A stretch of DNA of 64,000 nucleotides from Epibacterium ulvae (GTDB lineage Bacteria; Pseudomonadota; Alphaproteobacteria; Rhodobacterales; Rhodobacteraceae): NCBI RefSeq assembly GCF_900102795.1, contig NZ_FMWG01000007.1:124001-188000 (forward strand), written 5' to 3'. Positions 1 through 64,000 of the stretch are shown here, piece by piece. Below the pieces are notes generated by a model. That model saw only the letters and a program-made list of their open reading frames with translations. It had not been told where the DNA came from and did not search any database. A program made the position numbers and the translations under genes. Position 1 is the stretch's first letter; every line of letters starts with the position of its first letter.

Positions 1-1
1 G

Positions 2-661
2 CAACTGGTGGAAGGTCTGTCTTTTGATCTGCCCCCCGGTGGCATCGTCGGCGTAATCGGCCCCAACGGCGCGGGTAAATCCACCCTGTTCCGTATGCTG
101 ACCGGTCAGGAACAGCCGGATGAAGGCTCAGTCACCTATGGTGACACGGTGAAACTGTCTTATGTGGATCAGTCACGCGACGATCTGGATGACAATGAAA
201 CCGTCTGGGAGAGCATTTCCGGTGGCGCTGAAATCATCGAACTGGGCGACGCGCAGGTGAATTCCCGCGCCTATTGTTCGTCTTTCAACTTCAAAGGCGG
301 CGATCAGCAAAAACCACTGAAACTCCTGTCTGGTGGTGAGCGTAACCGCGTGCATATGGCACGCCTGCTGAAAGAGGGCGGCAACGTTCTCTTGCTCGAC
401 GAACCCACCAACGATCTGGACGTTGAAACCCTGCGCGCACTCGAAGACGCCTTGGTCGATTTCGCGGGCTGCGCGGTGGTGATTTCACACGATCGTTTCT
501 TCCTTGACCGGATCTGTACCCACATTCTGGCCTTTGAAGGTGACGCGCATGTGGAATGGTTTGAAGGCAACTTTGAAGACTACGAAGAAGATAAGAAACG
601 CCGTCTGGGCCCGGACGCTTTGGAGCCAAAGCGCCTTAAGCATAAGAAGTTCGCGCGGTAG
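2..661 (+). CDS. ettA: Energy-dependent translational throttle protein EttA (ABC-F), 3' part
   Basis: This is the C-terminal part of an ABC-F ATPase that acts on the ribosome and gates entry into elongation according to the ATP/ADP ratio. The frame is open to the left edge, so the first ABC domain and the arm/linker lie outside the window. Visible here is the second nucleotide-binding domain: Walker [10 protein letters not shown], signature LSGGERNR, Walker [12 protein letters not shown] and the switch histidine in VVISHDRFF. The tail contains [22 protein letters not shown], in the style typical of EttA. The GTG at position 8 is internal and is not the start. A strong terminator follows within 10 nt, so this gene ends its transcript. 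EttA rather than Uup or another ABC-F paralogue is judged from the tail sequence. Confidence 0.9.
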
Positions 662-669
662 CTAGGCAC

Positions 670-695
670 GGGGAGCACAAATGCTCCCCTTTTTT
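670..695 (+). terminator. Rho-independent terminator of ettA
   Basis: The perfect 8-bp stem GGGGAGCA / TGCTCCCC has a 4-nt loop and is followed at once by six T residues. Confidence 0.9.
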
Positions 696-721
696 ATTGA
701 GGCTAAGAATTAGGAGAAAAG

Positions 722-1456
722 ATGAATTGGACTTGCCCATATTGTCATCATGCTCAGGTCGTCACTAAGGAGACCGCCGCAACAATTAATGAAGGCTTCA
801 CTACAATCAAAACTGATTTAGGCCATATAGGGCTATATGCCGAAGCGATCGTCTGCGCGAATCCCGATTGTAATAAAGCAACCGTTTCAGCTTCCATAGT
901 TGCAGGCCATTTTAGCCCTAGTACCCGCAAAGTTTACATTTCTCACAGTGACTTTCGCACTCACCACAAAATGCAATTGCTTCCAGAAAGCCTCGCGAAA
1001 CCTCAACCAGAGTACATCCCTCAGCCACTGCGCGAGGATTACATCGAAGCTTGCCGGATACGAGATTTGAGCCCTAAAGCATCTGCAACACTAGCCCGCA
1101 GGTGCCTTCAAGGTATGATCCGAGACTTTTGTGGCATCTCAGAAGGAACACTGTTCAAAGAGATCCAAGCGTTACACGAACGCGTTGTCGAGGGAAACGC
1201 ACCGAAGGGCGTGTCTGAAGATAGTGTCGAAGCAATCGATCATATTAGAAAGATTGGCAATATCGGTGCTCACATGGGAAAAGATATCAATGTCATCATA
1301 GATGTTGAACCCGAGGAGGCTCAAGTCCTGATTGAGTTGATCGAAACGCTATTTGATGAATGGTATGTCGCACGCCAAAAACGCGAAGACCGCATTGCGC
1401 GCGTGAAGGCAATCGCAGACGAAAAAGCCGGACAAAAGCTGATATCTCAGAGGTAA
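722..1456 (+). CDS. DUF4145 domain protein with N-terminal zinc ribbon
   Basis: This 244-aa protein begins with a likely zinc ribbon: C5-P-Y-C8 paired with C45-x4-C50. The rest resembles DUF4145, an alpha-helical domain found alone or fused to restriction endonuclease subunits. The hallmark stretch is around LARRCLQGMIRDFCG, followed by the IRKIGNIGAHMGKD segment. No catalytic motif is seen, and the cellular role of orphan DUF4145 proteins is not known. The start is supported by AGGAG about 6 nt upstream. Base composition is visibly more AT-rich than in ettA or the cold-shock gene. With the hairpin-dense stretch behind it, the gene looks like a small acquired insertion between two core genes. 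No phage or restriction partner is adjacent. Confidence 0.75.
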   Translation: MNWTCPYCHHAQVVTKETAATINEGFTTIKTDLGHIGLYAEAIVCANPDCNKATVSASIVAGHFSPSTRKVYISHSDFRTHHKMQLLPESLAKPQPEYIPQPLREDYIEACRIRDLSPKASATLARRCLQGMIRDFCGISEGTLFKEIQALHERVVEGNAPKGVSEDSVEAIDHIRKIGNIGAHMGKDINVIIDVEPEEAQVLIELIETLFDEWYVARQKREDRIARVKAIADEKAGQKLISQR

Positions 1457-1460
1457 CACA

Positions 1461-1710
1461 AGGCCCGTGCCTGACCTTGGGGAGGTGCAAATGCGCCTTT
1501 CCGGGGGGAAGGTTAGGTGCGGGCCGTGACACTGCGTGCCACATCCCAAGGGACCACCTTGCCAATGTTCCAAGTGTGGGAAGGTTGGCGCGTTTGGGCT
1601 CCGCCCGCCCACATCTCGAACAGTCCCCCGGACTGTTTGTCCCTTCGGGAGCCGATGTGAACTCCACGGGGGAAGCCCGGGCCACTTCGCGTCACGTCCT
1701 ACGGGACATC
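1461..1710. other. Hairpin-dense non-coding region (candidate structured RNA or repeat element)
   Basis: Several stems can be drawn by hand. A 17-bp stem (with G-U pairs) joins 1462-1478 to 1509-1525 and encloses a 10-bp hairpin at 1479-1502. An 11-bp stem with one mismatch joins 1561-1571 to 1579-1589. A three-way junction is closed by 1610-1615/1654-1659 and holds the hairpins 1619-1637 (AACAGTCC/GGACTGTT) and 1640-1650. A small hairpin lies at 1696-1707. The stretch 1527-1562 partly repeats at 1681-1714, which suggests a duplicated unit. ORFs crossing it have no recognisable domain. It matches no RNA family I know (not RNase P, tmRNA, 6S or SRP RNA), and transcription is not demonstrated. 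Confidence 0.45.
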
Positions 1711-2075
1711 CTGCAAACCGTGCTGAGTTCGCCTTATTCACGCTCTCACATGGCAAAACGTCATAAACACCGCCAACAGCCATCAGCGTGAATGGAAATA
1801 ATACACTCATCCATAGCGCGCGTCGGCCCCATTCAGTGGGACGCAGGTTTTCATTTGTGATGCGAAACACCACCACCGTTCCTTATCCGCCACAGAAGCA
1901 GGGAATGGTCGCACGGTTTTCCTTGCCCCAAAGAGAATCAACTGGCATAGATTTTCCTGCTACTGCTTCTATCGACGTTCTGTCTCCCCCACTGGGCGGC
2001 GTTCAGTCTTTCGATCAAGGCGAACGCCAGGCTGCCGCAGGAGCGCGGGCAGCGTTTACAGAATGGAGATCTCTC
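1711..2075 (+). promoter_or_regulatory. Long leader and promoter region of the cold-shock gene
   Basis: No gene is seen in the roughly 365 nt before the cold-shock gene. The upstream open frame lacks any domain. A GGCGTTC/GAACGCC hairpin lies near 1996-2028. A long structured 5' UTR is usual for cold-shock genes, where it controls translation with temperature. That role here is inferred from position only. Confidence 0.35.
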
Positions 2076-2282
2076 ATGCCTACAGGCACCGTAAAATGGT
2101 TCAACTCAACCAAAGGTTTCGGCTTTATCGCACCTGATGAAGGCGGAAAAGACGTTTTTGTACATATTTCTGCTGTTGAGCGCGCAGGCCTGACCGGTCT
2201 GGCCGACAACCAGAAAGTGACCTACGAACTGCGCGCTGGCCGTGATGGCCGCGAAAGTGCAGATCAGATTGAACTGGCCTAA
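2076..2282 (+). CDS. Cold-shock domain protein (CspA family)
   Basis: This 68-aa single-domain protein has both RNA-binding motifs: RNP1 as KGFGFIAP (residues 13-20) and RNP2 as VFVHISAV (residues 27-34). It begins [10 protein letters not shown], the classic cold-shock opening. Such proteins bind single-stranded RNA or DNA and melt structure in mRNA. The ATG at 2076 was chosen over longer in-frame starts because it matches the family length and has a GGAG motif about 9 nt upstream. It is a monocistronic gene with its own strong terminator. Which paralogue it is, and whether it is cold-induced, cannot be told from the sequence. Confidence 0.95.
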
Positions 2283-2304
2283 GCCAGATTCAACCACGTT
2301 TGAG

Positions 2305-2336
2305 ACAGCCCGCCCTTTGGCGGGCTGTTTTCGTTT
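2305..2336 (+). terminator. Rho-independent terminator of the cold-shock gene
   Basis: The perfect 10-bp stem ACAGCCCGCC / GGCGGGCTGT has a CTTT loop and a following T-rich tract. Confidence 0.92.
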
Positions 2337-2429
2337 GAAGGGTTAGAATCGGACAATAAAATTTACCATTGCGCCAAAAACCCCACATTGGTAAATAAAA
2401 ATAACCAATCAGAGCGCAAGAGGTGCATC

Positions 2430-3602
2430 ATGCCTGTCATCACCAACATCAACGATCTAAAGCGCATCTATGAACGACGCGTGCCCCGTATGTTTTTTGA
2501 TTACGCAGAAAGCGGCAGCTGGACCGAACAGACCTTTCGCGAGAACACCAGTGATTTTGATCAGATCCGTCTGCGACAGCGTGTGGCAGTTGATATGGCA
2601 GGGCGCTCTACTGCGACGCAGATGATTGGTCAGGACGTGGCAATGCCGGTCGCGCTGGCGCCTGTTGGGCTGACGGGTATGCAATGTGCGGATGGAGAAA
2701 TCAAAGCCGCCCGCGCTGCAGAGGAATTTGGTGTTCCTTTCACTCTCTCTACCATGTCTATCAACTCGATCGAGGATGTGGCCGAGGCGACGACAAAACC
2801 GTTTTGGTTTCAGCTTTATACGATGCGGGATCTCGATTATACCGCACGCCTGATCCAACGCGCCAAAGATGCCAAATGTTCCGCACTGGTGATCACGCTG
2901 GATCTGCAAATTCTTGGGCAGCGCCACAAAGATCTGAAAAACGGCCTGTCTGCCCCGCCAAAATTAACCCCGCGCACCATTGCAAACCTGATGACCAAAT
3001 GGCGTTGGGGCATCGAAATGCTGGGCGCAAAACGACGCCATTTTGGCAATATCGTTGGCCATGTCGAGGGGATCTCTGACAATTCGTCGCTTGGCGCCTG
3101 GACAGCTGAACAGTTTGATCCAAGTCTGGATTGGAGCAAGGTTGAACGCCTTATGGAGATGTGGGGTGGCAAGGTCATTCTGAAGGGCATATTGGACGCT
3201 GAGGATGCGCGTATGGCTGCCAAGCTCGGCGCAGACGCGATTGTTGTTTCTAATCACGGCGGGCGTCAGCTAGACGGCGCGCTTAGCTCTATCCGTATGT
3301 TGCCAGAAATCATGGATGCAGTCGGGGACCAGGTTGAGGTTCATCTGGACAGTGGCATACGATCAGGTCAGGACGTCCTGAAAGCGGTCGCCCTTGGCGC
3401 AAAGGGCACGATGATCGGGCGGGCCTTTGTATATGGTCTTGGTGCGATGGGGCAGGCAGGCGTTACACAGACACTAAACGTTTTGCACAAAGAGCTGGAC
3501 ACCACCATGGCGCTGTGTGGCGAAAAGTCAGTCGAAAATCTGGGGCGTCATAACCTTTTGGTTCCCCAAGATTTCGGCGGCCGCTGGCAATCCAACACCT
3601 AA
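2430..3602 (+). CDS. lldD: FMN-dependent alpha-hydroxy-acid dehydrogenase, L-lactate dehydrogenase type
   Basis: This 390-aa protein belongs to the FMN-dependent alpha-hydroxy-acid oxidase family and probably oxidises L-lactate to pyruvate while passing electrons to the respiratory chain. The family TIM barrel is evident: RVPRMFFDYAESG near the N-terminus, PFWFQLYTM in the flavin pocket, and the active-site block SNHGGRQLDG with catalytic His276. Then come HLDSGIRSGQDV and GTMIGRAFVYG, which bind the FMN phosphate. The start at 2430 has AAGAGG 6-9 nt upstream; an in-frame ATG at 2388 lacks a ribosome binding site. The gene converges on the MFS transporter with only four bases between stops. 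Glycolate or another 2-hydroxy acid is a possible alternative substrate. Confidence 0.85.
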   Translation: MPVITNINDLKRIYERRVPRMFFDYAESGSWTEQTFRENTSDFDQIRLRQRVAVDMAGRSTATQMIGQDVAMPVALAPVGLTGMQCADGEIKAARAAEEFGVPFTLSTMSINSIEDVAEATTKPFWFQLYTMRDLDYTARLIQRAKDAKCSALVITLDLQILGQRHKDLKNGLSAPPKLTPRTIANLMTKWRWGIEMLGAKRRHFGNIVGHVEGISDNSSLGAWTAEQFDPSLDWSKVERLMEMWGGKVILKGILDAEDARMAAKLGADAIVVSNHGGRQLDGALSSIRMLPEIMDAVGDQVEVHLDSGIRSGQDVLKAVALGAKGTMIGRAFVYGLGAMGQAGVTQTLNVLHKELDTTMALCGEKSVENLGRHNLLVPQDFGGRWQSNT

Positions 3603-3606
3603 GGCT

Positions 3607-4776
3607 TCAGGTTTGAACGGGCTGCCCGCCTCTTGCAAAAAACCGAAGGGCGGGCACCAAGACGATGGCAATCAGGGCCAGCAGCGCACCTAAAATTGTA
3701 AAGGCCATGGGCAAACCAAAAGCCTGTGCTAGAAACCCCATTAAGGGGGGGCCAATGAAAAACCCGGTGTAGCCAACAAGCACCACACGCGAAATCGCAA
3801 GACTGCGCTGGCCTGCAGGCAGGGTCTTTGCGATCCAGACAAGCGTCATTGGTGCCGTAATCGACACACCAAAACCAATCACGGCAAAGCCCATATAAAC
3901 CAAGGCCGGTGTTGGGGCCCATGCCGCCAAAACAGCGCCCAAAGCTGCCAGCGCGCCTGCCCCCTGTAATGCGCGGCCCTCAGAAACAAAACGGGTCAAG
4001 ACCTGCCCCGTCAGCCGTCCAATCCCCATTGTGAACCCCAAAATCGCAGGCCCCATAGCCCCCTCTGCCGCGCCAACGCCCAGACTGCGTTCAAGGTGCA
4101 GCGCCGACCAGCCCTCCGTCGCTTGTTCAGCCATAAAACCGATCAATGTCACCAGACCCGCACAAATCAACAAAGGTTTAGAGAGCCCAAACCCATGGCG
4201 CGTGCCTGCTTCATCTGAGTTGGAGATCTTATCTTCATGGCGCAACCCCGGCGTCACGATGAGGGTTCCCAAACCAATCAATGCAAAACACACGATAGGG
4301 GGAATACCTGCCTCGCGCATCAGTCCGGCACCAATTGCGGCCACGCCGTAAGAAAAGGAATATAAAGCGTGATTGAGGTTCATAAGCGAGCGCCCTGCCT
4401 CAACTTCAATCCCGCTTAGCCGCGCATTCATAATCACATCCAAGAGGCCTGATGTTCCCATCGCAAGCAACATCGCCAGTGCAAAGAACGCCCAACTGTT
4501 CGCAAGCCCCGGCAGGATAAAGGCTGCAACCATTGCAACCGCCCCCCCGACCATTGCATAAGCGCCAAGCCCGCGGTCCACTTTGGGCGCAATCCACATA
4601 GCGCCTACCGCACCTGCAGCCCCGAACAGCAGCGCAAGCCCAAAATCAGCATCATTCAACCCGGCCTGGGCTTTGATCCAAGGCACATATGCCCCAAAGA
4701 CACCCCAAAACATTCCCATGGCGATAAAAGCACGGGCGGGAATACGACTGGCAATAATATCATCACGAATGCTCAT
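3607..4776 (-). CDS. MFS transporter
   Basis: This protein of about 389 aa has roughly 12 hydrophobic segments and the general layout of a major facilitator superfamily permease. The N-half has FIAMGMFWGVFGAYVPW and a glycine-rich GAAGAVGAMW stretch. A charged central loop (RHEDKISNSDEAG) separates the two six-helix halves. It resembles YbjJ-like or other sugar/drug MFS exporters, but no substrate can be assigned. The methionine at 4776 (MSIRDDII) was preferred because the longer frame adds a tryptophan-rich hydrophilic stretch unlike MFS N-termini; the upstream ribosome site is weak, so the start is uncertain. It is convergent with the lactate dehydrogenase gene and seems to be transcribed alone. 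Confidence 0.8.
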   Translation of the reverse strand: MSIRDDIIASRIPARAFIAMGMFWGVFGAYVPWIKAQAGLNDADFGLALLFGAAGAVGAMWIAPKVDRGLGAYAMVGGAVAMVAAFILPGLANSWAFFALAMLLAMGTSGLLDVIMNARLSGIEVEAGRSLMNLNHALYSFSYGVAAIGAGLMREAGIPPIVCFALIGLGTLIVTPGLRHEDKISNSDEAGTRHGFGLSKPLLICAGLVTLIGFMAEQATEGWSALHLERSLGVGAAEGAMGPAILGFTMGIGRLTGQVLTRFVSEGRALQGAGALAALGAVLAAWAPTPALVYMGFAVIGFGVSITAPMTLVWIAKTLPAGQRSLAISRVVLVGYTGFFIGPPLMGFLAQAFGLPMAFTILGALLALIAIVLVPALRFFARGGQPVQT

Positions 4777-4855
4777 ACGGCAGCTCTGCCACGCGCCTGT
4801 TTCCATAGGCAACCAGCGCTGCGACACTCGATCGTCGTTTTCAAACTATTTGAAA

Positions 4856-5554
4856 TCACCAAACAGGTATAGCGACCTCAAAGACGCGTTCTTGAAACCA
4901 GATGAGAGAGGGGTATGCACAGAGCCAAATCCAGAAGAACCGGTTTAACCCAAAGAAACACGCGTTGGATAAATGAAAGGCGGCGGTACAGAGCAACGCC
5001 AGCTGTAGGGCTTGTGCATTCAAAAGCGTCAGCGGAAACAGCACTTCTAACAACATGACGGCCCAAGACATTAGAAACAGAACCAAACGCCGGTCTGCCC
5101 AGTCTCTGAGCCCTTCGCTCACAGGATAGGCCGAAAACCGGAACACATCGCTGAGCGCACGCCCAGATTGCCATTCTGGATTGACGATCTTGATCCAACC
5201 AGACACAAAATAAGACAAAACAAGCTGCACCGCGAGATACGCAAGCGCCATTTCAGCCCAAAAGACATTTGGGGCCAGATGGGCCAGCGAGACACAGCTT
5301 AAGATCAGGATCGTCATCTTGTCACTGCCGCCGTTATAAGGCCCCTGGAACCTGTGAAGCATCAGCACACTGATCCCCCAAAGCCCCCAAACCGCCACAG
5401 GCCCGAACACCCCGATGGCAAGACAGGCACAACACACAAGACGCAGACCAAAAAGCCAAGGGCTGTGGCGTACGCTCAGATGTTCAAGGCTTTGCTGGGC
5501 AATCACAAAGGCAAGCATCAGCTCAGTCAGGCGGAGTGTGTCTTCAAAGCTCAC
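4856..5554 (-). CDS. HTTM-like (vitamin K-dependent gamma-carboxylase-related) membrane protein
   Basis: This 232-aa integral membrane protein has about six hydrophobic segments. Its landmarks, HRFQGPYNGGSDKMT and a loop reading SGWIKIVNPEWQSGRAL followed by FRFSAY, resemble the HTTM domain. That domain is the bacterial relative of vitamin K-dependent gamma-glutamyl carboxylase and is also found in quinone-linked or sporulation-linked proteins. The carboxylase catalytic lysine cannot be confirmed by eye, so no reaction is proposed. Its start overlaps the stop of the upstream 142-aa gene by 4 nt (ATGA), so the two are translationally coupled and likely work together. It may instead be a DoxX/MauE-type redox membrane protein, which has a similar helix layout. 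Confidence 0.65.
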   Translation of the reverse strand: MSFEDTLRLTELMLAFVIAQQSLEHLSVRHSPWLFGLRLVCCACLAIGVFGPVAVWGLWGISVLMLHRFQGPYNGGSDKMTILILSCVSLAHLAPNVFWAEMALAYLAVQLVLSYFVSGWIKIVNPEWQSGRALSDVFRFSAYPVSEGLRDWADRRLVLFLMSWAVMLLEVLFPLTLLNAQALQLALLCTAAFHLSNACFFGLNRFFWIWLCAYPSLIWFQERVFEVAIPVW

Positions 5555-5979
5555 GCCAATGCCTCCGCCCGCGAGATACGCGCGCTCTCATATTCGACCG
5601 ACTTTATAATCTGGTCTTCTTCGCGGGAAAGGAAGACCAAGCGAAATTGAAAATCCACCTCATGCTCTGGTAAGGTCTGTGCGATACGGCGTGCCAATTC
5701 AGCGGCACTGTGGACAGTAGGCGTATCAATCAATCGCTCCGAGCAGCTGACCATAAACAGCTGCTCATTCCAGGCCGGGTTCCAAAACAGGCGGCGGATC
5801 ATCTGTAGCGTCCCAATGCGCGCAGGTCTTGGCCGATCTTCGCACCACTCCCCCCAGCTGCCACGATAAAACAGGCGATATTCAACCCGTGGAGACGGGG
5901 CGACGGTTTTGAAAAACCGCCAAGACGGGATCAATGCGGGCAGCAGCAGTCCAAACAAACGCAACAGTGACAGCAACAT
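5551..5979 (-). CDS. Hypothetical protein coupled to the HTTM-like gene
   Basis: This 142-aa protein was not assigned to a family. The first 20 or so residues (LLSLLRLFGLLLPALIPS) form one hydrophobic segment that could be a membrane anchor. The remainder is soluble and rich in arginine and tryptophan, with the segments VEYRLFYRGSWGEWCED and VDFQFRLVFLSRE. The pattern, a membrane anchor followed by a small soluble domain, fits a partner of the HTTM-like protein that follows with a 4-nt overlap. No cysteine pair, metal site or known catalytic motif is obvious. Confidence 0.6.
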   Translation of the reverse strand: MLLSLLRLFGLLLPALIPSWRFFKTVAPSPRVEYRLFYRGSWGEWCEDRPRPARIGTLQMIRRLFWNPAWNEQLFMVSCSERLIDTPTVHSAAELARRIAQTLPEHEVDFQFRLVFLSREEDQIIKSVEYESARISRAEALA

Positions 5980-6019
5980 CAGGGGCGGGCTCTTGTAACA
6001 GGTTGTCGTGCTATCCTAG

Positions 6020-6219
6020 CCGAAGTGGATTAACACCCGCTTGCCAAATCCTGATTGCTTCACGTATCTCAGAGAGGTGATTTTAGCATGCTCAGACCGC
6101 TGGGTAATGGCCCGGCAGCTTTCGCTCTTGCCAGAATCTTCAATCCATACTAAGGGGGCAGCTTCACGCGGGGTGACAGCCTTGGAGGCACCCTGCCCTT
6201 ATTACATTGGAGATTACTC
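6020..6219 (+). promoter_or_regulatory. Leader region of rplY with a foldable hairpin
   Basis: The 200 nt before rplY contain no convincing gene. Close to the start codon, GGGCAG (6156-6161) can pair with CTGCCC (6193-6198), and inside it GGGTG (6171-6175) can pair with CACCC (6189-6193), although the two pairings compete at one base. The ribosome binding site GGAGA follows at about 6209. This could be an autoregulatory leader, but that is inference. Confidence 0.3.
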
Positions 6220-6843
6220 ATGGCAAAAGAGATTCCAGATCTCGTCGCCGAAGTTCGCGCGGGGACAGGCAAGGGCGCCGCTCGTGCAGCACGTCGCGCA
6301 GGCATGGTTCCGGGTGTTGTTTATGGTGGTGACGTTGATCCACTGGCAATCCAGATCCCTTTCAACGTTCTGTTGAAAAAGCTGAAAGCTGGCCAGTTCA
6401 AATCCACACTGTGGAACCTGAAAGTTGAAGGTCAAGACGACGTTCGCGTGATCTGCCGCGACGTTCAGCGTGATGTTGTTAAAGATCTGCCAACACACTT
6501 GGATCTGATGCGCCTGCGCCGCACCTCAAAAATCAACCTGTTCATCCCTGTTGAATTCGTCAACGAAGAAGAATGCGTTGGCCTGAAGCGCGGCGGTGTT
6601 CTGACCGTTGTCCGCTCCGAGGTTGAACTGGTTGTAACCGCTGGTGATATCCCAGAGAAAATCACCGTTGACCTGACCGGCAAAGCCATCGGCGACGTGA
6701 TCAACATCTCTGACGTTGATTTGCCTGCTGGTGCGAAGCCAACCATCGACCGTGACTTCGTGATCGCAAACGTTGCAGCACCTGCTGGTTTGGCGTCTGC
6801 TGACAGCGAAGAAGAAGGTGAAGAGGAAGCCGCAGAGGCATAA
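6220..6843 (+). CDS. rplY: 50S ribosomal protein L25/general stress protein Ctc
   Basis: This 207-aa protein has the two-domain form of L25 (TL5/Ctc type). The N-terminal L25 domain binds 5S rRNA ([16 protein letters not shown], then KSTLWNLKV and [16 protein letters not shown]). A beta-rich C-terminal domain of about 100 residues ([33 protein letters not shown]) follows. It ends in an acidic tail ([11 protein letters not shown]), common in alphaproteobacterial L25. The start has GGAGA about 8 nt upstream. The usual neighbour pth (peptidyl-tRNA hydrolase) is not present next to it here. The gene ends at a strong terminator, so it is probably a single-gene unit. Confidence 0.97.
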
Positions 6844-6870
6844 ACCTCGGGTCATACTCTTACAGATTAG

Positions 6871-6904
6871 AAACCCCCGGCATGACCACATGCCGGGGGT
6901 TTTG
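6871..6904 (+). terminator. Rho-independent terminator of rplY
   Basis: A perfect 14-bp stem (AAACCCCCGGCATG / CATGCCGGGGGTTT) with loop ACCA ends in T residues. Confidence 0.9.
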
Positions 6905-6944
6905 CATTCCCGACCTCAAAACACAATTTTGGACTGATTTTGAT

Positions 6945-7313
6945 CAGCTCCCTAATCTGCATATCCATATTGTCAAAGTGCGCATGCGGCCTTTGGCAAT
7001 TGCGATGAAAATCCCCATCTACAACCTGAGCGATGCCATTGAAACACAGCAATGGATGCAGCATTTCATTGCCAAAGGTCTGATCAATTATGAGCACATG
7101 ATGTCACAGGGAGTTTATTCTTTCTGTGATGAGGTGACGATCGCAGATATTTGCCTTATGCCTCAATTCTATAACGCCAAGCGTTGGGGTATTGATCTTG
7201 CCTCGTCGCCTAAAATCCGAGAAACGGTTGCCCGGCCGGAAAAGCTGTCTGCCTTTCAGCAACACCCCCGGGTCAAACCCCGCACGGAACACGCTAAGAC
7301 CAGAGACCCGCCG
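6945..7313 (+). pseudogene. Maleylacetoacetate isomerase (zeta-class GST) C-terminal remnant
   Basis: The translated frame matches the C-terminal half of maleylacetoacetate isomerase, a tyrosine/homogentisate pathway enzyme. The resemblance runs through RMRPLAIAMKIPIYNLSDA, QWMQHFIAKGL, GVYSFCDEVTIADICLMPQF and YNAKRWGIDL. The N-terminal thioredoxin-like glutathione-binding domain is missing, because the rplY terminator lies directly upstream. The frame has lost its stop codon and runs open into the MarR gene that starts at 7314. There is no ribosome site for the fragment; the only upstream ATG sits inside the terminator hairpin. It is therefore read as a decayed 5'-truncated gene. A real GST_C-MarR fusion is possible but unlikely. 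Confidence 0.7.
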
Positions 7314-7757
7314 ATGACACGCAATGAAAGCTACAAGCTGGATGATTTCCTTCCCTATCTGCTGAATCAGGCCGCAGATGCACTCAGTTTAACCTTTCAA
7401 AAACACTATCGCGACACGTATGGCATGCTGCGCACGGAATGGCGGGTGCTGTTTCATCTGGGCAGTTTTGGCGATCTGACGGCTAAAGAGATCTGTGAGC
7501 GCTCTAATATTCACAAAACCAAAGTCTCACGGGCTGTGACTGCGCTTGAAACCAAAGGGTATCTGGCGCGCCAAACTCTAGAAAATGATCGCCGCCATTC
7601 CGTGATCACGCTCACGCCAAAAGGTCGTGAGGTTTTTGAAGATCTACGGTCTAGGGCCATTCACTTTGATCGTGAACTCAAGCAGGGCATGACGGAAGAA
7701 GAATACCAAACCTTGCTCAAGCTCTTAGGGCACTTTTTAACATTTCACAAAAAGTAA
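7314..7757 (+). CDS. MarR family transcriptional regulator
   Basis: This 147-aa winged-helix regulator has the MarR pattern. The dimerisation helix runs around LLNQAADALSLTF, the recognition region is TAKEICERSNIHKTKVSRAV, and the wing contains the family signature DRRHSVITLTPKG. In Rhodobacteraceae similar regulators sit by aromatic-acid (homogentisate or protocatechuate) genes, which fits the maleylacetoacetate isomerase remnant just upstream. The start at 7314 gives the usual MarR length; the upstream open frame is the remnant. It converges on the reductive dehalogenase gene, whose stop lies about 158 nt downstream. Its target is unknown: its old partner genes may have been lost. Confidence 0.85.
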   Translation: MTRNESYKLDDFLPYLLNQAADALSLTFQKHYRDTYGMLRTEWRVLFHLGSFGDLTAKEICERSNIHKTKVSRAVTALETKGYLARQTLENDRRHSVITLTPKGREVFEDLRSRAIHFDRELKQGMTEEEYQTLLKLLGHFLTFHKK

Positions 7758-7914
7758 CCCCGGCCCCAATGAAACGGCGCTATCTGTGCCGCGCGCCCGA
7801 AGCGCCCAGATATAGGGGCTCGGCCTATTTCCAAGCGGAAAGCAGTGCTTTTCTTTAACATCAGGTGTAATAGGGCAACTGGTCATCCCGTGTATATGCG
7901 TGAAACACTCAAAA

Positions 7915-10900
7915 CTAGAGATCCAATTCAAGAACCGCATCTGGTTCTGCAGCGCGGGATTGGCACGTGATCATTGCGGTCTTTTGCTGGCTTTTGGACA
8001 GTACATAATCGCGGTGCTCCACCTCACCAGCAATCACCCCGCATTTACACACACCACAGATCCCATCCGCACATTTGATATCAACTGGCACGCCATGTTC
8101 CACAAGCACATCTGCAGCTGTTTTATCTGCCGGAACATCTAGCAGCTTGCCTGATTTCACCAGTTTAATCTGAAAGGGATGATTTTCATATTCAGGTGCC
8201 TCAGGAACATTGAAATATTCCAGATGGCGGTTGTCTTCCGGAAACCCGCGCCGTTCTGCCGCATCCATCACCGCCTGCATATAAGGTTCAGCGCCACAGG
8301 TGTAGACATGCGCTCCTTCTGCATAGGTCAGAATCTGATCAAGATCTGCGCGCCCTCCTTCGGAGGAGATGTGCAAATACACATTGTCGGCCCAAGGCAT
8401 CGCCGCAAGATCTTCCAAAAACCCCATCGTTTCACGTGAGCGTCCCGAATAGTGCAGTTCAAACGTAGCTCCAAGGGCGTGTAGACGATGCGCCATGGCC
8501 ATCATTGGTGTAATCCCGATGCCACCGCCCATCAGATAAGATTTGCTGCCCTCTTCCTGCAGTGGAAAGTGATTGATCGGCTTTGAAACAAAGATTTTCC
8601 GCCCCTCACTAAAGATCCGGTGCAGTAACGCAGATCCGCCGCGCCCGGCATCCTCGCGCAGGACGCCAATCTGATAGGTGCTGCGATCTGCGGGATCGCC
8701 AGACATGGAATATTGCCGCAGAAATTCGGGGGCGACAACGATATCCAGATGCGCACCGGCCTCCCAAGCGGGTAAATCGCTGCCATCCAGGCTCTGCATT
8801 TCATATTTTGTAACACCGTCAGACATTGCTTCGGCTTTGGTGATCTTGACCTGCAAAACAGGGCTGTCAGAAAAATCTGGGCGTTGATGCGCCCCACTCG
8901 CGTCTCCATTCTTTAAACGCAGTTTGTATTCATCGGCAGTAATCATCGCTTGATACGCCTCGATGCCCGCTTCGCGGTCCATCGGATATGGATAGGCATA
9001 AGGATGCGGCGCAAGATTTGCTGGATAGACGGCAAGTGTCTGATCTTTGTACTGAAGGTCCAGATCTTTCTGAAGCGTGCGCGCGTTCACAGGTTTGTCG
9101 GTTGGCCGATAGCCGCCATCCTCCTGTATTTCCAGGTCCCACCACCATTTCTTGGTTGTGTTCAGCGAGCCCCGATCCAAGAGGTCGTCCAATTTTGCCA
9201 AAGCTGGCGCAGTGCCCGGCAGCTTCATTGCGGCCCAGCGAAATGCACTATCTGCCAGAATACCTTCAAGGTTCCAGGGGCACGTTTTCATACAGCGACC
9301 ACACATAGCGCCCCCCGGCGTGGTAATGCGATAGGTGGTGCACTTTTGGCTGTCTGATTTCCAGATCTCATAGCCATTGAACATCAGCTTTGGCCCTGCA
9401 GTAATAGCTCCAGATGGGCATTCGCGGGCGCATTTCTTACACGCTTCGCAGAATTTCTGCAGACCAAAATCAATCGGTTTATCGTGTGTCATCGGCAAAT
9501 CGGTTGTCACAACACCAGATTTCAGACGCGGGCCCAGATAGGGATTCAGGATCACTTCACCAATGCGGCTGACTTCTCCAAGACCAGAAAGCAACAACAG
9601 TGGCGGTTGCAGAACTTCACCATCCATCACCGTATGGGCCTTGGCCTTGTAGCCAAGGTTACGCAGCTGCTGCGCCACCACACCGCCCAACAAAGAGAAC
9701 CGCAGATAGGCGCGCATTGACATCGCAACCGCGATCCAATCGTCTCCAGATGAACCCTCCATCGTGTCATAACCCTGATCGATGATCATGCTAATCGCCT
9801 GATCATGGGGCGGTTCAATCGGCTGCCCCGCGGCATCATGGGAATACCACGACCAGTCTGGACAACGCGAAATCCCAACCGCATCGACACCCAGATAATA
9901 ACTGGTTGCTTTGATCAGATCATGCGCGATCTGCGGATCCACTTTTTCCTGAATGGGGGCTGGGTCGCCATCCTGCAGCAGGGTAAAAGCCCCAAGCGCG
10001 CGACGCTGGGCCATAGACGGCGCAGATTTACGCACATACAACCCACCCTTTGCCCCCTCTTGCACATGTTTGCCCATATCGCCAAACAAGGCACGGCTGA
10101 ACATATCGGTACGTTTGGGAACGCGTGGCACACGTGCTTCATCAATGTACGTCGTCGGGTTTTCTACACGTTTTAATGTCTCAAAAGGATGCAAACCGTC
10201 CTTGTATTTGCGATCCGCATAAAGCGGAGCTTGCGCCTTTGGCAGCTCTGCAAGCGGCAAGTCCCCCGCAAAGGCAAAATCTGTCGTTACAACGGCAAGC
10301 CCAAACCCAGTGCCGATGTATGGCGCAACAAGCTCACCCCCTTCGACCTTGGCAGTGCCAGCAGCAACCGCAACACGGCCAAGATCCACATCTGTTGAGC
10401 TCATTGTATGTGCCCGTGCCTCATGACCCAGAAGACGCAGATAATTGGCGATCACCACGGCTGTCTCAGCCGCCAGCAATGCGGAACGGTGCGCATCGGC
10501 ATCCTTGATCCACTCAGTTCCCGGCTCATCCATACCGGGCGCACGCGGATGTGCATATAAAAACACCAGAGCATGGGTGTGGCTGTTCAAAGACCGCGCG
10601 GGAGCCTCCATCGACTCTTTCAGATCCGCCATGATCAAATCTATGCCAGAGGCAAACGTCTTGACCTGTTTCGTCCGTAGATCTTGGGCCAAGCGGTCAA
10701 TATCCGGGTTGCGCACCGGATGTGGTAGAATCGCCTCTTCCGGTAATTCACAGGTTCCGACAATCGAAGCGTCACTGAAGTAGCCAAAAGCTTTCAAATG
10801 CTCGGCTCGCTCAACAGGATCTTCAGGTGTTGCAGCGACAGATTTGTTAATCAACCCATCCCGAATGGCATCTAGCATGGCCTGATGATCTGTCATCGCA

Positions 10901-11058
10901 TTGACGATAGAGTTTGGTTGTTCAGGACGTTGGAACCGAAGGGGCGCAAAGGCAGGCACCTGTGCCAGATTTACGCGAGGCGCACGTGCAAGCGTTTCCA
11001 ATTTCAATCGGCCCAGATGCACCGGTCGATTTTTGGCGGATAGCAATTGCAGTCCCAT
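7915..11058 (-). CDS. Self-sufficient reductive dehalogenase fused to ferredoxin reductase (BhbA/NpRdhA type)
   Basis: This 1047-aa cytoplasmic protein probably removes halogen reductively from aromatic compounds using cobalamin and NAD(P)H. Residues 1-700 form the corrinoid dehalogenase part. It has two 4Fe-4S motifs, C-x2-C-x2-C-x3-CP (about 537-548, FCEACKKCARECP) and C-x12-C-x2-C-x3-CP (about 573-594). It carries no Tat signal and no RdhB anchor gene is present, unlike respiratory enzymes. Residues about 735-960 are a phthalate dioxygenase reductase-like module with RQYSMSGDP (flavin) and GGGIGITPM (nicotinamide). The last 85 residues are a plant-type 2Fe-2S ferredoxin (CADGICGVC, then C1032). 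AGAGGAG before 11058 fixes the start. The N-terminal half carries an internal duplication (AHTMSS.../AHTVMD..., both ending VVTTD). The substrate is unknown. Confidence 0.88.
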   Translation of the reverse strand: MGLQLLSAKNRPVHLGRLKLETLARAPRVNLAQVPAFAPLRFQRPEQPNSIVNAMTDHQAMLDAIRDGLINKSVAATPEDPVERAEHLKAFGYFSDASIVGTCELPEEAILPHPVRNPDIDRLAQDLRTKQVKTFASGIDLIMADLKESMEAPARSLNSHTHALVFLYAHPRAPGMDEPGTEWIKDADAHRSALLAAETAVVIANYLRLLGHEARAHTMSSTDVDLGRVAVAAGTAKVEGGELVAPYIGTGFGLAVVTTDFAFAGDLPLAELPKAQAPLYADRKYKDGLHPFETLKRVENPTTYIDEARVPRVPKRTDMFSRALFGDMGKHVQEGAKGGLYVRKSAPSMAQRRALGAFTLLQDGDPAPIQEKVDPQIAHDLIKATSYYLGVDAVGISRCPDWSWYSHDAAGQPIEPPHDQAISMIIDQGYDTMEGSSGDDWIAVAMSMRAYLRFSLLGGVVAQQLRNLGYKAKAHTVMDGEVLQPPLLLLSGLGEVSRIGEVILNPYLGPRLKSGVVTTDLPMTHDKPIDFGLQKFCEACKKCARECPSGAITAGPKLMFNGYEIWKSDSQKCTTYRITTPGGAMCGRCMKTCPWNLEGILADSAFRWAAMKLPGTAPALAKLDDLLDRGSLNTTKKWWWDLEIQEDGGYRPTDKPVNARTLQKDLDLQYKDQTLAVYPANLAPHPYAYPYPMDREAGIEAYQAMITADEYKLRLKNGDASGAHQRPDFSDSPVLQVKITKAEAMSDGVTKYEMQSLDGSDLPAWEAGAHLDIVVAPEFLRQYSMSGDPADRSTYQIGVLREDAGRGGSALLHRIFSEGRKIFVSKPINHFPLQEEGSKSYLMGGGIGITPMMAMAHRLHALGATFELHYSGRSRETMGFLEDLAAMPWADNVYLHISSEGGRADLDQILTYAEGAHVYTCGAEPYMQAVMDAAERRGFPEDNRHLEYFNVPEAPEYENHPFQIKLVKSGKLLDVPADKTAADVLVEHGVPVDIKCADGICGVCKCGVIAGEVEHRDYVLSKSQQKTAMITCQSRAAEPDAVLELDL

Positions 11059-11294
11059 AACAACTCCTCTGTCTTTATACGTATGCCAAGCACACCACGC
11101 TGACGATCCACATATCGCGACCTGATATAACCATGTGCTGGCACAACGAGAGAAAATGTATCCTCTCATTTAATTACCATTGATAACTATTAACGAAGCG
11201 ATAATCTCGTCAAGATAATATTTACATTCGCAACCAATATTTATTAAATAAGAGCAGTCGCCCACATCGCCACGAAAAACAGAAAGTATGATCC
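11059..11294. promoter_or_regulatory. Divergent control region between the dehalogenase gene and marR
   Basis: The AT-rich interval between the two divergent starts contains a 13-bp palindrome TATTTATTAAATA (11238-11250) close to the marR start. It is a plausible operator or promoter element for the adjacent MarR protein. This rests on position and symmetry only. Confidence 0.35.
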
Positions 11295-11759
11295 GTGACC
11301 AACGCGCACGTTCAAGAAATCTATGACCTGCACAGTCGGCTGGGTTTTCGGCTCACGCGGCTTTCAAATCTAATGAAAGCCCGGCTGGATAAAATCCTTG
11401 CACCACATGGTTTATCGCGCCTGTCATGGTGCGCACTAACGGGTATTGGACTCCAGGGTATAACAACACCCAGTCAATTGGCGGATCACATTGGCATTAC
11501 ACGTCAGGCGGTATCACGTCTTTTGCTGCAAATGCGGAAAAATGGGCTCGTCGAACAAAGCTTTGATACATCGGACGGGCGCGCACGTCGGCTAACTTTG
11601 AGCACCTATGGCAACGAAAAGCTCGCACTTTGCCATCCGCTGGTGGATGAAAATCAACAGTATTTTGCTTCCAAGATCTCTCAATCAGAGCTGCATCAGT
11701 TCAACCAGACAATTGATAATTTGCTAGACGGGGAAACAGCAAGATTGGATGAAGTATAG
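11295..11759 (+). CDS. MarR family transcriptional regulator, divergent from the dehalogenase gene
   Basis: This 154-aa regulator has the MarR winged helix: SRLSWCALTGIGLQG, the recognition helix region QLADHIGITRQAVSRLLLQM, and a wing with DTSDGRARRLTLS. It starts with GTG. Its placement, 236 nt from and divergent to the dehalogenase start, is the classic arrangement for a ligand-responsive repressor. It would sense the halogenated aromatic substrate or its product and release the dehalogenase operon. This is inferred from context. It shares little with the MarR protein at 7314 beyond the fold. No aromatic-binding residue can be identified by eye. Confidence 0.85.
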   Translation: MTNAHVQEIYDLHSRLGFRLTRLSNLMKARLDKILAPHGLSRLSWCALTGIGLQGITTPSQLADHIGITRQAVSRLLLQMRKNGLVEQSFDTSDGRARRLTLSTYGNEKLALCHPLVDENQQYFASKISQSELHQFNQTIDNLLDGETARLDEV

Positions 11760-11827
11760 CAAAGCAAGATAGATAGGCCGACATGACGATGATCCGCCTA
11801 TCTTTGATGTATTTCACACAGCTGGTA

Positions 11828-13915
11828 CTACAGATCCAGCTCAATAGGGTGATCTTCATCCGCGGGGACCGCGCAACAGATCAGGACATCCCCCTGTTCC
11901 GGTTCAAATTCTGGATCTGTGCGATAAAGAACCTCACCACTTTTCAATCGCACTGCACAGCTTCCACATGAACCACGGCGACAACTGGAATTTGCGGTTA
12001 TGCCGTGTGCTTCCGCAAAATCCAGAAGCGTCCCATCAGAAGGTCTCCAACGCTTTGGATCCGCCAATGAGGTGAATGAGACCATAGCAACCTGAGGCTC
12101 CTGAACGGAAGGGCTGTCAATAACCTCTTCCTCAGCACGCCGCAAAGAGGCTGGGCCGAAAGATTCAGAATGGATCCGCAGATCACGCACGCCCAGATCA
12201 ATAAGCAGATCATAGGTTGCCTGCATAAAGGCCGGAGGCCCACACAAGTAGAACTCATAATCTGCAAGTGGCAGCAAGCTTTGCAACAATTCGGCTGAGA
12301 TCCTGCCGTGTGCATGGAAATGCGTGCCGACTGCCTCTTCACTGGTCGGTTGTTCAATCAAAGAGACATAACGCAGCTCGCCTTGGGTTTTTTCCTGCAA
12401 CTGGGTGAATTCATAGGCAAAGGCCCGCTCAGACGTGGTGCGTGCAGCGTGGATGACTGTCATTTGTCGCATGTGACGGCGCGAAAACCCATCTGAAACC
12501 GCTTGTCGCGCCATTGAAATCATCGGCGTGATCCCAACACCCGCTCCAATCAAAACCGCAGGGCGTGTTTCAGCCGTATCCAACACAAAAGCGCCTTGAG
12601 GGCTGCGCGCGTGAAGGATATCGCCTTCTTTCATAGAGCTATGCAAATGCGATGAGACCACACCAGCAGGCAGATCATCACGCGCATCTTCGCGTTTGAC
12701 CGAAATTCGATACTGCGCATCAGAGGGCGCAGACGAAAGTGTATAGGTGCGCATCATCGTACGGTCGGCCCCTTTTGGACGCACCTTAATTGGTAAGTAT
12801 TGCCCAGGTTTAGAAGGCAGGCAGGCTTTTCTATCCACGGGTTCAAGATAGAAAGAACGAATTACACAGCTTTCATCTTGAATGCGTGTGATCCGAAAAT
12901 CGCGCCATTCCGTGCGGGCTGCCTCTGCCGCCTGCCGTTCTCCTGCTTGTGTCCAATTCCCAGTAAGACGTGCATTGGGAGAGGCCTCCCCTTCTGCGAA
13001 ATTCAAGGGGGATGCGCCAACCAGCCGTTGACCATGGGTCAATGTAAACCGCCATGCACGTTCCGCCCCTTGGAAGGCAGCCACTTCATCGGTCATATCC
13101 CAAAGCAGTTCAACTGTGCCTGTCAGCTGGACCAGATCGCCCGTCTCAAAATCAACAAAAAGCAAACCAGCCTTTGGATTCACCAGAAAATTGCCCAAAG
13201 TGTTAAATGCAAAGTTGCCGATGAAATCCGGCACCGTCAGCGTATCACCGTCAACTTTTACAAATCCCGGATTGCCGCCCCGGTGGTTCACATCAACACC
13301 ACCATTGATCCGTTTGTCATCTTTGGGGTTGTTACTGGCAACAAAGAAGGTGGCGGATCGTTCAATCAACGCGCGGATGTCATCCCCAATAGCGCTAAAT
13401 TCCTCGCACGGCCCTTCAAAAGGCAGGCTTGGATCACGTGAAAACACCATATCACGGGTGTGAATATATTGCGGGCAATTGCCAAAGGATTGCACCACAT
13501 CCACCAGCGTATCCCCGCCTTCATGACTGCGCACCACGCCATTCAACCGGTTGCGACGTCGTGTTGGCATTTCCAGTCCAAGATAGCTTACCGATGCCTC
13601 GGTTTGAACATTATCGATATAGGGATCACCCGTCATGGCGAACCCCTTGATCGAAAGCGTTTTGGGATCTGGAGAGGAAACAAACCCAGGTTGCCCAAAC
13701 AGGATCGATGCCCATGGCTGTCCAGTATGATCCACACTACCAGCAATAAAAAACGGCAGCTGTGCGAAAAACTCTCGATGTTGCTCAGGCATATAGGGCC
13801 TATGGATGAACCGCCCCATGCGTTCTTGCCGTTCTGCACGCCCCAGACGCGTGTGTAATTCCACCTCACCTGGGTGATAAGGCGATGCGTCTTTATCCCA
13901 GCCAGACAGCTCCAT
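11828..13915 (-). CDS. PNPOx domain-ferredoxin reductase-2Fe-2S ferredoxin fusion oxidoreductase
   Basis: This 695-aa three-part redox protein starts with about 300 residues of a pyridoxamine phosphate oxidase-like split-barrel flavin domain (FFIAGSVDHTGQPWAS, then VPDFIGNFAFNTLGN). The middle is an FAD/NAD(P)H reductase with RTYTLSS (about 389) for flavin and GAGVGITPM (about 457) plus CGPP (about 558) for the nicotinamide side. The C-terminus is a 2Fe-2S ferredoxin with C645-x4-C-x2-C653 and a closing cysteine near 680. AAAGGAGA upstream of 13915 sets the start. It is co-oriented with the dehalogenase and GST genes around MarR. It could feed electrons into halogenated-aromatic metabolism or act as a flavin-dependent reductase itself. 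Its substrate is unknown. Confidence 0.8.
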   Translation of the reverse strand: MELSGWDKDASPYHPGEVELHTRLGRAERQERMGRFIHRPYMPEQHREFFAQLPFFIAGSVDHTGQPWASILFGQPGFVSSPDPKTLSIKGFAMTGDPYIDNVQTEASVSYLGLEMPTRRRNRLNGVVRSHEGGDTLVDVVQSFGNCPQYIHTRDMVFSRDPSLPFEGPCEEFSAIGDDIRALIERSATFFVASNNPKDDKRINGGVDVNHRGGNPGFVKVDGDTLTVPDFIGNFAFNTLGNFLVNPKAGLLFVDFETGDLVQLTGTVELLWDMTDEVAAFQGAERAWRFTLTHGQRLVGASPLNFAEGEASPNARLTGNWTQAGERQAAEAARTEWRDFRITRIQDESCVIRSFYLEPVDRKACLPSKPGQYLPIKVRPKGADRTMMRTYTLSSAPSDAQYRISVKREDARDDLPAGVVSSHLHSSMKEGDILHARSPQGAFVLDTAETRPAVLIGAGVGITPMISMARQAVSDGFSRRHMRQMTVIHAARTTSERAFAYEFTQLQEKTQGELRYVSLIEQPTSEEAVGTHFHAHGRISAELLQSLLPLADYEFYLCGPPAFMQATYDLLIDLGVRDLRIHSESFGPASLRRAEEEVIDSPSVQEPQVAMVSFTSLADPKRWRPSDGTLLDFAEAHGITANSSCRRGSCGSCAVRLKSGEVLYRTDPEFEPEQGDVLICCAVPADEDHPIELDL

Positions 13916-13986
13916 GGTACGTCTCCTTTTCCAGGTCCGCGGGCGTATGCATGACGCATCAACCCGCGGCATAGATACATTCGCGT

Positions 13987-14610
13987 TTAGTCTGCCGCCG
14001 CCATCAGGTCTTCGATGCGAACCATACCTGGCAGGCCCTCGATCGCTTCAACCCGTGCAATCCAGGCATTGATTGCAGGATAGGCTGACAGGTCAAATCC
14101 ACCTTCAGTAACCCGTGCAACATAGGCATAACAGGCCAGGTCTGCAGCGGTTGCCGTCTCACCAGCCAACCAGTCATTCTTGGCCAAATGTGGCTCAAAC
14201 AGCGTATCATACAGTGCTTTGGTTTTCGCTTTTGCAACTTCGGGGTCCCCAGGCATGCCAAATAGCTTGATCGCACGCACAACAAAGGGGCCATTTTGGA
14301 CTTCATTTACGGCAACAGAGAGCCATTCCTGCACACGCGCAGACTGCAGTACGTCTTTCGGGAACCATGCGCCTTCGGTGTCAAATTTACCCGCGATATA
14401 GGTCATGATCGCGATGGAATCGCGCAGTACAGCATCACCATCACTGAGAACTGGAACTTGCCCCAAAGAGTTCATGGCTAGGAACTCCGGTGCTTTATGT
14501 GCGCCCGCTTTCAAATCGACGGTCACATATTCATAGTCTACTTTCAGCAGATCAAGCAGCGCCTGAACGCGGTGGGTATTGCCAGAGAGAGGGTGGCCAT
14601 AGAGTTTCAT
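13987..14610 (-). CDS. Glutathione S-transferase
   Basis: This 207-aa protein has the two-domain GST layout. The N-terminal thioredoxin-like domain has YGHPLSGNTHRVQ (candidate active-site Ser9), the cis-proline loop GQVPVLSDG and the glutathione-gamma-glutamyl site DSIAIMTYIA. The C-terminal helical domain has the buried N-cap DWLAGETATAADLACY. It resembles the phi/theta or beta-like bacterial GSTs rather than zeta-class isomerases. It lies just upstream of, and co-oriented with, the PNPOx-reductase fusion (71 nt apart). Given the nearby reductive dehalogenase, a role in glutathione-dependent dechlorination or in clearing reactive intermediates is attractive but unproven. Confidence 0.88.
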   Translation of the reverse strand: MKLYGHPLSGNTHRVQALLDLLKVDYEYVTVDLKAGAHKAPEFLAMNSLGQVPVLSDGDAVLRDSIAIMTYIAGKFDTEGAWFPKDVLQSARVQEWLSVAVNEVQNGPFVVRAIKLFGMPGDPEVAKAKTKALYDTLFEPHLAKNDWLAGETATAADLACYAYVARVTEGGFDLSAYPAINAWIARVEAIEGLPGMVRIEDLMAAAD

Positions 14611-14701
14611 GGTGTTTTCCTATGCTGGATAAAACAGTTGCATCCCCCATTGTCTAACGCAGCAATGACATACAGGATATTTAGTGGTATCCATATACAC
14701 T
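14611..14701. promoter_or_regulatory. Divergent promoter region GST/LysR with an imperfect dyad
   Basis: The 91-nt interval between the GST gene and the divergent LysR gene contains an imperfect dyad AGTGGTAT...ATACACT at 14683-14701, abutting the lysR start codon. It is a candidate LysR autoregulatory site. Confidence 0.35.
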
Positions 14702-15598
14702 ATGGAGAAAACTGATTACCTTAACATCGATGGGCATCAATTGCGTATTCTGTTGACGATACGTGAAGCCGGGTCCTTATCAGGTGCTGCAAAAATACTT
14801 GATATGAACCAATCTACCATCAGCTACTGGCTGGACCTGCTGAGAAAGCGAACAGGGGACCCCCTGTTTGTCCGCCATGGAAATGGGGTAGAACCCACCG
14901 CACGGGCGAGGGATTTATTTCCCGCAGCGGAAGCTGCCCTGCGCCAAATCGAAGCCATGTTTGAACCACAGCTTTATGATCCAGCTGAGGATCACGGCGT
15001 TCTGCGTATTGCCTGCACTGCGCTAGAACGCGACACGCTGTTAAAGCCTCTGATCCATCACGCCCAACAGGTTGCGCCAGCCTTGTCTTTTGAATTGCCG
15101 AATTCCGGATCCTCGTTCCAACTGATTGAGCGCCTCCGCCTTGGGACGCTGGATGCCGTATTTATGCCTGCCGGGTCTTCTGAACGTGACGGTATTTTGC
15201 AGCGAACACTTTCCCGGTTTTCTGATGCTGTGTATTTTGATCCCCAATATCCGCTGGAAACCGATAACCTTGATGCCTTTTGTGATCGCCCTCAGGTCCG
15301 TGTTGCATTTGGCCCGGATGCGGGGTTTAGCATTGATCGCAAACTGACCAAGATGGGACGCACGCGCCATGTCGCTGTACAGGTTTCAGATTTTGAATCT
15401 GCTCTTGCATTGATTGCGGGCACCCGACTCATTGCGACGTTGCCAGCCTTACTTAACCGCCAAGGTTTGCAAAAAATTGCCCCCCCATGGGAGAATCCGC
15501 AACGTGAATTGGCGCTTTATTGGCACGCACGCAATCAAACCTCTGCACGACACAGATATTGGCGAGATACACTCGCAAAGCTTGCAAAATCAGACTGA
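14702..15598 (+). CDS. LysR family transcriptional regulator, divergent from the GST gene
   Basis: This 298-aa LysR-type regulator has an N-terminal helix-turn-helix (AGSLSGAAKILDMNQSTISY, WLDLLRKRTGDPLFVRHG) and a C-terminal effector-binding domain. The methionine at 14702 was chosen because it gives the standard distance to the helix-turn-helix; a GTG at 14684 would add six residues. It is divergent from the GST/PNPOx-fusion genes, so it is their likely activator. The effector domain is similar to regulators of glutathione transferase or nod-box type, but no ligand can be named. It converges on the next LysR gene with a 9-nt overlap at the stops. Confidence 0.85.
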   Translation: MEKTDYLNIDGHQLRILLTIREAGSLSGAAKILDMNQSTISYWLDLLRKRTGDPLFVRHGNGVEPTARARDLFPAAEAALRQIEAMFEPQLYDPAEDHGVLRIACTALERDTLLKPLIHHAQQVAPALSFELPNSGSSFQLIERLRLGTLDAVFMPAGSSERDGILQRTLSRFSDAVYFDPQYPLETDNLDAFCDRPQVRVAFGPDAGFSIDRKLTKMGRTRHVAVQVSDFESALALIAGTRLIATLPALLNRQGLQKIAPPWENPQRELALYWHARNQTSARHRYWRDTLAKLAKSD

Positions 15599-16543
15599 AG
15601 CAGTCTGTCCGGGATAGGCCAAATCCTGAACCTCGGCGAAAATCTCAGCCAGATGCAAACGCCAGCCAGATAAAATATGTTGGGCGGTTTGTGACATTGG
15701 GCGATAGCGTGGTGACAGGATCGCATAGTCATACAGGATCTCTTCTCGGATCGGACGAAATACGATATCAGCGCCCCCCCCTTGCATGGTGATCTGAGTA
15801 AATGCGGAAAGTGGGTCACAAATCACAACACATTGCCCTTGCTGTACAAATTGCATCAGCGGCAAAACGATCTGGCTATCAACTTTTCGCACAAACGCTA
15901 CGTCATGTTCCACAAACGCGCGCTGCACCCGTTCAAATAGCGGATGTCCCTTGTGCAACGTCCCCTGTGGCACCCCATCCAAGTCTGCAACCGAAACAAC
16001 ATCTTGCCTCGCAAGGGGATGTTGTCTGGGCAATGCACACAAACACGGCGCCGTCACACGTTCTTCCGCATAAAGCGCACTGGGATCCAACTGTTCGACC
16101 GCATCTGCAAAACCGAAATCAAGCGTTTGCGCCCCAACCATCTCGCGAATTTGCTGTGAAGACCGGGAAGAGAGTGAAATTTGGACATTGCTATTGTCCA
16201 AAGTGGCTTGCGCAATAAAACGTGGGAACACCAGCGTTGACGGGCCAGGCATCGCCGCTACATTCAATGCGCCCCCCTGTCCAAGGCTGAGCATTTTCAT
16301 CGTCCCCTGCACAACATTCAATCGCTCAAGGATCATCTGCGCTTCGGCAAACAGATATTGCGCCTCTGGCGCCGGGTGCAAACTGCGTCCCTCGCGCATG
16401 AAGAGTTTCACGTTTAACAGCTCTTCCAGACTTTTGATCGACAGGCTGACAGCAGGTTGGGTGCGTCCAAGATTGCGAGCAGCCTGAGAAATAGAGCCCG
16501 TTTTCATGACTTCGCAAAAGGCAGACAGTTGAGGTACGTTCAT
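15590..16543 (-). CDS. LysR family transcriptional regulator, divergent from the TAXI TRAP operon
   Basis: This LysR-type regulator of about 317 aa has the helix-turn-helix at the N-terminus (QLSAFCEVMKTGSISQAARN, RTQPAVSLSIKSLE, LFMREGRSLHPAPE). A substrate-binding-like domain follows, with SSRSSQQIREMVGAQTLDFG. A methionine four codons upstream (16555) is an equally possible start; neither has a clear ribosome site. It is divergent from the TAXI substrate-binding gene across an AT-rich 125-nt interval, so it probably controls uptake of the TAXI substrate. The sequence resembles CbbR/GltC-like activators broadly, and the effector is unknown. Its 3' end overlaps the neighbouring LysR gene by 9 nt, which is common for convergent genes. 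Confidence 0.85.
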   Translation of the reverse strand: MNVPQLSAFCEVMKTGSISQAARNLGRTQPAVSLSIKSLEELLNVKLFMREGRSLHPAPEAQYLFAEAQMILERLNVVQGTMKMLSLGQGGALNVAAMPGPSTLVFPRFIAQATLDNSNVQISLSSRSSQQIREMVGAQTLDFGFADAVEQLDPSALYAEERVTAPCLCALPRQHPLARQDVVSVADLDGVPQGTLHKGHPLFERVQRAFVEHDVAFVRKVDSQIVLPLMQFVQQGQCVVICDPLSAFTQITMQGGGADIVFRPIREEILYDYAILSPRYRPMSQTAQHILSGWRLHLAEIFAEVQDLAYPGQTASV

Positions 16544-16668
16544 ATAAAAATACATAAAACAAACTTATCAAAATACAAGAATATAAAATTTGTAATTATG
16601 ATTGCGCGTCGTAAACTGACCGTCATGGATCGTAGAATCCAATCGAATTAGACCACAGGGAACTCGCT

Positions 16669-17679
16669 ATGAGCAAAATGAAGACATTTATTGGCGCGGT
16701 GCTTGCGACCACCATTCTTGCTGGTGCAGCAGCTGCACAAAGCCCCACATTTTTCCGTATCGGCACCGGCGGTGCTGGCGGCACTTACTTCCCCATCGGT
16801 GGCACAATCGCGAACGGAATTTCCTCCCCTCCCGGTTCGCGCGCCTGTGACGAAGGCGGCCAATGCGGCGTGCCTGGCCTGATTGCAATTGCACAATCTA
16901 CCACCGCATCCGTGTTCAACAATGCCGCCGTTCAAAACGGTGAACTGGAAGCGGGTCTTGCTGCGGCTGACGTGACACGCTCCATGTATCTGGGCGAAGG
17001 CAAGTTCGAAGGCAAAGCACACCCCAAACTGCGCGTCATCGCCAACCTCTACCCAGAAGATCTGCATCTGGTGATGCCAGAAGGCGCTGAAATTGGCGAT
17101 CTGGGCGATCTCGCTGAAAAACGCGTCGGTATTGCACAGGCTGGTTCCGGCACCCAGGTAGCCGTTCTGCAGATGCTGAACGAATGGGGCGTAACCCGCG
17201 ACAATATGAGCGAAGCAGAACTGAACCAAGCGCAGTCCGCCGAACGCCTGGCCGACGGTCAGCTGGATGCCTACTTCTATGCGGCAGGTTGGCCTGTAGC
17301 GGCGATGGTGCAACTGGCATCCACCAAAGGTATGGAGCTGCACTCCTTCTCTGATGAAGATCTGGCAAAGATCAATGAGCTGGTTCCGGCCTACATTCCG
17401 TCAAAAATCCCCGCAGGCGTGTACGAAGGCATCGACTATGATGTGAAAACCCCTGCTGTATCTGCAATGCTGGTTGTGTCCTCTGATCTGGACGATGAAC
17501 TGGTATATGGCATCACCAAAGCACTGTGGAACGACAACACCCGCAAGCTGCTGGACAATGGCCACGCCAAAGGCAAACAGATCACTCCTGAAAGCGCACT
17601 GGATGGTGTCGCGGCCTTGGGTGTTCCATTGCACGCTGGTGCTGAACGCTTCTACAAAGAAGCCGGACTGCTGAAGTAA
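16669..17679 (+). CDS. TAXI family TRAP transporter solute-binding protein
   Basis: This 336-aa periplasmic receptor starts with a Sec signal peptide (MSKMKTFIGAVLATTILAG, likely cleaved after AAAAQ). The mature protein opens with the TAXI signature FFRIGTGGAGGTYFPIGGTI. It continues with VRNGELEAGL-like and VGIAQAGSGTQVAVLQML segments and DAYFYAAGWPVAAM. TAXI receptors feed Na+-driven tripartite transporters and commonly carry glutamate, 2-oxoacids or aromatic or unknown substrates. The fused permease gene follows directly and an oxidase gene closes the operon, which suggests uptake of an amine or amino acid that is then oxidised. There is GGGA just before the start. Confidence 0.93.
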   Translation: MSKMKTFIGAVLATTILAGAAAAQSPTFFRIGTGGAGGTYFPIGGTIANGISSPPGSRACDEGGQCGVPGLIAIAQSTTASVFNNAAVQNGELEAGLAAADVTRSMYLGEGKFEGKAHPKLRVIANLYPEDLHLVMPEGAEIGDLGDLAEKRVGIAQAGSGTQVAVLQMLNEWGVTRDNMSEAELNQAQSAERLADGQLDAYFYAAGWPVAAMVQLASTKGMELHSFSDEDLAKINELVPAYIPSKIPAGVYEGIDYDVKTPAVSAMLVVSSDLDDELVYGITKALWNDNTRKLLDNGHAKGKQITPESALDGVAALGVPLHAGAERFYKEAGLLK

Positions 17680-17795
17680 GCCTCACAATTCCTTCCCGCC
17701 GCGCAGCCCACCCGTGCAGCGCGGTCAACTTGAGATGGCAGGCAGTCGATTGCCTGTCATCTTTTATTTTACGCCCCAAAACAGAGTTGTTTGTC

Positions 17796-20009
17796 ATGAC
17801 GACCACACCGGACACGGCCGACCGTGACCTCACGGCCGAGGAATTGGCCGAGATTGAGAAAAAATATGACGAAGGTGCTGCCACGCGCGAAGTTGGGCCA
17901 AAATTTGGCCTGTTCCTGCGCGCGGTTTCGCTGGCCTTCGCCATGTATCACTACCTCACAGCAGGATTTTCCCTGCCGCCAGATCATTGGCACATGGGCT
18001 GGCATCTCAGCGGCCTGTTCATCCTGACCTATGCCCTGTTTCCCGCCTTCAAAGGCAAAAACGCTTTTGCACTAAAAACCGGCCCATTGCGTTTGGGCGG
18101 TGTGCCTTATTTCGACATTCTGTTGATGATCCTCGGCGTCTCTGCTGCACTGTATCTGGGGATGGCCTGGCGTGGCATACCGCTGTTTGGCATCGAAGAG
18201 CAGACCTTTCGTATGGGCAATCCCAACTCCTACGATATGGTGTTTGGTATCATTATCATCCTACTGGTTCTTGATATCGCGCGGCGCACCCTAGGCTGGG
18301 TTTTACCTGGCATTATCTGCGTCTTTATTGCCTATGCGCTGTTCGGCCCCATTTTCCCCGGCATTTTGCAACACCCCGGTGTGAAGTTCCGCACCTTCGT
18401 TTCATCAATGTATTTCCCTCAGGAAGGCATCTTTGGTGTGACTCTCTGGGTGGTATCTACCATTGTATTCCACTTTGTGCTGTTTGGCGTGATTGCCCAG
18501 CGCACCGGACTGGGGCAACTGTTTATTGACAATGCATCCATTCTTGCCGGTCGTTATACCGGCGGTCCTGCAAAAGTTTCAGTTGTGTCCTCTGCCTTTT
18601 TCGGCACCATTTCAGGCTCTTCCGTGGCCAACACAGTCTCAACCGGGGCGCTCACCATTCCCAATATGAAACGTCTGGGATACCCCGGTCATTTCGCAGG
18701 CGGTGTTGAGGCTGCGGCCTCAGCTGGCGGTCAGATTACGCCCCCGATTATGGGCGCTGCAGCCTTCATAATGGCTGAGTTTCTAGAGCTTCCCTACACC
18801 ACCATTGTGATTGCCGCGATCTTCCCTGCGATCTTGCACTATGTGGGTGTGTTCACCGTTGTGCACCTGATGGCACGCAAGCTGGACCTGAAAGGTCTGA
18901 GCAAGGAAATGCTACCCAAATTCAAAGAGGTATGGGCAACGGGCTGGGCCAATCTTGTGCCCCTTGTCGGACTGCTTGTGGTGCTGTTTTCGGGATACAC
19001 CCCCTTCATGGCAGCCTTTTGTGGCATTTCCCTATCGCTGGTCGTGGGCATGTCCCGCATCAAAGAACCACTAACCCTGGTCTATGCCGCGCTGTTCGCT
19101 GGATTTGCTTTATGGAAGTTCTCAAACGGTGGTTTTGATCTGACGATCACATCCGTTCTTGTCATTGGTGCGATCATTGCAACCTTTAACCCGCAAGACC
19201 GCATCAAACTGCCGCAGATGGCAGAAACCATGGAGCTGGGCGTGAAATATGCGCTGGCCGTTGGCGCGGCCTCTGCTGCGGTGGGCATCGTTGTGGGTGT
19301 GATCAACACCACCGGCGTTGGCTTCCGTATCGGCTTTATGGTGACACAGGGTGCAAGTTCATTAGCTGATAGCATCTTTACACTGACGACCTTCGGCAAC
19401 TGGGCACTGTTTGCAGTCGAAGATCTGACGCTGTTTATCTCGCTCGTCTTTATTGCGCTTGCCTGTATCCTGATGGGCGCAGGCATTCCAACCACCGCGT
19501 TGTACATCATGCTGGTATCCGTGGCGCAGCCTGCACTGGCACAGTTGGGGGTTCCCCCCATCGCAAGCCATATGTTTGTGTTGTACTACGGGGTTGTGGC
19601 CGAGATTACGCCGCCGGTCTGTACATCTGCCTATGCAGCAGCTGCGATTGCGAACTCTAACCCGTTCCGCACCGGGATCTCAGCCTTTACGCTGGGTCTT
19701 GGCAAGGTGATTGCGCCGATGGCATTTGTCTATGCACCTGTGCTGCTGTTTGTCTCCTCAACCGGTTTTGATCTGTGGGAATTCACCTATACCGCGATCA
19801 CCTGTATCGCAGGCGTGGTAGCCCTTTCTGCCGCAGTCGTTGGCTATTGGCTTGCGCCGATCAGGACATTTGGGCGGTGGCTTCTGGCGATTGCAGGTCT
19901 GGTGTTTATTGCACCGACGCTGCAGGCAGATCTGGTGGCCCTGCTGATTGCAAGCCCTGTGCTGATCTCACAATTCAGCCAGATACGTCGTCAGGGGGCA
20001 GCAGCATAA
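17796..20009 (+). CDS. TRAP transporter fused permease (4TM-12TM, TAXI type)
   Basis: This 737-aa membrane protein fuses the small (DctQ-like) and large (DctM-like) subunits of a TRAP transporter, as usual in TAXI systems. After a charged N-terminus (DTADRDLTAEELAEIEKKYD) come the small-subunit helices. The large subunit then has the family blocks SGSSVANTVSTGALTIP, GQITPPIMGAAAFIMAEF and, late, EITPPVCTSAYAAAAIA, the repeated PPxx motifs of the DctM fold. The start was placed at 17796 because the longer frame has no family match. It lies 116 nt after the receptor gene and only 1 nt before the oxidase gene, so transport and oxidation are coupled in expression. Confidence 0.93.
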   Translation: MTTTPDTADRDLTAEELAEIEKKYDEGAATREVGPKFGLFLRAVSLAFAMYHYLTAGFSLPPDHWHMGWHLSGLFILTYALFPAFKGKNAFALKTGPLRLGGVPYFDILLMILGVSAALYLGMAWRGIPLFGIEEQTFRMGNPNSYDMVFGIIIILLVLDIARRTLGWVLPGIICVFIAYALFGPIFPGILQHPGVKFRTFVSSMYFPQEGIFGVTLWVVSTIVFHFVLFGVIAQRTGLGQLFIDNASILAGRYTGGPAKVSVVSSAFFGTISGSSVANTVSTGALTIPNMKRLGYPGHFAGGVEAAASAGGQITPPIMGAAAFIMAEFLELPYTTIVIAAIFPAILHYVGVFTVVHLMARKLDLKGLSKEMLPKFKEVWATGWANLVPLVGLLVVLFSGYTPFMAAFCGISLSLVVGMSRIKEPLTLVYAALFAGFALWKFSNGGFDLTITSVLVIGAIIATFNPQDRIKLPQMAETMELGVKYALAVGAASAAVGIVVGVINTTGVGFRIGFMVTQGASSLADSIFTLTTFGNWALFAVEDLTLFISLVFIALACILMGAGIPTTALYIMLVSVAQPALAQLGVPPIASHMFVLYYGVVAEITPPVCTSAYAAAAIANSNPFRTGISAFTLGLGKVIAPMAFVYAPVLLFVSSTGFDLWEFTYTAITCIAGVVALSAAVVGYWLAPIRTFGRWLLAIAGLVFIAPTLQADLVALLIASPVLISQFSQIRRQGAAA

Positions 20010-20010
20010 G

Positions 20011-21261
20011 ATGCCTGAGACGATTACTATCATTGGTGCAGGTATGGTTGGTATCTGCACCGCACTCTCCCTCGCGGAGCGCGGACATAAAGTGCAAATC
20101 ATTGACAAAGCTGCCCCCGGCCAGGGGGGAGCTACCTTTGGGAATGCCGGAATCATCTCCCCATGGTCTCTGCTACCTCAACCCGTGCCAGGTATTTGGA
20201 AGAACATTCCAAACCTCATCTTTGGAGAGCACAAAGTCCTGAAACCACGGCTGTCTATGTGGCATAAACTGGTGCCATGGGGGCTGTCTTTTCTGCGTCA
20301 TGCGAACACAAAGCAGGTCTACGCCAGTGCAGAAGCGATGCAATATCTCTGCGAACCAAGCATCGATATGTACCGCCAGCATCTCAAAGGCACCGGTGCC
20401 GAAGATCTGGTGCAATCCAGCTGGTATATCCATGCTTTTCGCACCGAAGAGATGGCAAAGCGCTGGGATGAAACGGCAATTGACTACGTTTTGCGGCGCG
20501 CGTTTGGGGCAAACATTGAATGCATCAACGCGGGTGAACTGAAAGATCTGGAACCCGCCCTTGGACCAGTTTTCAAAGCGGCGGTCCTCGTCAAAGACCA
20601 AGCACGGGCACGTGCTCCCGGACGGATCGCCGAGGTTTTGTTTCAAAAAGCGTGCCAAATGGGCACCGAACTGATCCAGACCGAAGTCCGTCACATCGAA
20701 CAAGAGGAAGGTGACTGGCGCGTCATCTGTGCAGATCGCGACATCACAACCTCGAAATTGGTGCTGGCCACAGGCGCATGGAGCGCAAAGCTGCTTGAAC
20801 CATTAGGCATCAAAATCCCATTGCTGGCGGAACGCGGCTATCACGTTGAATTCTCCAATCCCGGTGCTGAGCTCAAGCATTCGGTGATGGATGTTGACGC
20901 AAAACTTGTCGCATCCTCAATGGAAGGCGGCCTACGTCTGGCTGGGGCTTCGGAGTTCTGTAAAATCGATGCCCCGGTAGACCCCAAACGTCAGGCATTG
21001 ATGGAACAACAGGCCAAAACGATGGTACCTGATTTGAACATCAGTGAGGGCAACCTATGGATGGGGCACCGCCCTTCCCTTCCCGACAGCCTGCCAATGC
21101 TTGGCACCTTTGAGAACAGGTCCGGGCTTTATGCGGCATTTGGCCATTCTCACTATGGCCTTATGATGGCACCGAAATCCGGCCAAGTCGTGGCAGATCT
21201 TGTGGAACAACGCACACCCAATCACGATCTGGCCGCCTATAGTACAAAACGTTTCGCTTAA
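20011..21261 (+). CDS. FAD-dependent D-amino-acid dehydrogenase-like oxidoreductase (DadA family)
   Basis: This 416-aa flavoenzyme of the DAO family opens with the FAD-binding Rossmann motif IIGAGMVGICTALSLAERG. It has the DadA-style segment GGATFGNAGIISPWS and the C-terminal FAD block ALYAAFGHSHYGLMMAP-type (GLYAAFGHSHYGLMMAP). It probably oxidises a D-amino acid or secondary amine to the oxo acid and passes electrons to the quinone pool. Its start follows the permease stop by one base (TAAGATG), so translation is coupled and the substrate is likely whatever the TAXI system imports. D-amino acid, sarcosine-like amine and hydroxyproline epimer are all open options. It ends at a bidirectional terminator. 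Confidence 0.85.
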   Translation: MPETITIIGAGMVGICTALSLAERGHKVQIIDKAAPGQGGATFGNAGIISPWSLLPQPVPGIWKNIPNLIFGEHKVLKPRLSMWHKLVPWGLSFLRHANTKQVYASAEAMQYLCEPSIDMYRQHLKGTGAEDLVQSSWYIHAFRTEEMAKRWDETAIDYVLRRAFGANIECINAGELKDLEPALGPVFKAAVLVKDQARARAPGRIAEVLFQKACQMGTELIQTEVRHIEQEEGDWRVICADRDITTSKLVLATGAWSAKLLEPLGIKIPLLAERGYHVEFSNPGAELKHSVMDVDAKLVASSMEGGLRLAGASEFCKIDAPVDPKRQALMEQQAKTMVPDLNISEGNLWMGHRPSLPDSLPMLGTFENRSGLYAAFGHSHYGLMMAPKSGQVVADLVEQRTPNHDLAAYSTKRFA

Positions 21262-21265
21262 CGCA

Positions 21266-21296
21266 AAAGAGCGGCCTATATCAGGTCGCTCTTTTT
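21266..21296. terminator. Bidirectional terminator between the dadA-like gene and the nitrilase cluster
   Basis: The 12-bp stem AAAGAGCGGCCT / AGGTCGCTCTTT (one G-U pair) has a 5-nt loop and T runs on both strands. It serves both the plus-strand oxidase operon and the minus-strand Nit1C cluster, whose last gene ends at 21326. Confidence 0.88.
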
Positions 21297-21325
21297 GCTC
21301 ATGCGCCGCTGCCAGAAGCACCAGA

Positions 21326-22156
21326 TTAAAATCGTGTACACATACAATGCGCAATCTTCTGAGATGCGACACCCACAGCAGGTGCAGTCCACAATTCTTG
21401 CGCGTTGCCAAGCGGATCAGAACACGCGCCAAGCAACGCGTCCCCCTGTTCAATATTGCCAAAATAATAAATCTGCCGCTGACGGATCGGCGCCCAAGGG
21501 CGGCGAGGGTTGAGCCTGCTATCCAGTTCGTCAAAAAGCCGCGTGAAGCTTGGAAAATACAACAGCCCCACGGCGTTAAAGTCACTGCCGACGCTGGGAA
21601 ACAGTGGCGCGGTCTGGCTCATCTTTTGCGGCTGGCCGGATCGCAAAGATTTAACGTGCTGGCTGCTCTTTTTGGCAAACCCATCAGGTGCGGGCAGCAA
21701 AACCGGCACCAGACGCGGTGTGACCCTGCGCACGCTTGCATTTATCCCTGACTCAATATGGGCAACAAAGGTCGAAACCAATCGAAAGCTCGCAACCTTT
21801 ACGCCCTTTACATACAGAATGTGGTTGGACTGAATGCGGCTGCGCCCCGCAGCCCATAGGCTGGAGTGTAGCTCTATTTCAGCACCAAGGCTGACAAGAT
21901 CTGGCTGAAATTGCGCAAACTCAGTCGCACAAAACGCAGCATACATCTGCCGTCCGGCCTGATCGCGAAACACCGTTGTCTGTTGCCCTAATGCGCGGGC
22001 AATCAGCTGCCAATGAACATCACCCAGATGTTTAAGCCACCACACTTCTGCCAACCCTTTGGGCGCAAGCTGCGCCATGCCCAAAGACAAGGTCGCACGA
22101 TGGCTTAAAGCAGAGGCTTCACCTCCACACCTTGCATATGCAAGCGTTGCGCTCAC
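21326..22156 (-). CDS. Pnap_2097/LnmK-like thioesterase-fold protein of the Nit1C cluster
   Basis: This 276-aa protein resembles the Pnap_2097 family, a biosynthetic-cluster hot-dog protein distantly like the LnmK acyltransferase/decarboxylase. The visible core is GLAEVWWLKHLGDVHW near residue 34 and a second repeat around SDFNAVGLLYFPSFTRLFDE (about 188). The two repeats are consistent with a double hot-dog. It starts with GTG that overlaps the stop of the flavoprotein gene (GTGA, 4 nt). It is therefore the last gene of the eight-gene nitrilase operon. Cluster versions in other bacteria often end with such a gene, but its reaction is unknown. A carrier-bound acyl substrate would be expected if the LnmK resemblance is meaningful. 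Confidence 0.7.
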   Translation of the reverse strand: MSATLAYARCGGEASALSHRATLSLGMAQLAPKGLAEVWWLKHLGDVHWQLIARALGQQTTVFRDQAGRQMYAAFCATEFAQFQPDLVSLGAEIELHSSLWAAGRSRIQSNHILYVKGVKVASFRLVSTFVAHIESGINASVRRVTPRLVPVLLPAPDGFAKKSSQHVKSLRSGQPQKMSQTAPLFPSVGSDFNAVGLLYFPSFTRLFDELDSRLNPRRPWAPIRQRQIYYFGNIEQGDALLGACSDPLGNAQELWTAPAVGVASQKIAHCMCTRF

Positions 22157-23409
22157 GACACCGCTCGCAGGTTCGCTTTTGCCTTGTTTGCAATCGCATC
22201 CACAAGATAGCGGCTGTCTTCATCAATCCCAAGAAAACGACCGGACCCCCACGTGTTCAGCCAGCCAAGTCCGATGAAATAAAACCCTTCTTCCTTGCAC
22301 ACGCCACGCTGATAGACTGGACGCCCCAAGTCATCAAAGACATCCACCTCAATCCAGCCGTAATTGGGGCGAAACCCAATCGCCCACAAGATTGACGTGA
22401 TCCCTTCTTTTTCACAATCAATCTCAGTGATTTCCTGCTCGGGCTGCCAGAGCTTTTCAAACGCAGGTTCGATTGGGGCATCAATATTGTGCTTGGCGAT
22501 ATAGTCATCAATCACCTTGCGAATGCCAACGTAGCTATCATCGGCATCATCCAGATTGGTTTCCAGATCGGGCAGGAATTGCACCTTTGTGCCTTCCATA
22601 CCGCTGACAGAACCATAAAGAGAGACACCTTCATTGGCGAATTTGCGCAAATCGATCTCATGCCCGCCATCGCGGCCAGTCATATAATGGTTGGTCTTTG
22701 ATACCGCATGTTCAGGGTTTGGGTGTTTGTCGATGGTCATATGATAATGCCCCATCTCATACAGCCAGTCCGTCGCATCCCGACCGCGATACATTCGCGG
22801 AGATCGTGGGGCGGGGCCAACAGCCAAATGAACATTGCGCCCCTTCAGGTGCATGTCTTCCATCAACTGCACACCGGATTGACCTGTCCCGACAACCAGC
22901 GTGCCTCCCTCAGGCATCTGTTCTGGGCGGCGGTAGTCAACGGAATGCATCTGCACAATCGAAGGATCAAGGTTCTTTGCATAAGGTGGAACAATCGGAT
23001 TGTCGTATCCACCTGTGGCAATCACCACTTGATCGGTAGAATAATTGCCCTGGCTGCTATCCACCAAATAGCCTCCACCGGCGCGTTTGGTGATTTTGGT
23101 CACCTCACAATTTTCAACGATCGGCGGATTAAACGTTTCGGCAAAAGCATCCAGATAGTCGGTGATCTCATCTTTCACCATAAACCCTTCAGGGTCCGTA
23201 CCCTGATACGGAAAATCGGGTAAACGGCACTGCCAGTTTGGCGTCACAAGACAAAACGTATCCCAACGGTTTACGCGCCAGGAATGGAACTTTTGATGGC
23301 GCTCCAGAATGACGTGATCCAGCCCTTCCCGAGAAAGGTAATAGCTGACAGACAGGCCCGCCTGACCGCCGCCGACAATAACAACAGATTTATGTTCACG
23401 ATGGGTCAT
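22153..23409 (-). CDS. MSMEG_0569-type flavin-dependent oxidoreductase (Nit1C cluster)
   Basis: This 418-aa flavoprotein is similar to flavin-containing monooxygenases. The FAD motif is VVIVGGGQAGLSVSYYLSREG at the N-terminus and a second dinucleotide-binding motif, TLVVGTGQSGVQLMED, lies mid-protein. GGYDNPIVPPYAKN and LWAIGFRPNYGW are typical of the family. In the Nit1C cluster (nitH in cyanide-utilising pseudomonads) this gene is conserved but its substrate is not established. It is preceded by NitG-type and followed by a Pnap_2097-type gene with a 4-nt overlap. An N-hydroxylating or Baeyer-Villiger-like role is possible and not shown. Confidence 0.85.
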   Translation of the reverse strand: MTHREHKSVVIVGGGQAGLSVSYYLSREGLDHVILERHQKFHSWRVNRWDTFCLVTPNWQCRLPDFPYQGTDPEGFMVKDEITDYLDAFAETFNPPIVENCEVTKITKRAGGGYLVDSSQGNYSTDQVVIATGGYDNPIVPPYAKNLDPSIVQMHSVDYRRPEQMPEGGTLVVGTGQSGVQLMEDMHLKGRNVHLAVGPAPRSPRMYRGRDATDWLYEMGHYHMTIDKHPNPEHAVSKTNHYMTGRDGGHEIDLRKFANEGVSLYGSVSGMEGTKVQFLPDLETNLDDADDSYVGIRKVIDDYIAKHNIDAPIEPAFEKLWQPEQEITEIDCEKEGITSILWAIGFRPNYGWIEVDVFDDLGRPVYQRGVCKEEGFYFIGLGWLNTWGSGRFLGIDEDSRYLVDAIANKAKANLRAVS

Positions 23410-23421
23410 GAGGACGGCTCC

Positions 23422-23700
23422 TTAGGTAATCGACAGGCAGGTCACATCTGCCGGTGCGGAATATGTGCTGGCTTTGCGTTCAATCTGGGACAGTTGTGCA
23501 TCCGCATGGCCGCAGCGACTGCCATATTTGGCTTTGACCCGCAGGCTTGCACTGTCCAGCGCTTCACGGCATAGCGAAACAAATTCGTCGAGCGCATAGG
23601 TGGTATCAGCGGTCAGATATTGGCGCACAACGGTCGAAGGAGAGTAGCAGTGCTCCACCTCACCATCAGGCCAACGAACAGAAAAACGGGTTTCAGGCAT
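23422..23700 (-). CDS. MSMEG_0570-type small nitrogen-starvation response protein (Nit1C cluster)
   Basis: This 92-aa protein is a conserved small member of the Nit1C cluster. It starts FSVRWPDGEVEHCYSPSTVV, then has a helical stretch (TYALDEFVSLCREALDSAS) and a KAKYGSRCGHADAQ loop. No catalytic motif is recognised; the WPDGE and CYSPST elements recur in the family. Its start overlaps the end of the AIR synthase-like gene by 8 nt, and the flavoprotein gene starts 12 nt after its stop. Its biochemical role is unknown. Confidence 0.82.
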   Translation of the reverse strand: MPETRFSVRWPDGEVEHCYSPSTVVRQYLTADTTYALDEFVSLCREALDSASLRVKAKYGSRCGHADAQLSQIERKASTYSAPADVTCLSIT

Positions 23701-24676
23701 AAGAGGCCTCTTTTTGTGTAAGGTTCAAATACGGCGTGCGTGCATAATCCCAAAACAGGGCGCGCCCATCACGACCAGACAGATGCAGGGTTGAACCTTC
23801 GGTGACGTCCCCACACACAGAGGCCGAAACGCCCTGCGCCCGGAACGCTGCACAGACGGCATCTGCATTTTCAGAGCGCGCAGTCAGTAAAAAGCCAAAG
23901 CTTGGGAAACTGCGCAGCCAGCGGGCCAGGTCCACGCCCTGTGGCCGTGGCAAAGCGTCATGTTGGATATCAACGGCAACACCAGAAGCCTCCGCCAGCA
24001 TCAGTGCGGTGCCCACGATCCCACCCTGACTGACGTCTTTGCCTGCACTCACAAGTTCGGCTTCGGCGAGGTTGGGCAAAATTTCCATGTTGCGCCGCAA
24101 GGCCTCATGGGGCGTGGTCAGGGCGGCGTTCCAGTTGTCAAAGGGTTCACGATAACTGCCCCTTAAATCCATCGCGCAGATCAACACATCGCCAGGCCGT
24201 GCCTGAAAGCTAGAAATCACGTGTTTAGCCTGCCCCAATATAGAGACTGACAATTGCAATTGATCCGTGTGTAAATTGGTATGCCCTCCAACGATGGGCA
24301 CCCCATAGGCCTGCGCTGCAGCTTTCATACCAGCCAGTACCGGCTGAGCCTGTTCCGCATTTTGGGCCCATATTGCATTGGTCACGCAGCGGGGGCGTCC
24401 ACCCATTGATAGGATGTCCGAGATGTTCACCATCACACCACACCAACCCGCAAACCATGGATCTGCCTGAACAAAAGCGTTGATAAACCCTTCGCAAGCA
24501 AACAGATCATACCCATTTTTTCCCGGCAGCACGGCACAATCATCGCCGGGCTGCCCTTCGCTGGTTGCGGTCAGTCCCAAGGTTGCTGTGCTTTGGGCGA
24601 TGTCCAGTTTGCTGCGGATTGAGGGATGATCACGCAGCGTTTGCGCGATCTGACGAAGATTTATCTGCGCGCTCAT
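23693..24676 (-). CDS. Sll0787-type AIR synthase (PurM)-like ATP-binding protein (Nit1C cluster)
   Basis: This 327-aa member of the PurM/SelD/ThiL superfamily binds ATP and forms acyl phosphate- or phosphoramidate-type intermediates. Recognisable elements are GDDCAVLPG (metal/ATP acidic motif), VNISDILSMGGRP, the GGHTN segment and DVSQGGIVGTALMLAEASG in the second half. The start at 24676 was chosen because it overlaps the stop of the acetyltransferase gene by 4 nt (ATGA). In the Nit1C cluster the gene is called nitF. It most likely activates an amide or carboxylate product of the pathway, but the substrate is unknown. Confidence 0.87.
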   Translation of the reverse strand: MSAQINLRQIAQTLRDHPSIRSKLDIAQSTATLGLTATSEGQPGDDCAVLPGKNGYDLFACEGFINAFVQADPWFAGWCGVMVNISDILSMGGRPRCVTNAIWAQNAEQAQPVLAGMKAAAQAYGVPIVGGHTNLHTDQLQLSVSILGQAKHVISSFQARPGDVLICAMDLRGSYREPFDNWNAALTTPHEALRRNMEILPNLAEAELVSAGKDVSQGGIVGTALMLAEASGVAVDIQHDALPRPQGVDLARWLRSFPSFGFLLTARSENADAVCAAFRAQGVSASVCGDVTEGSTLHLSGRDGRALFWDYARTPYLNLTQKEASYA

Positions 24677-25224
24677 CTTACACGTCTCCGCCGCGGCGAT
24701 AGTGCTTTCCATCCGACAAAAGGATCTGGGATTGGCGGATAGGCTGCCAGATCAGCCTGCATCTCCATATGGGGCACGCCATGCACCTCGATTTCTCGCA
24801 AAGGAACCCAATGCAGCCGCTTGAACAGCGGTACATTCTGCATCTGAACCTGTGCTAGAAACCGATCACAGCCGCGCCCATGTGCCGTACAAACGGCAAG
24901 CTGGATCAGCTCTGCCCCTAATCGCCCCATTCGACGATGAGAGCGTGCAACAGCAAGGCGCGAGCCGCGCCAAAGCCGTGGTGCCTCTTCATGGATGCGC
25001 ACGGTTCCCACCACCTGGTCGGCCTCGCTTGCCAATGTGCTGATCGCGGCCAAAGGCAGCGCATGATCGTCAATTCCATCGCGATCATGATCAGCAAAAA
25101 TACCCTGCTCCTGCACAAAGACCTGATGGCGCAGCTCTTCGACGCCGCGCAGCTCCCAAGGTTGAGCAGCCGCACGGATAATGAAATCAGGGGATAAAAA
25201 GGCGCGAGGGTTCTGGAAGCTCAT
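24673..25224 (-). CDS. MSMEG_0567-type GNAT N-acetyltransferase (Nit1C cluster)
   Basis: This 183-aa protein of the GNAT fold opens with ELRHQVFVQEQGIF, the region typical of N-acyltransferases similar to PseH/ElaA types. Its acetyl-CoA binding motif is around SHRRMGRLGAELIQLAV. A C-terminal arginine-rich tail (LSPRRRRVR) is notable. It sits between the radical SAM gene and the AIR synthase-like gene with 4-nt overlaps on both sides, so it is translationally coupled to each. In Nit1C it is nitE. It probably acylates the amine or amino acid product of the pathway; this is inference. Confidence 0.85.
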   Translation of the reverse strand: MSFQNPRAFLSPDFIIRAAAQPWELRGVEELRHQVFVQEQGIFADHDRDGIDDHALPLAAISTLASEADQVVGTVRIHEEAPRLWRGSRLAVARSHRRMGRLGAELIQLAVCTAHGRGCDRFLAQVQMQNVPLFKRLHWVPLREIEVHGVPHMEMQADLAAYPPIPDPFVGWKALSPRRRRVR

Positions 25225-26321
25225 GACGCTTTCAACTTTTCATAAGTCGACAAAGCAGAGCAGGCGCCGCATTTTGCACAGCCAGCCTTAGCGGTTTCCG
25301 CGCTCATACCCGCGCGCAAGATCATTCCTGACAAGGGCTTTAAGATGCGTGCCATGAAGTCCGAGCTCGGCGCTGGGTGGCTTTCCAATGGGGTGCCAGA
25401 CACAGGCACAAAAGGCACAACAAAGGGATAAACGCCAATTTTGCACAGCTCTTGTGAGGTTTTCAAAATCGCCTCAGGCGTATCGCCAAGCCCTGCCAGA
25501 ATATAGGTCGACACCTGTCCGCGCCCGAACACCTTTACCGCGGCTTTAAAACTGTCAAAATATTTCTCAAGGCTGACCTGCGCCTTACCGGGCATGATAC
25601 GTTCGCGCACTTCAGGCGTGACCGCCTCTAGATGCATCCCAAGTGAATCGATACCTGCACTGAACATACGTTCGTGCCAGATATTATCTTCTGGCGGCTC
25701 GCACTGGCCCTGAATGGGCAGGTCAACAACCGCTTTGATCGCCTTCGCGCTGTCCACCATGACGGATGCACCACGATCCTTACCCGCGGGTGTCCCCGTG
25801 GTCATGACCATGTGTTTCACACCGTCCAGCTCGACAGCGGCTTTGGCAACCTCTGCCAATTGTTCAGGCGTTTTATGCGCAATGGTGCGCCCTGCAGCAA
25901 GCGACTGCCCGATAGAACAGAACTGGCAGGTTTTCTTGCGGCTTTCATAACGAATACAGGTTTGCAGAACCGTGGTGGCTAGAACATCCTTTGAATGCAG
26001 GGTCGCGATTTTGCTGTATTCAATGCCATCGGCTGTTTTGAGATCATAAAATTTAGGGCGTGACGGAAAGCGGATTTTGCCCATAGGCGCGCCCAACTTA
26101 GTGACCTCTGCCATGCCATCCGGCCCCGGCGCCTGCACCACGTATGGGCTGTCAAAAGCCGGAGCCGTATGAACCGGCACCATCACGGTGGTGTCACCGA
26201 CGGTCACCGCCTTATGATCTGTTGGACCTGCGCCCCCGCGGCGGCTTTCCATACCCGCGGTTGGATCGACCAGCCGCATACCGCGTGTTTGCAGTTCATT
26301 GATGAATTCAGCTTCAGACAT
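25221..26321 (-). CDS. MSMEG_0568-type radical SAM protein (Nit1C cluster)
   Basis: This 366-aa radical SAM enzyme has cluster cysteines spaced as C122-x9-C132-x2-C135 ([14 protein letters not shown]) rather than the usual C-x3-C-x2-C. A second triad, CAKCGAC at 348-354 near the C-terminus, may bind an auxiliary cluster. The body resembles biotin synthase/BioB-like barrel enzymes ([35 protein letters not shown]). It is the nitD-type gene of the cluster; the reaction is unknown. The start at 26321 follows from the nitrilase overlap (8 nt) and from family length. Confidence 0.86.
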
Positions 26322-27300
26322 CTTCGACCTCCACATCAGGAGCAGGAGTTGCAATCAAACTCGATGGATCTTCGATACGGTGAACGGTCTGCGCAGGGCG
26401 CGCATCATGCACCAGATGCAACAATTCGGGGCGCGCATAATGGCCAACGCTGTCCATCATACGCTTTCGCTTGGTCACAAGACGCATATCAAGATCAGCA
26501 ATCAGGATACCCTCTCCGTCTGTCAGCGGCGGCACCACATGGCGTCCTTCAGGAGAGATGATGCAGGTCATGCATCCGCCGCGCAGGCCTTTTTGCAATA
26601 CAGGATCATCAGAGACACTTGCGATTTGCTCTTCGGTAAGCCACCCTGTTGAATTCACAACAAAACACCCGGATTCCAGCGCATGGTGGCGCATGGTGAT
26701 TTCGATCTGTTCGGCAAAAATAGGCCCCACCAGACTGCCGGGAAAATGGCCTACATGGATTTCCTCATGCTGGGTCATCAGCGCATACCGTGCGAGTGGA
26801 TTGTAATGTTCCCAACAGGCCAATGCACCGACACGGCCAACTTTGGTCTCAACCACTTTCAGGCCCGCGCCATCGCCCTGCCCCCAGATCATACGTTCAT
26901 GGTAGGTGGGTGTGATCTTGCGCCGTTTCAGAGCCAGCGTGCCATCTGCATCAAAGATCAACTGGGTATTATAAAGCGAGCCATTGTCACGTTCATTCAC
27001 CCCCAAAACCACAACAACACCGCGTTTACGCGCTGCATCCGCAACGGCCTGCGTTTCAGCAGAGGGCACAACAACCGCCTCTTCATACAGGCGCAAATGT
27101 TCTGCACCTTGCTGAATCGGCGGTAAAACAAATGAAAAGTACGGGTAGTAGGGCACAAAGGTTTCTGGGAAAACGATCAACTCAGCGCCTTTTTCAGCGG
27201 CTTCTGCAATCGCGTTTAACACGCGTTCAATCGTGCCAGCCCGACTTGTCAGATCAGGCGCGATCTGCACAGCGGCGGCGCGGACGATGGGAGCGGACAT
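26314..27300 (-). CDS. Nit1-type nitrilase (Nit1C cluster)
   Basis: This 328-aa enzyme of the nitrilase superfamily branch 1 hydrolyses nitriles to carboxylic acid and ammonia. The catalytic triad is visible: Glu46 in [11 protein letters not shown], Lys128 in [16 protein letters not shown] and Cys162 in [14 protein letters not shown]. The residues around Cys (ACWEH) are typical of true nitrilases. In cyanide-growing pseudomonads the homologue nitC is required for cyanide assimilation. The true physiological nitrile is debated. ATG at 27300 was preferred over a longer frame because it begins at the family start ([15 protein letters not shown]). It is the second gene of the operon, behind a hairpin at 27373-27400. 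Confidence 0.93.
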
Positions 27301-27349
27301 GATATCATCCTTTGTGCGGGAAAAGGGAGCGACGCCATTGCCGCCAATT

Positions 27350-27400
27350 ACAAAGAGGAAAGAAAAAACCAAGCCAGCGCAGCGCCGTTGCTGCGCTGGC
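27350..27400 (-). terminator. Internal terminator or attenuator between the first and second nitrilase-cluster genes
   Basis: On the minus strand, the perfect 11-bp stem GCCAGCGCAGC / GCTGCGCTGGC (27373-27383 with 27390-27400) with a 6-nt loop is followed by TTGG and six T residues. It lies in the 111-nt gap after the MSMEG_0572-type gene stop (27412) and before the nitrilase start. Confidence 0.75.
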
Positions 27401-27411
27401 CAAATGGTGCC

Positions 27412-27894
27412 TTACAGCGTCCAGGTGTCCACGATCACTGCGTTGTCGCGAATGTGCAGCAACTTCAGATCCAACACGTCCTGAGGTGCAATTGGCGTGA
27501 TACCCGGCAACAGCGACGGCTCACCGTGGCCCATCAGCATTTGCAGCGCAAAGCGGCATGCATAGACTTTACCGCCTTCTTTCATGAACTTCTGCAGGTT
27601 TGCCGCATAGTTCTGCGCGCCGGGGAAGGCTTCATCTCCGAGGGTTGGGAAACCCCGCTGGACGCCCAAAGAAACACCGGGACCATAAAGCAGGACGGAG
27701 GTCTCAAAACCTTTGCGCTGCAGACGGATGGCCTGCAGGATGTTGACCAGACCAATAGACCCTTCAAAGGCCACAGTGTGGAACGTTACGAGGGCTTTTT
27801 GCCCCTCTTCGGCTTGCACATCTTCAAAGACCTTTTCTTCGTAGTTCACAAAGAAATCGCCGTCCTTATGAGCGGGAGTTGTGACTTCGGGCAT
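27412..27894 (-). CDS. MSMEG_0572/Sll0783-type nitrogen-starvation response protein (Nit1C cluster, first gene)
   Basis: This 160-aa protein is the conserved leading member of the Nit1C cluster (nitB in cyanotrophic pseudomonads). Recognisable parts are [18 protein letters not shown], then [19 protein letters not shown] and [19 protein letters not shown]. The predicted fold is similar to DsrE-like alpha/beta domains, but this is not certain. The start at 27894 has an AGGAG 8 nt upstream. A terminator-like hairpin lies between this gene and the nitrilase, so it may be made in excess of the rest of the operon. In cyanobacteria a homologue (sll0783) is induced under nitrogen starvation. Biochemical role unknown. 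Confidence 0.85.
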
Positions 27895-27964
27895 TGCGTT
27901 CTCCTGTCGTTCGCATTGGTGTTGCATTTACCTAGACAGGGGAGCGGGAGAGGCACCATTTATA

Positions 27965-28004
27965 CATACAATATTGCAATCAATATAATTGTATTGATTG
28001 TATG
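27965..28004. promoter_or_regulatory. Inverted CATACAAT pair, candidate MocR operator
   Basis: CATACAAT at 27965-27972 and ATTGTATG at 27997-28004 form an inverted pair about 24 nt apart. A third copy, CATACAAT, is at 28120-28127, near the MocR start. All lie in the divergent control region between the nitrilase operon and the regulator. This fits the repeat-type sites of MocR regulators such as GabR and PdxR. Confidence 0.5.
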
Positions 28005-28119
28005 AACATGCTTAAATCCACAGCAATTCACCCCTTAATGTACTCTTTTTTCAGCTATACTTGACTAAAATCGCCTATCTCCCCACAAAAAAGCATGCCG
28101 ATATTGTCTGCAAAACATG

Positions 28120-28127
28120 CATACAAT
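28120..28127 (+). promoter_or_regulatory. Third CATACAAT copy, near the MocR start
   Basis: This is a direct copy of the left arm at 27965-27972, placed 33 nt before the MocR start codon. It would allow autoregulation. Confidence 0.4.
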
Positions 28128-28160
28128 AAACTAATCAAGAGATGATACAGCAGGTATGGC

Positions 28161-29531
28161 ATGGACAATTGGCACCAGAGAATCGAACAATCCGGCAAAC
28201 CGCGATATGTCGCCATCGCCGATTGCATCGCGCAGGATATGAAAGACCGGGTTTTATTGCCCGGTGATCGCCTGCCCCCACAGCGCCGCCTTGCGGATCA
28301 AATCGGGGTAGACTTTACGACTGTTTCACGTGGATACACAGAGGCGCTCAAACGGGGCCTCATTGAAACCCACGTCGGGCGCGGCACCTTTGTATTACCT
28401 CAGCAAGATCTGCGTGCACCTGCAGATGAACGCCGCGCCCTTGCCAATGATCTTACAATGAATGCCCCACCTGAACCCACTGACCCGGCATTGCTGGAAC
28501 GCATGCGCGCCGGGCTTACTGCGGTTTCAGATGACCTTGTTCACCTCCTGCGTTATCAAAATCCAATCGGCGGTGACATCGACAAAGAGGCCGCCTCTAT
28601 TTGGCTCTCAATGCGCGGCCTTGTCCCAAATCTGGACCGTATCGCCGTCACCCCCGGTGCGCATGCGACAATGCTTGCCATTCTGACCGTTCTGGCAGAA
28701 CCCGGAGATCGCATCCTCTGCGAAGACATTACTTATGCAGGCTTTAAAAAGATCGCGGCGCAACTGGGACTGCGCCTGATTGGCCTGCCCATGGACCACG
28801 AGGGCATTCTTCCCGAAGCGCTGGAGCAAGCAATCGTAGAGCACGGCCCAAAAGCGCTTTATCTCAATCCCACATTGCACAATCCCACAACCCTTGTGGT
28901 TCCACACAGCCGTCGTCTGGAAATCGCAGCTGTCATCAATCGCCATCAGCTCCCTTTGATCGAGGATGACGCCTATGGCTTTGTCCTCCCTGATGCCCCA
29001 CCGCCCATGGCAACCTTTGCACCAGATCTGACATGGTACATCGGCGGGTTGGCCAAATGCATTGGTGCGGGCCTGCGTCTGGCATATTCAGTTGCCCCCA
29101 ATGCGCGCATGGGATTTTCGCTTGAAAATGGAATTCGCGCTGTGTCGGTGATGGCCTCTCCGCTCTCGATGGCGCTGACCACACGCTGGGTGCTAGATGG
29201 CACCGCCGACCAGATCCGCCGCTTTATCCGAACAGAAACCGCCTATCGCCAGAACCTTGCAACCCAATTGGTCACCGAAGCCACGTTTGAAGCGCACCCC
29301 AACGCTTTTAACATCTGGCTACGCCTGCCCGAAGGTGTGTCCTGCGCAAGCCTTATGGCGCAGATGTCCAATCATGAAATCGGAATTTCACCAGAAAGCG
29401 CCTTTCGTGTCCTGCACTCCAAAGACAGCCATGCCCGGATCTGCCTGGGCGGCAAAATGCAGCGCCACACGCTGGAGCAAACATTAGAACATCTCAACAA
29501 CCAAATCTGGCGGATGGGGCAGGCAGGGTAA
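28161..29531 (+). CDS. MocR/GntR family regulator with aminotransferase-like domain
   Basis: This 456-aa MocR-type regulator combines a GntR-like winged helix (residues about 15-85: PGDRLPPQRRLADQIGVDF, TVSRGYTEALKRGLIET, GRGTFV) with a fold-type I aminotransferase domain (about 110-450). The Schiff-base lysine region is GGLAKCIGAGLRLAY. The PLP-phosphate loop and the DDAYG (IEDDAYGF) aspartate site are present. It therefore binds PLP and probably senses an amine or amino acid. It is divergent from the nitrilase operon with the CATACAAT elements in between, so it most likely controls that operon. This would make the inducer an amino compound rather than free cyanide. Confidence 0.9.
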   Translation: MDNWHQRIEQSGKPRYVAIADCIAQDMKDRVLLPGDRLPPQRRLADQIGVDFTTVSRGYTEALKRGLIETHVGRGTFVLPQQDLRAPADERRALANDLTMNAPPEPTDPALLERMRAGLTAVSDDLVHLLRYQNPIGGDIDKEAASIWLSMRGLVPNLDRIAVTPGAHATMLAILTVLAEPGDRILCEDITYAGFKKIAAQLGLRLIGLPMDHEGILPEALEQAIVEHGPKALYLNPTLHNPTTLVVPHSRRLEIAAVINRHQLPLIEDDAYGFVLPDAPPPMATFAPDLTWYIGGLAKCIGAGLRLAYSVAPNARMGFSLENGIRAVSVMASPLSMALTTRWVLDGTADQIRRFIRTETAYRQNLATQLVTEATFEAHPNAFNIWLRLPEGVSCASLMAQMSNHEIGISPESAFRVLHSKDSHARICLGGKMQRHTLEQTLEHLNNQIWRMGQAG

Positions 29532-30083
29532 CACGCGCAGAGACTGCTTGCATAAATCCGCTAAGACGCCTTCAGACAGGTTTACCTTATGCGCTGTGTC
29601 GCCGCCTGAATGACAGCGTCCCACCTTTGATAGGCCCCGTTAGAACGCGCCGTGGCAGGGCAGCTTCGAGCTATCGCCAAATACGATAGCTGTCATGCAT
29701 TCGTAACATACCTCACGTTTTCGCGTAGGGCGTTGGCGAATGCGAATTCGTGCATATTATTAAAACTGTAAATACCCCGCAATCACCGGGTCGCGGGCAC
29801 GACAGAAACAATAGACCATCAGGGACAGATCTGCATAGTCGCGCCTCCACTGAAGCCGTCGCAGCCTGCCCCTTATATGAAAGGCGAGGCATTCAGGCCC
29901 CAGGCCAATCCTTTGAAACGCATTAATGCAGTTATTTCACTCTTGCCATTGTCAAACTCCTGCCCCCATAGCGCGCCCTCAATGGGCCACACATGCGCCC
30001 CGCGGGCTGCCCTTGAAAGAACACGTCACTCCCCCCCACCCCTCCACTTTCAAAAGCTGCACCACGTCTGAGAGGATCGTGTC
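29532..30083. other. Intergenic gap between the MocR gene and egtB
   Basis: No coding frame with a recognisable domain was found in this stretch of about 550 nt. A perfect hairpin AGCTATCG / CGATAGCT with a 7-nt loop lies at 29669-29691. The part just before egtB (around 29990-30083) is C-rich. It may hold remnants of a decayed element and the egtB promoter. Nothing more specific can be supported. Confidence 0.3.
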
Positions 30084-31346
30084 ATGACCCCGTCCCCAGC
30101 TCCGGCAACACCAAATGAGGCGCTCACCCTCTTTGAACGCACCCGATCCCGCACCGATGCGCTCGCCGCCCCCCTCACCCCAGAAGATATGATGCTGCAA
30201 AGCATGGAGGACGCATCACCTGCGAAATGGCACCTCGCCCATACCACCTGGTTCTTTGAAGAGTTCATCCTCAAACCGCGTCTGCCGGGCTATCAGTCCC
30301 CCGATGACCGTTTCGCGTTTCTGTTTAACTCTTACTATACGCAGGCCGGGCCTCGGCATGCCCGCGACAAACGTGGATTGGTATCTCGCCCCGGCGGCCA
30401 AGCGGTCCGCGATTACCGCGCCCATATTGAAGATAGTCTGGCCCGCCTGCTGTCTGCTGCGCGCGATGATGCGGATGATATTGCCGGACTGGTTGAACTG
30501 GGCTGCCATCATGAAATGCAACACCAGGAACTCTTGGTGACAGATCTTTTACATGGGCTCAGCTTTAATCCACTGCTGCCAACCTACAAAGACCCTGAAC
30601 CCCTTGCCGTGACCGAAGAAGTTCCGCTGAGCTTTACCCGCCACGCTGGTGGTCTGGCTGAAATCGGCCATAGCGGATCCGGATTTGCCTATGATTGCGA
30701 AAGCCCGCGTCACCAGACCTTTCTACACCCGTTTGAAATTGCGGATCGCCCAGTTACAAACCGCGACTGGATCGCCTTTATTCAAGATGGCGGCTACGAC
30801 GACCCGCGTCATTGGTTCATGGAAGGCCATGCAGTCGCCCAGCGCGACGGCTGGGAACATCCGCTTTACTGGTGGAAACAGGATGATGAATGGTGGACCT
30901 ATACCCTGCGCGGACCACAACCCGTCGCATTGGATGCACCCGTTGTGCATGTCAGCTACTATGAGGCCGACGCCTATGCCCGCTGGGCCGGGGCTCGCCT
31001 GCCCACCGAAGCCGAACATGAAATCGCATTTAAAGACACCCCGATTGGCGGCAACCTGATGGGCGATGCAAAGAACACCGGCGCTTTGCGCCCCCTGCCC
31101 GGACCCGGCGTCTGGGGGGATGTCTGGGAATGGACCGCAAGCGATTTTGCCCCTTACCCTGGCTTTCGCCCACCTGAGGGCGCGCTTGGCGAATACAACG
31201 GAAAATTCATGGTGAACCAGCGCGTTTTACGCGGTGGATCTTGTGCGACCCCTCGTGAGCAGATGCGCGCGACATATCGCACCTTCTTTTATCCACACCA
31301 GCGCTGGCAAATGCTTGGCCTGCGCCTTGCTCGGGATGTGACCTAA
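30084..31346 (+). CDS. egtB: Ergothioneine biosynthesis protein EgtB
   Basis: This 420-aa non-haem iron sulfoxide synthase joins a thiol (gamma-glutamylcysteine or cysteine) to hercynine with O2. The N-terminal DinB-like domain carries the iron ligands within WHLAHTTWFFEEF (about 49-61) and LGCHHEMQHQE (about 144-153). The C-terminal FGE-sulfatase domain has NRDWIAF and the terminal RVLRGGSCATP...YRTFFYPHQRWQMLGLRLAR pattern. Its stop codon overlaps the egtD start by one base. Ergothioneine is an antioxidant thiol. No EgtC or EgtE candidate is adjacent, as in many proteobacteria, where a separate lyase is used. Confidence 0.95.
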   Translation: MTPSPAPATPNEALTLFERTRSRTDALAAPLTPEDMMLQSMEDASPAKWHLAHTTWFFEEFILKPRLPGYQSPDDRFAFLFNSYYTQAGPRHARDKRGLVSRPGGQAVRDYRAHIEDSLARLLSAARDDADDIAGLVELGCHHEMQHQELLVTDLLHGLSFNPLLPTYKDPEPLAVTEEVPLSFTRHAGGLAEIGHSGSGFAYDCESPRHQTFLHPFEIADRPVTNRDWIAFIQDGGYDDPRHWFMEGHAVAQRDGWEHPLYWWKQDDEWWTYTLRGPQPVALDAPVVHVSYYEADAYARWAGARLPTEAEHEIAFKDTPIGGNLMGDAKNTGALRPLPGPGVWGDVWEWTASDFAPYPGFRPPEGALGEYNGKFMVNQRVLRGGSCATPREQMRATYRTFFYPHQRWQMLGLRLARDVT

Positions 31347-32308
31347 TGGATGGCGATTTTAAACTCGAACAGCTGACCGCGACCGCTCAGACACTACTGG
31401 AGGAGACACTATTGGGGCTCGGCCAGCCTCAAAAAACGCTCAGCCCGAAATGGCTTTATGACCGGCGTGGCAGTGAATTGTTTGAACAGATCACGGAACT
31501 CCCTGAATATTACCTGACGCGCACGGAAACAGCGATCTTGCGCGAGAACGCAGAACATCTTTGCGGGATTGTCCCCAACGGAGGCGTTTTGGCAGAACTT
31601 GGCTCTGGGGCCTCTGCCAAGACACGCCTGCTGTTAGATCAGGGCCACCACTTTGGGGCCTATGCCCCCATTGATATCTCAGAAGATTTCCTGCTGGACA
31701 CAGCTGCAACCTTAAAGGCGCGCTACCCCGCCTTAGCCATCACGCCAATTGTTGCGGACTTCCTGTCTCCAGTCACCTTCCCGGCTCAGATTGCCGAACT
31801 GCCAAAGGTTGGCTTTTTTCCGGGATCAACCATCGGCAATCTGCCACCAGAACTGGGCACTGAGCTGCTCAAACGTGCTGCGAACTGGCCAAGGGTGACG
31901 CATTTCATTCTCGGAGCTGATCTGGTGAAAGACCGCAGCGCACTGGTCGCGGCCTATGATGACGCACAAGGTGTAACCGCGGAATTTATTACCAATATTT
32001 TACGGCGCCTCAACCGTGAGCTGGATGCGAATTTCAACCTTGACCACTTCAGGTACCAAGCAGATTGGAATGAACGTTTGCAGCGCATCGATATGCGTGT
32101 CGTCTCGCAAATCGCGCAATCCGTCGATCTGTGCGGCCAATCCATTTCTTTTACGGCAGAAGAAGCAATCCACGTAAGCGCGTCGCGAAAATACACCAAA
32201 GACACGCTTAACGCGCTGGTTGAAAGCGCTGGATGGTCGTTGGACGATCTCTTGACCGACCCAGATGAAAAATGCGCGCTTGCGATCTTGAAAACAAAGA
32301 CGGGCTAA
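31346..32308 (+). CDS. egtD: L-histidine N(alpha)-methyltransferase EgtD
   Basis: This 320-aa SAM-dependent methyltransferase converts histidine to hercynine, the first step of ergothioneine synthesis. Motifs seen are SPKWLYDRRGSELFEQIT and LPEYYLTRTE near the N-terminus. Then come the SAM loop AELGSGASAKTR and FFPGSTIGNL, all characteristic of EgtD. The C-terminal half has HFRYQADWNERLQRIDMRV and a final segment SRKYTKDTLNALVESAGW, typical of the histidine-binding region. The ATG shares its A with the TAA stop of egtB, showing tight translational coupling. The gene ends before a strong bidirectional terminator. Confidence 0.95.
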   Translation: MDGDFKLEQLTATAQTLLEETLLGLGQPQKTLSPKWLYDRRGSELFEQITELPEYYLTRTETAILRENAEHLCGIVPNGGVLAELGSGASAKTRLLLDQGHHFGAYAPIDISEDFLLDTAATLKARYPALAITPIVADFLSPVTFPAQIAELPKVGFFPGSTIGNLPPELGTELLKRAANWPRVTHFILGADLVKDRSALVAAYDDAQGVTAEFITNILRRLNRELDANFNLDHFRYQADWNERLQRIDMRVVSQIAQSVDLCGQSISFTAEEAIHVSASRKYTKDTLNALVESAGWSLDDLLTDPDEKCALAILKTKTG

Positions 32309-32311
32309 CGA

Positions 32312-32341
32312 AAAAGCGCCTCTCAACCGAGAGGCGCTTTT
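32312..32341. terminator. Bidirectional terminator between egtD and fba
   Basis: A perfect 13-bp stem AAAAGCGCCTCTC / GAGAGGCGCTTTT has an AACC loop and A/T tracts on both sides. It serves egtD (plus) and the class II aldolase gene (minus), which ends at 32347. Confidence 0.93.
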
Positions 32342-32346
32342 ATCAT

Positions 32347-33414
32347 TCAAGCGTTGACTTTGGCATCTAGCGCGCCGCTGTCGTAGCGCTTTGCCATATC
32401 GGCCAACGGAATAGGTGTGATGTTTGCGGCCTGCCCCGCACTGCCAAACCGCTCAAACCGGTCTTTGCACACGGCTGACATCGCCTCGATACCGGGGGCC
32501 AGATATTTGCGTGGGTCAAACTCTTCGCGCTTGCTCCACAAAAGCTTGCGGATGGCCCCGGTCATCGCAAGACGCAGATCCGTGTCGATATTCACTTTGC
32601 GCACACCGTGTTTGATGCCCACTTCGATCTCTTCCACAGGTACGCCCCATGTGGGCGCGATCTCACCGCCAAATTCATTCACGATCTCCTGCAGCTCTTG
32701 TGGAACCGACGAAGACCCATGCATCACCAGATGCGTATCCGGCAGTTTCGCGTGAATCTTTTTCAACGCATCCATGGCCAGAATATCGCCATCCGGCTCG
32801 CGGCTGAATTTATACGCCCCATGTGAGGTCCCAATCGCCACGGCCAGCGCATCAACATTGGTTGCTTTCACAAATTCAGCAGCCTCGTCCGCATCCGTGA
32901 CCAGCATATCCATCGACATCTCACCATCAAAGCCATGGCCGTCTTCAGCCTCGCCTTTGCCGGTTTCCAGTGATCCCAGATGGCCAATCTCTCCCTCAAC
33001 AGAGGCCCCAACCATATGGGCCATATCGACAACCTGTTTGGTGACACCAGCGTTATAGTCAAAATCCGCCGGGGTTTTGCCATCGGCCATCAAAGAACCA
33101 TCCATCATCACAGATGAAAACCCATTGGTCAGCGCAGACAGACAGGTCTGTGGTGAATTGCCGTGATCCTGATGCATACAAACGGGGATATGCGGATAAA
33201 GTTCAATCGCAGCCTTGATCAGATGGCCCAGAACGATGTCATTCGCATAATTGCGCGCACCACGGCTGGCCTGCATGATCACAGGGCTGTTCGTTGCATC
33301 AGCCGCCTTCATGATGGCAAGCATCTGCTCCATATTGTTTACGTTAAAGGCTGGCAGGCCATAGCCTTGCTCTGCCGCGTGATCCAGCAATTGCCGCAAA
33401 GAAATAAGTGCCAT
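32347..33414 (-). CDS. fba: Class II fructose-bisphosphate aldolase
   Basis: This 355-aa zinc-dependent aldolase cleaves fructose-1,6-bisphosphate in glycolysis and forms it in gluconeogenesis and the Calvin cycle. Zinc ligands are visible as HQDHGN near residue 81 and in VEGEIGHLG near 134; a further substrate loop is MHGSSSVP. It has the long central insertion found in the CfxA/CbbA-type enzymes (GDGDIL-type stretch after [13 protein letters not shown]). It is preceded on the same strand by fbp with a 36-nt gap, so the two probably form a gluconeogenic operon. The start [10 protein letters not shown] is the family start. Confidence 0.95.
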
Positions 33415-33450
33415 TCACTTGGTCCTTTTGTTCAATCCACAGACAGCGCG

Positions 33451-34458
33451 TTACTGCGCGTCGCGATAATAGGAATCGATCAGATCCACCTCAGCTGCCG
33501 TGCCAAGGATGACTGAAATACGCTGATGGTGGCCTGTAGGTTGTACGTCCAGAATACGTCCGTGCCCGGTTGAAGCCTTGCCGCCTGCCTGCTCCATGAT
33601 GAAACCCATCGGATTTGCCTCATACAATAGGCGCAGCTTGCCGCCTGCAGCAGCGTTGCCTGCATCTTTTGGATAAAGGAACACACCGCCACGCATCAAA
33701 ATACGGTGCACTTCCGCAACCATAGAAGCGACCCAGCGCATGTTGAATGTCTTGCCGCGCGGCCCGTCCTTGCCATCCAAGCATTCTTCAACGTAACGCG
33801 TGATCACCGGATCCCATTTACGTGCACGGGATGCGTTGATGGCAAATTCCTGTGTCTCGGCCCCAAGGCGCATGTCAGGGAAAGTCAGCAAGAACTCGCC
33901 ATTGCCGATCTTATGCGTGAAACCGTTGACCCCATGACCAGTGGTCAACACCAGCGAGGTGGACGGACCATAAAGGCTGTAGCCTGCGCAGATTTGCTTT
34001 GCGCCCTTGATCAAAACCGCTTCGTTGCTTTTCTCTGTGATGTCTTCCTGCAGCTCAACCACTGAAAAGATCGATCCCACAGAAAGGTTCACGTTCAGAT
34101 TAGACGACCCATCCAGTGGATCATAATACACAAGATAATCGCCTGCCTTAGGCGCGTCTTTCAGCCAGATGACCTCATCAATCTCTTCCGAGACAAGCGC
34201 TGCGACGCGGCTGCAGTTCGCACAATGCTCCTGAAACACTTCATCAGCAATCACATCCAACTGCTTCTGTGTCTCACCCTGCACATTTGAGGTCTCAGTC
34301 GCTCCCAAAATGTCCAGAAAGGCGCCGTTGCGAACCTTATGCGCAATAATCCGGCAGGAGGTTGCGATATCTTCCATCAGCAGGACCATGTCTTGCGACA
34401 TCTTTCCTTGCTTGTGTTCCGCCAGCAGAAACTGGCGCAGCGTTTGATGTCCGCTCAT
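33451..34458 (-). CDS. fbp: Fructose-1,6-bisphosphatase class I
   Basis: This 335-aa enzyme hydrolyses fructose-1,6-bisphosphate to fructose-6-phosphate, the committed gluconeogenic step. The metal-binding signature YDPLDGSSNLNVN is intact and preceded by ALVSEEIDEVIWL. C-terminal KLRLLYEANPMGFIMEQAGG is diagnostic of class I. It is the first gene of an operon with fba and is divergent from a DeoR regulator. The intergenic interval contains both CAATTTCGAG direct repeats and a GTTAGCGCTGAC palindrome, so two regulators may act on it. Confidence 0.96.
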   Translation of the reverse strand: MSGHQTLRQFLLAEHKQGKMSQDMVLLMEDIATSCRIIAHKVRNGAFLDILGATETSNVQGETQKQLDVIADEVFQEHCANCSRVAALVSEEIDEVIWLKDAPKAGDYLVYYDPLDGSSNLNVNLSVGSIFSVVELQEDITEKSNEAVLIKGAKQICAGYSLYGPSTSLVLTTGHGVNGFTHKIGNGEFLLTFPDMRLGAETQEFAINASRARKWDPVITRYVEECLDGKDGPRGKTFNMRWVASMVAEVHRILMRGGVFLYPKDAGNAAAGGKLRLLYEANPMGFIMEQAGGKASTGHGRILDVQPTGHHQRISVILGTAAEVDLIDSYYRDAQ

Positions 34459-34620
34459 ATCAGAGCTCCCTTGTTCCTCGCAAAACAGCGCCCCTCACAC
34501 AGAGCACGCAGTCAGTTTTTCCCCATTTTAGCCAATGTTCCCTTTTGACTAAAATTATGTTCCACCTACAGCAACTGGTGTAAAAAGCAACAAAAAGAGC
34601 TGATAGGAACATTTATTTTG

Positions 34621-34642
34621 CAATTTCGAGCAATTTCGAGCA
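34621..34642. promoter_or_regulatory. Tandem CAATTTCGAG direct repeats, candidate DeoR operator
   Basis: Two exact copies of CAATTTCGAG (34621-34630 and 34631-34640) followed by CA lie between divergent fbp and deoR. TTTCG-containing direct repeats are typical DeoR-family (GlpR-like) operators, so autoregulation and fbp control are plausible. Confidence 0.5.
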
Positions 34643-34675
34643 AAAAACGTAAAACGCACATACACACACAGAGGT

Positions 34676-34687
34676 GTTAGCGCTGAC
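34676..34687. promoter_or_regulatory. GTTAGCGCTGAC palindrome, candidate LacI-type operator
   Basis: This near-perfect 12-bp palindrome differs in one base from the perfect site GTTAGCGCTAAC before zwf. It lies in the fbp/deoR divergent region. Confidence 0.45.
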
Positions 34688-34740
34688 GGATTGCGCTCAC
34701 AGTGTGATTTTGTTTTAAATCGGTCGAATCTGGAGATCTC

Positions 34741-35538
34741 ATGACTCACGCTCACACACACGACCGCATGGCAGGCGACGCACGCAAGTCAACGATTGTC
34801 GAAATCCTACGCGCAGATGGCCGGGTCAGTGTTGATGCGCTGGCGCGACAGTTCAGCGTAACAGTCCACACCATCCGTCGCGACCTGACCGAACTGGCCG
34901 ATGCGGGCCATCTGGAACGTGTGCATGGTGGCGCCATACTGGCCAAAGGCACCACAAATATTGACTATGTCCAGCGTCAACAACTGAACGCAGAAGGCAA
35001 GCAGCATATTGCCAAATCCTGTGCACAAGCCATCCCCAATGACGCCTGTGTTTTTATCAATATCGGCACCACTACCGAAGCGGTTGCGCGTGAGCTGTTA
35101 GGCCATAAGGGGCTGATCGTTGTCACAAACAGCTTGAACACCGCCAATATCCTCGCTGCCAATCCAGACATCGACATCGTTGTCGCCGGCGGTTCACTGC
35201 GTCGCGCAGACGGTGGTCTGCTGGGCAATCTCACAACACAGGTGGTGGATCTGTTCAAATTTGACTATGCGGTGATCAGCTGCGCGGCCATTGATGCAGA
35301 CGGCGAACTCCTTGATTTTGACCTGCAAGAGGTTCACGCCACCCGCTCTATCATCAACCGTGCGCGCTCAACCTTTGTTGTGGTTGACCATTCAAAAATC
35401 ATGCGCGCCGCGCCAGGACGTGTGGGCACCTTACACGATATTGATGCGCTTTTCACGGATCGTGCATTGCCCAAAGATCTGCACACCCGATGGGCCGCAA
35501 TGGACGTCGAGCTGAACATCACAACAGGTGAAACCTAA
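34741..35538 (+). CDS. DeoR/GlpR family transcriptional regulator
   Basis: This 265-aa regulator has the DeoR helix-turn-helix (RKSTIVEILRADGRVSVDAL, SVTVHTIRRDLTELADAGHL, ERVHGGAI). The C-terminal sugar-phosphate sensor domain has NIGTTTEAVARELL and NSLNTANILA, and a TVVVVDHSK-like segment (TFVVVDHSKI). Such proteins respond to phosphosugars; the GlpR subgroup senses glycerol-3-phosphate. No glp genes are adjacent. Its divergent partners are fbp and fba, suggesting a role in gluconeogenesis/triose phosphate control. The start is immediately upstream of a histidine-rich stretch (THAHTHDR) and is plausible but not strongly supported by a ribosome site. Confidence 0.87.
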   Translation: MTHAHTHDRMAGDARKSTIVEILRADGRVSVDALARQFSVTVHTIRRDLTELADAGHLERVHGGAILAKGTTNIDYVQRQQLNAEGKQHIAKSCAQAIPNDACVFINIGTTTEAVARELLGHKGLIVVTNSLNTANILAANPDIDIVVAGGSLRRADGGLLGNLTTQVVDLFKFDYAVISCAAIDADGELLDFDLQEVHATRSIINRARSTFVVVDHSKIMRAAPGRVGTLHDIDALFTDRALPKDLHTRWAAMDVELNITTGET

Positions 35539-35573
35539 AACAGGCCAGCCCTTAGGTCTGACCTGTTCTTTTT
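35539..35573 (+). terminator. Rho-independent terminator of the DeoR gene
   Basis: A stem AACAGG-CAG / CTG-CCTGTT with one internal mismatch and a 9-nt loop is followed by CTTTTT. Confidence 0.75.
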
Positions 35574-35593
35574 ACACATCCAATAGAATGGAT

Positions 35594-37942
35594 TTAAAAG
35601 TCATCCCATTTGGCATTGGCGGCCATCGGAGCAGGCTCACTCGCCTCACCCTGGTCCTCCCACATTGACGAAATATCAGGGCCTGCGCTGGGTTCCAAAG
35701 GTGCGGCCTGTGGCGCACTCGCGACCGCAGCATCTGACTGGTCGTTGTCGATCTTAAAGGTCTCCACATGTCCGGCTAGCTTTCGGGAATCTCCCAGTAG
35801 CATATGGCTAGCAGCAGTTGTCTCTTCCACCATAGCGGCATTGCTCTGGGTGACTTTGTCCAACTCCACCATGCCTGTATTGATCTCAGACAAAGCCAAA
35901 GACTGTTCTTCGGATGATTTCGCAATCCCACTGACCAGTCCCGCAATATCAGAGACACGTCGGACAATATCCACCAAGGCCTCTCCGGTATCATCCACCA
36001 GTGTAACACCACGCTCCACGTGCTTTTCACTGCTTTCAATCAACGTCTTAATCTCAAGCGCCGCGTCAGATGACCGTTGGGCCAGTGCCCGCACTTCCGA
36101 GGCAACAACCGCAAAGCCTCGCCCTGCCTCACCTGCCCGCGCAGCTTCGACCCCTGCATTCAAAGCCAGCAAGTTGGTCTGAAAGGCGATGTCGTCAATC
36201 ACACCGATGATCTGCGAGATATGTGTCGAAGAGTCTGCAATCTCTTTCATCGCAGCAATCGTCGTCTGCACCATTTCGCCACTTTTTTCAGCCTGTTGGC
36301 GCGCAGATGAAGCTGTATTTTCAACATTCTGCACTGTCTCTACTGCCGATTTCACACTTGCAGTTACCTCTTCAAGTGCAGCCGCCGTCTGTTCCAGAGT
36401 CGCCGCCTGGCTCTCTGTTCGGGTCGAAAGATCATCCGCCGCGTGGCTGATTTCCTCAGCTCCTTTGCGAATATTGAAGGAGGATTCTTTCACCTGCGTA
36501 ATCCCTCCGGCCAGATTAGCGACAGCGCCGCCAACCCGTTGTGCCAAAGCCGCATGGCTATCGGGGAAACCATCGGTCAAGGACTTCCGGAAATCCCCCC
36601 CAGCGACCTCGACCAAGGTATCGCTCAGCAGATCCACTTCTTCCTTGTTTTTGATCTGTGCCTCGGCAGCGCGCTCTTGATCAGCGGCGGCTTCTGACAG
36701 GCGGGCGTTCAACTGCTCAAGCGTTTTCGCCATTTCACCGATCTCATCGCTGACATGGCTGCCCTCAACCTTGTCGCTATATTTAAACGCAGCCGTGCGG
36801 GCCATGCTTTTGCCAATACCGGAAACACGTTTGGCAATCGTGCGCCCAAGGAAGACAGCCAAGCCAATGACCAAAAGCGCGATCACAGAGAGTTCCATCA
36901 ACGAGGTTTTGACCAGCGCGTTCAAACCCGCATTGGCCTCAACCTCATCCATCTCCAACACAATACCCCAGATCTCACCGCTGGGTGTTTTCACCACACT
37001 TGAATTCGCTGTAACCGTATTCCCAGAAATACCACGCACACCATCAAAGGCTGCAGTCTCACCAGCCAATGCCGCTTGCAGCTGCGGGCTATCAGGCAAT
37101 TTGTCCAGCACCTTAAACCCACCCTCATGTGGGGAAGGAGACAAGGCGAATCCCTCCGCATTCACAAGATAGGTCAAACCCGTTTCACCCAGCAGATCAG
37201 CTGGCTTCAAGATTTGTTTCACCCGGCTCAAAGGCACTTCAATTGCGACGACACCCACACGTTTCCCATATTCATAGACAGGAACTGAAACAAACATTTC
37301 AGGTTTGTTGCCACTGGGCTCGTACGGTTCAATAGGTGATATACTCACCTCGCCTTTTTGCGCTTTCATTGCCGCGCGATAAGCATCTGCAAGACCCGTA
37401 TCGCGATATTTTCCAGTCTCTACATTACGTGCAAAGTCACCCGCCTTATGCACGGAATAAACCATGTTCCCTTCGGTATCGAACAGAAACAAATCATAAT
37501 AACCCCGTGCTTTCTGATAGGCGCGCATCCCTTCGTGATGGCGTCCGTGTTCATTGCTCCAGGCGGAGCCATCACTGGCTTTATCAAGACGATCCTTTTC
37601 TTCCTTAGGGTGTGGATTGTCCGTGATATAGAGCTTCCTCAGAACGTCACCCGCGTTGTCCCCCAATGCCAACCAGGCGGCGCGGAAATCGTTGATCGCC
37701 GAATGCGTCGCATAGCTTTCAGACAAGGCGTAAACGTCTCTTTCGATATCTTGCAGCCAGCGTTCAACCGCCTCTCCTTCGCTCTTGATCAAGGCCGCAA
37801 AGGCGTTGTGATGCTCGTGAAGCATCGTGCTGCGAGACTGGCTCAGTTGCAGCGCCCCGGCAGTCACAACAAGGATCAGTGTCGGCACTGCGATGTATAT
37901 CGGCAGCTTGACACCAAGCTTCATATCTCGGAAAACTCTCAT
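35594..37942 (-). CDS. Methyl-accepting chemotaxis protein with C-terminal CheR-docking pentapeptide
   Basis: This 782-aa chemoreceptor has TM1 at about residues 12-32 (LPIYIAVPTLILVVTAGAL) and a periplasmic ligand-binding region of about 310 residues that looks like a dCache domain (YYDLFLFDTEGNMVYSV, TYLVNAEGFALSPS). TM2 is at about 350-370. A HAMP region and the signalling domain follow, with the invariant hairpin NLLALNAGVEAARAGEAGRGFAVV. The final five residues KWDDF match the xWxxF docking motif that tethers CheR and CheB in high-abundance receptors. The ligand is unknown; lactate, sugars and amines are all plausible. The gene seems to be transcribed alone. Confidence 0.92.
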   Translation of the reverse strand: MRVFRDMKLGVKLPIYIAVPTLILVVTAGALQLSQSRSTMLHEHHNAFAALIKSEGEAVERWLQDIERDVYALSESYATHSAINDFRAAWLALGDNAGDVLRKLYITDNPHPKEEKDRLDKASDGSAWSNEHGRHHEGMRAYQKARGYYDLFLFDTEGNMVYSVHKAGDFARNVETGKYRDTGLADAYRAAMKAQKGEVSISPIEPYEPSGNKPEMFVSVPVYEYGKRVGVVAIEVPLSRVKQILKPADLLGETGLTYLVNAEGFALSPSPHEGGFKVLDKLPDSPQLQAALAGETAAFDGVRGISGNTVTANSSVVKTPSGEIWGIVLEMDEVEANAGLNALVKTSLMELSVIALLVIGLAVFLGRTIAKRVSGIGKSMARTAAFKYSDKVEGSHVSDEIGEMAKTLEQLNARLSEAAADQERAAEAQIKNKEEVDLLSDTLVEVAGGDFRKSLTDGFPDSHAALAQRVGGAVANLAGGITQVKESSFNIRKGAEEISHAADDLSTRTESQAATLEQTAAALEEVTASVKSAVETVQNVENTASSARQQAEKSGEMVQTTIAAMKEIADSSTHISQIIGVIDDIAFQTNLLALNAGVEAARAGEAGRGFAVVASEVRALAQRSSDAALEIKTLIESSEKHVERGVTLVDDTGEALVDIVRRVSDIAGLVSGIAKSSEEQSLALSEINTGMVELDKVTQSNAAMVEETTAASHMLLGDSRKLAGHVETFKIDNDQSDAAVASAPQAAPLEPSAGPDISSMWEDQGEASEPAPMAANAKWDDF

Positions 37943-38042
37943 ACATTTACCCTTTGTCCTGCGCAGTCAGGCCATCATCCCCATGGCAACTGCGTTTCCC
38001 GCCGCCATAGCACCGGCGCAAAGCGAGAAGTGAGTGTTGTTC

Positions 38043-38307
38043 GCTAGGCTGAAAATCGTGGCTGCCGCGATGGCTTAAAGCTGCGCGTAATTCGTAAATT
38101 TATCGCAAACATATAGCTTTTTCACTTTAGAATTGTATTACTCTTACTGTACGACCTAAAAGGTGAACAGATACTTAGTTTTTTCAATGCTCTAACGAGT
38201 TTTACCCAATAAGGGGTTCAATTTCCCCTAACCGCAACCTCGCTGCACAAACAAATGGCGAGCGTACACCATGGTCTCGCGGCTCGGCTATCTTACGGCC
38301 TCTGTGG
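38043..38307. other. Gap upstream of the first chemoreceptor gene
   Basis: About 265 nt of AT-rich sequence between the chemoreceptor gene and the insertion-sequence remnant. It presumably holds the receptor promoter. No gene or RNA is recognised. Confidence 0.3.
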
Positions 38308-39242
38308 GGCTCTGTTGCACAAATCCGCTGATAGATAGAGTTCCCCTTTCTCCGGATGGACTTATCCCAGGGCCTCGGTAATGGGTATGCCAAGCGCCGT
38401 ATTGCCATTCGTAGCGGCGATGCGGATTTGGACTTCCGCGGCCTGCCGGTAAAGTCCCGTGACATGAGGCGCTGCCCCAGCAGTTTAACGCAATGCATCT
38501 TGGTCTAGACGCGGCTCTGGCGGTGGTAACCACTCCAGTTTCTCCAGATGGCGCGGCCGAGGTATTTCGAATCTCTCAGGGACTCGTTTCTGGCCACCGC
38601 ACCCGCGGTGACGCTGCCAATCACCTCGCTCGCCGGGATTGGGTTCAGAAGATTCGGCGGTGCAGGCGTATCACCGATGTGGCTCCCGGTGATCTCCACA
38701 GCCAGAACCTCTAGCGTTTGTTCGTCGATCCCCAGATGTATCTTGCGCTAGACCCGCCGCTTGGACCCATCATGCCTGCGTACGCTCCACTCTTCTTCCC
38801 CTTTGACCTTGATACCGGTGCAGTCGATCAGCACGTGCAATGGGTCGTGAGCGCCACGATACGGGATATTCACGGCCAACGTTCTCGGGCGGCGCGATAG
38901 CGTGCTGAAGCCGGGAACCGCCCAGTTCACACTGATCAGACGTAACAGGCTCTCAACGAACCCGGTCGTCTGTCGGAACGCCATACCGAACAGCACCTTC
39001 ATCGCCAGGCATGCCTCGATGGCCGGATCGCTGTGGATTTGCCGCCGCCCGCGTCTCCCTGTCGGCACAGCGTCCCAGCTCATCTCGAGGTCGAACAAGA
39101 TTGTCAGAGAACCTCTAGCGCTTCATTGTAGGCTGGCCAATTTTTGGTCTTGTAGGGTGAGCGGGCGGTCTGCTCATACAGCCCGGCTACCACGCTAGAT
39201 TCACGAGATGCATCCATCACAGAGTTTGTGCAACAAAGCTCC
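38308..39242 (-). mobile_element. Decayed IS5-family (IS903 group) insertion sequence
   Basis: The element of about 935 bp is bounded by terminal inverted repeats. The left end GGCTCTGTTGCACAAATC is at 38308-38325. The right end at about 39223-39241, read on the minus strand, is AGCTTTGTTGCACAAACT. Both match the IS903-group end GGCTTTGTTGNANAAAT. It is shorter than a full element of about 1.05 kb because of an internal deletion in the transposase. No target-site duplication is seen at the two ends, so the region may have been rearranged after insertion. Confidence 0.82.
38366..39215 (-). pseudogene. IS903-group DDE transposase, frameshifted and deleted
   Basis: Pieces of one transposase read on the minus strand in order. 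SRESSVVAGLYEQTARSPYK and TKNWPAYNEAL (frame 1) come first, then after a frameshift FDLEMSWDAVPTGRRGRRQI through IDCTGIKVKGEEEW. These are followed by ITGSHIGDTPAPPNLLN through EVIGSVTA. Next the text jumps straight to GAVARNESLRDSKYLGRA, so about 36 residues between the repeated TA-GA sequences are missing. This removes the part containing the second catalytic aspartate. The last piece, VETKMHCVKLLGQRLMSRDF-like, is again frameshifted before the C-terminus. The enzyme cannot be active. Confidence 0.8.
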
Positions 39243-39430
39243 GCCGTGGCAAACATAAACAAAGCGATGCAGCGGTTGAGAATCGCAACACCGAGCTGAA
39301 TTTCCGCAACCTGCAGATTGTATTTCCTTGCCATCACGAATGGATCAAGCAGAGCCCAACACGGCTCATCTCATGTTCAACGCAGCCTCAGCCATGCGCC
39401 ACGTTCCATCGTCGTCAGATGGTTTCACCT
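39243..39430 (-). pseudogene. Remnant of an unidentified gene cut by the IS element
   Basis: Adjacent to the right end of the element, the minus strand encodes a broken frame. It reads GTWRMAEAALNMR then a stop, and in another frame EPCWALLDPFVMARKYN followed by LQVAEIQLGVAILNRCIAL. The sequence ends at the element boundary. I do not recognise the family; the tail is reminiscent of short conserved Rhodobacteraceae proteins. It seems to be a host gene disrupted by the insertion and then frameshifted. Confidence 0.35.
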
Positions 39431-39939
39431 AATATATCCCAACCGGTTGCCCATCTTGCTTCAGGCAGTGGTTGGTTTCTATAGCTTGGCATTGTTTCAG
39501 GATAGGGTTCAAACCAAATCGGCAACGACCCACTACGTCTCGACGTTTTACTTTAAGAGGGCCGGTTCGCGGCTTTGTGGGTTATGGAGAGAGTAAACGG
39601 CACATTCACCTCAATTATCACGCTGAATTCGCAAGATGCGATCCTCACTAGATTTGCGGAACATGCCAAATCCTGCGCGCAACAACACCGAAAAGACCGC
39701 GCGCCTCTCCAAAATAGATCTTGTTTCAGAAACCAGGTTACAAAGGTAAGATCAAGGCCCGCACCTTTGACGCGGGCCTTTAAAACGAGCCTCTCGAAGG
39801 CATGCTAAACGGGAAACCAAGCACGCACATCTTTCACACGCTGCGGTTCTTCACCAATATTGGCTTATATTGACCTGCTCCACCAAAAGCGTGTCCTAGA
39901 TCGCAGCGCCGCCGCCGTTTGAGCTCGGGGAACGGCCGC
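39431..39939. other. Gap between the IS remnant and the second chemoreceptor gene
   Basis: Apart from a hairpin AAGGCCCGC / GCGGGCCTT at 39754-39780 (9-bp stem, 9-nt loop, followed only by a short T stretch), nothing recognisable is seen. The hairpin could be an orphan terminator of a lost gene. Confidence 0.35.
39754..39782 (+). terminator. Orphan terminator-like hairpin
   Basis: A perfect 9-bp stem with a weak T tail (TTTAAA). No intact plus-strand gene lies before it. Confidence 0.4.
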
Positions 39940-42084
39940 TTAAGCAGCGGCCTCTCCGATCATTGCAGTGGTTCCGCCTTCAGCATCCAGTCGGAAATCA
40001 CAGATCAAACCAGCAAGCTGATTGGACCGCTGGGCAATATCGCCTGATGTTGTACGTGTCTCTTCAGCCATTGAGGTATTTTGCGCGGCAAGATTGTTGA
40101 TGGTTGTCATCGCATCAGACAGGTCATGCAAGCTCGCAATTTGGCCTTGCGAAGCCTCCAAAATACGATTGAGCACCTCATCCACCTGCATAATATCACC
40201 AGAAATTGCGCCCAGCTCGATCCCGGTGCGATCTACCAGATCGACACCATCTGCAACATGTCGGCCACTTTCTTCAACAAGCTGTTTGATTTCCATGGAT
40301 GCGTCGCTCGCTCGTTGTGCCAAGGCACGCACTTCTGAGGCCACCACCGCAAAACCGCGCCCTGCTTCACCTGCGCGTGCAGCTTCCACACCAGCGTTCA
40401 GCGCCAGTAGATTGGTCTGGAAAGAGATATCTTCAATCATCGAAATGATCTGGCCAATCCGTTCAGAACTGTCCTGAATACGCCCCATTGCAGCCACAGC
40501 TTCCTGAACCACGTCCGACGAACTGTTGGCGCGCTCCCGTGTCTTGCCGGCAAGGGTCGATGCGGTTTGGACTTCGCCACCAAAATCTTCAACTTCCGTA
40601 GACAAACGCCCCATGCGATCCGCCGTCTCGCGAATGGTTTCAACCTGTTCTGTTGACCGCGCCGCAAGATCCAGTGCGGATGCTTTCATCTGAGATGAGG
40701 AATTATCCAATTCGCTAATGGTTCCCGAAATTGAAGTAAGGACATCCCGCAAACGACTAGAGGCTGTATTAAAATCAATTCTAATACTGTCATACCCACC
40801 ATCCAGTGGAGTCTCAAAATGACAGGACAGATCTGATTTTGCCAAAGCCGCAAGGCCTTCTGTGACCAGCTCAACCACGCGGCCATGTTTGGCGTTCAGC
40901 TCAGCCTCATCGTCTTCCTTCATCTGTTCTGCTTCACGACGCAACGCCAAGGTCTCTTGCTTGAAGTGGTAGATCGCCCGTGCCATTTTGCTCAGCTCAT
41001 TTTTACCATCAATGTTAGGCACCCAAATTTGGAAGTCCCCTTTGGCAAACCCATCCACAACCCCTGTAAGGACCTTGATGCGACGGATCATACGTTCGAA
41101 CACAAACACCGCAAACACGCCAATCACCACTGATGAGATTAAGCCCACAGCTGCAAAGCTCCACAATCTCTCATTTTTTTCTACGACAATCGAATTAGCC
41201 AATGTATCAATCTTTTCAGCGATATCCAATTCAAGCGCCCGCAAATGATCGATCCAATTCGTGCTGAGGCTAAACCATTTTTCAGGTGTCAGATGTTCAT
41301 AGTTCTGTGTTTCAAAACCGCCACTGATTATGCGGCGCGCGTCGCTCAATGCCGCGAAACTCTCCCCGGCATAAATGGGTTCTTCAACATTGATTTGCTC
41401 TAAAACGTTAGATGCTTCAGCCAGCAGAACCTCTTGTGCCCCACCCAGTTTGATAAACCGATTATGAAGAGGCAAAACAAAGCCTCGGGAGAGACCACCC
41501 GCTCCTGCAGCACGTTCAAGGCCCGCCTGCTCTTTTGCGGCCGAGATCAATGTTCGCACTTCAAGAAGCGCTTTCAATGACCCATCATCGCCCCCCGATT
41601 CAATCGGATGCGCGGCGGTCAGCAGTTTCTGGATCAACCCTGTGTAATACCCAACCATCGTGGGCACTGCGGCTTCCAACCCGCTGACCTGTGCGCGCAT
41701 AGATTCCAAATTCTGAAGGCTTTCAGCAATTTCACCCAGTTTCGCCAAATGCTCTTGTTTTAATGTCTTAGTCAGTTCCTGAAACACCGGGCTGGCGACA
41801 AACTCTTCAAAAGCTTCCCTGCGCAAAGTGGTTTCTTTACGCTGCTCCGACAGCTGTTCGGTAAATTTCACCCCTTTGGAGGAAAGAAAACCGGCGGAAA
41901 ACCCGCGTTCTTTTTGTAGTTCGTGAACAAGATCGGCAATAATCGTTTCTTCGTGCAACTTCTCACGCGAATCCAATGCGTGGTCACGGATGTCCTTTTC
42001 TGTCTGCAAATGCAGTAGACTAAAAAAACCCGACAGCGCGAACAATGGGCCGATAATTAGTAACATTACCATACGTAGTTTCAT
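39940..42084 (-). CDS. Methyl-accepting chemotaxis protein with NIT (nitrate/nitrite-sensing) domain
   Basis: This 714-aa chemoreceptor begins with TM1 (MVMLLIIGPLFALSGFFSL). The periplasmic part of about 270 residues matches the NIT domain. Its hallmark is LVHELQKERGFSAGFLSSKG, followed by a repeated half with AKEQAGLERAAGAGG and RFIKLGG. TM2 is at about 308-330 (FAAVGLISSVVIGVFAVFVF), followed by a HAMP domain and the coiled-coil signalling domain. That carries the hairpin core NLLALNAGVEAARAGEAGRGFAVV. Unlike its neighbour it lacks a C-terminal CheR-docking motif. NIT domains are associated with nitrate or nitrite sensing, but the ligand is not known here. It lies beyond the IS remnant from the other receptor and has no operon partner. 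Confidence 0.92.
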   Translation of the reverse strand: MKLRMVMLLIIGPLFALSGFFSLLHLQTEKDIRDHALDSREKLHEETIIADLVHELQKERGFSAGFLSSKGVKFTEQLSEQRKETTLRREAFEEFVASPVFQELTKTLKQEHLAKLGEIAESLQNLESMRAQVSGLEAAVPTMVGYYTGLIQKLLTAAHPIESGGDDGSLKALLEVRTLISAAKEQAGLERAAGAGGLSRGFVLPLHNRFIKLGGAQEVLLAEASNVLEQINVEEPIYAGESFAALSDARRIISGGFETQNYEHLTPEKWFSLSTNWIDHLRALELDIAEKIDTLANSIVVEKNERLWSFAAVGLISSVVIGVFAVFVFERMIRRIKVLTGVVDGFAKGDFQIWVPNIDGKNELSKMARAIYHFKQETLALRREAEQMKEDDEAELNAKHGRVVELVTEGLAALAKSDLSCHFETPLDGGYDSIRIDFNTASSRLRDVLTSISGTISELDNSSSQMKASALDLAARSTEQVETIRETADRMGRLSTEVEDFGGEVQTASTLAGKTRERANSSSDVVQEAVAAMGRIQDSSERIGQIISMIEDISFQTNLLALNAGVEAARAGEAGRGFAVVASEVRALAQRASDASMEIKQLVEESGRHVADGVDLVDRTGIELGAISGDIMQVDEVLNRILEASQGQIASLHDLSDAMTTINNLAAQNTSMAEETRTTSGDIAQRSNQLAGLICDFRLDAEGGTTAMIGEAAA

Positions 42085-42236
42085 GCCAACCTCGGAATAG
42101 ACTAGATCGGCAACAACTCTTGCAAAGATTCATTAATGCAACGTATCTCCATCATTAAATGGAATTAAAAAAACAACCTTAAGTTATTTCCCCAATTCAA
42201 ATATCAAATAAAACACTGAAAGAAGGCGATAAAAAA

Positions 42237-43241
42237 TCAAAGCGATTGGCCAGCACTAATCCTAGATTGCAGCACCTCATGCACGGCAAGTAAATTCCCG
42301 CCCTGTTCTCGGGCCTTCAATACGATCTCAGCCGCACGTTTGCCAATGGCCCGGCGGCAAGAATCAGTTGTCGCCAGCGGCAATGGTAAGCCCTGCAAAA
42401 TCTCTAAATTGTTGAATCCTGCCAATGCGAGGTCATTGGGAATATTTAGTCCTGCAACCTGACAATGCATCATCCCGCCAACGCTCATCACATCACTTGA
42501 ATAATAAATACACTCTATTTCAGGACTTCGCCGCAGCATGTCCGCAGTCAATTCACGCCCCGTTAAAATAGAGGATCCCCCCGAAAACAATTCTTGATCC
42601 GAAAGCTGCACCCCTTGATCTGTCAGCTCTGCAACAAAACCGTCAAATCTCTTTTTCGCACGGAAGTCTTGCGGCATTTTGGTGCCAATAAACCCAATCC
42701 GCCGATAGCCACGCGCTAGCATTTCACGCGCCATCAAACGCCCCGCTTCCAAATGCGAGATGCCAACGCAATGTCCGACTGGATCCCCATCTGTGTCCAT
42801 AATCTCCACCACGGGGCAATCTGCCTGCGCCAGCATCTTACGAGTTGTTTCAGTGTGCTCCAACCCCGCGACAATCAAACCAGACGGGCGCCAGCTAAGC
42901 ATTTCACGAATGACCTCTTCTTCTTCAGCCAGATCATAGCCTGAAACCCCCACCACAGGTTTTAATGGGCTATTCGCCAAAGTCTCGGAAACCCCCGATA
43001 AGACTTCCGGGAAAACAAAGCTGTTCAACGAGGGCACCACAACCGCTACCAGGTTAACCGATTTAGAAGACAGCGATCCTGCAATACGATTGGGCACATA
43101 GCCGTGACTCTGCGCGATGCGTTCCACCTTGGCCTTGGTCGCCTTGGACACATCCGGCGCGTCCCGCAAAGCACGCGAAGCGGTCATCTCGCTCACACCT
43201 GCAAGCTTGGCAATGTCTTTCAGCAATAATTTCTTAGTCAT
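42237..43241 (-). CDS. LacI family transcriptional regulator (sugar metabolism)
   Basis: This 334-aa LacI/GalR regulator has an N-terminal helix-turn-helix (LKDIAKLAGVSEMTASRALR) and hinge (YVPNRIAGSLSSKSVNLVA). Its C-terminal periplasmic-binding-like domain resembles the GntR (gluconate) subgroup: RIGFIGTKMPQDFRAKKR, LTGRELTADMLRRSPEIECI and LALAGFNNLEI. It is divergent from gap, and a palindrome matching sites before zwf and fbp lies between them. It most likely controls glycolytic/Entner-Doudoroff genes in response to a sugar phosphate or gluconate. The exact effector is not inferable by eye. It resembles the PckR-type regulators of alphaproteobacterial central carbon metabolism. Confidence 0.87.
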   Translation of the reverse strand: MTKKLLLKDIAKLAGVSEMTASRALRDAPDVSKATKAKVERIAQSHGYVPNRIAGSLSSKSVNLVAVVVPSLNSFVFPEVLSGVSETLANSPLKPVVGVSGYDLAEEEEVIREMLSWRPSGLIVAGLEHTETTRKMLAQADCPVVEIMDTDGDPVGHCVGISHLEAGRLMAREMLARGYRRIGFIGTKMPQDFRAKKRFDGFVAELTDQGVQLSDQELFSGGSSILTGRELTADMLRRSPEIECIYYSSDVMSVGGMMHCQVAGLNIPNDLALAGFNNLEILQGLPLPLATTDSCRRAIGKRAAEIVLKAREQGGNLLAVHEVLQSRISAGQSL

Positions 43242-43313
43242 CTCAGGCCCACGCTCATGATTTTGACGGCGACTCTCCCCCCTCTAGCATCTTCGGGCTT
43301 GCTTTTGATCACC

Positions 43314-43336
43314 GTTAGCGATACCGGTACCGCAAT
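43314..43336. promoter_or_regulatory. Candidate LacI-type operator before gap
   Basis: The interval holds GTTAGCG followed by a near-perfect 16-bp palindrome GCGATACCGGTACCGC. The centre TACCGGTA is symmetrical and two positions differ. It lies between the divergent LacI gene and gap, the expected place for autoregulation and for gap control. Confidence 0.5.
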
Positions 43337-43389
43337 CATCAACGATGTCCAACCGATATCACCCCAGATCTCTGTCGGAGGAAACGACT

Positions 43390-44391
43390 ATGACCTTGAA
43401 AATTGCGATTAACGGCTTTGGCCGCATTGGCCGCAACGTACTGCGCGCTATCCTGGAAAATGACGTGCAGGACATTGAAGTTGTTGCTGTAAACGACCTC
43501 TCCCCACCAGAAACTCTGGCGCATCTTTTGCAGTATGACAGTGTGCATGGTCGTCTCGCGGACGCTGTCAGCATCGAGGGTGATGTTATGCGCGTCGGCA
43601 AACAGTCCATCCGCCTGACTGCGATTCGCAACCCGGAAGAGCTGCCATGGTCAGATGTCGATATTGCATATGAATGCACCGGCCTGTTCACCTCACGCGA
43701 TGGCGCAGCCAAGCATCTGGCAAATGGCTCCAAGCGCGTTTTGATCTCTGCTCCGGGGAAAGAAGTCGACCGCACCGTGGTCTTTGGTGTGAACGATGGC
43801 GATCTGACCGCCGATGATGTGATCGTGTCAAACGCGTCCTGCACCACAAACTGTCTTGCCCCTCTGGCCAAAGTTCTCGACGATGCCTTTGGGATCAAAA
43901 CCGGCTACATGACCACTATTCATGCCTATACCGGTGACCAGCCAACACATGACACCACGCACAAGGATCTCTACCGTGCGCGTGCGGCAGCAATGTCGAT
44001 GATCCCCACGTCAACAGGTGCCGCGCGTGCCATCTCAGAGGTCCTACCCCACTTGAAGGGCCGCTTGGAAGGCTCCGCAATCCGCGTCCCCACACCAAAT
44101 GTGTCGCTGGTTGACCTGACATTCGTCCCAGAAAAAGACGCATCACTGGAAGGCATCAACGCAGCAATCAAAGAAGCTGCAGAAGGTCCATTAAAAGGCA
44201 TTCTGGCCTATTCAGATGCGCCTCTGGTCTCCGTTGATTTCAACCATGATGCACATTCTTCTAGCTATGCACCTGCCCAAACCTCTGTCACAAGCGAAGG
44301 CTTGGTCCGGGTTGTCAGCTGGTACGACAATGAATGGGGTTTCTCGAACCGCATGCTGGACACAGGCCGTGCAATGGGCAAGTTCCTGTAA
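43390..44391 (+). CDS. gap: Glyceraldehyde-3-phosphate dehydrogenase, type I
   Basis: This 333-aa enzyme oxidises glyceraldehyde-3-phosphate to 1,3-bisphosphoglycerate with NAD(P)+. It has the dinucleotide motif INGFGRIGRNVLRAI, the catalytic cysteine in SNASCTTNCLAPLAKV (about residue 154) and the histidine-containing TIHAYTGDQ. Also present are AARAISEVLPHLKGRLEGSAIRVPTPNVS and WYDNEWGFSNRM. ATG at 43390 has GGAGGA about 9 nt upstream; longer in-frame starts add no family residues. It is divergent from a LacI regulator with a candidate operator. It ends with a terminator. Confidence 0.97.
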   Translation: MTLKIAINGFGRIGRNVLRAILENDVQDIEVVAVNDLSPPETLAHLLQYDSVHGRLADAVSIEGDVMRVGKQSIRLTAIRNPEELPWSDVDIAYECTGLFTSRDGAAKHLANGSKRVLISAPGKEVDRTVVFGVNDGDLTADDVIVSNASCTTNCLAPLAKVLDDAFGIKTGYMTTIHAYTGDQPTHDTTHKDLYRARAAAMSMIPTSTGAARAISEVLPHLKGRLEGSAIRVPTPNVSLVDLTFVPEKDASLEGINAAIKEAAEGPLKGILAYSDAPLVSVDFNHDAHSSSYAPAQTSVTSEGLVRVVSWYDNEWGFSNRMLDTGRAMGKFL

Positions 44392-44416
44392 TTAGCTCAT
44401 AGCCAGATTAAACAGC

Positions 44417-44446
44417 AAGGTCGTTCTTCTCCAGAGCGGCCTTTTT
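44417..44446 (+). terminator. Rho-independent terminator of gap
   Basis: A 10-bp stem AAGGTCGTTC / GAGCGGCCTT with G-U pairs and a 7-nt loop is followed by T residues. Confidence 0.85.
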
Positions 44447-44515
44447 ACATTGAACATCCTCTGCCACCTTGCCGGGTCCAACCAAGTCTTCCCCACCGCT
44501 GCAACAGCCACAACC

Positions 44516-44537
44516 GCGCCGGACCTAAGTCCGGCGC
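44516..44537. terminator. Additional hairpin downstream of gap and tupA
   Basis: A perfect 9-bp stem GCGCCGGAC / GTCCGGCGC with loop CTAA sits between gap (plus) and the tungstate-transport operon (minus) and has no strong T tract. A second GGGG/CCCC hairpin with T runs lies at about 44576-44602. Confidence 0.45.
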
Positions 44538-44609
44538 TCGGCCCAACGCTTTTGAGATTATCTTTGATGATCACCAAAGGGGCGGGAGCCCTCCCCTTTT
44601 ATAAAAACG

Positions 44610-45413
44610 CTAACGCACCGCGTTGAATACAAACAGTGTTTTACCCTCTATCTGATAGCCATCTATCAATTCTTCCGCCTTGGCAGAGATCAACCAAGCG
44701 TCCAGCGCGTGCGCCAGATCCTTTTGTACATGCGGGTGTTTCACAGCGCTTACGGGCAAATAAGAATACTGATTAAACAGGGCTTTATCCCCTTCAAAAA
44801 CGATGGAAAGTCCTTGTTGGTTCCCAAAATTCAACCAGCTGGCACGGTCTGCAAGAATATAGGCATCCAATGCAGCTGCTGTATTCAACGCCGCCCCCAT
44901 GCCTGCGCCAACAGCACGATACCATGAAGAAAACGCATCTGGCCGCTCTCCGGCCCTCACCCAAAGCGACAGCTCTTTCTTATGTGTCCCGCTGTCATCT
45001 CCGCGACTGACAAAATCCGCACCTGCTGCCGCAATCTGTCGAAAAGCGTCCTCCACCCGCGTCGCCCCTCTTACACCAGCGGGATCAGCCCCCGGCCCGA
45101 CAATGATAAAGTCATTATACATGATTTCACGCCGATAGGCGGCATGACCCTCAGCGATAAACGTCTCTTCTGCAGCCCGTGCATGAACCAGGATCGCATC
45201 GACATCCCCCGCAGCCCCAAGACGCAACGCCTGTCCTGTGCCCACGACCAAAAGCTGCAGGTCAATCCCCAGATCCTTTTCAATTTCAGGCACCAGCACA
45301 TCTGCTAGACCAGAATTGTTAAACGAGGTGGTTACCGCTAGCTTCAAGACATCCGCCCGTACACTTGTGGCCAGAAGAAGGCCCGCAATCAACGCGTAGA
45401 TCAGGTGTTTCAT
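44610..45413 (-). CDS. tupA: Tungstate-type ABC transporter substrate-binding protein (TupA family)
   Basis: This 267-aa periplasmic protein has an N-terminal signal peptide (MKHLIYALIAGLLLATSVRA). The family motif TTSFNNSGLADVL opens the mature part. It continues GTGQALRLGAAGDVDAILVH, EAHAAYRREIMYNDF-type (EGHAAYRREIMYNDF) and FVSRGDDSGTHKKELSLW, as in TupA/ModA-like proteins of the tungstate branch. It binds an oxyanion, probably tungstate. Its start overlaps the ATPase gene by 4 nt, forming an operon tupB-tupC-tupA transcribed leftward. No tungsten or molybdenum enzyme is encoded in the window. Confidence 0.88.
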   Translation of the reverse strand: MKHLIYALIAGLLLATSVRADVLKLAVTTSFNNSGLADVLVPEIEKDLGIDLQLLVVGTGQALRLGAAGDVDAILVHARAAEETFIAEGHAAYRREIMYNDFIIVGPGADPAGVRGATRVEDAFRQIAAAGADFVSRGDDSGTHKKELSLWVRAGERPDAFSSWYRAVGAGMGAALNTAAALDAYILADRASWLNFGNQQGLSIVFEGDKALFNQYSYLPVSAVKHPHVQKDLAHALDAWLISAKAEELIDGYQIEGKTLFVFNAVR

Positions 45414-46120
45414 TCTACAATATCCCCTCTGACAAAGGCCTGCGCCGCTTCTGATGCAGGTCTTTCAAAAAACGTGGTCGCTGCTGTGGCTTCTTCAATG
45501 CGGCCCTTGTGCAAGAACACCACCTCATCTGCCAGACGTCGTGCCTGTCCCATATCATGTGTGGACATGATCAGCCGTGTTCCTGCCGCGACGGCTTCGC
45601 CAAGTAGGGCTTCAATCTCGCGGGTTGCGCGCCCATCCAAGGCGGCGCAGGGTTCGTCCAGAAACAACACCTCTGGTGCACGGATCAACGCCCGGGCCAA
45701 AGCCAGTTTTTGCCGCTCCCCACCAGACAGGCCCAGCGCCGCGCGCTCTGCCGCCTCCCCCAGACCGATCCGTGTTGCCCAAGTATAAGCACGCATGCGC
45801 GCATCAGCCCGTTTTATCCCTGCAAGGCGCAACGGATAGGCAATATTTTCAACCACGCTGCGCCGCATCATGACAGGCGTTTGAAATACAAAGGCCTGTT
45901 TTGCACGCGCCTCAGCCAAAGCGCAGCCATAGTGCAAATGCCCCCCACGCAAGCGTTCGATGCCGTGTAAAAGCTTTAACAGCGAGGTTTTTCCGGCACC
46001 ATTTGGCCCCATCACAATGGTGATGCCTGCGCCTTCAATGGTCAGATCAACAGGGCCAACCAGCACCTTACTGCGTCTGCGCGCTGTGGCCCCTTTGGCC
46101 CTGATCGGTAATACCGCCAT
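45410..46120 (-). CDS. tupC: Tungstate ABC transporter ATP-binding protein
   Basis: This ATPase of about 236 aa has Walker A MGPNGAGKTSLLK, the Q-loop region (AFVFQTPVMMRRSV), signature LSGGERQKLALARAL and Walker B VLFLDEPCAALD with the H-loop STHDMGQ. It couples ATP hydrolysis to import by TupB. The start was set at 46120 (MAVLPIRAKG) because it overlaps the TupB stop by one base (TGATG). A longer frame would begin inside the permease gene. The family identity is judged from the TupA and TupB neighbours. Confidence 0.87.
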   Translation of the reverse strand: MAVLPIRAKGATARRRSKVLVGPVDLTIEGAGITIVMGPNGAGKTSLLKLLHGIERLRGGHLHYGCALAEARAKQAFVFQTPVMMRRSVVENIAYPLRLAGIKRADARMRAYTWATRIGLGEAAERAALGLSGGERQKLALARALIRAPEVLFLDEPCAALDGRATREIEALLGEAVAAGTRLIMSTHDMGQARRLADEVVFLHKGRIEEATAATTFFERPASEAAQAFVRGDIVE

Positions 46121-46824
46121 CACCAACGCCCTCCGCGTTCCGTTTGGCCAAGCCAATGGATGCATAGGTTCACAGCAACAGCCAAAGCAATCAGCACAAA
46201 ACCTAGCCCCAGCGCCAATGAAAAGTCACCACGCCCGGTTTCAAGCGCAATCGCCGTGGTCAACACACGGGTGGCGTGGTCGATATTTCCCCCCACCACC
46301 ATGATCGCGCCGACCTCACCAATCGCACGACCAAATCCAGCAAGCGCAGCTGTTAACAGCGCGCGCCGCCCGTCCCAGAGCAAGGTTGTGATGCGTTGAA
46401 ACGGAGTGGCATTCAACGAAATCAGCAAGTCGTGATAATCGCTCCACAACTCCCGTAGAGATTGGTGGGCAATCGAGGCAATCAACGGCACGATAATCAC
46501 CACTTGGGCGATGATCATTGCAGTGGGGGTGAACAACAACCCAAGCACCCCAAACGGGCCAGAACGAGACAGTAAAACATAGACAATCAAGCCCACAACG
46601 ACAGGTGGCAATCCCATCAATGCATTTAGTACAGCAATTGTGGCACGGCGCAGCCGAAAGCGGCGCACAACCAAAACTGCAGCAAGGGGCAGCGCAATCA
46701 AACAAGCCAGCACCAACGCACTGAGCGTGACCTGCAGTGACCGCAAGGTGATTTCGACCAGATCGCGATCCAGCGAGGCCACCAGCCAGAAGGCTCGCAG
46801 AATGCCATCCCATAGATCCGTCAT
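46120..46824 (-). CDS. tupB: Tungstate ABC transporter permease
   Basis: This 234-aa permease has five or six transmembrane helices and the EAA-like loop LISLNATPFQRITTLLWDGR. FGRAIGEVGAIMVVGGNIDH is characteristic of TupB/WtpB-like permeases. It starts MTDLWDGILRAFWLV; longer in-frame starts add residues with no similarity. It is the first gene of the tupB-tupC-tupA operon, the reverse of the usual tupA-first order, and is followed by the ATPase with a 1-nt overlap. It imports tungstate (or molybdate). Confidence 0.87.
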   Translation of the reverse strand: MTDLWDGILRAFWLVASLDRDLVEITLRSLQVTLSALVLACLIALPLAAVLVVRRFRLRRATIAVLNALMGLPPVVVGLIVYVLLSRSGPFGVLGLLFTPTAMIIAQVVIIVPLIASIAHQSLRELWSDYHDLLISLNATPFQRITTLLWDGRRALLTAALAGFGRAIGEVGAIMVVGGNIDHATRVLTTAIALETGRGDFSLALGLGFVLIALAVAVNLCIHWLGQTERGGRW

Positions 46825-47040
46825 TGCGTCATCATCTCGTTTGTTTCGTCTACTGCGAAAAATCGCCTGTTGATCAAAAGCACAAGGACGCGGTGCACAA
46901 TAGAGTAAAACCGACGTATAAATCATTTCTTTGGACGCAAAGCACATCCGTGCTGTCACTCTTTGCGATGTTAGCGCACGCTGCCTTGGCAACGCGTTTC
47001 GCTGCGAAACGTCAAAGCCCAGACGCATATGGGTAAACAC

Positions 47041-47380
47041 GAGCTACAGAGACAGGCATAGCTAACCGATCCAAGGTTTCTTCTGAGATCTGACAAAAGA
47101 GAGGTTACTTTTAACTCCGTTAGCGCTAACGTTCACACGAACCCTAACCGCGATTCGTTTCACATGTCGCATGAGTGAGCACCCGGAGCCATGACGCAGC
47201 GCATGCAGCACAAATTGCAGCAGATTGCACAGTTCAGACCGGGTGTTATTGCTTGGGTTACCAATGCCAAGTACATGCCAACAGTGTGGAAAAAGGTTCA
47301 AAACCTGACACTCCACATCATCGGCATCTGCCGTACAATGGACCTTTTCTGCCCATCTTAAGAAAGGCGCGCGTACCCTC
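47041..47380. promoter_or_regulatory. zwf upstream region with a perfect GTTAGCGCTAAC palindrome
   Basis: A perfect 12-bp palindrome GTTAGCGCTAAC lies at 47119-47130, about 250 nt before zwf. It matches the near copy before fbp and the half-site before gap. No other gene is evident in the 340 nt between the tupB end and zwf. Confidence 0.5.
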
Positions 47381-48835
47381 ATGGTCTCAAGAGTTATCCC
47401 AGTTGACACCTTTGATCTGGTGCTGTTTGGCGCCACCGGTGATCTTGCCCGTCGCAAAATTCTTCCCAGCTTGTTTCACCGCTATAAAATCGGCCAGTTT
47501 GATAAAACCTGCCGCGTGATTGGAGCGTCGCGCAGTGTCTTGACGCAAGACGGATTTCGCGATCTTGTCACCGAAGCCCTGCAAACCTATGGCCATCCTG
47601 ACGATACCAACAGCACAGATATCGCGGCTTTTGTCAGCTTGCTTGACTATGTGGCGATAGATGCAAAAGGCGACGACGGCTGGACCGATCTGGCAGAACA
47701 CCTGCGCCCGGATGTTGTTCAGGCCTTCTACCTGTCCGTCGCACCAAGCCTGTTTGCAGATATCGCCGGGCGTTTGAAATCCAAGAAAATTGCCACAGCT
47801 GACAGCCGGATCGTGGTGGAAAAGCCATTTGGCCATGATCTGGCCTCAGCCAAAGCCCTAAACGCCGCTTTGGGGGCGCATTTCGAAGAGCATCAAATCT
47901 ACCGGATTGACCACTATCTGGGCAAAGAAACCGTGCAAAACCTAATGGCGCTGCGCTTTGCCAATTCCCTGTTTGAACCGCTTTGGAACTCGTCCCAGAT
48001 TGATCACGTTCAGATCACAGTTGCCGAAAGCATCGGCGTCGAAGGACGCGGTGAATATTATGATAGATCAGGTGCTATGCGTGATATGGTGCAAAACCAC
48101 CTGATGCAGCTTTTGTGTCTGACAGCGATGGAGCCTCCGGCCCGGTTTACGCCCAATGCAGTGCGCAATGAGAAACTGAAAGTCATCGAAGCCTTGGAAC
48201 CTGTGGCGCAGGACGAAATCGCGCGTGGGCAATATCGCGCCAGCGCCGAAGGCGGCGACGGGTATCTGGATCATGCGGGCGATCCAAACAGCAAGACTGA
48301 GAGTTTCATTGCGATGAAGGTCAAGGTTGCCAACTGGCGCTGGAATGGCACGCCCTTTTATCTGCGCACCGGCAAATGCCTGCGCGCGAGAGAATCTGAG
48401 ATTGCCGTCTTTTTCCGCGCGCCCCCACACAACATCTTTGATGCAGGAAAGCCGGTTGCCGGCAATGTGCTGGTAATCCGCCTGCAGCCCGACGAAGGCA
48501 TCACGCTGCACACAACAATCAAAGACCCCGGCCCCGGCGGTATGCGCCTGACAACCGCCAAACTGGACATGACCTTTGCCGACAGCCTGCCCGAAGCGGG
48601 GCGTCCTCAAGATGCCTATGAACGGCTGATCATGGACGTGATCCGCGGCAATCAGACCCTGTTTATGCGCGGCGACGAGGTAGAGGCCGCCTGGAACTGG
48701 GCAGATCCGCTGATTAAAGGCTGGAATGACGCAGGCACTGCACCTCAGTCTTATGATCAAGGATCATCAGGCCCAGAGGACAGCCTGCTGTTGATGCATC
48801 GCGACAACCGACGCTGGCGCGAGATCAGCACATGA
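47381..48835 (+). CDS. zwf: Glucose-6-phosphate 1-dehydrogenase
   Basis: This 484-aa enzyme oxidises glucose-6-phosphate to 6-phosphogluconolactone with NADP+. It has the nucleotide motif [19 protein letters not shown] and the catalytic-site signature [41 protein letters not shown] and the C-terminal [16 protein letters not shown] block also mark the family. It is the first gene of zwf-edd-eda; pgl, usually between them, is absent here. Edd starts 49 nt downstream. A LacI-type site lies well upstream of the promoter region. Confidence 0.96.
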
Positions 48836-48884
48836 TTTCTGTTTTCCCTCTCGCCACCGATCTTTTCCCAAAGGCAGCTCTCTC

Positions 48885-50693
48885 ATGACGTTGAATGCAA
48901 CTCTTCTTTCGGTGACCAATCGGATCATCGCACGCAGCGAAACAACACGTGGCACCTATCTGGAGCGCATGCGCGCCGCAGCCTCCAAAGGCCCTGCCCG
49001 CGCGCATCTCAGCTGTTCTGGACAGGCCCACGCCTATGCGGCCACGGGCGAAGATCAGGACCATCTGGCAACCTCATCCGCTGGGCATCTTGGCATTGTC
49101 ACCGCCTATAACGATATGCTGTCTGCACATCAGCCCTTTGAAACATACCCTGCAAAAATCCGTGACGCCGTGCGCAGCGCGGGCGGCACTGCGCAGGTTG
49201 CAGGCGGCGTGCCTGCAATGTGTGATGGCGTGACCCAAGGGGAAGCGGGGATGGAGCTGTCCTTGTTTTCCCGCGACGTGATCGCCATGGCAACGGGCGT
49301 CGCACTTAGCCACAATGTGTTTGATGCCAGCGTCTATCTGGGGGTCTGTGACAAAATCGTGCCCGGGTTGGTGATCGGCGCGCAGTCTTTTGGCCACTTG
49401 CCAGCCGTGTTCCTGCCCGCAGGCCCGATGACATCGGGTCTCAGCAATGATGAAAAGGCCAAAACCCGCGTTGCCTTTGCCAAAGGTGAAATCGGACGGG
49501 ATGCATTGTTAAAAGCCGAAATGGCCGCCTATCATGGCCCCGGCACCTGCACCTTTTATGGTACGGCCAACACCAACCAGATGCTGATGGAGTTTATGGG
49601 GCTGCATTTGCCCGGCTCCTCTTTTGTGACGCCCGGCACCCCCCTGCGTGAGGCGCTTACAAAAGAAGGCGCAAAACGCGCGCTGTCCCTGTCGGCGCTT
49701 GGCAATAGCTATACACCTGTCTGTGATATTCTGGATGAAAAAGCCTATGTAAACGGCATTGTGGGCCTGATGGCATCGGGCGGGTCAACCAACCTGCTGA
49801 TCCACCTTGTGGCAATGGCCCGTGCGGGTGGTATCATTCTGGACTGGCAGGATTTTTCAGAACTCTCTGATGTGGTCCCGCTGCTCGCCCGTGTCTATCC
49901 CAACGGGCTGGCTGATGTGAACCATTTCCATGCTGCCGGTGGTCTGGGATATATGATCGGCCAGCTTCTGGGCGCTGGTTACCTGCACCCGGACACTAAA
50001 ACTGTGGCAGGCGATGGTCTTGAAAACTATACGCAAGAACCTTTCCTTGAAAATGACGAATTAATCTGGCGCAAGGGCACAGAGAGCAGCCTGAATGACG
50101 CCATAGTGCGCCCCGCCACAAATCCGTTTCAGGCAACAGGCGGGCTGAAACGCCTGCATGGTTCTTTGGGCACGGGTGTAATCAAAGTATCTGCCGTTGC
50201 CGAAGAACACCGGGTCGTCGAGGCACCTGTCCGTGTGTTCCATGACCAAGATGCGGTAAAGGCGGCATTTAAAGCGGGAGAATTCACCGGCGACACGATT
50301 GTTGTTGTGCGCTTTCAGGGACCAAAGGCCAACGGCATGCCGGAGCTGCATTCACTGACCCCGATGCTGGCGATCTTGCAAGGACAGGGCAAAAAGGTTG
50401 CGCTGGTCACAGATGGGCGCATGTCTGGCGCATCCGGCAAGGTGCCGGCTGCGATCCATGTCGTTCCCGAAGCTTTGGACGGTGGCCCAATTGCCAAACT
50501 GCAAGACGGTGATCTTGTCCGTATGGATGCGATCAGTGGAAACCTTGAAATCCTGACCGACGGCGTGTTGGAGCGCGCAGCGGTCACTGCGGACCTTTCA
50601 GCCAATGAATTTGGTACGGGCCGCGATCTGTTTACTGCCTTCCGCCGCAGCGTTGCCTCGGCTGATGAAGGCGCAAGCGTATTTGGAGTATAA
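48885..50693 (+). CDS. edd: 6-Phosphogluconate dehydratase
   Basis: This 602-aa Fe-S dehydratase of the IlvD/Edd family converts 6-phosphogluconate to 2-keto-3-deoxy-6-phosphogluconate. Typical blocks are [40 protein letters not shown], and [20 protein letters not shown] with cluster cysteines. [16 protein letters not shown] and [19 protein letters not shown] follow later. It lies between zwf and eda and is the second gene of a three-gene Entner-Doudoroff operon. Its stop (TAA) is 4 nt before the eda start. Confidence 0.97.
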
Positions 50694-50697
50694 CCCC

Positions 50698-51348
50698 ATG
50701 CCAATCACCCCAACAGAAGCCAGCGCGCAGGCTCGCGAAATCTGCGGTCTTGCGCCAATTGTCCCCGTGCTTGTGGTACATGATGTGACCCATGCCCGCC
50801 CTCTCGCCGAAGCATTGGTGGCCGGTGGCCTGCCTGCGCTGGAAGTCACGTTGCGTACACCGGCGGCCTTGGATGTCATCGCTGAGATGGCCAAAGTTGA
50901 AGGCGGCGTTGTTGGCGCGGGCACGCTTGTGACCCCTGATGATGTCACCAAAGCAATCGAGGCAGGTGCAAAATTCGGCGTCTCGCCTGGTGCAACCGAT
51001 CCATTGCTGGATGCCTGCGAAGCACAGGGGCTGCCGCTTTTACCAGGGGCGGCAACGGCGTCTGAAGCCATGGCGTTGCTTGCGCGTGGCTATGACATGC
51101 TTAAATTCTTCCCGGCCGAGGCCTCGGGCGGTGCCCCTGCCCTAAAAGCGATTGGAGCACCACTGCCGCAAATTTCGTTCTGCCCAACAGGCGGGGTGAG
51201 CCCGAAAAACGCTGCGACCTATCTGTCTTTGTCCAACGTCGTCTGCGCCGGCGGCAGCTGGGTGGCCCCCAGCGATCTGGTCAAAGCAGGCGATTGGGCT
51301 GCGATCACTTCGCTTGCAAAAGAAGCCAGCCAGCTGGCCCGTGCATAG
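50698..51348 (+). CDS. eda: 2-Keto-3-deoxy-6-phosphogluconate aldolase
   Basis: This 216-aa class I aldolase splits KDPG into pyruvate and glyceraldehyde-3-phosphate. The Schiff-base lysine is in YDMLKFFPAEASGG and the catalytic glutamate in ALEVTLRTPAALD. GAGTLVTPDD and FCPTGGVSPKNAATYLSL are the other family landmarks. The ATG at 50698 was chosen over a longer overlapping frame because it follows the edd stop by 4 nt and starts at the family N-terminus (MPITPTEAS). Confidence 0.96.
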   Translation: MPITPTEASAQAREICGLAPIVPVLVVHDVTHARPLAEALVAGGLPALEVTLRTPAALDVIAEMAKVEGGVVGAGTLVTPDDVTKAIEAGAKFGVSPGATDPLLDACEAQGLPLLPGAATASEAMALLARGYDMLKFFPAEASGGAPALKAIGAPLPQISFCPTGGVSPKNAATYLSLSNVVCAGGSWVAPSDLVKAGDWAAITSLAKEASQLARA

Positions 51349-51364
51349 AGTGATCTGAAAGAGG

Positions 51365-51388
51365 CTTTGGGGCGATCTTGCCCCAAAG
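51365..51388. terminator. Hairpin between eda and the AbrB-family gene
   Basis: A perfect 9-bp stem CTTTGGGGC / GCCCCAAAG with a 6-nt loop lies between the convergent genes. There is no strong T tract on either side, so its efficiency as a terminator is uncertain. Confidence 0.6.
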
Positions 51389-51389
51389 A

Positions 51390-52424
51390 TCAGGAGGTCG
51401 GCCCTGACGTTTGACGCGTCATGAATGGGACCAGCACAGTCAAAAGCAGCAAGCGCGCCAGATGATGCGCTGCAACAAACGCAGGATCCATACCTAAGGC
51501 GATGCCGATTGCAGCCATCGCCTCAACTCCGCCAGGGGCAAAAGCAACGATCCCCTGTGGCCAGGACACGCCCAGACCAAATGCCACCACTGCAACGGCC
51601 AAAAGCGTCACTGCAATGTTGACACATGTAATCCAAAGCCCTGCCACAACAGCGCGCCGCAGTTCAGCCCATTGCACTCCAACAAAACGACTGCCGATCA
51701 AAGCGCCCATGCCCATCAAAGATCCTGCAACGATAAAATCGGGAAGACGTCCTGGGGTTACGTCGGTGGCATGACCAAAGATGCTCACCACCATCCCAGC
51801 AAGCAGAAAGGCGGCGGGCAACCGCAATCGGTTCAATACCAAACCTGCAACAACAGCGGCCCCCACAAGCAATGCCATTGGAAGGACCGGCATGAGTGTG
51901 GCTGGTAAAATTGTACGTCCTGTTGCGCCAAACAGGCCTGCAACAAGGGCTGGCACACACAGGGTGAGAAACAGCACGCGAATGCTCTGGCTGATGGCCA
52001 CCATCGGAACATCAAGCCGCGCGTCTGCTGCAATGCTTAGAACATAGCTCAGATGTCCAGGCGCCGCCGCAAGTGTTGCTGTGCGGCGATCATATCCAAA
52101 CCATCTGCTTAACGTTATTTGCGACACGCTCATTGCAAACACAAGGGCGACGGCCAAGACAGCAATACTCAGCGGCCAATTGATTGCGCTGCGCAGCATC
52201 TCGGGGGTAACAGCAGTTCCGATGTTAATGCCCAACAGGCACAAGATGAGATTGCGCACAGGTAGGGGCAAAGGCACGCGTGCGCCCAGCAGGCTGGAAA
52301 TGGATACGGCAAGCGCAGATCCAGTCAGCGGCGCAACTGGAAATCCAATCTGATGGAATACAAACGCACCAAGGCACGCAGACGCAATCCCGATAAAGGA
52401 TCTAACAGTGTCAGAGATCTGCAT
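51390..52424 (-). CDS. AbrB family membrane protein (putative transporter/regulator)
   Basis: This 344-aa membrane protein has ten or more hydrophobic segments in two similar halves. Its pattern is that of the AbrB/ammonia monooxygenase-associated family: GAFVFHQIGFPVAPLTGSALAV and later GSLMGMGALIGSRFVGVQWAEL. LAAAPGHLSYVLSIAADARLDV and IVAFAPGGVEAMAAIGIALGMD are the repeated conserved blocks (one per half). The substrate is unknown; the name ammonia monooxygenase in databases is misleading, since no oxygenase residues are present. It converges on eda with a hairpin between. Confidence 0.8.
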   Translation of the reverse strand: MQISDTVRSFIGIASACLGAFVFHQIGFPVAPLTGSALAVSISSLLGARVPLPLPVRNLILCLLGINIGTAVTPEMLRSAINWPLSIAVLAVALVFAMSVSQITLSRWFGYDRRTATLAAAPGHLSYVLSIAADARLDVPMVAISQSIRVLFLTLCVPALVAGLFGATGRTILPATLMPVLPMALLVGAAVVAGLVLNRLRLPAAFLLAGMVVSIFGHATDVTPGRLPDFIVAGSLMGMGALIGSRFVGVQWAELRRAVVAGLWITCVNIAVTLLAVAVVAFGLGVSWPQGIVAFAPGGVEAMAAIGIALGMDPAFVAAHHLARLLLLTVLVPFMTRQTSGPTS

Positions 52425-52479
52425 TCAGTATCATTCGCCTTTCGCGCCCTGCTCCTTGGGTTGTGATACCTTGCGCGCC

Positions 52480-52710
52480 TTACAACGTCCAGTTCTGGAG
52501 CATCACGCGAGAGGCGATCTCATCGCGTTTCATACCTAGATCATGCAGCTGCGCATCGGACAAGGCACTGAGATGTTGGATGGTTTGCAACTGAAAACGT
52601 GCACGCATGATAGCTTCGATACCCCGCACAACTGCAACAAAAGGAAACACCGTGATCGATGCAATGTTCCACATTGCAGACGGGACAGTTTGGGTCGCAA
52701 ATGATGTCAT
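52480..52710 (-). CDS. DUF1127 domain small protein
   Basis: This 76-aa basic protein has the DUF1127 (YjiS-like) motif near its C-terminus, LSALSDAQLHDLGMKRDEIAS, preceded by a hydrophobic N-terminal stretch. Short DUF1127 proteins are abundant in Rhodobacteraceae; some bind RNA and affect phosphate and carbon metabolism via CcaF-type regulation. It is a single gene 55 nt from the AbrB-family gene. Function not assigned. Confidence 0.8.
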   Translation of the reverse strand: MTSFATQTVPSAMWNIASITVFPFVAVVRGIEAIMRARFQLQTIQHLSALSDAQLHDLGMKRDEIASRVMLQNWTL

Positions 52711-52894
52711 GTCACTTTACTCCTCAGACAAATTGGCTCTCCCTGAAAAAGATTTTACATCAATCACCCCATTATGAGCACGCCCGACTTAGTCATAGCC
52801 GCCATGCGTCTGGTGGGCTGTGCAACATGAAGCACCAGTTAGACAGCACCGGGTGCGCAAGGCAGCAGCAAGCGCAAGGCTCAGACCCGGTGCA

Positions 52895-54085
52895 TTAGGC
52901 GCTCAAAGATACAAGCGCCTCACAGACCCGCTCAGGTGCGTAGACGTCTGGGCGGTCAGGAGACACCAGTGGAACGCTAAGACAGGGGACACAAAACCGG
53001 TCTTCAACCTCTGCCCGCTCTTGTGGGGTAACATGCGTCGGATCGCACAGCACCGCGGACAACAGATCCGACACTGCAGGTTGCGCCAAGAAATCAGCAC
53101 TTAGAACAGACAAAAGCGCCTCGACCTTGGCCGCGAGGGTCATCCCCGGACACTCGGGATCCGTCCCCAATCCGGGAAGATAAAGCTTTGGCCCTTTATG
53201 GTCTGCAATTGCCTGCCCTGTCCCTGCGGGCAAAAGCGCTGCAAACAGACTGCTATACAGGCTTCCCGGCGCATAACAAATCAGATCTGCGGCTTGAATA
53301 TGGGATCGATTACTATGGGGCAGCGGCACAGTTTCACGCGCCACCCGTTGTCCATGACGCATCAGATAGAGGTCTGAAATCGGGGACGCAATCGGGGGCA
53401 CCTCTTTTCCGGTCATCTGGCGTTGGCCGATGATTTCCTGTCCGTTCTCCAGTACCGCCGCCAGATCCAACGTTTGGTCCACCGCCGCATGAACCCGCCC
53501 TTTTACATCCACCAAACGTGACATCAACTGCAGTGCGGGTTCCAATGTCCGGCCCGTCGAAAGATACCCCCCGGTCAGGATCAAATTACCGATGCTTGCG
53601 CCAACAAGGTTAAATCCAGCCGGACAAGCTGCGGTGAAGCCGTGCAACAATTCAAGGATCGTCCTCCGCAGCCTGTCATCAATATGCGCGAGCAACGGAT
53701 GCGTTCCGCGTAAAAGGTCTGAAAACTCAGCCTGCAAGAGGTCATCCGAACTGGTCTTTGGCAATCTATGTGTGAACAGCCGATAGACCTCTGGTTGCCC
53801 TGAACCCTCTTCATTTGCGAGCGCCATCAAACGGCTACGCAGGTCACCGACCGCCGGCATATCAAAGGTATTACGCAACACTTGCGAACTGCCACCACTG
53901 TCAAACGGTGTGATCAAATGAACCGAATTATATGTGTATTGCTTCAGATTTCTCGCGATTTCATTCAACGCGCTTCCGCCACTAAAAAACAAAAGCTTTG
54001 GTCCAAGCTCCGGCTGCGCTTTTGCTTCTGCAATCCGACCTGCATCTGGCACAACCGCCTGACGGTTCAGGGTGATGTTTACCAC
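52895..54085 (-). CDS. CofD/YvcK-like protein (GAK-system-like)
   Basis: This protein of about 396 aa contains the Rossmann-like CofD/YvcK core: LLFFSGGSALNEIARNLKQY near the N-terminus, then LITPFDSGGSSQVLRNTFDM and AVGDLRSRLMALANE. TFAGYSIGN-type residues appear as NLVGASIGNLILTGGYLS. The group resembles the CofD-related protein of the GAK gene system rather than YvcK (uridylyltransferase-like gluconeogenesis factor). GTG at 54085 is preferred because GGAGAG lies 9 nt upstream; an ATG at 54187 would add 34 residues and lacks a ribosome site. It is just downstream of rpoC and is not in an operon with obvious partners. Substrate unknown. Confidence 0.72.
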   Translation of the reverse strand: MVNITLNRQAVVPDAGRIAEAKAQPELGPKLLFFSGGSALNEIARNLKQYTYNSVHLITPFDSGGSSQVLRNTFDMPAVGDLRSRLMALANEEGSGQPEVYRLFTHRLPKTSSDDLLQAEFSDLLRGTHPLLAHIDDRLRRTILELLHGFTAACPAGFNLVGASIGNLILTGGYLSTGRTLEPALQLMSRLVDVKGRVHAAVDQTLDLAAVLENGQEIIGQRQMTGKEVPPIASPISDLYLMRHGQRVARETVPLPHSNRSHIQAADLICYAPGSLYSSLFAALLPAGTGQAIADHKGPKLYLPGLGTDPECPGMTLAAKVEALLSVLSADFLAQPAVSDLLSAVLCDPTHVTPQERAEVEDRFCVPCLSVPLVSPDRPDVYAPERVCEALVSLSA

Positions 54086-54232
54086 GCGCTGTAACTCTCC
54101 ACACCTCGGGCCTGGACCTTCTGCGTGTCTCAAGCACTCATTAACGTCCCCTACCCTAAGGCCTTCCTTCCTGCGCAACAATAGCATCAGCCAAAGGGTG
54201 GACGGACATCGGCATCATGTTGCTCCTCCATC

Positions 54233-54267
54233 AAAAACGCCTGCCCGACACAGGGTCGAGCAGGCGT
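54233..54267 (-). terminator. Rho-independent terminator of the rpoBC operon
   Basis: On the minus strand, the 12-bp stem ACGCCTGCTCGA / TCGGGCAGGCGT (one G-U) with a 7-nt loop is followed by five T residues. Confidence 0.92.
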
Positions 54268-54312
54268 AAATTTTACATACGTTCAACGTGGTACGTTGAA
54301 GACGGATTGGTA

Positions 54313-57300
54313 TCAGTCGCGGCTTTCTGGCGTCTCCACCAGATTGTCCAACTCTGCTCCAAAGGCGTCTTCATCCATAACCGGCGCTGCCAAAGCCGCA
54401 GCAGCTGCTGCTTCTTCACGGCGAGCTTCCAGCACAACATTGTCACGCGAGACGGCAACCTGACGCATACGCTGCGTTGCCCCACCCGTACCGGCTGGGA
54501 TCAGACGGCCCACGATGACGTTCTCTTTCAGGCCAACCAGTTTGTCGCGTTTGCCCTGAACCGAAGCTTCGGTCAGAACGCGGGTGGTTTCCTGGAACGA
54601 CGCCGCCGAGATGAACGAACGGGTCTGCAGCGATGCTTTGGTGATACCCAAGAGGATCGGCTCGCCTTTGGCTGGGCGCTTGCCGCGCGCAATCGCCTTT
54701 TCATTGGCCAGGTCGAACTCTTGTTTGTCCACGTGCTCACCTTTCAGCAGCGTGGTTTCACCAGAGTCTGAGATCTCCCACTTTTGCAGCATCTGGCGAA
54801 CGATCACCTCGATGTGCTTGTCGTTGATCTTCACACCTTGCAGACGGTAAACATCCTGAACCTCGTCGATCATGTAGTTCGCCAGAGCTTCGACACCCAT
54901 GATGGACAGGATGTCATGCGGCGCTGGGTTACCATCCATGATGTAATCACCCTTCTGGACGAAGTCACCTTCCACAACTGGGATGTGCTTGCCTTTGGGC
55001 ACCATGTATTCGACGGTCTCCATGCTTTCATCTGCAGGCTCAATCGAGATGCGACGCTTGTTCTTATAGTCGCGGCCAAAGCGCACGTAACCATCAATTT
55101 CGGCGATGATCGCGTGGTCTTTTGGACGACGCGCTTCGAACAGTTCCGCAACGCGCGGCAGACCACCGGTAATGTCTTTGGTTTTTGCACCTTCACGCGG
55201 AATACGCGCAACAACGTCACCGGCGTGGATGGTCTGGCCATCTTCACACGACAGAATTGCATCCACAGACATTGGGTAGGTCAATGGATTGCCTAGATCA
55301 TTGCGAACTGGTTCACCGCTACCATCCACCAGAATAATCTCTGGTTTCAGATCCGACCCCTTAGGTGCTGAGCGCCAGTCGATCACGATCTTCTGGGTCA
55401 TACCGGTTGCTTCGTCGGTTTCTTCGCGCACAGCAAGGCCAGCGACCAGATCGACATATTTCGCAACACCGGCTTTTTCGGCGATGATTGGAAGCGTGTA
55501 AGGATCCCATTCATACAGTTTGTCGCCGCGCGAAATCGCCTGACCTTCTTTGACGAACAGCTTGGAGCCGTAGCCCAGCTTGTGGCTGGCGCGCTCTTCG
55601 CCGTGCTCGTCCTGAATGATCAGTTTCATGTTACGGCCAACAACCAAGGTCTCACCGTTCGAGTTTTCCAAGGTGTTGGGGTTCTCGAATACGATCTTAC
55701 CTTCTTGTGAAGCTTCCTGGAAGGACTGCTGACCACCCTGCGCAACACCACCAATGTGGAAGGTCCGCATGGTCAGCTGTGTACCGGGTTCACCGATTGA
55801 TTGCGCCGCGATAATACCAACCGCTTCGCCTTCGTTCACCTGCGTACCGCGTGCAAGGTCACGACCATAGCACATGGCGCAGACGCCCTCTTCGCTTTCA
55901 CAGGTCAGCGGTGAGCGAATACGGGTGGACTGAACACCTGCTTCTTCAACAGCGTCCGCCATGCGTTCGTCGATCATGGTCCCTGCAGCAACAATCACCT
56001 CATCGGTGCCGGGGCGACAGATATCATCCGCTGCAACACGACCCAGAAGACGCTCGCCAAGGCTTGCAACCACTTCACCATCATTGACAGCCGCCTCAGC
56101 GGTGATCGCACGCTCGGTGCCACAGTCATGCTCGCGCACGATGCAGTCTTGCGCAACGTCAACCAGACGACGGGTCAGGTAACCGGAGTTCGCAGTTTTC
56201 AAAGCGGTATCTGACAGACCCTTACGGGCACCGTGGGTGGAGTTGAAGTACTCCAGAACGGTCAGACCTTCTTTAAAGTTCGAGATGATCGGGGTTTCGA
56301 TGATGTCGCCGTTTGGCTTTGCCATCAGACCGCGCATCCCGCCCAGCTGTTTCATCTGTGTGACCGAGCCACGCGCACCAGAGTGGGCCATCATGTAAAC
56401 CGAATTTGGTTCCATAACCGCGCCATCGTCATCGCGTTTATCCGCAGAGATGGTGCCCATCATCGCATCGGTGACTTTGTCGTTACACTTTGACCATGCA
56501 TCGACAACTTTGTTGTACTTTTCACCCTGCGTGATCAGGCCGTCCATGTACTGCTGTTCAAAGTCTTTCACCTGATCGCGTGTTTCATCAACCAGTGTCC
56601 ATTTGTCATCAGGGATGACCATGTCATCCTTACCAAACGAGATACCGGCCTTGAACGCTTCACGGAAGCCCATGGTCATGATCTGGTCACAGAAGATAAC
56701 CGACTCTTTCTGACCGCAATAACGGTAGACAGTATCGATGACCTGCTGAACTTCTTTCTTCCGCAGAAGGCGGTTTACCAGTTCAAATGGAGCTTTGACG
56801 TTTTTCGGCAGGAGCGCACCCAACAGGACACGGCCTGGTGTGGTTTCAAAGCGTTTTTGAACCTCGTTGCCTTCTTCGTCGATCTGAACGATCCGTGCGG
56901 TGATTTTCGTGTGCAGGTGCACTTCACCCGCGTCCAGCGCGTGCTGCACTTCTTCGATCGCACCAAAGACCTTGCCTTCGCCTTTCATGCCCTCACGTTC
57001 AAGAGTCACATAGTAAAGACCCAAGATCATATCCTGTGACGGAACAATGATCGGCGCACCGTTCGCAGGTGACAGAACGTTGTTGGTGGACATCATCAGA
57101 ACGCGCGCTTCCAGCTGTGCCTCAAGGCTCAGCGGGACGTGAACCGCCATCTGGTCACCGTCGAAGTCCGCGTTAAACGCCGAACAGACCAGCGGGTGCA
57201 GCTGGATAGCTTTACCTTCGATCAGCGTGGGTTCAAACGCCTGAATACCAAGACGGTGCAGCGTTGGCGCACGGTTCAGCATGACAGGGTGTTCGCGGAT

Positions 57301-58554
57301 GACTTCGTCCAGAATATCCCAAACTTCGGGACGCTCTTTTTCCACCAATTTCTTGGCTTGCTTCACAGTCGAAGACAGGCCTTTGGCTTCAAGACGGCTG
57401 TAGATGAACGGCTTGAACAGTTCGAGCGCCATCTTTTTGGGCAAGCCACATTGATGCAGCTTGAGTTCAGGACCAGTCACAATAACCGAACGACCAGAGA
57501 AGTCGACGCGTTTCCCCAAAAGGTTCTGACGGAAACGACCCTGCTTACCTTTCAACATGTCAGACAGCGATTTCAGCGGACGCTTGTTGGCGCCAGTGAT
57601 CACGCGGCCACGACGACCGTTGTCGAACAATGCGTCTACAGATTCCTGCAGCATCCGCTTTTCGTTACGAACGATAATATCAGGCGCGCGCAGTTCGATC
57701 AGACGCTTCAAACGGTTGTTCCGGTTGATCACACGACGATAAAGATCGTTCAGATCTGATGTCGCAAAGCGACCACCATCCAGCGGCACCAGTGGGCGCA
57801 GTTCTGGTGGGATCACAGGGATCACGGTCATGATCATCCATTCAGGGCGGTTGCCGGATTCCAAGAAGGATTCCACAACTTTCAAACGCTTGATGATCTT
57901 TTTGGGTTTCAGCTCACCGGTCGCTTCGGCCAGTTCAGCACGCAGCGTTTCCGCTTCGGCTTCCAGATCAATCATCGACAGCATTTCACGGATCGCTTCC
58001 GCGCCAATGTTGGCGGTGAAGGCATCCATGCCGTACTGGTCTTGCGCGTCCATGTATTCTTCTTCGGTCATCATCTGGCCGAACTGCAGGTCGGTCAGAC
58101 CGGGTTCGATGACAACGTAGTTTTCGAAATACAGAACCCGTTCCAGGTCACGCAGGGTCATGTCCAGCATCAGGCCGATGCGGGAAGGCAGCGATTTCAG
58201 GAACCAGATATGGGCGACGGGTGACGCCAGTTCGATATGGCCCATACGCTCACGGCGTACTTTTTGAAGCGTAACTTCAACACCACATTTCTCGCAGACA
58301 ACGCCGCGATATTTCATGCGCTTATATTTGCCACACAGACATTCATAATCTTTGATCGGGCCAAAGATACGCGCGCAGAACAGACCGTCACGTTCGGGTT
58401 TGAATGTGCGGTAGTTGATGGTCTCAGGCTTTTTGATTTCGCCATAAGACCATGAAAGAATACGTTCAGGCGATGCCAGCGAGACTTTGATTTCATCAAA
58501 GACTTTTGGCGGCGTCAGCGGGTTGAACGGGTTGTTAGTAATTTCCTGGTTCAT
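54313..58554 (-). CDS. rpoC: DNA-directed RNA polymerase subunit beta'
   Basis: This 1413-aa largest subunit of RNA polymerase has the zinc finger [20 protein letters not shown] near residue 73 and the clamp/lid segments that follow. The catalytic metal loop is [18 protein letters not shown]. The C-terminal cysteine cluster ([17 protein letters not shown]) and [24 protein letters not shown] mark the jaw and trigger-helix regions. Its start overlaps the stop of the small ORF before it by 4 nt (ATGA). The gene is last in the rplJL-rpoBC operon and ends before a strong terminator. Confidence 0.98.
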
Positions 58555-58834
58555 TGGATGTCCTTTGCAGGCTCTGTGCAGCTAAAGAAGTGCACTGAAT
58601 GGGTAATGACTGGGAGAAAACGGTTGGTCTCAATAGGCGCGAAGGACGAATCCTTATCAACACCACAAGCGACACGCACCTTTTTCTGCGCGGTTTCGAT
58701 TGAAGAGAAGGCCCCGACACGAACCACGCCGCTATCGGAACCGTCTTGAAACTCAATGGCTGTGCAGCCCGAAATTGCGACCGACGCGAAACCAGTCACT
58801 AACTTCGGCAACACTGCACAACCAAAGCGTTGCA

Positions 58835-58835
<1 letters not shown>
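58551..58835 (-). CDS. Small putative lipoprotein encoded between rpoB and rpoC
   Basis: This 94-aa ORF fills the gap between rpoB and rpoC. Its ATG overlaps the rpoB stop by one base (TAATG) and its stop overlaps the rpoC start by four (ATGA), so all three are coupled. The N-terminus has basic residues, a hydrophobic stretch ([11 protein letters not shown]) and a lipobox-like ISGC with Cys24, suggesting a lipidated secreted protein. The rest has no known domain but contains [14 protein letters not shown]. The spacer is much longer than the usual rpoB-rpoC gap. Function unknown. It could instead be a pseudo-ORF, although exact coupling on both sides argues against that. Confidence 0.6.
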
Positions 58836-62971
<4,136 letters not shown>

Positions 62972-62983
62972 GTCAGATATCAC

Positions 62984-63253
62984 CTTTCGAGTGTTCTCAC
63001 CAGAACAAGAGCACCGCCGGGCCCCGGCACCTTGTCCATACGAGACAGTGGGGTTGGATCAATTCATGGCCGTCGTCCCGAATGGCGGCCTCCCGATCCT
63101 GCAAACCTCACCTTAGAAAAAACCCTTAACAAAAGGCCTTTACTGAGACAGGTTAGGCTGGACCTAGGGTTCCCTAGATCCAGCCAATAACTTGGGAGCA
63201 TTGCTACAACTTCTAAGCGAAATTGAAAGCGATATTTTCTCCCAAATAAGCGC
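62984..63253 (-). promoter_or_regulatory. rplL-rpoB spacer with a processing/attenuator hairpin
   Basis: In the rplL-rpoB spacer, the stem GGCTGGATCTAGGG / CCCTAGGTCCAGCC (one G-U, 63156-63185) has a tiny loop. A weaker stem CCTT/AAGG with T residues follows at about 63114-63136. In E. coli this spacer holds an attenuator and an RNase III site that set RNA polymerase synthesis below ribosomal protein synthesis. A similar role here is inference. Confidence 0.5.
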
Positions 63254-63628
63254 TTAGGCCAGCTCGACTTCCGCGCCAGCTGCTTCCAGCTTCGCTTTGA
63301 TGTCTTCTGCTTCGGCTTTATCAACGCCTTCTTTGATCTTGCCGCCTTCTTCAACCAGACCTTTGGCTTCTTTCAGACCCAGGCCGGTGATGCCGCGTAC
63401 TTCTTTGATCACGTTGATCTTAGATGCGCCAGCGTTCTTCAGAACGACGTCAAATTCGGTTTTTTCTTCTGCTGCTGCGCCGCCAGCGTCGCCACCAGCT
63501 GCCATGACAACTGCGCCGCCAGATGCGGGCTCGATGCCATACTCATCCTTCAGGATGGTTTTCAGTTCTTGTGCTTCCAGCAGGGTAAGACCAACGATGC
63601 TTTCCGCGAGTGCTTTCAGATCAGCCAT
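63254..63628 (-). CDS. rplL: 50S ribosomal protein L7/L12
   Basis: This 124-aa stalk protein has the N-terminal dimerisation segment [20 protein letters not shown], a short alanine/glycine-rich hinge and the C-terminal factor-binding domain. The latter has [20 protein letters not shown] and [18 protein letters not shown]. It recruits translation factors to the ribosome. The ATG at 63628 was chosen over an upstream frame since it gives the family N-terminus. It is preceded by rplJ and followed by a spacer before rpoB. Confidence 0.98.
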
Positions 63629-63708
63629 TTTATCAGCTCTTTCCGTATAAAGTGTGTGTTTTTCCAACGTGTTGCCTAGGCCCACGCCAGTCATTCAGTT
63701 CCAACCGC

Positions 63709-64000
63709 TTATGCAGCTTCCGACTTTTCTTCGATGGTCGAAAGGATGCTCGCGATGTTGCTTGCAGGTGCGCCAATTGCGCCAGCGATGTTCGAAGCAG
63801 GTGCGCCCAGCATGCCTGCGATCTGAGCAATAAGCTCTTCGCGCGAAGGCAGTTTGGAAACGGCTTCAACACCGGCACGATCCAGTGCGTTTTCACCCAT
63901 TGCACCACCAAGGATTTCGAACTTATCGTTCTCCTTGGCAAACCCTTCCGCGACTTTCGCAGCAGATACAGGGTCTTCGGAATAGGTGAGCACGGTCATC
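63709..64000 (-). CDS. rplJ: 50S ribosomal protein L10, C-terminal part
   Basis: This frame is open to the right edge of the window, so only the C-terminal 97 or so residues of L10 are present. Visible is [39 protein letters not shown] and [19 protein letters not shown]. The tail carries the duplicated motif [21 protein letters not shown]10 holds the L7/L12 dimers on the ribosome stalk. The start and N-terminal RNA-binding part lie beyond the window. The stop is 80 nt before the rplL start. Confidence 0.94.

Follow-up and report, generated by a model that had tools for sequence, protein, structure and literature searches.

A dispersed structured repeat of Rhodobacteraceae at the edge of one-gene, defence-like slots behind ettA and parE

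The stretch of DNA analysed here, a 64,000-nucleotide window from Epibacterium ulvae, opens on the 3′ part of ettA (8..661, + strand), for which NCBIfam EttA models match best. This core gene, which forms the left edge of the slot described below, is found at E ≤ 1.6e-135 in 17 of 18 genomes of the genus, the exception (G014) being a genome that is 67% complete. It is followed by a terminator-like hairpin with a T run (670..695, +), picked up by a pattern scan that returned two such sites against a shuffle mean of 1.8, and then by a gene of 47% GC (722..1456, +), hereafter cargo, whose 244-aa product is a DUF4145 protein (Pfam, E 6.6e-11) matched in PADLOC by PD-T7-4 (E 2.5e-12). The initial annotation had called this neighbour an AT-rich orphan; AT-rich it is, and the protein can now be given a family. 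None of the 17 other genomes of the genus contains a match to it at E ≤ 0.001. A structured element then begins at 1459 (not at 1461, as first proposed), and the right flank carries a cspA-like cold-shock gene (2076..2282, +; Pfam CSD). Homology of this flank to genomes G017 and G013 resumes at about 1958 (alignment with loci L097 and L104). Across the genus, the right flank of ettA is rearranged (L094–L110): of 17 genomes, three have cspA and the FMN dehydrogenase after ettA in the sequence fetched.

The element consists of two conserved modules within 1459–1659, a long hairpin accompanied by a second one and a three-way junction. Hairpin 1 (1459..1525, +) is 67 nt long and contains the 17 consecutive pairs that had been noticed initially (1462–1478 with 1509–1525, three of them G-U), an inner stem of 10 pairs (1479–1488 with 1493–1502) and a G-rich bulge on the 3′ side (1503–1508). 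Hairpin 2 (1526..1542, +) has 6 pairs and one mismatch. The other module, which has separate copies elsewhere, apart from hairpin 1, comprises a small hairpin (GGGC-TCC-GCCC, 1596..1606, +) and the junction itself (1610..1659, +), in which an outer stem (1610–1615 with 1654–1659) encloses hairpins at 1618–1638 and 1640–1650. Further right, at 1673..1715 (+), the right half of hairpin 1 and hairpin 2 can be read a second time in worn form, which upholds the suggestion of a duplicated unit, with the degenerate repeat now placed at 1509–1552 versus about 1673–1715. This repeat is too diverged to be detected by a repeat finder and was recognised because other loci repeat the right-half motif about 150–180 nt further on, with clearer second copies in L003, L029, L025, L027, L002 and L048.

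That this is a structured non-coding element, as proposed from the sequence, is borne out by folding: the + strand of 1461–1710 folds at −128.8 kcal/mol, whereas shuffled sequences average −105.4 (z −4.3), and none of 200 shuffles folds as well. Chance folding of GC-rich DNA could draw on the composition of the region and on the minus strand, which also folds below most shuffles (z −2.1), but in view of that z score and of the covariation found in both modules it is scarcely credible. No known RNA family had been recognised at the outset, and a covariance search against Rfam agrees, giving no match in 1300–2100 at E ≤ 10. The sole Rfam match in the window lies outside the element, a Rhodo-rpoB RNA (RF03074) at 63006–63099 on the minus strand (76.9 bits). 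A scan of 600–2100 for intrinsic terminators, that is, a hairpin followed by a T run, found no such site at the element.

The absence of covariation among homologues had been named as what would speak against the element; covariation is present in both modules. Of 43 candidate copies, 33 were used to align hairpins 1 and 2, the ten omitted having loops that are long or disrupted, or small indels: 91.9% of cells are paired, both sides have changed at 13 of 33 pairs, and covariation is 0.246, against 0.141 for shuffled (0/500 as high) and at most 0.088 for slid alignments. For the junction, which is confirmed as real, 28 of 29 distinct copies were used and the values are 93.2%, 13 of 23 pairs and 0.312, against 0.134 (0/500) and at most 0.061, while one measure, that of further pair types, is not above shuffles (188/500). 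For both modules, these shuffle counts are no probabilities, because the copies are related. Hairpin 2 has both-side changes at all six pairs, yet just 74.1% of its cells pair in the 33 copies; the small hairpin at 1596..1606 is 100% paired in 28 copies, which says little because it hardly varies. Since hairpin 1 read on the top strand holds 80 G-U cells against 8 A-C cells in the 33 copies, with similar ratios in both copy groups (50:5 and 30:3), the + strand is the folded one. In a variant seen in L132, L137, L143, L146, L038 and L014, five of them at parE and one at proS-perM, the hairpin has a long loop and a further sub-hairpin.

The window element belongs to a structured, dispersed repeat family of Rhodobacteraceae, where a search for homologous copies had been advised. 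Within the window, the hairpin model (R1) scores 89.3 bits at the element and 11.5 bits at the second-best place. A DNA search of 101 genomes (the window's own and relatives) found element matches in 15, with the modules also occurring apart from each other, and a family-wide DNA search with the hairpin part found matches in 24 of 394 genomes. With a covariance model built from the 33 copies, 197 of these 394 show one or more copies at E ≤ 1e-4, several genomes holding at least 9–11 copies (11 candidates were scored per genome). When GTDB genome contigs were searched for an exact 20-base match, 67 stretches were obtained, titled Rhodobacteraceae, Rhodobacterales or with the names of roseobacter genera. 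Among plasmids, 11 records have short matches; of three inspected, one is unannotated and two have the element between rfbB and rfbD (L021 and L022, from Phaeobacter), an annotated short ORF that overlaps the hairpin in L022 being possibly spurious. Phage records gave no element match, and three IMG/VR viral contigs (L299, L300, L301) have exact 17-base matches.

Forty dispersed copies, taken with about 2 kb of flank (one cut by a contig end) and with genes called by a longest-ORF rule, are REP-like in lying near gene ends: a sense stop lies no more than 50 nt away from 17 copies and an antisense stop from 16, two copies stand between divergent genes, and no sense bias was found among the 40. 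Such a dispersed, palindromic and strand-asymmetric element, with at least 11 copies counted in the richest genomes, could be a non-autonomous transposon or a REP, mobilised by a Y1 transposase of the RAYT/IS200 type, its association with cargo being secondary. Dispersed palindromes near gene 3′ ends are indeed what is found, but the transposase that accompanies REPs of the RAYT kind is not: Y1_Tnp occurs in just 4 of 40 genomes, namely 2 of 30 chosen as element-bearing and 2 of 10 others. A RAYT was therefore rejected, and Y1 mobility in general appears quite improbable.

What sets some copies apart is their left flank. In 19 loci that were picked by look for an AT-rich left side, the next gene on the left is ettA (8) or parE (11), in the same sense in 19 of 19, and GC is 44.9% on the left and 62.1% on the right (left lower in 19 of 19, p 1.3e-4). 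The name parE is given because topoisomerase/gyrase B models match, below their full-length cut-offs with a fragment as query, and because the genomes of the genus have a second, longer GyrB frame. A cargo gene lies between the core gene and the element in 18 of the 19 loci, on the same strand in 15 and on the opposite strand in 3, with two cargo genes in L027 (seen in L152); in the 19th (L017), about 230 nt separate the core gene from the element, with no gene. A 20th copy (L034) follows ettA without cargo. Because these loci had been picked by look, the test was repeated on the exact-match set, i.e. 76 distinct copies from the 67 named genome stretches and the three viral contigs. Fifteen of them, four already in the first set, have a sense ettA (13) or parE (2) upstream within 3.5 kb, all with an insert of 379–1712 nt and an AT-richer left side (45.6% GC left and 62.0% right, against 56.7% and 56.8% in 57 others). 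Without the old copies and the two viral ones, the 11 remaining ettA/parE copies, one of which (L239) has masked letters beside the element, stand at 46.1% and 61.1%, with the left AT-richer in 11 of 11, against 56.4% and 56.8% in 53 others (p 1.6e-6); in this reduced set, neither ettA nor parE has an antisense copy nearby. In the window, the slot lies immediately behind ettA, contains a single AT-rich gene resembling defence genes and has the element as its right-hand border. The parE loci are organised in the same way; at both core genes the cargo differs between genomes and sits between the core gene and the element, and the insert is 0.2–1.7 kb long and usually one gene.

Outside ettA and parE, the idea of a general landing pad on the left of the element was rejected, since AT-rich DNA favours neither side there. 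The mean GC step across the 40 dispersed copies is absent (59.4% left, 57.5% right, p 0.34), and copies AT-richer by more than 8 points number 7 on the left and 5 on the right of 54 in the exact-match set, and 1 and 6 of 40 in the fetched sample. AT-rich DNA to the right of a dispersed element is seen in L203, L209, L213, L215, L216, L224, L261, L264, L276, L286 and L292. On the left, AT-rich cargo is found near rplO in L253 and L244 (in L244, a half element separates two AT-rich genes and a full element follows the second), in the pheS-pheT gap at L243 (an AT-rich 159-aa gene plus element, named by eye), between murD and mraY (L250), beside alr (L249) and between proS and perM (L230), all of which may be background because the right side is equally often AT-rich. 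The names folD, cysS, rimO, sdaA, murD, mraY, rplO, pheS, pheT, alr, proS and perM are our reading of the translations and do not come from family searches. Between murD and mraY, cargo-bearing DNA of about 720 nt precedes the element in L250, and in another genus (L009) the element stands about 8 nt after the same conserved sequence. Twenty further murD-mraY regions gave element matches in G001 (the L009 site), G005 and G007, the best match in the last two adjoining mraY in the opposite orientation. The window's own genome has a 35% GC stretch upstream of murD without element match (L304, G000:C29).

The slots could also be explained from the transcript, the hairpin being kept as a 3′ UTR structure that stabilises or insulates mRNAs and adjoining cargo being selected for that. 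The many copies near gene ends, the G-U asymmetry that makes the + strand fold and the sense orientation of all 20 first-set copies at ettA and parE, L034 included, although these were found by looking left of the element, speak for it; the lack of sense bias among dispersed copies, the hairpin having no terminator-like site and the element not being found at any of six island-free parE loci speak against it, and overall we find it doubtful. An mRNA role is compatible with the exchange across borders discussed below, and both may coexist.

Filled and empty sites could be compared within the genus. Around ettA in 17 genomes, R1 matches strongly downstream in G000, G005, G016 and G007 (with about 230 nt and no gene in the last), the element is upstream of ettA in G017, and G001 has a weak antisense match (29.8 bits); the other 11 have no R1 match at E ≤ 1, with only about 1 kb downstream covered in G008. 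At parE, an AT-rich island, judged from GC bins, starts from the stop codon in 11 of 17 genomes, and an element or part of one is present at 9 of the 11 islands against 0 of 6 island-free sites (p 0.0023), or at 8 of 11 if only R1 matches at E ≤ 0.01 are counted (p 0.009). Two of the nine are weak, a disrupted element in G012 (22.7 bits) and a half element in G000 (13.4 bits, E 0.8). AT-rich stretches in which no element was detected occur at parE in G008 and G017, and at ettA in G009 and perhaps G006. In the window's own genome, the parE slot (L131, G000:C18) is filled by a 351-aa antisense frame with a weak PADLOC match to PDC-S42 (E 9.9e-6), followed by the half element.

The left edge of the slot is itself shared. 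Among genomes with an island, the final 37 nt of parE resemble each other more closely (+0.124 identity, p 0.0002) than do the preceding 347 nt (+0.021, p 0.033), and this is most marked over the last 18 nt (+0.153, p 0.0007). The last 18 nt of ettA show +0.098 (p 0.005) with five genomes counted as filled, among them G009, which has no element, and G007, which has no gene. These permutations ignore relatedness, and some segments further upstream of the core-gene ends also give p 0.004–0.05. Selection on cargo translation can explain part of the likeness, because GGAGG is present in the last 30 nt of parE at 11 of 11 island ends against 1 of 6 others, and several cargo genes have a start codon that overlaps or adjoins the stop of parE. 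The element sequences themselves do not cluster by locus (0.839 within ettA, 0.824 within parE and 0.818 between them). Classic island integration with a duplicated gene end was dropped: when the last 50 nt of parE were compared with up to 3 kb downstream in 17 genomes, nothing exceeded 40 shuffles except in G002, where the score (15.0 against 13.5) falls inside the cargo.

A gene followed by a hairpin invites another explanation, namely that gene and attC-like hairpin form a mobile unit, as in integron cassettes, inserted by an unknown recombinase at preferred sites beside core genes. Besides this anatomy, it would account for parE islands that begin at the stop codon of the core gene, for elements that go with islands and not with empty sites, for the variable hairpin loop, with long forms in G001, G002, G004 and G013, and for the succession of two AT-rich genes with a half and a full element in L244. 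The core motif of attC is RYYYAAC...GTTRRRY; the exact pair is absent from the window at the single spacing tried, and GTTRRRY at the right arm was read by eye in 1 of 33 rows, the window's own, where it is GTTAGGT. This lead to attC membership was dropped, since the motif is absent from the other 32 rows, none of the 18 genomes of the genus exceeds the cut-off of the integron integrase model (TIGR02249) and it is the top strand that folds, whereas attC is reported to fold on the bottom strand (PMC8191803). No conserved cargo start is apparent by eye either, and integron-like insertion seems unlikely.

The cargo genes differ from slot to slot, and many of them resemble anti-phage defence genes. 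Pfam or PADLOC assign RelA_SpoT/PDC-S33 to the cargo of L003, PDC-S33 to L137, TIR to L143 and L029 (the latter by PADLOC only), Fic/PDC-S23 to L028, Shedu to L032, HEPN to L027 and L146, GmrSD to L152, DUF4238 to L048 and DUF7946/7947 to L007, the remaining cargo proteins having weak or no matches. The likeness to defence genes depends on 7 PADLOC matches at 1e-6 among 18 cargo proteins, against 0 of 10 control genes from the window (p 0.03), a small control unmatched for orphan genes. The counts become 8 of 18 against 0 of 10 at 1e-5, and 9 of 18 against 2 of 10 at 1e-3 (p 0.23), the best control reaching E 1.1e-5. These 18 proteins include those of L142 (an island without element) and L230 (proS-perM), and leave out nine cargo genes of ettA/parE loci (L002, L005, L016, L018, L019, L025, L049, L052 and the GmrSD protein).

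Taken together, these observations support the initial reading in part and add what it had not foreseen: two separate modules, a dispersed REP-like family and an AT-rich gene as the usual partner behind ettA and parE. The explanation we favour, to which we give a little less than an even chance, is that the element is the hairpin border of a one-gene defence slot, in which cargo is exchanged between shared edges. Cargo would arrive, leave and be swapped by recombination at both edges, with the 3′ end of the core gene as left border and the hairpin as right border, probably on pieces of DNA from relatives that come in by natural uptake or in gene transfer agents, which are known in Rhodobacterales, and it may be expressed from the transcript of the core gene. 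Such border-directed exchange would explain the fixed sides, the variable centre and the shared edges at ettA and parE. It leaves unexplained how elements arrived at these sites, and we count against it that no junction between closely related strains was seen, that AT-rich DNA has no preferred side away from ettA and parE, that the element sequences do not cluster by locus, that three cargo genes lie on the opposite strand, that some AT-rich stretches go without a detected element and some elements without cargo, and that the PADLOC contrast weakens at 1e-3. A broader proposal, which must be regarded as speculative and probably goes too far, is that of a gene-cassette system without an integron, in which single defence genes are captured and exchanged between a core-gene end and a top-strand-folding hairpin that serves as recombination border; in this way roseobacters would swap immunity genes downstream of core genes like parE and ettA.

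If border-directed exchange holds true, (i) slots in which immune genes are carried singly could be pinpointed, across a large and mainly marine clade, by applying a short covariance model beside ettA and parE, (ii) this would be a direct route to defence genes, several cargo genes matching no known family and (iii) the exchange of genes between fixed borders, with no integron involved, could be put to the test at these slots. In the open PMC literature, among the matches listed, no title or abstract start describes the element or a defence slot at ettA or parE.

Several known systems nevertheless come close. Like REP and BIME elements of enterobacteria and RIME of rhizobia, the element is a dispersed palindromic intergenic repeat found near gene ends and in mosaics; it differs from them by its length of about 84 nt with a G-rich bulge and a second hairpin, and by the copies behind ettA and parE, which border defence-like cargo. 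Transcription is reported in 26 REP elements by a Sinorhizobium survey, which also cites RIME (PMC2873474). With integron cassettes and attC, the slot shares the order of one gene and then a hairpin with conserved stem and variable loop, beside a fixed site, but here no integrase is over cut-off in 18 genomes, the top strand folds, the core motif is in 1 of 33 rows and there is mostly one gene per site. Finally, the same core-gene neighbour next to variable cargo resembling defence genes is what characterises defence hot spots. In the core defence hot spots cDHS1 and cDHS2 of Pseudomonas aeruginosa (PMC10250203), fixed core genes likewise flank variable defence genes, over medians of 26 kb and 6 kb, whereas the slots behind ettA and parE span 0.2–1.7 kb, usually hold one gene and have a conserved hairpin at one edge.
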